64,000 bases of DNA from Pagrus major (Eukaryota; Chordata; Actinopteri; Spariformes; Sparidae): contig NC_133223.1 in NCBI RefSeq assembly GCF_040436345.1, positions 21,105,613-21,169,612 of the forward strand, read 5' to 3'. Below, one piece after another: positions 1 to 64,000 of the stretch. Positions within the stretch are counted from its first letter, which is position 1; each line of letters begins with the position of its first letter. The position numbers were made by a program, and so were the translations under genes. Below the pieces are notes generated by a model that was not told where the DNA came from, ran no database searches, and saw only the letters and a program-made list of their open reading frames with translations.

Positions 1-1
1 G

Positions 2-61
2 TTTGCGCTGACAGCAGTAGCTGAGGAGGTGAACGCCATCTTGAAAGCCCTGCCACAGTGA
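2..61 (+). CDS. ptprn: 3' end of receptor-type tyrosine phosphatase N (IA-2), last coding piece
   Basis: In frame from base 2 the sequence encodes 19 residues ending AEEVNAILKALPQ and then TGA at 59-61. This matches, from memory, the C-terminus of the PTPRN/IA-2 pseudophosphatase, a transmembrane protein of neuroendocrine dense-core secretory granules. These residues form the last helix of its PTP-like domain. Only the end of the final exon is in the window; the rest lies before base 1. The identity is supported by position: in tetrapods PTPRN is the immediate neighbour of DNAJB2, which follows here on the opposite strand (tail to tail). The paralogue PTPRN2 has a similar tail, so synteny is what favours ptprn. 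Confidence 0.85.
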   Translation, partial: FALTAVAEEVNAILKALPQ

Positions 62-990
62 GCTGAGGACAACAGGAGGACATGCACAAGCACACAGAGA
101 TAAACACTACAAAGCAGTCATGTATGTCTGGCCATCACTGTAAATAAGAATTTGCTCTGCCACACATGGAGCAGTTACTGCTCTTGTTTTCAGCATGCAG
201 TATTTCACCATCTACTCATCTCCTGGGTTTTTAAAACTTTTTGGAAGTGCATCCAATGGTTTTTTGGCAGGGTGTAAATAAGAACGAAGATCAGATTTTT
301 TTTTCACCAAACAAATTTGAATACCTCTATGAAGTTTCTACCTAATTAGAGATTTACAAAACTACAAAAAGGAGAGACTTGCATATACTGTGCCTGTGTG
401 AATCCAGATGAAATTTCCCCTTTACCTTTTGCTTGAGTCTGACATTGTTATGTCATAATACTGAAGTGTAACATCGTTCATCTATCTGATCAACAAATGA
501 TCAACATCAACAGACAATTTACCAAAAATAGGTTTGTTTGATAAATCCCTTCCCAAACTAAGCAGATTGCAAAGACTTCCATCTTGCTGATATACACCAA
601 TGATTCAGTCCAGTTTAACCCCCTGAGTGTGGTGTCATGTGTCCACCAGAATACTGTATGCTACTGTCTGGCGTGTGTTGATTTACAGCAAGTTTTTATC
701 CGTGAGGCTCGTCTTTGCCTTGACAACATGATTGTTTGCTTTCAGGCTCTGGTCCTTTTGTAACAGATGCTGTACACTGACCACAAAGTACACATCGCCT
801 TCTCTCTCTCTCTCTCTCTGCACACAAAGTTAACTTTGGGTTCTTTCAATCGTCTTACTCAGTGTACGGCCTTGTGATTCATGTAAATAATCCACCCTGA
901 TGATTGTGTTTAATTCATGTAGCAGACAGATAGAAAATATCTATAAAAATGTATTTTTGACTTGACCTGAATAAATTTGTGACGTGATGC
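62..990 (+). other. ptprn: ptprn 3' untranslated region
   Basis: Non-coding sequence after the ptprn stop. It contains a (TC)n run at about 801-818. The first convincing AATAAA signal after the stop is at 970-975, which sets the likely 3' end near 990. The extent is inferred from that signal. Confidence 0.6.
970..975 (+). terminator. poly(A) signal AATAAA of ptprn
   Basis: Canonical AATAAA hexamer in an AT-rich context about 910 bases after the ptprn stop codon. It is a likely rather than proven cleavage signal. Confidence 0.55.
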
Positions 991-3142
991 AGCAAAAAAC
1001 TAAAAAACATAAAGGCTCAAGTGATTATTTTTTAAACTATCGTGTCATCTTACTTCTATCACATGTATAAATCCTGTTGCCTTCCATTAGCCAGCAGCTA
1101 ACGTTAGCGTTTAACCACTTCCTAGCTAAGAATAGTGTTTGATAGTTACACGATACAACAGCAAAGGCACAGCATAAATTAACTGTGAATATCAACGGAC
1201 ATGTTGGACACATTTATTTAAGCCTGGAAGGGAAACGCACTGGATGTAATTACACAATAACATTAGCATGGAAGTAGTTGAATGCTAACGTTAGCTAATG
1301 TGTTATCAAATATTTAGTGTTACCTTGAAATATGACCCAAAGTCCCTCCAGATTTTCTCTATCCATCATCTTCTTCAGTGGTAAATTGAGAACAATTTGT
1401 CAGATTCCCTACATTTAGACGACTTGCATAGCATAACATTATCCTAGCATCTGGGCTTGAGCGTGAATTCAAAGGAAAATGGCCGCAGTGTGAATATGAT
1501 CAATATCCTGTCGCTAAGATAAACTACCACCAACTCATACAGAGTAGTCAGCAGGAAATGTTTTATTTTCTCTGCTTTATATGTTTCAAAGCATTTTTTC
1601 CACTTGCAGGCATTAAATTAAAATTAAAAGTCCAGCTGAAACATTGTCAGTTAATGCAGAGATGAATAGAACTCCTTCAGTTTCAAAATACAAAGTATCC
1701 AGTCGTTTGCTCTACAATGAGCTACAGTCCGCACACACACTCACACACATACATATGAAATACTATATAAGTGTCATTCAGCAGGTAGGAGCCATGGTGG
1801 GCAGAGAGAGACAAGTGCATCAAGGGGAATTGACCGTTGACCTGTAAGAGTAGACGTACAAGGACATGTTACACTTTACTAGCATTAGTTGTAATAAATA
1901 AGATTTCTAAGAAAAATGGGAGTTCATGATCCGAGCTGATCGAATGGGGCTCATGGGGCAAAGGGGAGAAGGAGTGACTGAAAAACACTCAGGGTGCTTC
2001 AGGTTCACGCTGGTTCGTTACCTCAGGGCAGGCTAGGGCACAGAGCAGCATGAGCCAATCAGGTTAGCTTGTGAAGGCCTCGAAGTCTGAGTCTGAAACA
2101 GGAAGCAGGAAGGGTGAGACAAAAATGTGTATTTGTCACATTATGAATTTCCAAAACTGCTTTATTTTTATACCACAATGAGATCTGTTTACAGCTTATT
2201 CAAGACAATGCACGACAGTCCTTAAAGACGATTCCAGCACATCATCAGCTGATAAACTAAATTAAAATTAAAGCAGATGAGATCAGCTAAAAGGACAGAA
2301 AGAGATAAGGAGATAAAAAAAACTATATTCTGGGGCTACTTAAAATGTATAGTTATTGGTGAAGGATATAGCAGCCTGAATATCTACAAGGCTGCATTGG
2401 TTTTCACAGGTTTTGTTGGCAAATCTACTGGAAAACAGCAAAACAAGATTTGAGTTATTAATTAACAGTGTATTCCTAGAAGATAAAACTAACTTAATTG
2501 TTCCTGTATCACTATTAGTTGCTGTAATAAATGTAATACTTGTATAGCACAAAATCAGTAACAATTAGAGGAAAATGTTTAACTATTTCTGCCATAGTTC
2601 TGTTTAAAAAATCAAATATCCCAACTCCTCTTCAGCTCAATCTTTATTTGTAATTTACCTTTTAACAATCGAAAAATAAAAATAACAAACACAGTTCAAT
2701 GTAGTATAATTACAGGTGGATATAAGAGAAACCATTTGCCTCTTTCGCTCTCATTCCTTCCCCACACAGTAACAGTTTGAAGGGGAGAAATGATAAACAA
2801 CTCAACTCACAATTTTGACTAGTTTGAACTGATTATTTGTTCTCTTTGTCATTGATGACAGCTAACCTTTAAAGTAAAAGCAAAACTCATGCAATGTAAA
2901 ATCAATTAAGCACTCATGAAAAATATATCACAACGTATCTTGCTTGGGCAGCGTAAAAGCAGGGCTGGGGAGGCGACACAGCTTGTAATAAGGTACTTAT
3001 TAAGACAGGCGTGTCGTTGAACAGTAGCAAGAAATTAACATATAACTGGCACTAGTTTTTATTTTTAACACCTTTGTGTTACTTTCAGCCTTGTTTCACA
3101 GCAACAATCACATTTAAAACATTTATTAGTGTTTCTGTATGA

Positions 3143-3204
<62 letters not shown>

Positions 3205-5068
3205 CAGTGTTTTTCTTCACATTGTACCTAAAACCATTGAACACTATTGTAAATCATGTAAGTATGTCTTGCTCTGGTGCTAAGGTGTGAATGTATATGC
3301 CAACATCACAAAACAGACATTGTCAACGCAAGGTATGTCCTTCATTTTGGCAGATTTCTATCACTTATTTTAACTATTCATGCCACTTTATTTCAGGCAA
3401 AAACCTGAAGAAAATCAGTGCAGGTGGAGGGAGGGTTTTGGAGTTGCCCTGGAGCACAACAGTCTGTTTAAACTATCACACTGTGCAGCTCAATTAAACA
3501 AGTGGGGTCTAGTGTTTTGCCCAGGGGAAATTAATCAACAGATGTTGATAGAAGGAAAATGCAGCTACACGTCTCCCCCATGCTTACAGTTCGAGCCAAA
3601 GCCAAAGGGCACCAAAACCTAGCACTGATTTGGTGACAAAGCTGCATATTTTTAAACATTGACACAACCATCACACACTATTGACTCTGAATCCTCTCAC
3701 TTCCAATCACCCATGTATAGTTTTGTGCTAGAAAAAGCTGGTGCTGAATGGAAAAAATAACCCAAAACAACAAAAGATCCGCTTAACTTGTTGACTAAAA
3801 TACATTTGCTTTGCTTGAAACTGATTTGTTTTTCTGACTTGGCACATTTACCCTACAAATGTAAACACAGTAAAATAGTCAGAAGACACAAAGGCACCAA
3901 ATGGATCAAAATATATGAGACTTATCAAACTCATTCCTAGCCCCCATGATACCTTGCACGAAATACAGGCGTGACTTCCAGCATGTCCTGTAACTTGCTG
4001 TTTATTCATGGTAACAGGACGCGAATCCACGTTTCGTATGACGAATCATTAATTCATGAAGATCTAGGGTAGTAGCTTTATCGTGTATATATTTCTAACA
4101 CTATTATTATTACTTAGCCTACTCAGCCAACGCTTCTAAAGCCTTGAAAGTGCCCCTTGTGCGTCAGTTGTTATGATTCTTTGTTAGTCTGGTTCTGCCG
4201 AGCACCGACAGTATCACCCATAACTGTTTCCCTGGTAACCTCTCCAGCGACCTCCCTAGAAAACATGTGAAGATGTATGATTGTTTGCAACGGTGGTTTA
4301 CAATCAGTCTCAATGCTGTACACATTCTCTTCATAAACAACTTCATAAACAACTACAATCTGACCTAATATAGTAGTGATATTTTAGTAAAAGTGCATTA
4401 AGGCCAATCAATGATACGTAAACTCTGTAAAATTGCAACTTTGCAATTAAAGTATGTGCGTATTTACAAGGTATTTATCTTTGCAAAGTGTGCGAGTGTG
4501 CTTCCACTACTTTTTGCTTTACGTATTCTAGAAATTAGTCGAGGCTGATCAGTAAACACAGCTCTTTTTTGATCAAAATGGTCACCAGAGAAAGTTCTGT
4601 GACCTACTTTAGATTTTGATCTATTGTTTGTGACACAGTTCTGATACATTCCCTTTGACTGAGAGCCGTGATGAGAATATTCTATGGCAGGGTCTCAACT
4701 GGTCCAAACACACACAGACGCACGCACAGAAAAACATGCACGCTCACAACACTCTCAGATTAAACTACCAACTCCTAAATACCTAAACCAACTCTTTTCA
4801 GTCTACATTAATATTTTGCAAATTTACATACATTCAGAAATAATCCTATTGCTCTGCATGATTTATCTTTTAGCTGTATTGGCCAATTAAATGGTAATAC
4901 ACCACAAAGGTGACTGTTAAAACTGCAAGAAAGCCTTGGGATCAATTGAGGCACTGTCGCAAATTTAGAATCCAGCAATAAAATTACATTAGAGTCTGGC
5001 TGTAGGCACAACACTGGATTGGTATAAAGAATAAGGCATCCCAAATACACACGCACACACACACTCCA
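991..5068. other. intergenic / UTR stretch between ptprn and dnajb2
   Basis: No exon, RNA gene or classifiable transposon is recognised here. Open frames are short, begin anywhere and lack family motifs. The stretch is AT-rich, with a long TG microsatellite at 3144-3200. The part next to 5068 must hold the dnajb2 3' UTR, since that gene ends at 5069 on the minus strand, but I could not pick a convincing minus-strand poly(A) signal close to the stop. Confidence 0.5.
3144..3200. repeat. (TG)n microsatellite
   Basis: About 28 uninterrupted TG dinucleotides. It is the longest pure TG run in the window. Confidence 0.97.
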
Positions 5069-8000
5069 TTAGCACACAATACACCCACACTTCTTTTTCT
5101 TTTTCGCACTAGTGTCACTACTTTTCGTGGCCGGTTCAAACTCTTCTGGACTGGTCTGTGGTGTAGTGCTGGAAGTTGTGGGTGACTCAGAAGAGTCCGA
5201 CTCTTTGGTTTCCTTCTCCTCCTTTTCCTGTCTACCTCCAGGCCCTGGGCCCATTTTAACCTGCCCGTCTACATCAATAAACATTTCAGTACCATTAACA
5301 TTCAATTTTGTAGTTTTAGTACTAGTACTAGTGCTAGTAGTAGTTTTTGTAGTCTTAACTTTGCTCCTCATGGCTCTGTCCCCACCCAGAGCACCTTTTA
5401 TGATGTTGTTAACAGCTGCTCTCTCCTCCGCCTCCAGCTCTGACAGGCTGCATGCCAAAGCCGTCTGCAGGTCTTCATCGTACTCGTCATCTTCGTCATC
5501 CTCACTGCCTGACGCCACCCTGTAGTTGTAGTTACATGACTGATGTGTAGCAGGTGATTCTTTTGGGATTTGTGGCTTCTGTTGGGTGTTATGGGACTTT
5601 GGGTCTTCCCGTCGGCTCAGCTCCAGCACGAGGGCCATTTCATCCTCCACACCTGAGAATAACACGCGACAACACAGCTGAGTATGTTCATAAACAACAT
5701 TAAGTAACCTGTGCACACACGCAGAAATGCACTTTTTCTTCAATAACAACATCTAAAACCTTTTTTAATATAATAGCTCCCGATCTATTACTTTTATTTC
5801 CTATGTGGTAAAAGTTAAGGTGAATGTGTTGGATTCAACTCAAGATACTGTGGCCACACGTATGCAGTAGTACTCCCGAAGACATGTAAACACACTATAA
5901 TGTGTTAACTTAGTGGCTTTATCCTTTAAGTGTGTATGAACTTACCATTAATTAGGACACTCTTTAACACCCCATCCTCCTCAATCTCTATTCTTTCCTG
6001 CCCATTCTCCTTTATCCTGTAGGCAAGACAAATAAACAGAGAAATAGTGGTATTAAAGTGTGTCCATCATTGTTTTTTTTTTGTCCGTGTGTCATCTTGT
6101 ATAAGAACTTAAATGATTTAATTGAATATTCATGTGGTGTTTGATTATGTTTGATTACAGTTATATAACTGCCACCGGCGCAGGTTTATAGAAAAATAGC
6201 ACTACCATTTTAGGGGTATATAATGGTAGCTCTATAACTACACTTTAATAAAAAACAATAGTAACAGAAAAAAGCTAAATGCAGCATTAACAAAAAAAGG
6301 CTCAAGTATTCTTTGAAACATCTAACATTGCAAGTGCCAGTTGGGATAAAAAGTCCTATCACATTTGAAAATACGAATTCCCTAGTTGGCTAACATTTCT
6401 AAGGACAGCATTACATACTTCTTGGTGGTGGTGCGTTTGCCATTTATGATGCGAGTGGAGGTAGAAACCGATTTGAAGTTGCCCATCCCTCCGCCCATGC
6501 CGCCCATCCCGCCCATCCCATCCAGACCACCCATGGAAGAGAAGCAGGTAAAGTCACCTGAAGAGGAGATGATCAGGAAAGCAAAGTAGAAGAGAAGAGT
6601 TTAATTTTGATGTGTTATTAAAGAACCTCAGTCTGTGCAATGAAAATATCACTTGTGTTATTGCCACAGAAAGTGTGAATTTAAGTGGGTTGAAATGTAC
6701 AGCAAAGTAACTAATATTAGAAAAAATAAACAGAGTGACAATTGATTTGTGCAAAAAAACCATAACCCATGGCTGGATGAGTTAGAGCAGTGAGCTAGCT
6801 GATAGAAGAGTTTGAGGCTCAAGTAATACTGCTATGATTACATAGAGTTTAATATACAGTTTTTAATGTTGTGGCCGCGGTATGACATGCACTGATGTCT
6901 ATACAGTATTATATTTGCCATGCTAATTTCCTCATAAAATATCTAACTGTTTACCTCCTGCTGAAGGAAATGAAAAGAACCCAGTGTTGCCAAGGCCAGA
7001 GGATGTGCCGCCAAAGGCTGGGAAGTCATCTGGATGAAAGACAGCGAGAGAGAGAGAGACACACTTATGATTATTTAAATACTGTTCTGTAAGGTAAGAT
7101 GTAATATCACAGTAGGTTTTTGTGAAGCTAACTGACAAAGAAGTTGAACTTTAGTCAAAAAAAAGGCATCTTCTGTTTTAAGAACTTACGTTTAATTATT
7201 GCAGCACAGATGAAATAAAAGAAAAAGGGAGATGAGCAAAATCCCAACGTTATTAACAGGTGTCCAGAGGGGGTCAATCAAATCAAGCTACTGTAACTAT
7301 AATGATATATAACTTACCAAATAAGCTAGAAACGGGATCCTGACGAGCAAAGAACTCTTTGAACACCTCATCTGGGCTGCGGAATGTGAAGGTGAATCCT
7401 GGGAAATCTGATGAAAAGCTTGAAGTGGAGGAACCTGGAAAAATAAGTCGTTGTGGTCAGGTGGGTTAAGAGCAACCGAGGAAGAGAAAGAGTGGGAGAA
7501 AAGAGTAGATTGAGGAAAACATATTTAGCGGCCAGTACAGGGAGAAAGTGAGTGAAATGAAAGGTGCAGGGAATTGGGAGGGAGAAAAATGTAAGAACAA
7601 GAAAAAGGAGAATAAGTGTGACAGAGGTGAAAAGATAATGAGAACCAGAGAAAGAAAGGTGAAGGGGAAAAACAGAAAAAGAGAAAGAGAATGAGAAAAA
7701 TACCTAACACATTATCAATCAATTTATAGATTTAGCTGGTAGAAGTCACAATAATGAATGTTACAATATGTCAGTAACTCATAGCAGCCGTTTTTTATTT
7801 ACCTGGGGGTCGCGTTCTGTCCTTTCCATATCTGTCATACTCATCACGCTTACTCTCTGTAGTGGAAGAACAGAGTACAATTTAGTGATGGAATAAAAAG
7901 TCATTGACACCAACACATCTCTCTTTTTCTCATAGAAACACCCGACACACATTACAGATTACAAGTATAACTAATGTGTTCGATTTAAGGCTTCTATGAA

Positions 8001-8572
8001 TTAAGTTCCTCTCTCAGGAGCCTGAAGTTATCGCACAGAGATGCAGATTCATGTCTCACCACAGATCAATTACCAGCCATCTCAGAAGACACACACACAC
8101 ACACATATAAATAAACATTAAGAAAGACACTGCCCTGACTTACTGTCTGAGAGGACTTCATAGGCCTCAGCCACTTCTTTGAACTTTTTCTCTGCTTCGT
8201 CCTTGTTGTCTGGATTTTTGTCTGGATGCCATTTCAGTGCCAGTTTCCTGTACCTGTACGCACAACACAAACACTGACTCAAACATACAATTAAGATAAA
8301 GACATGCAATGATATTATGGTCTCTTCAACAACAACTACAACTAAAGATGCATCATGGAGAGCCTTGGAAAAATACAACATGTCTCCGTGTGTTTGAGAA
8401 ATGTGCAATTTCAACTGTTTTTAAATTCAGGTGAAATATGGCATTATTACTTATGAATTAGTGGAAAAAGTCCTTTAACACATGAGACAGACTCCCAGAG
8501 TACTTACGCCTTCTTGATGTCGTCCTCAGTGGCTGTTTTAGACACTCCCAAGACATTATAGTAATCCACCAT
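5069..8572 (-). CDS. dnajb2: DnaJ homolog subfamily B member 2 (HSJ1), complete
   Basis: A J-protein co-chaperone that delivers ubiquitylated clients to Hsp70 and the proteasome. Eight coding exons on minus: 8572-8508, 8253-8144, 7856-7803, 7434-7318, 7029-6955, 6557-6419, 6016-5946 and 5652-5069 (stop included). All are GT-AG with unbroken phase, giving 404 residues. The J domain starts [10 protein letters not shown], with the Hsp70-activating HPD at residues 31-33. A Phe/Gly-rich linker ([16 protein letters not shown]) and a Gly/Met-rich stretch (about 149-168) follow. Residues about 187-210 match the DNAJB2 ENGQER...EEDG segment. Two ubiquitin-interacting motifs lie near 213-225 and 267-282 ([14 protein letters not shown]). 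The tail ends [11 protein letters not shown], a polybasic stretch plus a CaaX box (CIVC), as in the prenylated ER-associated long isoform HSJ1b. The start ATG opens the conserved J domain. Order next to ptprn and alpha-tubulin matches human 2q35. Confidence 0.95.
7470..7700. repeat. purine-rich tract in dnajb2 intron 3
   Basis: About 230 bases in which the plus strand is overwhelmingly A and G, so the transcript strand is pyrimidine-rich. It is irregular rather than a clean microsatellite. It lies between coding exons 3 and 4 of dnajb2. Confidence 0.7.
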
Positions 8573-8596
8573 GTTGATTCCTGTCGGTCCTCACCC

Positions 8597-10384
8597 CTAA
8601 AAGGAAAATACAACTTAGTTTCCTGCGTGCGTTTCTGCTTTCTGATCGCAAAAACTCTGAAAAACTTTGGTATCTCTGGTATTTCCTAATATCCAAAAAA
8701 GGAAAAGAAACAGTACTGTGCTCATTATTTATTTAATTTGCAGAGAAGTGGTCATACATAACAGCAGCTGTCTAAGGAATGTCTTAACAAGGCAATGTGT
8801 GATGTAAATATATTTGTTTATCATTCTATACACTAAAGTGTTGACAAAAACACATTTTATGAACCTTTAATTTCCTATTTTGGAAGTGATTAATCTAGAA
8901 ACCTATGGATTACCCATACAAGTGTTTTCACTTTTTTTGCCTGTCAAGACCTTTTCTCAGGACGTGTGGGCGCGAACAGACAAAAGACTTGCGGAGTTAC
9001 CTGAATGTAATTTCATTAAACCATACACAATTCAGCCAACATGTGATTGGCATTAAGAAGAGCTGCTCTTTAAGCTCCATATTTAAGGGACAAGTCATAA
9101 TGCGTCACACAAACAATGAGTCATGAATGTCTTGATTTCCATCGATTTTGACAAGAATCAATGTTAGTGTGAAGAAAATGGTTTATGGAGCATTTAAACA
9201 CAAACATGATGCATGCTGTGGACTGTGCAAATAAGATAGCAAAGTTTCTTAAACTGTTTTTGTGAATTTGCTAATTTACAAAAATACAATGGTTTTGGTT
9301 TTGATAACTAGAAGTTCTAGTTTATTTGTCAAACTTAAATATGCATACTGATTAACTAATGAGATTTTAAGGTGTAGCGGGTACACTGTAGAGCAGGGGT
9401 CAACGGATATGGCTTTTTCAGGGCCGATACCGATTATTAGAAATATATTTGGGGAAATCTTCAACAACTAAAGGAATCAGTACAATTTACTCAAATACTG
9501 TTCTTGCGTATAATTTTTCAGGTACTTTCCTAGAGTACTTTGATTTTCTGCTACTTTATTCTTCCTCTCCACTACATTAATTTGATACAATTAGTTACTT
9601 TGCAGATTCAGAATATTCAGTGTTTACAGGCTATTAATTCAGACGTGTTACCAATCAGTGCTGTAGGTGGGACATTGTGTGAGAGGATGTTGCATGACAG
9701 CCAAATTAGCAAATACGTTTATTTTATTGACAATCTGACGAGATAAAAAAGATGAATACTGGCCCCAATAATTGGCCAGAGTTGATAATCAGTCTACCCC
9801 AACTTTCTTTAAGTGTTACACACAAGACATTAAACAGGATTTCTGTTTGTTTTTGTTTTTGTTTTTTCTTTTAACCTTCAAATAAATGATGGCATTGACT
9901 TTTGGCACAAGAACTTAAAAGTACATCTACCAAGTGCGCCCTTGAAACGATAACACCTCAGTACAGTCAGTGGTTCCATTATAGCCACAGACTCAGCGTG
10001 CTCACCACCATGCCAATCTCATTAGTGGTCTCTGCAACAGTTTCAGGGCTGAGAGGGGGACTTTCCAGAACTGAGGTTTAATAACTCAACTTAACTTTCT
10101 CCGTCCCCTCGGGAACAGCCGTGCGCTCACACATGTATTATTACTACGTTATTTCGAGCTTCGTGGCATCTGACAACTGCTGCTGACACGACAGTAGGCC
10201 TACACAAACTAACACACACGGGCAGATGCACTCACAGGCGCTGCTGCTGTCTACAGTCAAGTATTATCATTGAAAGTAACATTATTTATGTAGTTACGCG
10301 GTTGACACAGCATTTACTGTTATGGCCAAGTTGCACGACAGAGGGCTAGCTAATAGGTTAGGAGTAGCTTAGCTTTGTACCTAC
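8597..10384 (-). other. dnajb2: probable dnajb2 5'-UTR intron
   Basis: Read on minus, TTAG before 8596 is a good acceptor 24 bases upstream of the start codon, and G|GTAGGT at 10385/10384 is a good donor beside a CpG-rich region. Together they suggest one non-coding first exon. The intron holds a composite repeat at 9396-9800 and otherwise nothing recognised. Confidence 0.55.
9396..9800. mobile_element. short interspersed element with inverted ends (GGGGTCRACNGATTATC type)
   Basis: The left end reads GGGGTCAACGGATAT. The right end, reverse-complemented, reads GGGGTAGACTGATTATC, so the termini are imperfect inverted repeats. The interior has the GGCCGATACCGAT phrase of a repeat family common in teleosts, plus a stretch resembling another dispersed repeat rich in acttnaagtac phrases (about 9480-9560). 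It is non-autonomous and non-coding. A related piece lies at 12185-12490. Confidence 0.6.
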
Positions 10385-10760
10385 CGTGAGTCTTGAGGCC
10401 AATAAGTGAGCCGTCTACCCAACGCTGACAATGAATTATTATGATAGCGGCGCCTCTGGAATGTGCGCCCCCTCTTGTAGCTCTACTTCACAAGACAGCC
10501 TCCTCCCTCTTCAGCCGTCCGCCGCCGCCCCGACACGAGTAGAGTCTGCAGTGCCTCTGTCGTCCTACTCCACGGGTCCCACCGGGTGAGACGAGCTCAC
10601 GGTCCGCCCTGTTTACACCGTGTGCCTTTGGACCGAGCCGCACGCGCTACGTCACTCCCAGCTGGGGGGGAAAAAAATAGAACGTCTAGAACATGCCAGT
10701 GTTCGAAACTACGTCACCGCCCCCGCCCTGCGCCAGCTGCAGCCTGTTGCTCCGCGATAA
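10385..10760 (-). promoter_or_regulatory. probable dnajb2 first exon and CpG-rich promoter
   Basis: After a splice donor at 10385/10384 (minus), the sequence becomes GC- and CpG-rich to about 10760, unlike the AT-rich surroundings, and no TATA box is evident. Two copies of CTACGTCAC occur (TACGTCA at 10648-10654 and 10710-10716); each contains a CREB/ATF-type half-site plus one base. The transcription start is not determined. Confidence 0.5.
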
Positions 10761-10857
10761 CTGGCTTTAAATCACAAACCGGGCAAGACACATGAAGCAA
10801 GCTGTAAGGTCTGTCCGCAGGTATTTCTGAATCATTTCGTTTTAAAAAAAATCATTA

Positions 10858-11710
10858 AAGCTGCAATATGTAAGAACTGGCCACCTGTCGAGTTTTCTAC
10901 TCAAAACAGTAGGGGGCAGCATTTCACCAGCGGAACCGCTAATTGCTGCTAACATTAGCTGCCGGGGTTTGAAGCTTTTTCTTGCGTGGCCGAACCGTGT
11001 AACTACAGCGTCACATGATGCTAACGTTGTGAAAGAAGTGTCTAGTGCGCACGCACAATGCGGAAGAGCCCCGGCCGGAAGTCGAGCGTTTTTGGCTTCA
11101 TGCGCCACTGAGCAGCTTTCATAGGAGTGAACTGGGGCTGTGTCCAGTAGTTATAGGTCCGTGGATTTACCTGCTACCTGCTTGAAGGCGTGTCATAAAC
11201 CAAAGACAAGCTTGTCCCGATCGAAGAGTCACAGCTAACAAAGTGGCTCCACTTATTCGGTTACAAACACGTTTTTTTTCCTTTAAGTTCTTCACAATTA
11301 AAGTCCCCCATTGTTTAGTTATGTAAGAGCTTGTATTATGAAGCGGCATTACAGGAAAAGTTGCATTTTCGTAGCCCGCTTGGAGGCGTGGTGGGTGTGT
11401 CTTGCCCCTACTCTGGAGCAGGTCCATCGCGGGCGTGGTTTGGCTTAACTCACCACAGTAAAGGGGTGGTGGAAAAGCAAATCGCTGTCATTGGAGCACT
11501 CGGGAAGTGTTGGTGTTTACACCACTAGCACAGGAGCTTTGGACAAAGACAGACTTGGGCGTAGCTGGTTAGCATGCTAACTTCAGTAGATATTACTGCA
11601 ACACAATACATAGACGTCATAATGTCAAAACTGTTATTTCTTTGAATTTTGTTGATAATTTTAGTGACTTTTTGACTGTTTTCAACTCAAACTCTTACAT
11701 ATTGCACCTT
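10858..11710 (-). mobile_element. MITE-like element, AAGGTGCAATATGTAAGA family, long copy
   Basis: Begins AAGCTGCAATATGTAAGAA and ends with the inverted form (TCTTACATATTGCACCTT), so it has terminal inverted repeats of about 20 bases. The right-hand 200 bases (on minus) match the body of the copies at 28852-29174, 45435 and 58260-58630, including the tract with GTTGCAGAGATGTCTACTGA. About 850 bases, no transposase frame. A second left-end fragment of the same family starts directly after it at 11719. Confidence 0.75.
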
Positions 11711-11819
11711 TATTCCTTAAGGGTGCAATATGTAAGAAGTAGCTAGCTGCAGCAATGCTGAAACTAATGGGTATCCTAACAAACTAAACTCAATTCTATA
11801 CAGCACTGAAATGTTAGCT

Positions 11820-12150
11820 AACCAATATATTCAAGTGTTGAACTTCAAGTAGCGTAAGTTCAGTTTTTAGGTTCTTGTACTTTAATTACTTTTCTGCAAC
11901 TTTATACTTTGACATGACTGTATTTATCTGAGAGCCATGGGCTAGGTTTTTTGCAAAAACTTTCAGATTAAATAAAGCCATCTTATAAAGTAGCCTGTGA
12001 CAGTGTTTAAAAGAATATCCAAAAGTAATACTACTTGAGTTAAAGTAAAGCACCTGATATTAAATGCACCGAAGTAACTACTTTTTTGGCAATAAATGTA
12101 CTTACATAAGTATTATAAGTACAACTTAAGTAAAAGTAAATTATATGTTA
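11820..12150. repeat. dispersed repeat with acttnaagtac phrases
   Basis: Stretches such as CTTAAGTAAAAGTA and GTACTTTAATTACTTTTCTGC belong to a very common teleost interspersed repeat. Related pieces occur at about 9480-9560, 12330-12490, 24175-24250 and 34480-34670. It is non-coding. I cannot assign a class. Confidence 0.55.
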
Positions 12151-12184
12151 CATATATTTACATGTATGTATATACTGTATACCA

Positions 12185-12490
12185 TGGTTCAACTGATTAT
12201 CGGCCTGGTCGATATTCAGCATTTCGGCATTATCTGCATTAGTATTTTTATCCCAATAATACTAAAATAATTTAAAATGAAAATGTGCTACTCTGGCTCT
12301 GATGCAGCATGTCATCTGCAAAGTAAGTAGTTACTAAAGTTATCAAATAGATGTAGTGGTAAAAAGTACAATATTTGCCTCCAAAATGTTGTGGGGTAGA
12401 AGTATGAAGTGGAAGAGAAGGGAAATACACAAGAAAGTAAGGTACCTCAAAATAGTACTTACTGTACTTAGTTACATTCTACCACTTGCC
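12185..12490. repeat. composite dispersed repeat (GATTATCGGCC plus acttnaagtac pieces)
   Basis: The first part (GGTTCAACTGATTATCGGCC) matches the end of the 9396-9800 element. From about 12330 the sequence is a reverse-strand copy of the repeat found at 34480-34670, sharing GGAGGCAAATATTGTACTTTTT as its complement. Two families therefore lie side by side or nested. Confidence 0.55.
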
Positions 12491-13840
12491 TGAGATTCGT
12501 TGTTATAGCCTTCACTGAAGCGCCCAAAGTAGTAGTCACAATTACTGTATGTCAGCCTTGACCCGCTAAATCTTTAAAATTTTTCTACCACATTTATTAT
12601 TTAAATAATCGAATGCCATTATTCATACATATAGTTATTTAATTCTGGCAGGGGCGAGTCTGCTACACAAAGGGTACTTTTACTTGAGTGTTTTTACACT
12701 GCTGTACTAATACCTTGACTTGAATGAGCTGATTACTTTCTGCACTACTGGTAACTGCAGGTGTGTGACTGTATAGAGGACAGAATAGGCAAAAGACCCT
12801 GTTCACTGCAGACATTTTGGCTCATCAAGTCAGGAAAATCACCCATGGAATTTATAACATTAATGATGGCTGCATTCCATTTAGGTGAGCTGGTTCTAGG
12901 ACTCTGGTCATGTATATGCTCATTCACTGACATAACTTATTGGGACACCTAATAGAAAGAAGCCCCTGTTAACCGTATTGGTCACACCTGTGCTTTTCCT
13001 GCTTTGACGAGTCAAAGCTATGAAGGGTCTATTGAAGTGATAGTTACAGTATGTAAGACAGCTAACCCATTGTAAACCCTTGGTTAAGTGAGAGCACAGT
13101 AGGCCTTCTCACATTTAGTAGAACAAAGAAGTGTAACTTGCCAGAATGTAGGCTTTTAGTTCACTGTGTGACTCATCTGGTCAGGATCACATGATGAGCT
13201 AATCATGTAAGTCAGTTATTTTGACTTGTCATGTACCAGCTCACACAACTTTACTTGCTTGTCACATTGCTCCCATCTGGTGGCTGAGGGAAGCAACTGT
13301 TAGCCCATTGTATATTTTGTGGCTAATTATCAACATGGCAAAAAGGAAGGAAATTGGCAAACAAACTAAAATTGCCATTGTGAATGAATGGGAGGTGCTT
13401 GCAAACAGTGAAATCCAGCAAAACAAAGCTGGAAAAAATACCTACTATGGACAGCAAATAGAACAAAATGCATATGGTAGATTTTAATCATCCATGTTTA
13501 CTTTGATGAAAATATTCCTTTGGGCAGTACTGACTTTCCCTTGACCACATATATTGTGTACATAACTTTTGTAGTCAGTACTTCTTGTAGTTTTCACAAC
13601 TAATGCTCTTTTACTAGTTTCTTATCTGAAAGCCAGGTATAATCGGTCACTGTTGTAAAAGTTCAATGCCAAGCTCATTAGTCTGAGATCACTACACAGA
13701 ACAGTATAAAAGGCTTGTTGTAGGGATTTACAAAAAAGAAAAAAAGAAAAAAAAGAAAAAAACTTTGCTTAATGGGCTGCCAAACTATGCTGAAGGACTT
13801 TAGGAATGATCACACATTAACTTAGGTTTATGAGAACTTT

Positions 13841-13846
13841 TTTAAT
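13841..13846 (-). terminator. candidate poly(A) signal (ATTAAA) of the first minus-strand tubulin gene
   Basis: ATTAAA on the minus strand, about 110 bases downstream of the stop codon at 13958. It is the common variant hexamer. No closer AATAAA was seen. Confidence 0.45.
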
Positions 13847-13957
13847 GACAATACTGATAAATCACCACCACAGGTTATCAGAATGTTGCTGGGAATGTGA
13901 AACGTTCATGACAACTGTTGGAATGGGTGATGTGAAGCCTAGATGATGTTTGGCCCT

Positions 13958-17470
<3,513 letters not shown>

Positions 17471-17548
17471 TTTGTATGCTTGTCCTTTTCGACTGACGTT
17501 GAGGATTCAGATGCAAGGCAGAAGTGCGGAGGAGAGGGAGAGTCAGGG

Positions 17549-17615
17549 TTTATATAGGCAAGGATGTGGTGGGGGCAGGCTGGAGAGCACAGTAAGCAGC
17601 TGCACAGCTCATTGG
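17549..17615 (-). promoter_or_regulatory. core promoter of tubulin A: TATA box and CCAAT box
   Basis: On minus, TATATAAA lies at 17556-17549 and an inverted-strand CCAAT (CCGCCAATGAG context) at 17615-17611, about 55 bases further upstream. The start codon is at 17470, leaving room for a transcription start near 17525 and a short 5' UTR. The spacing is typical for a TATA/NF-Y promoter. Confidence 0.7.
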
Positions 17616-17619
17616 CGGG

Positions 17620-17763
17620 AGGGAGCAGCAGTTTGAAAAAAAAAGAGGGAAGTCCCTAACACTGCCTGTCATGATATCCACCCATACATTTATCTGCTTT
17701 GTCTTTCTGTGTGAGATTAGACACGTATGTATGCAAAATGAACCTCTCCCATTTTTTCTAATC

Positions 17764-17811
<48 letters not shown>

Positions 17812-18305
17812 CAGTGAGTGTTTGCAGTGAGGAACTGTTGAGTTCGTTATATAGACTTGTTTTTTTGTTGTTTTTTTTACATCAAACAGTCAGATAAACA
17901 CAGGTGTTACCAATGATACTAATTAAGATTCGGTTCCATTCAGGTCAAACAGAGTCCAGGTGCTGCTATTGTGCATGTTGGCTCACTAGAAAGTCTTCGC
18001 TGCACTAAATGGAACGAAACCTTAATTAATTTTCATGAATTAAACCTGTGTTTACCTTCTATTTCATTTCAATATGGCTGTCGTGAAAAAGGTTTGTTGC
18101 TTGTTATGTTGGGGAACTGATGCAAAATGTTCTGCCCTCAAGATTTGTCAACATATTTTATGTATTTATTTTATGAATGTGGGCTTGGAGAATCATTATG
18201 ATTATTTTCTGCATGCATTTGCACCCACACACTTATTAACACACATACTCAGTCCACCCTGTGTTTATATTAAGTCATGAAATGAGTAATCACACAATAT
18301 ATATG
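17620..18305. other. intergenic stretch between tubulin A promoter and tubulin B 3' end
   Basis: No gene recognised. It holds a pure (TG)n run at 17765-17810 and otherwise AT-rich unique sequence. Confidence 0.55.
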
Positions 18306-18323
18306 GAAACATGGATGAACTTC

Positions 18324-18329
18324 TTTATT
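18324..18329 (-). terminator. candidate poly(A) signal of tubulin B
   Basis: AATAAA on minus, about 820 bases beyond the stop at 19145, implying a long 3' UTR. An earlier signal was not obvious. Confidence 0.45.
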
Positions 18330-19144
18330 CTTAATCATTACATGTAAAAGACATATGCTTTAATGATAGGAAGAGTCAAAAATGAGCAATATGATACAAT
18401 CCTTTTAAGTGGCAAGATGACACAAATGACATGGCAATATGCAGGGTTTCAGTTTAATCGCAAATTCAGAATATACAGATGAACATTGCGATGTAATTTA
18501 ACACACCACTGAAATGTATGAAAATCAAAACCCAGAAATTTCAAGGCCAGTTTTGGCCACTTTTCAGCAGGCTCTTAGGATCACAGAGCTGTGATTCACA
18601 CATTACTGGGATCCTATTGTTGCCGCAGGCCACTGTCTGAGTATGAGCTACACAAACAACACCAGTCAGTGAGTTAGTGAGTTATTTTCTCTCTCTCCTG
18701 CTCTCACAGAGTCAGAGTCACAGCTGAATGGTATATAGAAACTGACATAGGAGCCCTTTCATAACTTACATTCCACATGGGAGAGGATAGTGGGGGGAGG
18801 TGCACAAAGGAGAGGGTTTGGTCTAAGTGTCTCAGTATGATACACTAGAAAGAAAAGATCTTTAAAGGCCTAAAACAAGATATGGTGGACCACAAATTTC
18901 TTTGCTTTCATTGTAAATATGTTTTTACACAGTGCTATAACGAATGGTACAACTAACTTGTTTAATTTCACAATTTTCCTCTGTTTTGAGGATAATGATA
19001 GGGATTATTGAAATGTGTTTTGCCAAAAGGCAGTTTTGTTGGTTTATGTCTTCACTACAAAAAGTAAAAGTCTCAATTTAAAATAAAGTATCCATTGTCA
19101 ATGAATATCACTTTACTTTGGGTTAAATGCAGGCCTTAGGGGAG

Positions 19145-21054
<1,910 letters not shown>

Positions 21055-21127
21055 CGTTGATCTCTTCTCCAATGTCCAGGTATCGGTAAGAAGATGTAAT
21101 GCTGGACACAACTGTGCACCTCTGCGT

Positions 21128-21134
21128 TTTTATA
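21128..21134 (-). promoter_or_regulatory. TATA box of tubulin B
   Basis: TATAAAA on minus, 74 bases upstream of the start codon, placing transcription start near 21100. No clear CCAAT box was seen next to it. Confidence 0.65.
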
Positions 21135-23270
21135 CCTGCAGCTTAATGTGAACAGTGATTTGATCTGAGTTGTAATCAGAGAACCCACTGATGACACTAG
21201 GATAAGGTCATCCGCTTGACAGACATACACACAATGCAAAAGGAGGTCACCACCCTGTTCATTGTGTGAGTGTGTGAGTGTTTTGTGCTGGTGTGTAGTA
21301 TGTTCACCTCATATTTCAGAAAGCAGAAGCAGCATCGCAGACGAGGGGAAGGTAACCTAATGTAGTTTCACTTGGCAGTTTCTAATGCATGACCTTATGA
21401 TGTAGCTTATGATAAGATAAAAAACTCCTGTTGTATTGACTTTTTTTGTTTCTAATAGGAACATTTATGATAAGTCATAGAATCTGAGAAAGAATCCAAT
21501 TGCTTGTGTGTCACTTCAAGAACCGTCTGCCATATGTATATAATATTATGGAAGATTTGAAATTTAGGTATTACAGTCACTCACTATTTTGTAATATTGA
21601 CAGTGTCATATGACCTTTTTTGAATTAGTATTCATTGAATTTGATGCATGAATTAATGAATTTGAACCATTGACTGTGTAAAAGATTAACTCATTCCTAA
21701 TGAGTTAATGGTCTCAATCACTGAACACATTTGCTGAATCCATAAATATTTTGCTTCCATATTCCTAATAAGGAAACATCTGAGACTAGAAATTGAAGTA
21801 GATTCATTGTTGCTCTTCTAAAGGAGATTTGTGTGGATACTTGTGTGGATATAAAATGCATGCTAAGAACATAACGTGAGACTCTTGTTAACATTTATTG
21901 TTAAAGTTATTGTTGGACAGAATCTCCAAATTTGGAACATCTGTTCTGAATCCCAGTGGCACATTTAAAAAACCAAAACATACAGTTTTATAAAAATGAA
22001 TTACATTGTCAAGCATACCACTTTCCCACACTATGTTCCTGTTAAACCTAAACTGTCAGTCTCTATATGAGACCTGCTCCTCCTTCCCTGTTAGTTCTTC
22101 AACCCCTTGGGACAGTAGAGAAACTAAATACATGGGAACTGCCTCACAAAGCATCAGCTGACTAAATGGAGTAAACAACACTTGCATGTTGGAGAAGTCT
22201 CATAATAAGTCAACCACAGAAACAGTGCATTTAAAGCCAAAAAGACACAAACTCCGGTGTCCTTGGTCAGGTCACAGGAGTCCTTCTAAGCCCAGAAAGC
22301 CTGTATGAATGCCAGTAGGTTGTAGTTCACATGTCTACATTTTGTCTCAACATGAGTTTCAGTTGGGTAGCTGCCTGTTTCAATTGGCAGGAAGAACCTA
22401 GATGTGTTAAACAATGCCAAAACAAGTCAAACCACTTTCAAGACCGGCAGGCATCCACTGTTTGCACTGAGTCAGTATGATTTCCTGTTTTGGGGTAAAA
22501 CACTGTGGCTTCATTCACAAATGTCATGCGGACTTTTGCTCTCACCATATTTATTTGTAACTGCTTTATTTTCACCAAAAATAATTGATGGTGAAATTGA
22601 AAGTAACTCAGCACTAAGATAAACAGTCTCTCACTGACTTTAATCCTGTTTGTCTTGAACATATTAGTGGCACCAGGAAGCTGAGGATGATAAGACAGTG
22701 TCAACTATTTATTATAAGGTTGGTTTCCCTCCTGAGGCAGTGAGATTCATTGGTAACAACGAAGGTAATCGATGTTGATTTCACATCATTTCAACACAAA
22801 GCTCAGAAAGCACCATGTTGTGAATGTTATGCAATGTTATTTCAAACTAAAACACTTTGGTTTCACATTAGTGCCACACAGTATTGCAAATTTGAACACT
22901 CATATGAGTTGAAGTGCTCTTGAATATTTCTGGGAAAGAACACGCCTGGCTGTTCTCTCATAGGTGTTGCCTGAGTCATAAAGCTGTGTCCCACTTCCAT
23001 TGTTTGAGAGTGTAGGTCCCCAGCGGCCCACAATAAAGTCTTTTCACGAATAGAAAGAATGAATGACACCTAGAAAAGAACAAAAAGTACGATGAAGAGA
23101 TCATTTGCACAACTCTGAAGTTGCGAGAGATAAGTGTTTTATAATTCTTATGTTGTAAAAACTCAGCAAAGGGCCTATATTTGCAGTGTTATTGACCAAG
23201 CCACATATGGTATATCACATTACAAACTGGAAGCTTATAATCACAATTTGGTTGGTTGAAGGGTGACATG

Positions 23271-23723
23271 CACTCACCGATCACTTCATTAAGTACACTT
23301 CTACAATCTACAATCTAATGTGATCCAGTACAACAGCTCTGTCATGAATTCCTGACACTGTCATAAAGGTAATAATTCTACTTTATGTTTATTATTGATG
23401 TTGTAGTAGGTGGTGGTGGTGTACTGGAGTTCATCATATTGAAAGGTGTTTCTAATATTCTGCCTCTCTTATGTATGTAAATGCGATCAACCAGATATTA
23501 GGAACACCTCTCAGTATAATGTAATGTGGACCAGTTCAACACCACCGTTTAGTAAAACCTCAATAATAAACATGTAGTTAAATTAATACCTGACTCTGAC
23601 AGCGTCAATCAAGACTGAAAACTGAACATTATCATCTTTGTAAAGGTGGAATTTATGGCAGTTGGATCACATTAGATTGTACAAGAGAGTACAAAGAGTT
23701 CCTAATGAAGTGGCCAGTGAGTG
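23271..23723. mobile_element. MITE-like element with CACTCAC...CACTTCATTA inverted ends
   Basis: The left end CACTCACCGATCACTTCATT and the right end (complement CACTCACTGGCCACTTCATT) form near-identical inverted repeats about 450 bases apart. The ends match a widespread teleost repeat known by its GGCCACTTCATTAGGTACAC terminus. Internal sequence is non-coding, with smaller inverted repeats of its own. Confidence 0.7.
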
Positions 23724-24110
23724 TATACAACCCACAATAGTGGTAAAAAAAAAAAAAAAAAAAACTTCTGCTCCAAGAAGTCACATGACTGTCTGACACA
23801 CAGTTTCATTCAGGGACTCATGGTGAAGCAACTACGACCTCTAGCTTTGAAACGGTACAATGACAGCCTATCCAGTAAAATGGCTCGGGAGGGTTGGTGT
23901 TCAGTCAGCAGGATGTCTGCCCCACCCACAAGACAACTGACTGCAGGCGCAACCTTTCATACAGTATGTACAGTACATATATAGTGGTGTGAAGTGGTCA
24001 TAAATAACTGTAAAGTATAATGTTAAAAGCAGTTTGAATTGATACAGTGAGCAGGATTGGATATTTTTCTAACTGGGCAATTATTGTTTTTATTTTGTCT
24101 GGTGTTCTGT

Positions 24111-24137
24111 AGAGCACTATAGAGCACTATAGAGCAC
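24111..24137. repeat. 10-bp minisatellite AGAGCACTAT, about 2.7 copies
   Basis: Two exact copies plus a seven-base partial copy in direct tandem. Confidence 0.9.
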
Positions 24138-24342
24138 AGGTAGTGCTACAGGAGGACATACTGAGATCTTTGACCTATGTAAAAATGTACACAAAGTATC
24201 AAAAGTAAAAGTACATATTATGCAGAAGCACAAATTTTATAGAAAACTGATCATTTATAATTCTGTTATTATTAATAACAAATAGTTGTAGCATTTTCAG
24301 TGCATGCTGTAGTTTGTCGACATTGAGCCAATTCTTCTTATA

Positions 24343-25144
24343 AAAAGCATTAACGTTTACATTTAACTAATTTTGATGAATTGTTTTTATATTCAGTGAT
24401 TAATATTCATTTAAGTACAAGAAATTCTGCAAATCAAAATAAGACACTGCAACTGGCAGTGAGTCTGCTTTCTTTTCTTTTAGCAGTGAAGTGATAAACT
24501 ATGACTGAAAATTATACACTTATTGTATTGTATACAATAACATTTCATGGTAAAAAAAAAAGTGAATTTGCAGTAGGCTACTATTAAAAATGTGCACAAT
24601 ATATTATGCAAGTCAGTTGTCTACATTTTGTTTGATCAATATCATATGAGGACTATGCTAAAAAAAATTAAAAAGCATGTAGTGGACATAAAGGCTGCCA
24701 CATATAAAATACATACACTTGGTGCAGTAACAGACATAAGTGTCAGCATGTTTAAAGGACCGTACCATGTTACTACATGCCACTGTCTACTGTCAGCATT
24801 TTTCATTTAATTCAACTTTAAATATGGACAACTCACTTGCATAATATATGGTGCATATTTATAATGGTAGCCTACTGCAACTTTACTTTTTTTTTTTTTT
24901 TTTTTACCATGAAATGTTATTGTATACAATATAATAAGTGTATAGTTTTCTGTCATGGAGCATATCACTTCACTGCTAAAAGAAAAGAGAGCAGACTCAC
25001 TGCCAGCTGCAGTGTCTTATTTTGATTTGCAGGCTTTGTTCATTTTTTGTCTCAATGATTGTCATTAGTACTTAACTCAGTATAAATCACTGAATCCAAA
25101 AACGATTCATCAAAATCAGTTAAATATAAACGTTAGTGCTTTTC
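24343..25144. repeat. large imperfect inverted repeat upstream of the plus-strand tubulin gene
   Basis: The left arm (24343-24630) and right arm (24821-25144) are reverse complements along almost their whole length, with scattered substitutions, a homopolymer length difference (A10 against T20) and a block of about 30 bases present only in the right arm. A 190-base spacer separates the arms. Landmarks in both arms include AAATCAAAATAAGACACTGC and TTGTATACAATAACATTTCA. It could be a foldback-type element or a local inverted duplication. No transposase is visible and no clear target-site duplication was found. Confidence 0.85.
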
Positions 25145-25386
25145 GTTCAGAAAACCCAGTTTTCACTTCTTCTTGGGCACAGTGGCCTGCGCGCTCACGG
25201 TGCGCGTCCACGCGGCAGAGGCAGGTGGGAGTGGTTTGCAGTTGAATATAGCCTGACAGCTCCTCGCCCACCTGGCATTACTTACTCACTCGGACCACAT
25301 TGACGGCTGCTGTGAGAAGCTAAAGAAAGGCTAAAGCCAGCTGCACTTGTGTTTTCTCTTAAAGGACTCTCTACCAAGAAGCTACA
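25145..25386 (+). promoter_or_regulatory. proximal promoter and 5' UTR of the plus-strand tubulin gene
   Basis: Between the inverted repeat and the ATG the sequence becomes CpG-rich (around 25190-25215) with E-box-like CACCTG/CAGGTG words. No TATA box at a good distance was seen. The transcription start is not determined. Confidence 0.45.
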
Positions 25387-31941
<6,555 letters not shown>

Positions 31942-31990
31942 ACAGGCTTAGCTGTCATTTGTTTTTGTCAGGGACAAAATTGGTCTATTG

Positions 31991-31996
31991 AATAAA
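31991..31996 (+). terminator. poly(A) signal AATAAA of the plus-strand tubulin gene
   Basis: Canonical hexamer 50 bases after the stop codon, giving a very short 3' UTR. It is the first AATAAA after the stop. Confidence 0.65.
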
Positions 31997-32630
31997 TAGA
32001 AAATATTTAAGAAATGGAGCATATTTTGCATGTTGGTTTCAAATTTAGAAATATTTTGTTTGTTTTAAATTTACCTTTTTTTTTTAAATTCAATATCTAC
32101 TCACGTGCCTAAGGTCCGAGATAATTCTTTTGTTGTGCATTGAGATTATTACTTTTTGACAGGACAGAAATGACCTAATGTTTGAAACCTGTGTTGATGC
32201 TCATTAAATCGTTTCCCAAACATATTGCCTGTTCATTTATGACTTTAAAATATGAATCTTTCTTGTCTTATAAGTGATCGAGTAATTATATATAATTTGT
32301 GACACTACCATTATATTTTGCACTCACTTATTTTTTATTTTATTTGGCTCCGTTTTGAGGTAGTGCTGTGTCATTGTTGAACCAAACCTAGTTGGAATAT
32401 CTGTAGTTTTATAGCTCAGCCACTAGAGTCCAGTCAAATCCGGTTTATGGAGCCTTTCTTGGTAAGAAGGACCTGGTTTTCGGGGCTGTTGAGACATGCA
32501 GTTCAGCATGAAAAAGTTCTTTAGTCAGCTGACCAAGACAGTCATCCCTGTCTCTCATATAAACACAGCTTCCACACATATCTCTGTCTTTCATATTTTT
32601 GACAGTTTTCTTTGTTTTCTTGTGTGTGTA
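31997..32630. other. intergenic stretch 3' of the tubulin gene
   Basis: AT-rich sequence with no recognised feature up to the microsatellite at 32631. Confidence 0.5.
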
Positions 32631-32638
32631 TATATATA

Positions 32639-32684
<46 letters not shown>
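32631..32684. repeat. compound (TG)n/(TA)n microsatellite
   Basis: TG and TA runs leading into CA repeats, immediately before a Tc1-like end. The TA run offers many TA target dinucleotides. Confidence 0.95.
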
Positions 32685-32687
<3 letters not shown>

Positions 32688-32927
32688 TGAACAAAAATAT
32701 AAACGCAACACTTGTTTTTGCTTCCATTTTTTATATACACAAAAGATCCATTTCTCTCAAATATTGTTCACAAATCTGTCTAAATCTGTGTTAGTGAGCA
32801 CTTCTCCTTTGCTGAGATAATCCATCCCACCTAACAGGTGTGGCATATCAAGATGCTGATTAGACAGCATGAATATTGCACAGATGTGCCTTAGGCTGGC
32901 CACAATAAAAGGCCACTCTGAAATGTG
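32685..32927 (+). mobile_element. one end of a Tc1-like DNA transposon or derivative
   Basis: Begins CACTGAACAAAAATATAAAC and continues with phrases such as GGTGTGGCATATCAAGATGC and GGCCACAATAAAAGGCCACT. I recognise these from a very widespread fish repeat whose end is usually described as Tc1/mariner-like. Only about 240 bases match; the transposase and the opposite end are absent. It follows a TA run. The class assignment is from memory. Confidence 0.6.
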
Positions 32928-32932
32928 CAGTT

Positions 32933-32971
32933 TTGTGCTACTTTGGCTCTGATGGAGCCAAAGTAGCACAA
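32933..32971. repeat. near-perfect hairpin, 17-bp arms
   Basis: Arms 32933-32949 and 32955-32971 are exact reverse complements (TGTGCTACTTTGGCTC core) around a 5-base loop TGATG. It lies at the junction between the Tc1-like end and the 173-bp tandem array. Confidence 0.95.
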
Positions 32972-32972
32972 T

Positions 32973-33402
32973 GTTCATAATCACAGAGGTTATAGAGTAG
33001 TATCTGAAGTACACATAAAATAAATCATTTGATGGTCAGGCTTCATCTGTCCATTTTGAGGGGGGGATACAAATTCTGGCAGACAGGTTGACAGTCTGAA
33101 ATAATATGTTTCCCCCCATATCTTTGGCTAGAAGAGAGGAAACTTGTTCATAATCACAGCGGTTATAGAGTAGTATCTGAAGTACACATAAAATAAATCA
33201 TTTGATGGTCAGGCTTCATCTGTCCATTTTGAGGGGGGGAAACATATTATTTCAGACTGTTAACCTGTCTGCCAGAATTTGTATCCCCCCATATCTTTGG
33301 CTAGAAGAGAGGAAACTTGTTCATAATCACAGAGGTTATAGAGTAGTATCTGAAGTACACATAAAATAAATCATTCAAAGGTCAGGCTTCATCTGTCCAT
33401 TA
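32973..33402. repeat. 173-bp tandem array, 2.5 copies, with an inverted internal block
   Basis: The start word GTTCATAATCACAG recurs at 32973, 33146 and 33319, an exact 173-base period. In copy 1 the 45 bases 33067-33111 lie between a G7 run and a C6 run. In copy 2 the equivalent 45 bases, 33240-33284, are the reverse complement of copy 1's block, with a single mismatch, while both flanks keep the same orientation. Copy 3 ends before the block, near 33402. Confidence 0.95.
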
Positions 33403-34003
33403 TAGTACATTTCAAGTGAAGTAGATTTAATAGACGTAATGAAACCAATCACAGTGATCTTGATTTTGGATATCGACGTTTATTTAGTTCGACAAATTCC
33501 ACACCAGGACTTGAATGACAGCGTGTTATATGTCAATCACATGAGGAAATTAATGCCTCGGTTTTTCCGCTCAGTATGTAGTACGACGTCACGACGTACA
33601 AGAGAATAAAAGCATTTATTTTGATGGGTGGGCCATGTTGCAAAACCTCGTAGATAATTACAACAGCAGAACATTGAATTAAACAATGCAATTGTTGTTA
33701 GTTTTTAATTTACTTGGGTGAAAGCACGCGCAGCGCTGTTTCCGCCTTCGCTGAATGAATGCGCGCTCCCGCGGCCAGGGGAGACAGCTTCTGTCGGGGA
33801 CACCTACATTGGCACGACACCTGTACGGAGGCGCCACCATGCGGAGGTGGGTAGTGTTGCAGAAGCAGGGCTCACATGTTCAAGGGGGCAGAGACCAACA
33901 AGAACAGGAGGTTGCTTCAAGTCTGAGCCATGTATGTAACAGCTAACTGAAGCTAGCTTAAGTTACCTCAGGTTGTTGATAATAGTTAGCTAGCTAGCTA
34001 GCC
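33403..34003 (+). promoter_or_regulatory. upstream region of dhdh
   Basis: Contains a CRE-like GACGTCAC near 33586-33593 and, from about 33720, a CpG-richer segment that probably holds the promoter. The run GTTAGCTAGCTAGCTAGCTA precedes the start codon. No TATA box was identified. Confidence 0.4.
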
Positions 34004-36971
34004 ATGGCGACACGCTGGGGAATATGCAGTGCAGGTAAAATTAGTCACGACTTCTCGGTGGCTTTACGGACCCTGACCTCTGAAGACCACCAGGTACAGT
34101 GCATTTAATGCAGCTAATGTAACGACACACACCTGCCAAAGTGTTACATGAAGGCTAAAGTGGGCTACTTTCCATAGGAAGCACGTAAACGCATCACAAA
34201 CTGCGTTTTTTACTGTGGGCACAGCTTGAGTAAATGAATGCTTCGTGTCTGAAATGAATAGTAATAAAAAGGTGGAGATATTTCCATCCTTACCTCAGAG
34301 GTTGACCTTCCTCATCGTGCCCTTTTGCAAAGCTCTTAATCCAAAATAAATATCAGACCGGTTTTACTGGAAACAGTCCAGAGAGGATGACTCTGCATTC
34401 AGAGTTTTGTCCATGGCTGCAGCAAACTATTCCCTGCACTCTCCACTCCTTTCCTTACAATGCAGTCCTTTACAATTGAATGTAACAAAGTACTTAAGTA
34501 CAATTTTGAGGTACTTTACTTGAGCATTTCAATTTTCTGCTTCTTCATACTTCCACTCCACACCATTTTGGAGGCAAATATTGTACTTTTTACTCCACTA
34601 CATTTATTTTATGACTTTTTAGTTACTAGTTTCTTTGCAGAATGTGTTCATTGATAGGCTATTACTTGTGATCTTTGACCAATCAGGTTACATTACATCA
34701 CCGATCACGTTGACTGAGACAGGGCTGCAGAGAAAGGATGCTGCATCAGAGCCTAAGTTTAAATTTAAATGAAAATGTTATCAACCCACACAAAAAACAC
34801 TGATGCAATGATAATTAAAAAAATAGAATATCAATGTCTTAATTTGTTGGACACTACTGTCACTTTTGTACCTTTATCAGCATTAGCATTTGAGCCGGAA
34901 GTACAGAAACTTGACGTCAATAAGATAAGATAAGACATTCACTTGTTAGAGCAGCTCAAGAGTCATAAGCAGATGGAGAAACAGCGATTCAGCGATGATA
35001 AAAAATGAAACAAGACAAAAATAAGATAAAATAGAATGATAGAAGAATAAAGTAAATATAGTAATAATAAAAACTATGTCCACTTTTTTCTTCTGAGTGA
35101 AATCATCTTCCTTTTTACTCATTTGAGAAATGATTCTCGCTTCTGTGTTTCATTAGCTGACAGATTTCTCCTAAACTGTCATTTATATTTAAAGTTTGGT
35201 AAATATTCATTCAACATAAATCCCCCCACATGAGTGCTTAACAAAAACAAAACTGTTCCCTTCATCCTCAGATAGTGGCGGTTGCAGCGAGGGACCTGCA
35301 GCATGCTGAAGAATTTGCCAAAAAGCACAGCATCCCTCGAGCATATGGAAGTTACGATGAGTTGGCAAAAGATCCAGACGTTGGTGGGCTCTTGTGTCAG
35401 CATATGGCACAATGTTCTGGTCTAAATCGAATCAACGTCTAGTCAGCTGAAGCGACTTGAGGCCTGTTAATTAATCATAACGAGCTACAAGAATGCCAGT
35501 CCTAAGTGGACTGTGAATTCCAGACTTATTGGATAATTGAAGGATTAAATTGTGTTTCTAAACACTAGTCTCTCTCTCTCTAGATGTGGTCTACATCGGC
35601 ACCATCCATCCTCACCACCTGAGTGCTGGCAAGCTCTTTATGAAGTCCAAAAAGAATGTGCTGATTGAGAAGCCCCTGGCCATGAATTCAAGGGAGGTGC
35701 AGGAACTCATCACTGCGGCCGAAAAACACAACGTGTTTCTCATGGAGGTAACCTTTTTTCCGACCAAAATCACTTTTACCATTCCCCAGATATCTGTTCA
35801 AACCATTCCATGTCTCCTTTCAGGCAATTTGGACACGTTTCTTTCCCGCGTCACTTGAAGTGAGGAGGCTACTGAGTGGGGGTGACGTGGGCGATGTCCA
35901 GATGGTGAGGGCCGACCTGGGAGCTCCACTCACCCACATCTCTCGCCTGGCTGAGAGGAAAATGGGAGGCGGGGCACTGCTGGACCTGGGCATCTACTGT
36001 CTGCAGTTCGTCTTCATGGTTTTTAATGGAGAGAGGCCTGAGTCCATCCAAGCCACGGGGCATTGCATAGACACAGGTGACTGTCTCAAGGAAGTCAATT
36101 TACCATGCGAATATTTTAGTAAAGTTATATTATTTGATGGGATATTCAGTAATTGAAAACCTGGATAAAACTCTTGTTATCAAAGTTCTCTGTACATCTT
36201 TTACCCAGGCGTTGATGGAACAGCAGTTTTGGTCCTGAAGTTCTCCGGCAACAGACTGGCCGTTTGCACTTGTTCAATCACCATGATGCTGACCAATGAT
36301 GCGGTTATCACTGGGACCAAAGGCGCCATTAAGGTACCAGGAGCTAGGCGATTAATCGGTGCAGCTCTACTATTAATACATAGATCCAGGCTCAATAGCT
36401 TAATTAACTAATGACTGAATTTACTTGATTTACATAATCCTAACCAGTCAAAGCAAGAGGTTACTGTTGTGGCTGTTCCTCCATATTTAATGCTCCACAT
36501 AGAAAATACACCAGCAAACCAAGGAATGCAAAATATCAACTTCAAGTGTTAATCCCTTAGCATAAATGGCTCTCACACTTCATGCAAAGTGACTTACACG
36601 ACACTAATTTCCACATCAGGTACCTGACCATATGTGGTGCCCCACAGCCTTGGAGGTGAATGGGAAAGAGATGCAGTTCCCCCTGCCAGAGGCTGACATG
36701 ACACTAAACTTTACCAACAGCACGGGTCTACGATATGAAGCTGAGGAGGTCCGCCACTGTCTGCAGAAAGGTAAAAAGTTGCTCTCATGCATAAAAATTA
36801 AGCATCATGGCATCATCTCATGTGGTGTCGTTGTCTGTGCCTGCTTGCTCCCCTCCAGGACTGAAGGAGAGTCCAGGGATGCCATGGGCTCACTCCAGCC
36901 TGATAGCAGAGGTCATAGACGAGGCCAGAAGACAACTGGGAGTGACATATGACCAAGACAGCATCCAGTGA
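34004..36971 (+). CDS. dhdh: trans-1,2-dihydrobenzene-1,2-diol dehydrogenase (dimeric dihydrodiol dehydrogenase), complete
   Basis: NADP-dependent cytosolic oxidoreductase of the Gfo/Idh/MocA family that oxidises trans-dihydrodiols and some sugars. Seven exons: 34004-34093, 35272-35383, 35584-35747, 35824-36076, 36209-36333, 36620-36770 and 36859-36971. All are GT-AG and in phase, giving 335 residues against about 334 in mammals. The N-terminal Rossmann segment starts [14 protein letters not shown]. The EKP motif puts the catalytic Lys at residue 97 (LIEKP), and [10 protein letters not shown] puts the catalytic Tyr at residue 180, the same numbers as in the mammalian enzyme. [18 protein letters not shown] matches the C-terminal beta-sheet domain. 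The ATG at 34004 is the only one that gives the conserved start. No damage seen. Confidence 0.95.
34094..35271 (+). other. dhdh: dhdh intron 1
   Basis: Holds the dispersed repeat at 34480-34670 and AT-rich unique sequence. No other feature recognised. Confidence 0.8.
34480..34670 (+). repeat. dispersed repeat with acttnaagtac phrases
   Basis: Begins GTAACAAAGTACTTAAGTAC and includes CTTTACTTGAGCATTTCAAT and TTTTTACTCCACTACATTTA, hallmark phrases of a common fish repeat. The same sequence occurs in reverse at about 12330-12490. Confidence 0.65.
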
Positions 36972-37295
36972 AGCACACCTGTACCTCAACATGCAGAATG
37001 GCGGACTCTGAATCAAGTTTCCTATTGAATTCAGGGCACGTGGGATTATTGTAGATGTTCGGGTGAAGCTTGGACATTTTTGTGTGTCTGCGTGCGTGTG
37101 CGTTGAATAATTGCACGATAGCAGAGCCTAAAACCAGAAAATGTACCATTAACTTTAATATTTGTGTGTGCTTTTGTAAAAATGTCTTCTGTGGGGGGAA
37201 AAAAAGCCTGCTAAGATTGTAATGGTAACCTCCATTTATTAATTTTCAAGTATTTTGTACAAATGTCATAGTCTCTCTTGGCTGTTTTGTAAGGA

Positions 37296-37301
37296 AATAA
37301 A
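37296..37301 (+). terminator. poly(A) signal AATAAA of dhdh
   Basis: Canonical hexamer 325 bases after the dhdh stop, with GT-rich sequence following. The next gene starts about 280 bases later. Confidence 0.65.
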
Positions 37302-37516
37302 CTCAAATGAAGATCTAGCTCTGTTTTGTCAAGCTTTTAGACTAAAATATGTGTATGTAAATAAATAGTACACTTGTTTATTAATTCTAGTCTTCACAAT
37401 GTATTAACAATCTTGAATAATTTGTCAAAAATACATGACAAATATGTTTATAAACCTTACTAAACAAAAATACCTGGGGACTCTGGATAATCACTGCTGG
37501 CTGCGTGTCACTGCTA

Positions 37517-37529
37517 GTTGCCCGGCAAC
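37517..37529. promoter_or_regulatory. RFX X-box-like palindrome in pofut2 promoter
   Basis: GTTGCCCGGCAAC is two perfect RFX half-sites (GTTGCC and GGCAAC) with a one-base spacer, within the accepted 0-3 base spacing. It lies 49-61 bases upstream of the pofut2 start codon. Confidence 0.6.
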
Positions 37530-37577
37530 TGCTCAGACGCTTTTTACTCCTCCGGAAGTGCGTGGCTCTGAGGAAAT

Positions 37578-40500
37578 ATGGCGCACAGAGCAGTGCATAT
37601 ACCAGTGGTGTTTATTGCTTCAATCTATTCTTTTACTTCATTCTGTTTGTTTATTTTCGTCGCTTTCGCAGCACTTGAAGCGGCAAACGCCGACAATGTG
37701 TTCAGTGCGAGTCAAACGGCCACTGTGTCCATCGCCGCCGCCAGAGATCTGCGGTGAGTTTACTGACATGTGAAGTTACTGTTAGCTAGCTGCTGTGCGC
37801 TAAGTTGCTAACGTGAGGTCGGTTACAGTTATTCGTCTTTGTTTCAACTGTAAAGGTCTCTTTTATTTGTGAGGTAGTGCTTCAGGTTACACTCTCACTC
37901 TTTCATAGCCGTGTTTTAATCCCGTTTGCCAGGCTCGACTGCTTCTGTGGATAAGCCCTGCAGAGTGAGGTGAAGATGCACCTGACTCCATTCCAAAAAT
38001 TGCCAATTTAATGATTTCTGGCGCATTAAAGCCATACCCTCTTTGTCAGACTATCACCTAATATAATTTTCCAAACGCTATTGTATTGTAGTAGATTTCG
38101 GCTCTAAGTTGGTTGATTTGTCAGCACTCTATTGTTATACAGTCTCGTTTTTCTGCCCTTTTATAACGGTGCTAATTGTAAAAAGGACAGAAACGTTTTG
38201 TGTGTTTTCAAGGGTTGATTCTGTAAAAATTGGTGGTTATGAAGAGATTACGGACAAAAATGTTTAAATTATAGCATGATTTAGCGTTAGTTAAGGAATA
38301 TATATGTATGGATGGGTATTTGTTATGCATGGTTGTACTTGTACATACTGATCCAGCAGCTTGCAGATGCCTCCGCACATCAACTTTCAGTGTCATAAAT
38401 GTGTATTACCAAAGTGTTGCATTTTCAACAAGAATTTCCACCATGCATTTCTTGATCGTAAGATTTAAAGAATGTGATCATGGTGCAACAACATGTGTGT
38501 TCTGCCGTATGACAAAAATGAATAGTACAGCTGCAAATGGGACCACTTAACTTCAAAACACCACAACAGTATACAACTAGTGTAATGAGATGTCTGACTC
38601 TCCTCTTTGTATATCCTGTCATGTCACTATTTTGTTGTTGTGATGCTCCTGCATGACTATTACCGGTTGAACAGTTGCCACCAACAACAAATCACCTCTG
38701 AAATGTTGGTACAGGATGTGAACTGTCTGCAGAGTTAAAGGCTAGATTACATAAACCATTCACATTTACTCAAACCCTAAGCAAGAAAGAATAGACTCCT
38801 ACAATGCTTGTAGGTCACTGAGTAAGAATAATTCAGCTGCAATATGACAAATACAGCCCTGCTTTTGTTGACAGATGAATCTTGACATTTTAAATGGGAT
38901 CACTGGATGATTTATTACCAAATGCGGTAGGTTTGATGCATTGTGAAGACAGCTATCGTTTTTGTTTTCACTGACCAATGAACTTGCTGTTGCCTTTTCC
39001 CATCTACGGTTTTCCATCTCATGTCCTCTCTCATCACCTCAGGTACCTTTTGTATGACGTGAATCCCCCGGAGGGTTTCAACCTGCGGAGAGATGTCTAT
39101 ATCCGCATGGCCTCCCTGGTGAAGACTTTGAGGAAGGAGGGGGATGACTGGGTGTTGGTGCTTCCCCCATGGGGTCGCCTGTACCACTGGCACAGCCCCA
39201 ACATCCACCAGATCCGCATCCCGTGGGGAGAGTTCTTCAGCCTCACCAGCCTGCAGGCCAATGTGCCCGTCATTGAGTATGAGGAATTCATTGCTGGTGA
39301 GCTTTTAATTTACAGACTATTTATAAAGCTGTTTATACTTTAATAATCATAGATCTTTTTCACTATGCAAGTGTTACCACTTTCTACTTAGCTGTTAGAA
39401 CAGATTGCTACTTAGCTCCATTAAAGTGTGTCAAAGCGAAAACACCCACTGAGTGTGTTTTCTTCCTCCCTCGGGTCTAGAGAACGGAGGCCCATTCATA
39501 GACCAGGTTCTGGTCTTGCAAAACTACGCAGAGGGATGGACTGATGGGAAATGGGAGGAAAAAGTTGACAGGCGACCTTGCATTGACAAGTTGATGTACA
39601 CCAAAGATAAACAGGGCTACTACAGGTAAAGCAACACAATGCACAAAACCCATGATAGCAATTTCAGCGGCAAAGTGTAAAAAAATAAAACCAGTTTCTA
39701 GTATAGAGTTTATGTTGTGGCTATGTATCTTTTCTAAAATGTCTTAGTTGTGGTGATGCTGATGTTTTCTGTCATGCTTTTTATCTGTCGTTCCTCCGTT
39801 AATCTTCAGTGCCAAAGAAAATGAATTGTAATTACAGTAAAATAACTCATTAGACCTCCTTCAGGCAGTGATGGATCACATTTACAGTATTTAATGATAT
39901 CTCTGGCTTCCTGCTTGCACATCTCTCTCCCGTCAGTTCATCATCAACTGATTTATCTGGTTTGTGTTTCCAAGGGGCTGGTTTTGGGGCTACGAGGAGA
40001 CGAGAGCTCGAAATGTAACATGTATATCAGCCCAGGGCCATGCGTCCATCATGGCCCCAGTTCTTCAGAAAAACATCACAGTGACGTGAGTTTACAGAGC
40101 AACATGACTACACACATACATACTGCACACACACACATTGTGTTGACTTCTGTCAAGCACCAGTGGTTGGTAAAATTAGTCTGTGGCAGATAAATCAATA
40201 TTAACACGAACAGTTTTATTGAGCCTGATGATTATTATTCAACTTTATCCCTTTAACAGATAATGTTTGATAGTTTAAAACTAGAATAATAAAACAAGAA
40301 TTAAGCATAAATGCTTTAAAAGACAGTGGAGTGGCAGATTCTTCTATTTGTTGGAAGCTGAAATATGATCTGACGTGATTCTTCCTTCAGTGTGATATTA
40401 CTCGGTTTGTTCCCTCAGATCATGTGAACTTCTGTGTTCCCTACTATTTTGCAGATCAGTCATGCTTGACCGAGCAGAGACACTCCTCCATGATCACTAT

Positions 40501-42906
40501 GCTGGGAAGGATTACTGGGATGTAAGTCAATCCTTTCTTATCACCTTGATTATATTACTGTCTGTAATGTGATGTGGTTGTCTCTGCCATTATCTTTGTT
40601 CCATGTAGACTCGCCGCAGTATGGTTTTTGCCAAGCACCTGAGAATCATTGGCGACAACTTCAGAGCAAAGTACCTGAACTCCACAGATGACAGAGACTA
40701 CACGGTTTACAGTGAGGACTGGACCCGCATGAAAGTGAGTTAGTGTATCAGATTGTGGCATGGTTATGTGATCATGCAGGTTGACTTAAGGCTGTGGAAA
40801 TGTACAGTGCAGTGTATGTGCAGCATTTAACATGTACTGTAAGCACTACCACTTTCCATATATCATATTATTTGTCATTGAAGTTCTGACTCTATGTATT
40901 TGATCATTCTTGGAATTTTTTGAGCTAATCACATCCGCAAATCAGACCAGATCACATCCTTTACTGCTCAATCGATAAAAAATATTTTCCACAAATCTTT
41001 TCAGTTATTCATCTTCCATTAAATCATCTATGTATATTTGTGCTGTTTGCGTCTGCGTTCGTTGATTTCGCAAATTGTATAGATTGACTTTCTGATCACT
41101 TATTTCTGAAAACAACCATTGATTTCAGCCTTTTGACGATCCAGTCATAAGTTGCAGGCTATACTGTAATTAAACAGTGGCCTGTTGTTTCTTAATTTAC
41201 TCCTCAGGCCAAGCTGGGCTCAGCTAAAGGTGGTCCATACCTGGGGGTCCACCTGCGCAGGAAGGACTTCATCTGGGGTCACAGAGAGGACGTCCCCAGC
41301 CTGAAGGGGTCAGTCAAAAAAATCCGCAGCTTGATGAAGAAGCACAAATTGGACAGAGTGTTTGTCGCAACAGATGCAGACGGGGAAGGTAATGACATAG
41401 CAGCACATTCAGAGTTGATTTACACTTTATATAGAGGATATAAATGATCGGGGATTTTGCAGCTCATGCAATTGTGTTTTGAAATTTGATTCAACTATTT
41501 TTTGTAAATTAAAAACTGGAAACATTTTGTGATTAAATCTATCTAAAGAATATAAACAAATAAATTATGATTCTGTAATAAGAAATCATCGTAGTAGTAA
41601 TAATATTAGTAAGTAGCCGTGGCATTTCGTTAAAAATCGTAGTCACTATAAACGCTCTTATAAACCTGTGTTATCCGTCTCATTTTTGTAGAATTGAAGG
41701 AGCTCAAAAAGTTGTTGCCAGAAATGGTGCGTTTTGAGCCGTCCACCGAGGACCTGGAGCTCCTTAAAGATGGAGGGGTGGCCATCATTGACCAGTGGAT
41801 ATGTGCACATGCAAGGTAAATTATCATTAATCATCATTATATGATTATTAACATAACAGTTTATCAGTAAGCTTATTGATATCAGACAATGATGTAGCAC
41901 ACATTTTAATGTTTATTTGTTAATTACAAGTGCTTAGCTGTGTTGTCTTTCATTTAAACCCAGGCCTTTTCTGTTTTTTACATCTGCGTTCTGCCCCATG
42001 TATGAATTTAACCTTGACTTTTCATCTGTCACCATTATCAGATCTGATTCATTTGTCTAATACTTCGGTTTATGACCACATACCTCCAAGTGACACCAAC
42101 AGTTTGGTGCTTATTAGCAACTGTTAGAATGCTGAAATGCTCAACTAAAATGGTGAACATGATAAACATTATACCGGCTTAACATCAGCATGTTAGCACT
42201 GTCATTGTGAATGAATGAATGAATGTTAGCATGTTGATGTTAGCATTTACCCTAAAGCACCATTGTGCCTTAGTTCTGCCTCCGAGAGCCACTAATGCTG
42301 CTGTATACCCTTATTGCGTTACCACATAAGACAATAAATTTGACAGACAAAACAAACAAACAAACAAACAAAAAAACAAAACAATGTGATGTCTTTTTTT
42401 TTCTGACAATACTATAAGATGTGAAGATTTGATCATTTGCACTATTTTGAGCAAAGACTTGAGCCAGAAGAAGTTTTATTGCTTATATTTTAAAAGAGGT
42501 AATTACTGAGAAAGAGTTCTTGCCAGTGACTGTGTTTCAACCCTTGGCCGACTTGAAAACAAAGAGAATTTTTCGTGCTCAATAACTCACCCATGGAAAA
42601 TATTTCAACTTGAAAAACTGGTCAGAGCAGCTTATGTACATACATTTTTTCTATTGAGTGTTACATGCTCATGTTATTTTCCAAGCTGCACATTCATTGC
42701 ATCGCTGTCCTCATTCCTATGTTTTTATTCATTCATGTCATTACTTTTTCAGATTCTTTATCGGAACATCAGTGTCCACTTTCTCTTTCCGGATCCATGA
42801 AGAGAGGGAGATCCTGGGCTTTGACCCCAAAACTACATACAATCGTTTCTGTGGGGACACTGAGAAAGAATGTGAACAGCCCACACACTGGAAAATAGTT
42901 TATTGA
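37578..42906 (+). CDS. pofut2: GDP-fucose protein O-fucosyltransferase 2, complete
   Basis: ER-lumenal enzyme that transfers fucose from GDP-fucose to Ser/Thr in folded thrombospondin type-1 repeats. Nine exons: 37578-37753, 39043-39296, 39481-39625, 39975-40085, 40455-40521, 40609-40734, 41208-41388, 41692-41815 and 42753-42906, with continuous phase, 445 residues (human about 429). Residues 1-38 are a hydrophobic signal sequence, longer than in mammals. [10 protein letters not shown] (63-72) contains the catalytic Glu at 69, corresponding to human Glu54. HLRRKDF (308-314) is the GDP-fucose-binding motif. [20 protein letters not shown] and the cysteine-rich C-terminus [15 protein letters not shown] are family hallmarks. 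It ends without a KDEL signal, as usual. Intact. Confidence 0.96.
37754..39042 (+). other. pofut2: pofut2 intron 1
   Basis: About 1.3 kb of AT-rich intron. No repeat or extra exon recognised. Confidence 0.8.
42130..42290. repeat. dispersed repeat with GCATGTTAGCA phrases in pofut2 intron 8
   Basis: Contains alternating ATCAGCATGTTAGCA and GTTAGCATGTTGATGTTAGC words plus three GAAT/GAATG units. This matches a common fish repeat built of GCTAACATGCTAAC words. It is followed at 42348-42384 by an (AAAC)n run. Confidence 0.6.
42348..42384. repeat. (CAAA)n microsatellite
   Basis: Imperfect CAAA tetranucleotide repeat, five or so clean units then A-rich variants. Confidence 0.85.
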
Positions 42907-43411
42907 TGTTACCTCTGACACAAGACACACACAAGTGCCAAAAGCAGTGGTAAAAGTGACATTCATTTGTATGGAATATACAAGATATTTTAAGTGTTTA
43001 ATGGTGTATTTTTTCACTTTTATGGTTTCAGAATTGTGCAATCAGGTCTGTAGTGACCACTGTGACTGAACCTTAAGCTCAAAAAGCCAAGAGTGGGTGG
43101 CCAAACAGGTGTTACTGTAACGTTCAACAAGTAAATCTGCAAATGTTTTGTATGTTGAACGTGGATCCTTCCTGTAATTTATGACATTTGTTACAAACAC
43201 CAGCATCACTGGTGAGAAAGAGTGTCTTATAATGTCTGCCACAAACGGTGTTGAATGGAAGTATTCTCAGTTTTACATTTTGTGAGATTCAAAGATGTTG
43301 AGCATCTTAACTTTACATATTCTTCTTGTTTTGTTTTAAAAAATGACACCACGTACGTATGAAGTAGCATTCAGAGGTCCTAAACATAGTATGGAGATCA
43401 TGCATTTTTAC

Positions 43412-43832
43412 TTAAAGGTACCCTGTGAGTAAACAAGTAAAGATGTGTTCAGTGGTGGACTCCAGTTGTATGCGGTGGCACACCAGCACATAGCAAGGGC
43501 ACTGGGAGGGCACCGTATTATGTTTCACCTACCACAGAGGCATCCAAGAAGGCACCATCGCAGCATTTCTTTTTCGAACATGGGGGCACTAGGGGGGCAT
43601 TGAACGCTGCCTTTTGTTTGCACCTTTCTTCATTTCTTTCATGTGTTACTGCCACTGTGCGGATTAGTAGATTAATATTAAATTGGCGAGAGGAAAGTTT
43701 ATTGTGTTGCCACGCTCGAGTGCACAGGCATATGTGTCCTTTGCACAAGATCCAAACAAAAAGGGGATCCGCTCACAAAAATCCTGCTCCACAGCACTAT
43801 TACTGGACAAAAGCCCCACAGGGTACCTTTAA
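43412..43832 (+). mobile_element. MITE-like element in the pofut2 3' UTR
   Basis: The ends TTAAAGGTACCCTGTG and CACAGGGTACCTTTAA are exact 16-base inverted repeats, 421 bases from end to end. The ends match a common teleost repeat. No transposase. It lies between the pofut2 stop (42906) and the first canonical poly(A) signal (44244), so it is probably transcribed with pofut2. Confidence 0.8.
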
Positions 43833-44243
43833 AATAACACATAACGACTTCATGCTCATGATTTGTCAAAAGGATGTGTATTTCAATGTTTGTGTGGAAT
43901 GACTTTCCTCCCTTATTTCATATTTTTATGCAGTGCCAGTATTAACATTTGTTACATGGGATTACATTATTAATGCTTAATACCTTCTCTTTAAACCACA
44001 GACTATACTGTATATTTGGCATCTATTATTATGGTGTTTTAGCTAATGTTGCTACCAATGAAAGAAATATAAATGCCATGAAGGAGCCACCGTGTCTTGT
44101 CAACACTATCCAGCCACTAAGCTGTTACCTTACAACACACCCTATTTTTTCCACTCGTGAGCATGCCCACGTTTTAAAATTTGTACGGTATGAGCATTGT
44201 CTCATGACTTGGTTTGTACAGTGGATGTGTAATTTTGGTGTTG

Positions 44244-44249
44244 AATAAA
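44244..44249 (+). terminator. candidate poly(A) signal AATAAA of pofut2
   Basis: Canonical hexamer 1.3 kb after the stop; an earlier weaker signal could also be used. Confidence 0.5.
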
Positions 44250-45434
44250 GGTTTTTGCCAGAGGTTAAACATGGCAGAAAACAGATGCGTGAAAATAAAA
44301 ACAAAGTTTTTGTTTGCTGTGCTGTGTGAGAGCCTTGAAATGATGATTAAAATGTTATTGTGTAAAGGTTGTTAGAGGTTATATCTTAGTCAGGCTTGTT
44401 AATTTACTAACTCAGCCCACGTTCCACCAGATGGGATGATCTGTGACTAAAAAACTTCAACTGACTTTCCATCAGCATGAGGGTGAGTAGATAATAACAG
44501 AATTTTCATTTTTGGGCAGAACAGCAGATATATGTTTTATTAAATTATCTATATATCTCTTTGTATGCTTTATATGGGGAAGTAATAGCAGCAAGACCTG
44601 TGATTGACCCTTGAGCAGCTTGTTCAGCCTGATAAAATGACTCAAGTCAGAAGATTTGTGCCTCCTCCTTGCTATCATAATGGAAAACCAGTAGGACTAC
44701 ATTGATTGGACAATTCTTATTGATGCTTAAAAAAACAGTCAGGTGTCCGTTCACCTATGCTCTGTTTTGCCCAACCCTTTGTATTGGACACTGTTTTTTT
44801 TTTCTGATTGTGTCTGGTAATGGAAAGGTACTACATGAGCCACCTCACAGATGAATGTCAATCAGTTCAATCTCTGTGAGGAACAACATGTTCTGCTGTC
44901 ACGTCATTCAGCATTTTTTCAACAGTTTTTTGAGCATTCACACGTGAAGTGTGACACATTAACCTTTAATACGATAAAAGCATTTTTTTTTTTTGCCTTC
45001 AGTGCCTGAAATCTTGACCTCTTGCCAATAGTTTTGTATAAATGTGGCAACTGGGATTATATTTTTCTTAGGTTTTTTTATTTAATAAATCATATAGCCT
45101 ACTTTTGTTTGTTGCATTCTTATTCTCTGTCAGCATGACATGGATTTATTTTGTCTTTGTACTCTCAACATGGTCATATGATGTCTAGCGTCCAGAGAAT
45201 TCACCACATTGTTTTGACTGTTCCCTGCGGATCCCTCACACGATATTAGTGTGATTTCTCCCTGTGGAGAAGACTTCCCCAACAACACCTGACAAACTTG
45301 AATAACTGAGTGTGTAATGAGATGCTCAGTGATGCACTGTCCCCCCTAAATGAGTGTTTTTCTGTCTTGAGCAAGAAGGTTTTGTAACCTTTAAACAGGT
45401 CATTATGATCACAGATGAATCTTTTTCTCTTTTA

Positions 45435-45640
45435 AAGGAGCAATTTGTAAGATATGGGCAGAATTTTAGTTTAAAATATTAAGAAAAAGTCAACTAATAT
45501 TATCAACAGAGTGTAAAGAAACAACAGTGTTGATGTTATGTCAAAGACGTCTATGTATTGTGTTGCAAAGATGTCCACTGAAGTTAGCATGCTAACCAGC
45601 TAGCCCCGGCCCATCTTGTCTCATAATACCACTTTGTAAC
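45435..45640 (+). mobile_element. truncated MITE-like element, AAGGTGCAATATGTAAGA family
   Basis: Begins AAGGAGCAATTTGTAAGATA and shows the conserved inner tract (GTTGCAAAGATGTCCACTGA) and CATGCTAACCAGCTAG. The matching right end is not found, so this copy is 3'-truncated. Confidence 0.6.
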
Positions 45641-45981
45641 GGTCATAAATGACCAAAAAATACTCACAATATGTCAAGAAATGAAATACTCTTACTTTTA
45701 AGGAACGTTTAAGTGTTTATGAAACAGTCGTGATTCCTCTGATGATTATAAATGACCTGTAACAGCAAACATGACCATCAGCGAATAGACTGCTATCTTT
45801 ATATAGTTATTATCAATGCCAGTGCTCGGGTCCGATCACATATATCACATATAAAAATCACATATAAATACATTACCTCATCCATCTGTCACTCGCTTCT
45901 AAAACAAATGCACACGCTGCCGGCACCGCGAGCAAAGATCTTTACAGCAGCAGGCGCTGGTGTCGTAACGCTTTTGACAAA

Positions 45982-45998
45982 GGGGGGGGGGGGGGGGG
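45982..45998 (+). repeat. G17 homopolymer
   Basis: Seventeen consecutive G on plus. Such long G runs are rare and error-prone in assembly. Confidence 0.9.
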
Positions 45999-46929
45999 CG
46001 CTAGAATCAACAAAAACTGAAACAACTTTAAATCACTTTATCCAAGTTATCCAGATGTTGCCCTGGAGAAGACAGGCTGTACATAACAAATATTATATCA
46101 TTAACCACATAAAAAACCTCAACATTATACAATAGGTGATCATATAGTTGGCAATGGCGGGTCACTATAAATAAATATTTCAGTTACACTATAAAAGATG
46201 AAATAAAATCTTACTCATTAATGAATATATGCCTATTACACTGGAAAAAACTTCAAATAGAAGTAAAGAAATAATAAGTAGAAGGTGTTTTCTTGCTTGT
46301 AATAAATGAAAAATCTGTCAAATGTGAGTTTTCTCTATCTGAAATGCTACTTTCTAGGTGATTGTGTTTTGATATTAAGTACAATGAGATATTTTTTTTA
46401 CTAGAAATTAGACAAATACACTTGGTAAGATTTTGAGTTTTATGGTTCGTCCACACTGCAAAAAAGACTCAAACATACAGCGGGTGCCCCTTTTTTATTA
46501 TTCGGCCCCTGGTCCTCAAACATCCTGAGTCCGCCACTGCATCTAAATACATGTGTCTGTTTCTTGTCCAAAAATGTAATCACACTTATGATAAGACACA
46601 TTTCATTTCATTACAGTTAGCAAGTGGTCACTGTACTAGTGGGGAAGTGCTGTTGCATCCTATAATTGTCAGTTAATCATGCTTCCCCTCTTCTGCTTTG
46701 AACAGGTTGGACACGCCCTTTTCCCACACACTTACCTCCTCACACACACTTTCTCTCACACACACACACACACACACACGAACAGGTGGACCTGCTCACA
46801 GAAACGCTGCTGTCACGTTTAATCTTTGCTGTAAACTTTCCCGAGGAGGTTTTTTATTCTGTTGCAGTTTTTTTCGAGCGCGAATTTGTTCAGTTTTATT
46901 TCAGTAACCGACTGATGGAAAGGACGTCC

Positions 46930-47022
46930 TGCTAGGGAGGCACCTGGCGCCATGTCCGCCGGAAAACACCTGCGAGCTACAGTCAGATAACAACCGATTT
47001 CACCTGTGAAGAGGACAGACAG
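46930..47022 (+). other. abca12: probable abca12 5'-UTR exon (non-coding exon 1)
   Basis: A GC-richer patch ending in a good donor, GACAG|GTAGGT at 47022/47023. The next exon (47316) starts 12 bases upstream of the abca12 ATG, so a leading non-coding exon is required. The 5' limit is not determined. Confidence 0.5.
46952..46990 (+). CDS. upstream ORF (12 codons) in the probable abca12 leader
   Basis: ATG with G at -3, twelve sense codons (MSAGKHLRATVR), then TAA, all inside the putative first exon. It does not overlap the main start. It could modulate translation; function unknown. It depends on the transcription start lying upstream of 46952. Confidence 0.35.
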   Translation: MSAGKHLRATVR

Positions 47023-47327
47023 GTAGGTCAGATGCTTTATTAGTACACTGCTAGCTTAATATTAAGAGTGCACTTGGTTTTCATTAAGATTTAAGGCATT
47101 ATTCTGTCATGTCAAGAAGAAAAACATACATTTATATATTATACATTTATATAAATGGAAAATAAAATTATATTTTTGTTTATTTTATTTTATATTATAC
47201 ATTTAAATCTTTATCTGTTGTATCTGAAAAGTCAAACCACTGCAAAAGATTTTAAGTGTACGCCATTAACACAGTTGAAAGTGAGTGGATAATGTGTAAT
47301 GTGTCTTCATTTCAGCCTCCTCTACTG

Positions 47328-50300
47328 ATGGCCTTCTTCAGGCAGCTGCAACTTCTTCTCTGGAAGAATAGGCTGAGAATCATCAGACAGCCGGTGAGCT
47401 TTTACTCTATTTTATTTCAATCCAATCTATTTTATATTTTGATTTATTATTATTATTATCATTTATTTATTATTATTATTTTTAATACTTAAAAAAAAAA
47501 AGTTAGTCCCATTGAGATCAAGGAAGACCTGGCTAAGAATGTTATTATAACCTTGTAAAGTAACAGAAAAAAACTTAAAGGTAACACATCAGAGTGATTT
47601 TCAACTGCAGTGGGAGCTGTTATTTTATTTTATTTTATCATTTTTATTAGCCTTTATTAAGACAAGTTAGCTCCATTGGGATCAGGGGAGACCTGGCTAA
47701 GAATGTCAGCAACACAGATTTATATTAAACTATTGTTTTATTTCTATATAGCAGTGTCAGGTTTACAACTACCTTATCAGGATTGTGAGGAATAAATTAC
47801 ACAAAAACTGTACTTTTACACACTGGATGCCCCATATTTATTGAATATTTTATTCAAATTGAAGAAGAGTCCTGTAAATGAACTCTTCATAATCTGATTG
47901 CTCATGTTTTATGATAATCTTGTGTCGTAGCTATGGTCGCTGACTCTGATCGTCTGGCCGCTGATCATCTTCATCATCATTGCTGTGACCCGCCAACAGT
48001 TCCCTCCAGTCGTAAAAGAAACATGTAAGTGTAAAACTGCGCAGAAACAGTGGATGAGTGCCACGATCAAGGCCCGTGTTTTGTTGGTGACGTGTATTCC
48101 AATAGCCATTCATTAATCAAGTCGTGCTATTACATAATCACAAAGAATGAGGCTTTATATACAGAAAAACCTTGAGCAAACAGAATTAAACTTTCAATAC
48201 AACACAATGGAAATGAATTGTTGACGTTTACAGGCTACCCTGGCGCTGCAAAAGATAAAGATAAACCCACTAGAAACACCTCTTACAAATTTTACAGTTA
48301 TGGCTCTATGTTTTCAACGTACTTTCAGTAAAGAGGAAACATTTTAAAGCACACGTTAAATGAGTCTGACGTTATCTGAAGTGTAGAATAAAGAGGAAGC
48401 CAGAATCTGAATGAGGGGAACTTCAAGGAAAGAACCAACCGGTTTAAGATTCAAGTTGCATTAACACAATATTGACCTGACACGGACCGCAGGGGTTTTT
48501 TTTGGCATCATAAAGGATAGCAGCACTTAAGGACATTTGAATTTCACAATCAAAGTAAACCAAAACATGAATAGACCCTCAGATGTGAACCTATCCCTGC
48601 ACTGTTGACTGGGTGTTTGCACTTTTCTGAACTTTGACAAAGTGCATTTATTCAGATAGAATAATGTTGTTAATGGTGCGTAAGAAGGGAGCGTTACACA
48701 TTTGCTTTTGTGTGGTTGCGTATGATCGCAGATGAGTGGTTTGTTGTGGAGGGAGGGGCAGAAATCGGAGCCAGTCTTTAGGTCATCAACAAGCCTGGTT
48801 GTTTAAGAAATACGTTGCAACCTCAAGAAATGACTTTGTCTCACTGAGATATATCCTCCTATACACCTGTCAGTATTTATTTGCAGAGGATCCTCCCACT
48901 GTCTTATCTGATCTGATTCTATGAATGCAGGGATTCACCTGTTATTTAATAACCCCGGCATGTCCTAAGTGAATCTGAACAATAGGACCTTCCCTTCCTC
49001 TGTAAGTGCTGTAAGTGCTATGTGTTGTGTTTTTAAAACTAATTTTATTTAGTGTCATGATGATGCATTTCACATACACTAGGTTGTTAATTTATCCACG
49101 CTGGAAACAGGCACGGTAACGGAAAAACACACGCAAAAATCAGTCCTTATCAGTGTCAGATCAGACTGAATGACAAGCGGCAGCCTTGACTGAGGTTGGA
49201 TCGTGTTACGAATTACTCCGCAAACTCAGTCTAAAGACATCTCAGATGTCCACATGGTTTAATTGAGTACGGGCCACTGTTTCTCACAGAGCTACAGTAT
49301 TAAGTGTTATTAAAGGCATAATATTTCAATCAGTACAGATTTTTGATAGAGACAAACGAGTGAGAGGATATGAAGTAAAAAAAAACTAAAAATGCTGAAA
49401 TGACGGCAGAGAGAGAGAGAGCACTTTTGAATTTTACAGGGCAACGTGCCTGGTTGTGATTGGTTGAGGAGGAGAATGAGCTGGAGAAGATTAGGGAAAG
49501 TGGGAGACTTGGCTTGTGACTTAGAGTGCATGCATAAAGAGATAGTCCTCCTGACTGAACTTTCGCTAAGCTTCGTGTAACACAGGGCTCCAGACTAACT
49601 TTTCACACTGGTTGTGCTGGTGCACCTAGCTATTTCATTCAGGTGCCCCCAATAGCACAGGCTGCAAGTTTGTTTTAACAGATATTGCGATTGTGATGTG
49701 ATTCATGATTAATGAGAATGATACTGCTGCGCTTCATCATAACGCTGCTTTTTCACACATTTTATGTTTGTGAAAAGATTTCAGCTTCTGCGATTTGGAT
49801 ACTGAATTAGGCCATAATGTGATGTTGATCAAATTACAATTAATTGTGCAGCCCTAATTTTAACTTAATTTATGGGCACATATTTTAAACAGGAATAAAT
49901 AAATAATAACTTTTTCATGCCAAAAAAATATGTAATCACAATTCAAAATGAAGATGACTATCTTTACAGGTTGTGATGTCTCACAGTTATTCTCGTTTGA
50001 ATGCTAGGAATGTGGACACAGTACCAGACACATTCTTACATGCACACGCAGACAGACAGGCGTGGGACACGTACAAAATGTACTATTGGTTTGTACTACT
50101 GTACTGCTCTACGCCAACAGATTAATCTACAGAAAATATGTTTGCAGGCTAATATTTATTATTGTAAAAGGCAACTTTCTAAGCACCTGGTTGGAGTTTG
50201 TGTTTCCACTTTAAAATGTCTTAAAACAAAGAAAAAAAAGGATTTTGTTGAGTTGTGTACTTACATTAGTCTGTGATTTCAGTAAGTAAGTAATGATGCT

Positions 50301-53300
50301 CTTTCTGAACTTTCTGAACTTCTGGAGGAACATCAGTTGATGCATCAGTGAGCCAGGAAGGAAGTGACAACAACTTCCGTGATCACACGCTACTTCACAA
50401 TGTCATCAAACTACCTCTTTTGTTTCTATTGTTTTTGAGTGAGGGACCCTTGTGGCAGAAATCGAATACTGTGCATTTAAATCATTCTCTGTAATTATTG
50501 TGAAAATGTTCAGTAACTGTTTTCCATACATTTGAGTTCTGTGCTCAAGTGTCATGGTTGAAAATGAATGAGTGTATGGATACAAGTCGTTGAATGCCTG
50601 TTCAAATACTTACATCGTTATTGTCCTTGTTTTCTCATGAGTCACTTCTCTCCAACTTAAAGCTGAACATGAATTCAGTGTAACTGGATGACCGATTTGA
50701 GGTCTGATGTCATTCAAAAGTTAGTTTATACGCTGTAGGTTTGAATAGTGTTTTCTGCAAATGCTAGGACTAATCCTAGTCAAACACTGTTTGCTAGGCT
50801 TCCATTCTCTCTCAGAGAAATGTGTTGTGTCAAGATGAAACACTGCTTTCTGAGATTGTATTAACAGTATTGAATACCAGAAAGGTCAGTGTATTCACAC
50901 TAGGCAGACTGCAACCTGATCTCCTTGTTGTCTGACAAAAGATGGTCTGAGTTACTCATTGGTAGTTACATGGACAAATGGAAATGATCTCTGGCTCCTG
51001 ATCCCGTTGTTAGAGTACGCCCAACAATCCAACATGTTGTCATAGAGCAACGGGAAACCGCAACAGATTCAATTCATATTATATTTCATTTTTATTATCA
51101 TATTATATATAATTCATATTTTGTAAGAATGCAAGAATATAAATTGATTTTCTTTTGATGATTTTTTAATCTGCATTAGTAAACAGGCAACATTCCGCTG
51201 TGTCTCCTGTGGTTGCGTCATCGTCTCACGTGCTACCTGCTGGCATGAAACGTGCATACATGAGTGATGAAAGTCAAATGATGTAGGTTACGGCAAGCAA
51301 GCGAAAAAGCTAATGATTGTTGCAGCACACAAAGACATTTACGGCTCGTTAAAGATCGGCAGGATCAGCAGTGCCTGAAGCAAATCAATAAAAGTTCACA
51401 CCATGGCCAAAGTCATGCCTTTTCTCTACAACATATTTTGTAAGCTGGCGTAAATGAAACAATCGAGGAGTTACTGAGCTCTTCAACTCGTGAATGAGTC
51501 CGTCTCTGCCGCTCGACTTACACATAGGCACATAGTCTGCCTGCCTCTCTTTTTTAATTGTTGCAAAACCTGCTAGTGCTCATTATTAATCTTCTCAGCG
51601 CCGTAACAATAATTTACCCTTGACATGTGTCAAGCCTGCTGAGCATTTAATCTGAAATAACTGGACCTGATAACTAAGTTAAGTCTTGAGAAAGTTGAAG
51701 AAGGTGTGGGAACCCTGTATTCACACTTGTCATCTACCGGAAACTCATGTCAAGTAGTGCCACTGAAATTTACATAATTGAGTACATTCATTACCATTAT
51801 TAATGGTAGTGCTGTTGTCTAGGGTCCTCACTACAGTAACAACTTTGTCATGTCTCCTCCAGGTTATGTGGGACCACGAAACCTCCCCAGCACAGGCTTC
51901 TTCCCTTTCCTGCAAACCCTCATGTGCAACACAGACAGCACTTGTTATAACAAGTCACGCCTGGTGGACCCGTCTGCATCGAGGTCATCTCGTAGATCCC
52001 GAAGGAGTGCAAGGTACTACTGTTCATCAGTACACACTGTATATGATCTATTATCTGACCTATATGACAGATGTGCCAAATGCTCATATAATTGCGTCGT
52101 ACTGTTTTGTTTTTTTTTACCTTCCTCATCTCAGACATATGGAATGTCTCTATCGGCCCGTTATAACGTGATTAAACAAAAGAGAAAGTCGCTCAGAGTT
52201 CCCTTCGGTCACAAAGGAGGGACACACCTTGGCATAGCAGCGTCACATGAGATGATGAGTCAGCGTGATCATGGAAATGTACCAGCAACAGACAACCCCC
52301 TGTGGTGACAGTGAAATCTCCGCTGCCTCGTCACAAATAACCAGTTTAATGAGGCCATATTCATCCGCCTTCGAGTCAAAAAGCTGATAAAAAGAAATAT
52401 TTTGAAAGCAGTAGATGACTGATTGTGACATCTCTGCCACCAGTTGTGTAACCTTTTGGAGACAAGCACCTTCGTGTATGGAGACTTGTCTTCATTGTTT
52501 AGTTCAGGTGTTAAATACCAACAGTAGTTTGTGTCAATGGCTTAGTTTTGTTGTCTCTGCTTCTGTTATGGAAGCTGACGTGCTGTCACTGAAGCGAATC
52601 AAGGATGATGGTAGCCACAAATTTCCAGCCGAGCTACTTTGGGTAAAGCTTTTGTTTTGGTTCTTTGGTTTGGAGAACTGGTTTGGTTTTTGTCCTGCCT
52701 CCTCTTTTACCCAACCTCTGCTCCATTAGTTTGTCCTTTGCCCTTTGTCCTTTGTCCCTTGTTCCTTTGTACTTGTTCTTATTTTAAAAAATAATTTTGC
52801 TATATTTATTTATTTATTCCAGGCTAAATATACATCTGGTACTGTAGTGTAGGGAGTAAAATTTGAGAATCTTGTCATTTTTAAGCAAGAACAACTAAGA
52901 TGAGGAACTATCACATGATCAAATCCTCATGAGAGCAAATGCTAACAAAAATGTAATATTTCCTAAAATTGACTTGGTCTTCATATCGTATATTCAGCTA
53001 CTCGACTGCCCTTGAAGATGTTTCAGCTTTGCAGAGAGCTGGATAAAAGCCTCTATGGGAAAACCCTTGAAGACAGGCTTATGTTTAAAATTTCATGGTC
53101 TGAATATCTTTTAAGAGTCTCATCTGATCCTTTTGACTCTGTATGACAGCGCGAACTCCCCGGGGGATTCCCCGCTACAAGACCTGATTAAGGGGGATTT
53201 CAAACTGGCTCTCCCGGAGGACTCCAGCAATGATCTCGCAGCACTGATGGAGGTCTTGAACAACATGATGGGTAAGTTATCCTCATTCATGGACCCTTTT

Positions 53301-56300
53301 TTTCTATGTGCAATGGCAAAAATCACATTTTCAGTGTCAAGTGTCACACCTCCAGTTTTGGGTAGAGTTATGCACTTTTTATTTTTGCATCAGGGAGTCC
53401 CATTTAAAACACATTTTATGACACAGACAACAATTTGATATTTGATTGGATATTTGGTAGACTAGCCACACTGTACATTAATTTAAATCAAGTTGAATTG
53501 AACAGAATTACTTCAATTAAGTAAGTAGAAAATCATTTTTATAAATTTTCAGTTAGGTGAAAAGTTCGATGTCTATCTGTTTGATATGAAGCTAGTGCTA
53601 GGTGACAAATAGCTTAGCAAAAAGGCTGGAGACAGTGGAAACAGCCAGTGGAAACAGCCAGCCCCTTTTCCATCCACTTTTAGTTTTGTGCAGATTAAAA
53701 AAATAAGATGTGAAGTGTTATTTAGTGAGTTGCAGAGGTGCAGGTTGGTAGATTTTTTTACTTTTAAAACAAAGAGAAGCAAGCTGTTACTCCTTAACAC
53801 CAGTCTTTGTGCTAAGCTAATTAAACTATCTCCTGTTAGCATCATATTTAACAGACATATGAGAGGGGTAGTCATCTTCTTTTCTTCTTTTCTGTGTTAA
53901 AGGTCCGTCTCAGCAGGGAAGGCCCAATAATGTCTCTTTCACCAACGGATCCACTTCTCTGGAAGATCAGGTGGGTATTGTTAAGATATAATAGGAGGAA
54001 CAAAACTGCTGAGGATGAGGAAAATCCTGTTTGTTAAAGTGTCACCGTATTGAAAGCTTGTTTGCTTTCTTATGTATTAGTCATTGTAAACAGCAGATGA
54101 GCCATTGTTCTCTGACAAAAGATGCCAGTAGGAATGCTGAGAAGATTTATGTAAAATTCAAATTTCTCTTTATTGTATTTCTTCTTTTGTAAGTGACACT
54201 ATAGTGAACCTGGTAGGACATTATATCTGAGTACAATGGAGACTATGTTATAGTAGCGATAAGGACAGATTAAAGATTAAGACAAAATGATAAAGATTCT
54301 GAAAGTAATGCAATACTATGGAACGTACACTGGTGAAACTATGACAAAAGATAAGTTAGTAGGTTGTATCACATGATAAAGGTTCAGTTTTTCAGAGTAA
54401 AAGCTCATTTGGTTACATATTATATTTTAATAATTATACTATTTGTAATGCTGACACTTCACATGCAGATATGTGTGTTATGGCATGTGGCAGAAAGTAT
54501 TTTGTGAATAACGCTCACTATTTATATGGTAAATTACATCTTTGAGCACAGATATGATTGGTTCCTGATTCCTACAACGATTAATTGATTAGTCGATGGC
54601 AGGATCTTTGGCAGGAAACTGAATATCTTTAGGTTGTGGACAAAACAAGACATTTCAGGACAAATCGACTAGTCATGAAAATAGTCGTCAGTTGCAGCCC
54701 TGATTTGAACTGTAAACATGTGATTTACAGTCTACACTTACGCTCAGAAAATCAAGTAATATTGTGTGAATGTATGTTTTAAATGAACACCTTCACTTAA
54801 TGTGTAACTGTAACAATCTGATTCATCTCTTGCAGGAGACCTTGCAGCAAATGCTGGAGTCAGTGAGTGTGGTGAAAAGGGCCATCTGCACCATGATGCT
54901 GCCAATGATAAACACAACCTCACCCGACCTGCTCTCCTCTGCTGTGGTCACTTTCTGCAAGTCCAACAACACTGTGACTGAGGTCTCGCTCCAAACCCTC
55001 AATGAGGTGTGTCTGTGTGCGTTTGTTTGCTTGCATACATACATTATGTCAGTTTGTGCCTGCATGCGTCAGCTTGTTCCCATCAGGACTGTGTGGTGAT
55101 GCTCAGTTCAAACTTCTTTTATTTCTATTTTATGTGAAACATTTGTTGTATATCTAATTATACAAAACTGGTGTGTTTGTTTTGCTGACTCTGAACTTAA
55201 TTAACTCTGGTTGTTAGATACTGACGCAGCTGATGCAGACAAAACCCGATGAGATGGCGACAGCGGCTGGTGTGGTGGTGTTGGTGATCGATCAGTTGCA
55301 AAATGAGACCTCACTGTGGGACACGCTGCTAGCTATTCCCCGGCTCTTCTCTAATGGTTCTGTTGACCAAGTGCTGGGCAGTGCTGAGGTCCTACTCACC
55401 AGCATACACCGGTAACGTACATTGAGTGATGGAGCAGTGCAAAATGAATTCAGGACAGCTGTTAGAAGGTGTTTAGGCCCTTATTGATAGTGCCCCTCAC
55501 CCTCCGCCTCCCCTTTTTTTTTTCCCAAGACGGTTCTGCCTAGTCCTGTCCTACCTGTAAGGGCGAATCTAAGTATCGACTGTTGGGATTAGTTTAGGAA
55601 TGAAGCTGTGGTTAACCACAGTACTTTCACACAGGTGACTGGAGTTCAAAGTCGAAATTCAATGTTAACTTATAATTTTCAGACGTAGCTGACTTATTAA
55701 TTTTAGGGTCTTGTTTTGTTTTCAGTTTCATTCGCAGTTTGGTTAGGATTTGGCACCAAAAGTACTTGGTTAGGTTACTTACACCTGGGTGTAAATAGCC
55801 GTATTGGCTATAGCAAATAGCCAGTGTGGCCAACAATAGCATTGTTTGTCCCAAGTGGCCCCAAGTTACTGGAGGTACCTTATAAGTATGGCAATCTTAA
55901 CATTATTCAGATTGTACATATTAGACATTGGTTATGACCATCGGCAGAATAGTTAATGGAGAAATAGAAAAAAAAACCCTGACCACCTGCAACATTTTAA
56001 GGGAAGTCCTGTGTAATATACTAATGTTACTGTATTAGCTAGCAAGCATAACCAATCAAGAGCTGTATTTAGTCGCCTGAACACAAAATGCAAACTGTGG
56101 GCCACTCATAGTGGGTCAAAATTATGAGAGATTGCAAGAAACAATCAATAATAATTTTGATAATTATGATAATATTCTTGATCCACTTCTGGAGACCATA
56201 CACAGCTGCACACTCAGGGAATCAAGTGAATGGTCTCAGGCATGAGCACTCTTTATAATGTAAAGACTGTTGGAGCCGCTGAGAACTGCTCAGGTTTTTT

Positions 56301-59300
56301 CCAGATTCCCTAGACATCGTTTTTAAAAGTCACATTATGTAGAAAGTAAAGATAAAAGTAGAAAAATGTTTACTTCTCAGCATAATTTGCAGTCAAACAT
56401 GCGTCTGTTGTAGGGAGAAGCCCCTGCAGTGATCCCGGCTATTCTACTTCTGGTTCAACCCCCAAATCGTGCATAGTGGTATTATACGATTTTATCCTGC
56501 ATATTTAATAATTGCCTATCCGTGTTATGGTGGAGTCCCGTTAGTCCTCCCTCTTACACCTTTAAGCAGTTTGTAAAACGTGTATTTGAATTTTATTTTT
56601 GCTTCATATTTTGTCAGTTCACAGTTTCTGCAACTAGTGATTGATTTAAATGGGTAATCCTGAGTTTCCCTAATGAAAAGAGATGAATCATGCTGCTTTA
56701 AAGGGCTGCAAGATTCAGGTGTCGTAGTATGATCTCACCAATTTTGACATTTAAAAAAATATGTGTGAAACAGGACAACACCGCCTGCTTTGGTATAAAA
56801 AGGGTCAAGGTTAGGAATACTAAACTCAGGTACAATAACATTTAACCCTGGTGACTTCAGTTTAGATATACTGCATTGGTACTGACTTTCAAACACCCAG
56901 TATAGCCCTGGATGCATCCCAACAACATCTGAGACTTCAGGATTTAGAGCAGCAGGAGGGCAAAGTGTGTGTTTGTCTCATCATTAGTTCTTCCAAGTGT
57001 TTGCTGCAGGTTCTGTCTTGTTTTGACCATTAGATGTTTTTCCCCTGTGCTCTCTCTAGTGCTATAGATGTCATCAAGAGCAATTTCCCTGAAGCTGGTG
57101 CCTCACTTTCGAGGATAAGGCCAGTTTTTGTTGGAGGCATCAGCCTGCTCCAATATGTTCAAAACTGGCCTGGCAAAGGTAAATTGTAATGTCAGCTTCA
57201 AACACTCAGCAGTTTGAGGGCTTTTTTAATTGTGAGACTTCAGTGTATATTTGTTGTCTTTATGCACAATTAAAACCTCTGATTTCCTAATATACCTTTA
57301 AAATACAGTTTCATTTCATAAAAAGCTGTATCACAATGAAGGTATGAAGCCTTGCTGTCTCAGGGTGCAACAATAACATTTCATAGCAGTTAATCTTATA
57401 GAGACAACAGAGAAATGTTGTCAATCAGGTTTTGTGCTGATATGCTGTCACGGTGTAACATCAGATTTCATTCTGTTTAGCTGTGTCCATTCCCCTCGGA
57501 GATGTTGTCACGTTGCAGAATGACTCAGTGAGTGAAATGGTGAAACAACTTCTACAAAACGTTGAGATACCACTGGACAAGGTACGTGTTAAGTCATTTT
57601 ACAGTATCTATACAGTATGTTCAAGAAATATGATTGAAATATGTTTCTATCAGAGTAATGTTACCAATCTGATAAGGATCTTTTCTGTACATGTTTTTCA
57701 TTCCCAGTTTAGATATATCTGATTTCATATTACATATTGAACATTTCAAGATTAAAATAAAGCACAGCACACAAATCTGTTGTGCAACATTTGTGTGTCA
57801 GTCTGGGTTAGAAAACCAAATTTGAAACAGGACAGTTTTAAAGCAGTTTATTTTTGGCAGAGAGTTAAGAAAAGCAACATCAGTGTTATGTCTGTATGCT
57901 ATGTAGCAAGAGCTAGCAGCCTGTTAGCTTAGCTTGGCAGGGAGCAGAGGGTAACAGCTAGCCTGGCTCTCTTTAAAAGCAACAAAAACCACCTGCTAGC
58001 ACCTCTAAAGCTTACTTACTAACATGTTATACCTTGTTGGTTTAATCCTTAAAAAAACTGAAGTGTTAAAATGACAATTACTCATTTTTTTGCGGAGGTT
58101 ATGTGCATCAACATTTCTTGGCTAGTGTGTCGAATACTGAGCTTCAGAGGTGATTTTCTTTTACCTTTGGGCAGAGCCGCACTATGTTAGTTGTTTCCCC
58201 CGATTCCAGTCTTATTATCAAGCTAAGCTAACAATTTCCTGGATGTAGCTTCATATTTAAAGACGCAATATGTAAGAATGTTAGTTTAATAAACTTAAAA
58301 ATTAACTGAAATTGTCAACCGAATGTTAATAGTGAACAGTTTTGATGTCATGTCAAAGTCGTCTACTGTGTTGCAGAGACATTTACTGAGGTAAGCATGC
58401 TAACCAGTTAGCACTGAAAACTTATTTTTCCCAGGGGTCTAAGCTCTAAAGCTAGGTAAACACCAAGACTCCCCAATAGTCAGAGTAGCTGCACGTCGAA
58501 CTGAGCTAAAAAGCTGAAGGCACTCATGGATGTATAGAATACAGTTAGCAGCAGTTAGCGGTGATATGCCGCTCCCCATTTGTTTGGAGTAGAAATTCAA
58601 CAGGTGGCCAATTCTTACATATTGCACCTTAAATATCAATATGAGAGTGTTATCTACAAGAGCACTGAAAATGTAATTGTATTTCAAAAAATGTCTGCCT
58701 ATTTCTTTTGATGCAACACTCCTTTAACAATAATAATTGTTCCATAAATAAGTGGCTACTTTATGAAGACTTGCACCATTGTTTTTATTATATTTACTTT
58801 ATTCTCTTCCCCTTTAGGCTATCGCCCTGACATTAGATAAAGATATGGTGCGTAGCCACATGTGTGACAACAGCAGCAAGCCGTTATGGCTCACAGCAGC
58901 GTGCAGCACAGGCACGTTGGACATGGTTCTGGGCTGGATCTCCCCTGAGCTGGTGGCAAAACAGGTACGTTGGAATGATATAAATGTTATCATCATCAAC
59001 AGAAGAGAAGCCCAGACATCAAAAAAGTGTCAGCTACTTAATATGTGTGGCTGGATTTGTCCTTTTCTGTTCTCTCTCATGCTGTTTGTCTGTGTCATTC
59101 TGTCCTTTCTCATGATTTGGATTCTCAAGTGCCACCATCACAAGTAATTAGATTCAGAGTGCGCCGAATAATTAGTCTACTGCCGGAAGAAGGCTGTTGG
59201 CCATGGCAACGAGCAACTGCAAATCCCAGGTCGCACCTGAGGAACAGACACCTCAAAGAAATCCAATTAGCGCCGCCACTGCGGTAGATGTGTTTTAATG

Positions 59301-62300
59301 AGATGATTCCCAATCAGATGCTGTTAGCTAATACTGTTATCATGCTGTGTACTCGCTCTAACAGTCAGCTGGACATCAATTAGCAATCTAATGCTGGCAT
59401 ATAGCAGTGATGTGCATGTGTTATGTATTACTCAACCATATCACCTACAGGTTCAGTGCCATACTGCATGTATGCACTGTTGACCCACAGTGTTAGTGCT
59501 AGTGGTTGACACATGTATTTGATCTTAGCTTTCTGCATCCATACCTGGTGATTAAATCTATATAAATAAAGTTATTTAAGCTAATAACAACTTTTACCCA
59601 GTATGTGTCAAGGTCCCATTTTGTAGAAAATTAGATTTTAACAACCTATCCATTATAAAGCAGGTCCAGCTGCGATGTAAATACACACAGCACATAGTCA
59701 AAAAATTGTGCCTTCAAATGAGCTGTCAGGACTGACCAATCAGAGAAAACCTGGCTTTTTGGGAGGGGGGCCTAGTAGACACCAAAAATAAAAGTATTAA
59801 CCTGAAAATGAGACATGTGACGTTTAACTTTTGGCATTAAAATGACAATATAATGCAATATAGTAAATAGCACAGTGTTTTTATATTTTTTGGCAAATGT
59901 TGGATGTATCATATATAATTCACAGGTTTTTTTCAAGTTTAAGAAAATAAATTGCAGACCAACTCATCAAAATGTTTTTTCACAGTGTAATTTCTTATAT
60001 ACTCCTGGACAAAAAGATCAGGTCTGGTCATTTATTTAACTTATTTTTCCTGCTCTGCTTTAAACATGGCTTTGTGGTATAAAGAAGACATGATGCCAGA
60101 CAGAGACAGGAGTAAAGCAGAAAATTATTAACTTTTTTTTTTTACAGGTAGAATTTAGCTAAAACGAATTAATATTGCAAATCTAACCCAGAAAACGTCC
60201 TCCCTTATGTGAACTATATTGTTCCCAGACTCTCCTGGCATGGAGTAAGGATGTTGCTCTTCGTGATCTGTCCTTCGCCAAAGGGCTGCTGCACAGTCTG
60301 ATGGGAGTTCCATCCCCAGGAGGACAGGGAGGCTCCAACACCACAAAGACCCCGCGTAGCGTGGATACACAACCACAAAACACTGAAGAGGATCTGTAAG
60401 TACTGTTTGTTCTCTAAATACAGCCCCAAACAACTGCAAAGCAAACCCATTATAGGTTACGCATTTTTGAAGAGTGCAAAAACTATAAAGCAAATTGGAG
60501 TTTTTAGTTTTTAGGAAATACATATGAGTAGGCGGGGATATATATTTTTTCAGTATTAGGTCAGTTAGTAAAGATAGTCCAATTTCCTCTCTTATTTTTT
60601 GCACCAGCTTATGGTCATGCGTCAGATATGTTGAAAGCATTGTTGTACCGATCCTTCTTGTGTTTGTCTTTCTCACCCTTTACTTTCTACACCTCTGAAA
60701 TAACTTTTTAAAAATGATAAATGATCCTTTCACACATTAGGAGTACACGCGATAGTATCCACTGTAATTGTACTTTGACGTGGCAGGTTTTTGCATGTCG
60801 GTCAAGTGATGATGGAGGTGATAAAGATGGTACCTGAGGTGGACATGGTTGTCCAGGGCATCCTCAGAACTGGCTTTCTGTCCATGCAATCAGCGTCACT
60901 GACCCTTGATACCATAGAAGGTAAGACTGCCTAACATCCTACTCACAGTGAGGGAGAAATCCCTTGAAATGTATTATTACAGCAATAAGGGACAGCGTAG
61001 ACAAAGTTTACTCCAGTTAAGATGACATTTTTATAGAAACTTTTGATAGAGAACTGAACTAAGATGTATCAGTTCTTACAATGACGGAGAAAAAGACTAA
61101 AATTAAAATTTAACACATTCACAGGACATATTGTTTTCTCTGTGGAGCATGATTTGTTTTTTTTTTGTCACATGCTGCCACAGTCACTATTGTCATCCAC
61201 TGAATGGAACAAGTTCACGCCCTTTCTCAGGGGACTGATGACAGATAGAAAGACTTGAAGCAAAGTAGGGCTAGAGGAGTTACCATGTGGGAAATGGACA
61301 CAAAGGAACATTTGTGTATGTCCATTTCTCGCATGGTAACTCCTCTAGCCCTACTTTGCTTCAATTCTTCAATACTTATATATATAAGTATAACACTTCT
61401 GTTTTATACAACAGAAATGGAAGTCAAGTGGGTAACGCGACAATGTCTAGCTTCCTAAGAGTAATTCGTTTTGAAAATAAGTCAAAAATGTACTTTTCTT
61501 TTGTAGCATATCAATAAATGGGGCTGTGGTCAACTGATCTTGACATATTGTCATCCACTGAATGGAACAAGTTCACACCCTTTCTCAGGGGACTGATGAC
61601 AGATAGAAAGAGTGGAAGCAATGTAGGGGTAGAGGAGTTACCATGCGGGAAATGGAAACACAAAGGAAAAAACCACCCCCTGGGATGTTTTTATGCAACA
61701 GAAATGGAAGTCAAAAATGTGTCAAAAATGTACTTTTGTTTTACAGCATATCAATACATGTGATTGTGGTCAACTGATCTTGTTGTGTATTTGTTATCGA
61801 CACTCTCCCTGGTTTTCAGGAATGATGGCAAATGTCCTTAAAGATGCTGATCAACTCCAAGGGACTTACCTAACGTTACTGACGAATCAGTCTGAGGCAA
61901 GCGCTTGGACTGGTCGAGTCCTGGAGAGTGTGATGGAAATAACAATGAAGGTATGCTTGCATTGTTTCAGCTGATGATAAGCCTTTGGATATTAATATCT
62001 TAAAAGATAATTATGTTCACATAGAACCTCGATCTGATGTGTGTAGTTTCAGCCATCATTCTGGTCCAGCTTAATCTCCGGTGCCATTGCTTAGATGTGG
62101 GTAGGAGTTTATGTTTGCACAACTGCAAAGGCAAGGCGGGTCTAATGACAGGTTTCACCCCCTGTATTTACCTTAGTTCCACGAGAGATCGATGAGTTGA
62201 TTTGCCAGTTAGTTGTCAGCAATTAAATTAATCGCCAACTCTTTTGATATTTTGATTTATCATTTTATCTCCGTCTGTCTGATTTAAGCTTCTCAAATGT

Positions 62301-64000
62301 GAATATTTTTTTCCTTTAGTCCCATTTGACAGTAAACTGAATACCTTTTGGTTGTGGACAAAAGACTTTTTTTTTTTTTTTACCTTATTTTTTCAAAATG
62401 TAAAAGGACAAGCAACAACATTAATAAGTAAAAGGTAGAAAAAAAACATGGAAACATTTTCAGACATTTTATGGACCAAACAACTGATGAAGCATAATTT
62501 ATTAAAGAATAAGGTAAAAAAGAATGTAAATAAATTTGTATGAAAATAAAGATCTGCTGACAGCTCTCAGTCATGAATTACCTTGACTTCAGGGGATGAT
62601 GTGTTTGAGGTCATTGATTATGGTCCTGAGAACAATAAATGTAGAAAACACTTATCAGTTGCTGCTTTTTGCCTCTGTTTTGCCAGAGTCTGACATCTGA
62701 GGATTTAACCTGTGGGGATCTCTTGGGTCCCTTCGAGTGGCTCCTAAACACAAGCAGCATTAAGATCGAGGTGTGGAGATCAATGATCTGTGAGAACAGC
62801 TCCTCTCTACAGGATGCGCTGGTGATGGACTGGATGCCATTGGCTCAGAAGGTAAAAGTTATTCCTCCTCCAATTTTTATGCTATACTCTCTACTTTTCT
62901 TTATTGTTTTAGATCTTTTTTAAAATTATTTTAGGATTGAATTGTTGAAATTTACAGTCAAGATGAAAGTCCATAGCAACAAATCCTTCACAAAGAAACA
63001 CTTACAGAAAAGTGGCTTTAAAACCTCATCTATGCTTATTATGTACTGTAAACATAAAAACACAACATTCAACAAAACACATTTTCATTAAAATTAGGTG
63101 TGCTTCATTAAAATCTTATCATATTATCTTTCCACAGGTTCAAGAAGTGTACAACACCATCTTGGTCAAAGCAAACTACAGCGTAACACCTCCCATGATT
63201 CTCTCTGAGTGGCACAACTTGTACAATAAGAGCCTTCAGTTTGCTGTGCTTTTCGAAAGAGTGTCCACAGAGCTGGGTGAGGCGTACTGGATAAACTGGT
63301 TGCCGGACAACAGCACTCATGATGTTGCTGGGATTCTTCAACACAGGTCTTAAGAAAGTACTGATTGTATACCTGCAGGGTTTTATTCCAGAGCGCTATC
63401 GTACTACAGATGATTGATAACAGGCTGTCATATCTTTTTCTTAAGTATTGATATTTTGTAATGTCCAGTTTTTAAGTCTTAAAATTAAATCCCATAACAT
63501 GAAAGTTAGACAAACTATACAAATGGCTAATTTCAGTTAATTCAGATGAAGGAAAACAAATAAAGGTGAATAGGAGGATCGTATTTTAAGATTATACGTC
63601 TCATTTCATGCTGTCAATCATGTCATTCTCTGAACAGTGTTGTGCTTTTGCTTTTGCTTTGCGTGTAGTGTTTTCTTGTCCATGGTGGGTTTCGGAAACA
63701 CGATTGAGAAGAGTCCGCTGTGGCCTGTTGTAAAGAACTATGTCCACATGGGTTACTGGATTTTGAACTACAGGCCTGGTGTCACAGTTCAGCCAGCAAA
63801 CTGTGAGTCCTTCTCTTCTCTTCTCTTCTCTTCTCTTCTCTTCTCTTCTCTTCTCTTCTCTTCTCTTCTCTTCTCTTCTTTTCTCTTTGTTAAATGAACA
63901 AAACCAAGTAACAAAACCAAGTAATGATTCATTTAAGACTGTGACTAAAGCCAGAATATGTATGTAATGTATTTGCCTTTCCCTTTAGGTTCTGTTAACA
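47328..64000 (+). CDS. abca12: ATP-binding cassette A12 lipid transporter, 5' part (continues past window end)
   Basis: Full-length ABCA transporter that moves lipid (glucosylceramide into lamellar granules in mammalian skin). Coding exons: 47328-47393, 47931-48024, 51863-52013, 53150-53271, 53903-53970, 54836-55006, 55218-55411, 57060-57178, 57481-57581, 58818-58964, 60229-60395, 60787-60920, 61820-61950, 62687-62851, 63138-63346, 63669-63802 and 63989-64000 (cut). All are GT-AG and in phase, about 728 codons. The N-terminus MAFFRQLQLLLWKNRLRIIRQP is followed by transmembrane helix 1 (about 23-43) and then YVGPRNLPSTGFFPFLQTLMC, very close to human ABCA12. The rest is the large first extracellular domain, with many Asn-X-Ser/Thr sites. 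No ATP-binding domain lies in the window. An Arg/Ser-rich stretch near 94-102 (RSSRRSRRS) is unusual. ATG context and homology fix the start. Confidence 0.92.
47500..47715. repeat. two copies of a dispersed repeat (GACCTGGCTAAGAATGT) in abca12 intron
   Basis: GTTAGTCCCATTGAGATCAA...GACCTGGCTAAGAATGT at about 47502-47542 recurs as GTTAGCTCCATTGGGATCAG...GACCTGGCTAAGAATGT at about 47667-47708. Both are in the same orientation, roughly 165 bases apart. Confidence 0.8.
48025..51862 (+). other. abca12: large abca12 intron after coding exon 2
   Basis: A 3.8-kb intron separating the first transmembrane helix from the ectodomain exons. Apart from the repeat at 49585-49860 it is AT-rich unique sequence. 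No extra exon recognised. Confidence 0.8.
49585..49860. repeat. dispersed repeat pair (GGGCTCCAGACTAACTTTT and AATTGTGCAGCCCTA)
   Basis: The left phrase GGGCTCCAGACTAACTTTTC and the right phrase ATTAATTGTGCAGCCCTAAT are both signatures of common fish repeats and lie back to back in the intron. Non-coding. Confidence 0.55.
53585..53850. repeat. inverted-ended dispersed repeat (AGCTTAGCA...TGCTAAGCTAA)
   Basis: TAGCTTAGCAAAAAGGCTGG on the left and CCAGTCTTTGTGCTAAGCTA on the right are inverted with respect to each other. A 13-bp unit (CAGTGGAAACAGC) is duplicated near 53634-53660. A second member lies at 57860-58258. Confidence 0.6.
54575..54705. repeat. dispersed repeat (TGATTAGTCGAT...GTTGCAGCCCTG)
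   Basis: Includes CTGAATATCTTTAGGTTGTG and GACAAAACAAGACATTT. The same family recurs at 62170-62390 (CTGAATACCTTTTGGTTGTG). Non-coding. Confidence 0.6.
55412..57059 (+). other. abca12: abca12 intron after coding exon 7
   Basis: About 1.6 kb with no exon. A segment around 56390-56540 reads like a generic fish repeat but I could not match it to another copy in the window. Confidence 0.7.
57860..58258. repeat. dispersed repeat (AACAGCTAGCCTGGCTCT...) in abca12 intron
   Basis: Phrases AACAGCTAGCCTGGCTCT, CACCTCTAAAGCTTACTTAC and CATGTTATACCTTGTTGGTT belong to a common fish repeat that ends in a TTATCAAGCTAAGCTAACAA block. It shares end sequences with 53585-53850 and is directly followed by the MITE at 58260. 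Confidence 0.65.
58260..58630 (+). mobile_element. MITE-like element, AAGGTGCAATATGTAAGA family
   Basis: Begins AAGACGCAATATGTAAGAAT and ends TTCTTACATATTGCACCTT. About 370 bases with both inverted ends and the GTTGCAGAGACATTTACTGA inner tract. It abuts the preceding repeat, suggesting insertion at or beside its end. Confidence 0.8.
59130..59290. promoter_or_regulatory. candidate intronic cis-regulatory patch in abca12
   Basis: A GC-richer island of about 160 bases inside an AT-rich 1.3-kb intron. It contains GTTGGCCATGGCAAC (59196-59210, a near-palindrome one base off an RFX X-box), ATAATTAG and CCAATTAG homeodomain-like words, and CpGs. No coding potential and no match to the repeats seen elsewhere. 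Confidence 0.3.
59585..59830. repeat. dispersed repeat (GGTCCCATTTTGTAG...CCTGAAAATGAGAC)
   Basis: Starts AGGTCCCATTTTGTAGAAAA, includes GACTGACCAATCAGAG, and ends ATTAACCTGAAAATGAGACA. Related to the fish repeat at 27395-27600. Confidence 0.5.
61189..61782. repeat. 358-bp tandem duplication containing a 46-bp-arm hairpin in copy 1
   Basis: ATTGTCATCCACTGAATGGA starts at 61189 and again at 61547, a 358-base period; copy 2 runs to about 61782 and is shorter inside. Only copy 1 has the inverted repeat 61255-61300 / 61319-61364 (46-bp arms, two mismatches), whose 18-base loop can pair further. In copy 2 only the left-arm sequence is present. It lies in the abca12 intron before the exon at 61820. 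Confidence 0.9.
62170..62390. repeat. dispersed repeat (TCGATGAGTTGATT...GTTGTGGACAAAAGAC)
   Basis: Contains AATTAAATTAATCGCCAACT and AGTAAACTGAATACCTTTTG, the same family as 54575-54705. It ends in a T-rich run. Confidence 0.6.
63811..63879. repeat. (TTCTC)n pentanucleotide microsatellite at an abca12 splice donor
   Basis: About 13 TTCTC units starting eight bases after the donor GT of the exon ending at 63802. Confidence 0.95.

Follow-up and report, generated by a model that had tools for sequence, protein, structure and literature searches.

Introduction

Microinversions flanked by inverted repeats were described from the comparison of human and chimpanzee, where segments of 17-33 nt are affected and template switching or microhomology-mediated repair was proposed as their origin, the authors favouring break repair for very short or imperfect arms (PMC8755829). 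In yeast, inversion of the spacer between inverted repeats by template switching was documented (PMC8604942), and avian microinversion hotspots were reported not to be tied to stem-loops (PMC3123225), a finding which advises caution. From the satellites of Tribolium madens, sub-segments in opposite orientation within monomers were reported, for which inversion was proposed as the origin (PMC13081366). Next to these, the elements Tetris (PMC4079207) and Galileo (PMC3573991, PMC4168063) possess long inverted arms with direct tandem units of approximately 140-220 bp, which are variable in copy number, and many of their copies are devoid of a transposase. Ginger1 elements possess TGTNR ends and a transposase resembling Gypsy integrases (H2C2 finger, DDE core, GPY/F), and the duplications reported for them are CCGG (75%) or CCGT/ACGG (24%), CCTG not being among those given in the parts of the report drawn on here (PMC2836005).

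The locus described here lies in a 64-kb stretch of the Pagrus major genome (hereafter the window), in which a 45-bp block stands in opposite orientations in two adjacent copies of a 173-bp tandem repeat. It resembles the human-chimpanzee microinversions in its precise flip, in edges located at short inverted repeats and in a cleanly copied segment, but departs from that set in the greater length of the segment, in arms made of homopolymer runs and in a flip that resides in a repeat unit copied to many loci (PMC8755829). With the yeast system it shares the flipping of a spacer between inverted-repeat arms, an event which in yeast can recur and reverse; however, the yeast spacers comprise a few bases between arms of more than 9 bp, whereas here 45 bp are enclosed by arms of 6-7 bp (PMC8604942). 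The architecture of long inverted arms with direct tandem units is that of Tetris and Galileo, yet ends and target site differ, and an orientation-flipped sub-block was not found described for these elements in the parts of the reports drawn on here (PMC4079207, PMC3573991, PMC4168063). In the T. madens satellites the inverted segments are, unlike the block, about 300 bp long and of satellite scale, and ectopic recombination was proposed for them (PMC13081366). The first-pass annotation of this DNA considered precise small inversions inside a tandem array to be rarely described, which is consistent with a limited literature search; microinversions between inverted repeats as such are well described (PMC8755829). 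Microinversions are hence no novelty; what is new is a cassette that occurs in both orientations throughout the arms of an element family. While a microinversion is as a rule encountered once at a given locus, a single 45-bp segment is here found both ways round in dozens of near-identical units of one genome.

An inverted block between tandem units

Tandem Repeats Finder reports an array at 32972-33401 which consists of 2.5 copies of a 173-bp unit, i.e., copy 1 (32972-33144), copy 2 (33145-33317) and a partial third copy of 84 bp (33318-33401). The tandem copies had been recognised before, their true phase being one base earlier than was then noted. Each unit is built from an A segment (84 bp), TTGAG with a G run, the 45-bp block, a C run and an R segment (27 bp); the features are compiled in Table 1. 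Comparison of the two blocks within the window gave 44/45 matches in inverted and 29/45 in direct alignment, and outside the block units 1 and 2 are alike at 127 of 128 positions, with a single difference, so the annotated 45-bp inversion between adjacent copies is real. Likewise, the description of the block as bounded by G7 and C6, forming a short inverted repeat, is exact for both copies, in which the runs directly abut the block edges. The segment is thus a reverse complement within unchanged flanks, and the inner edges of the inverted repeat coincide with the edges of the inversion, as in microinversions. A repeat search of the window returned inverted arms of 57 nt, runs included, which are 98% complementary, and the pattern of at least six G, 15-90 bases and at least six C occurs within the 64 kb in these two units only.

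The block itself is a quasi-palindrome: aligned with its own reverse complement, it agrees at 28 of 45 positions, as compared to 12.4 (sd 4.1) for shuffled sequences, 0.055% of 20000 shuffles scoring as high. Tandem Repeats Finder therefore still scores 92% matches for the copies, but the block's own palindromy is insufficient to account for an inverted match of 44/45. A single-strand hairpin is predicted for runs plus block in both orientations, at -12.6 kcal/mol (71 nt, z -2.4) and -13.7 kcal/mol (81 nt, z -3.3).

Table 1. Features of the array and of the adjoining element end, in window coordinates
Feature	Positions	Strand
A segment, unit 1 (84 bp); element copy of the window cut off on the left here	32972-33055	+
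G7 run, left arm of short inverted repeat, unit 1	33060-33066	+
45-bp block, orientation called +, core variant GAC; identical block in L020	33067-33111	+
C6 run, right arm of inverted repeat, unit 1	33112-33117	+
R segment, unit 1 (27 bp)	33118-33144	+
A segment, unit 2; one difference from unit 1	33145-33228	+
G7 run, unit 2	33233-33239	+
45-bp block, opposite orientation, core variant AAC	33240-33284	-
C6 run, unit 2	33285-33290	+
R segment, unit 2 (27 bp)	33291-33317	+
A segment, partial unit 3; three-change cluster TGAT to CAAA at unit positions 59-62	33318-33401	+
Terminal domain of foldback element, ends ...GGCACGACA; inverted pair around arrays in other loci	33402-33819	+
CCTG adjoining the element end; CCGG in most other copies	33820-33823	.

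Distribution and orientation of the unit in the genome

Searching the source genome (786 Mb, 25 contigs) with the 173-bp unit, as had been proposed in the first-pass annotation for finding further copies and their orientations, gave at least 96 matches. These fall into at least 31 places, the window included, and the other 30 were fetched; loci with the unit or the terminal domain that were fetched from this same P. major genome bear L-numbers. Fifty-five blocks with at least 31 aligned bases were scored, of which 32 lie in a whole setting of A, block and R (complete units), the other 23 being truncated on one side or placed in an unusual context. Among the complete units 17 are oriented like the first block of the window (+) and 15 the opposite way (-), the window contributing one of each. 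The A-side + junction pattern had 17 matches in the whole genome, its reversed control none, and within the window and the fetched loci 17 matches to the + and 12 to the - junction pattern were obtained. An artefact of assembly or library is scarcely credible as the source of the two orientations: hairpins and short tandem arrays are at times misassembled, but the complete units stem from 17 places and differ in their letters, and six loci, including the window, hold both orientations. Scanning the window against Rfam gave 0 matches, and so did searching viral contigs with the A segment and with the block.

Outside the window, an exact copy of its - 45-mer is present at four places. In L013, L015 and L017 it belongs to a complete unit, and in L019 just a few bases are left on its A side; the + 45-mer has an exact copy at one place (L020). 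The core of the block exists in three variants which are unevenly distributed over the orientations: in complete units GAC was found 15 times as + and never as -, AAC never as + and 11 times as -, and GTT twice as + and four times as -, all four - units being located in one array (L010). The GAC/AAC difference between the window's two blocks is thereby the usual difference between + and - blocks of the family. When cut units are counted as well, GTTGACAGTC (GAC) is found in 22 + and 3 - blocks, GTTAACAGTC (AAC) in 2 + and 12 - blocks and GTTGTTAGTC (GTT) in 5 of each, counts which include one mislabel, as one of the three GAC - blocks, L010:2648, was scored - but is really + (its left flank is a cut R segment). 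The two AAC + blocks are that of L023, which has an R segment on either side and no defined orientation, and L028:2231, the left part of which is damaged. GAC in - and AAC in + orientation among the cut units would add extra flips, which however rest on single sites.

Since the window's - block is found unchanged at four other places, the flip is older than the dispersal of the repeat, and since both orientations and identical blocks occur on other chromosomes, the inversion of the window was inherited from the element family. The flipped block is, on the evidence of the sequences, to be regarded as an old inversion carried by a scattered element family and not as a recent local accident. The first-pass annotation had taken the low divergence of the two copies (1/128 in the flanks, 1/45 in the block) as a sign of a recent flip and considered a local event, for which a repeat family already holding both orientations had been named as a refutation; such a family was found. 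A recent inversion in place, during or after duplication of the unit, is very unlikely and largely refuted by the identical blocks elsewhere (three of the four - blocks in complete units). Also against it are the single block difference, which separates nearly all + from - blocks family-wide, and flanks that are as alike between loci as within the array, window unit 1 being 100% identical to an L014 unit over 111 columns.

Age and number of flips

On a tree built from the blocks only, orientation needs two changes, as compared to a mean of 9.3 after shuffling, with none of 500 shuffles as low, while on a tree of the A and R flanks, which took the 29 of the 32 complete units with enough flank, it needs eight changes versus a shuffled mean of 9.5. 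The trees rest on few sites, no inner branch being starred in the block, flank or terminal-domain tree, and units of one array are not independent, so that unit-level statistics overstate independence and the Fisher values obtained for the block variants are too small. The flank and terminal-domain trees, which were tried for dating and polarising the flip, carried no orientation signal. As the starred branches of the block tree force only one change, a single origin of the flip may remain compatible with it. Orientation is hence tied to the letters of the block itself and for the most part independent of A and R, a pattern indicating that few flips were followed by exchange or conversion among the units. 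This independence is incomplete, as one R-side variant, in which CAGTA replaces CATA next to the C run, accompanies the - orientation (0 +, 7 -).

Within arrays the block order +,-,+ is common to L009, L011 and L013, and the order -,+ inward from the terminal domain to the window and L015. Of 12 pairs of neighbouring complete units, 9 have their blocks in opposite orientations where chance would give 6.1, which is suggestive only (p 0.08). Fully complementary block ends (ATACA/TGTAT) are found in 7 of the 55 blocks, four in L010 and one each in L011 and L019 (all -), the seventh being a + block of L028 which adjoins an AT repeat; 5 of the 15 complete - units carry them (four in L010, one in L011).

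Given these data, it is quite possible, though short of probable, that one or two old flips were followed by gene conversion or unequal exchange which moved blocks between units, with no further inversion. That orientation follows the block variants and is unclustered on the A and R flanks, that three loci share the alternating order and that neighbouring units tend to be opposite all agree with this, but the presence of GTT in both orientations among complete units demands a second flip or an inverted conversion tract. This explanation differs from the one preferred below only in the number of flips. Alternatively, the block might be a hotspot that is still flipping in living animals, so that the orientation of each copy would be polymorphic in the population. 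All three core variants occur in both orientations once cut units are counted, orientation is unclustered on the flank tree, and the fully complementary ends also fit. The hotspot is nevertheless unlikely: the exceptions discussed above comprise a mislabel, a block devoid of orientation and a damaged one, the block tree needs just two changes, the remaining mixtures could come from exchange of blocks between units, and the strict association of GAC with + and of AAC with - in complete units indicates that flips are rare relative to copying. Somewhat less remote, but still doubtful, is the broader idea of a naturally replicated, recurrently invertible cassette which underwent several independent flips at its homopolymer inverted repeats and may continue to do so. 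If true, this would provide dozens of near-identical test sites and thereby an in-vivo microinversion assay in a vertebrate.

The carrier element and its ends

One arm of the carrier element is present in the window (32972-33819), its left part missing, followed by CCTG. The terminal domain, which measures approximately 420 bp, stands on both sides and in opposite orientation, partly as fragments, in L012, L014, L016, L019, L020 and L034, and in L012, L014, L016 and L020 the layout was seen to be terminal domain, units, centre, inverted units and inverted terminal domain, the units being arrayed inside the terminal domains. The long inverted arms and the tandem 173-bp units within them are both features of foldback elements, and on these sequence features the element is here called foldback-type with Ginger1-type ends; no earlier description of such a family was found in a limited literature search. 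Four two-ended copies, recognised by their end pattern, are 1550, 1197, 996 and 628 bp long and are thus too short for a transposase. Searching the genome with the terminal domain gave 40 matches, and the family is low-copy. L040-L044, which were found by the terminal domain, have no match to A, block or R. The array illustrates how foldback arms come to be remodelled in small modules.

The same host flanks, oppositely oriented, surround the copies in L012 and L016; the element was hence copied inside a larger repeat or segment, and these two copies are not independent. Another tandem repeat of about 164 bp lies beside element copies, with frames in L025, L030, L035 and L044, and L022 has a stretch in common with them, so the family may carry or attract more than one array. 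L022, L025, L030 and L035 had been considered as holders of the autonomous copy on account of the sequence they share beside the element, and were rejected as the frames in the three examined proved to be this tandem repeat.

The element ends typically read TGTCG...CGACA, with single-letter variants at some, and conform to TGTNR. As to the next four bases, CCGG follows 18, CCTG six and TCGG one of the 25 distinct ends; this list comprises 27 rows, two of which repeat the same place, and the end in the window and the second L014 end, both with CCTG, lie outside it. The TGTCG ends and the CCGG on both sides of L016, L020 and L034, which is compatible with a 4-bp duplication, resemble Ginger1 (PMC2836005), though, CCGG being palindromic, a duplication and an inverted end are indistinguishable. 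In L014, CCTG is read outward at both ends and is not a direct repeat, and no duplication longer than 4 bp was seen in the four two-ended copies. Unlike Ginger1, for which ends of about 40-270 bp were published, the inverted ends comprise approximately 420 bp plus arrays, and CCTG follows a quarter of them (PMC2836005). Also unlike Ginger1, no transposase is tied to the family save a relic beside one related copy (L039). There, an integrase zinc-finger (H2C2) relic (E 4.5e-14) is located between an array and a terminal domain of 74% identity; the DDE core (E 0.013) and an SH3 match (0.0017) are both below the cut-off, and an LGPY string lies in an open frame. This integrase-like relic may instead stem from a Gypsy retrotransposon, and comparing an L039 frame with solved structures gave nothing useful. 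One frame was scanned in each of L045 and L046; the former had no domain match, and the latter holds a host gene domain (LAP1_C). The element was not filed as Ginger1, since its inverted ends exceed the published lengths and no transposase can be linked to it securely.

Proposed mechanism of the flip

Taking structure and distribution together, it is probable that the array belongs to the arm of a low-copy foldback element with Ginger1-type ends, whose block was flipped at its G/C runs in a progenitor and spread by transposition and exchange. In this progenitor, DNA synthesis would have switched strand within the inverted repeat formed by the G and C runs, the block would have been copied from the opposite strand, and synthesis would then have switched back. 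Alternatively, a break inside the block may have been repaired through the same G/C runs, which would yield an identical product. The flip probably occurred at least twice, and transposition, array expansion and exchange between units would then have spread both forms. This account assigns the flip no function.

The likeliest mechanism is template switching or break repair, acting at the G/C runs; as both give the same products they are inseparable here. Of the original proposal of a flip between the G/C ends, the precise edges and a template switch at the runs as a likely cause are retained, while its being recent and local to the array is not. The G and C runs are the sole sequence common to both block edges. 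Blocks between two R segments were found at 3 of the 55 blocks (L014, L023, L029); as an in-place flip takes two switches and this arrangement one, both fit a single process in which synthesis slips from the G run to the complementary strand. The ATACA/TGTAT ends in - units are as expected from one arm being copied onto the other, and such ends are possibly a mark of arm homogenisation. Against template switching it is to be held that arms of 6-7 bp with a spacer of 45 nt are at its weak end. As the sequence variants allow flips to be counted, template switching versus break repair is testable by counting.

An enzymatic inversion of the block, by a recombinase or by the transposase of the element acting on the G and C runs, is highly improbable. 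In its favour are the precision of the flip and the integrase-like relic close to a related copy (L039), but there is no recombinase-like site, the edges being homopolymer runs of varying length (G 4 to 25 and C 4 to 10 over the 32 complete units, mostly 6-7 G and 5-7 C), and bending so short a duplex into a loop is physically unlikely, an argument which was made for segments under 33 bp (PMC8755829).

Neighbouring sequences

Partial unit 3 differs from units 1 and 2 by three changes within four bases (TGAT at 33030-33033 in unit 1, CAAA at 33376-33379). Both variants occur in other loci: of the complete units, 24 could be read at this point, 16 having TGAT and 8 CAAA, and 8 could not. The cluster in unit 3 might have arisen as a further small templated change. 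Immediately ahead of the array, at 32933-32971, lie the two perfect 17-bp arms of an inverted repeat around a 5-base loop; this repeat sits at the end of a stretch (approximately 32687-32932) which looks like another dispersed fish repeat. Three alpha-tubulin-like gene copies are located in the window (13958-14983, 19145-20137 and 31051-31941), two of which were scanned and gave Pfam tubulin matches, the third being assigned from its resemblance in sequence. About 1 kb separates this third copy from the array downstream.
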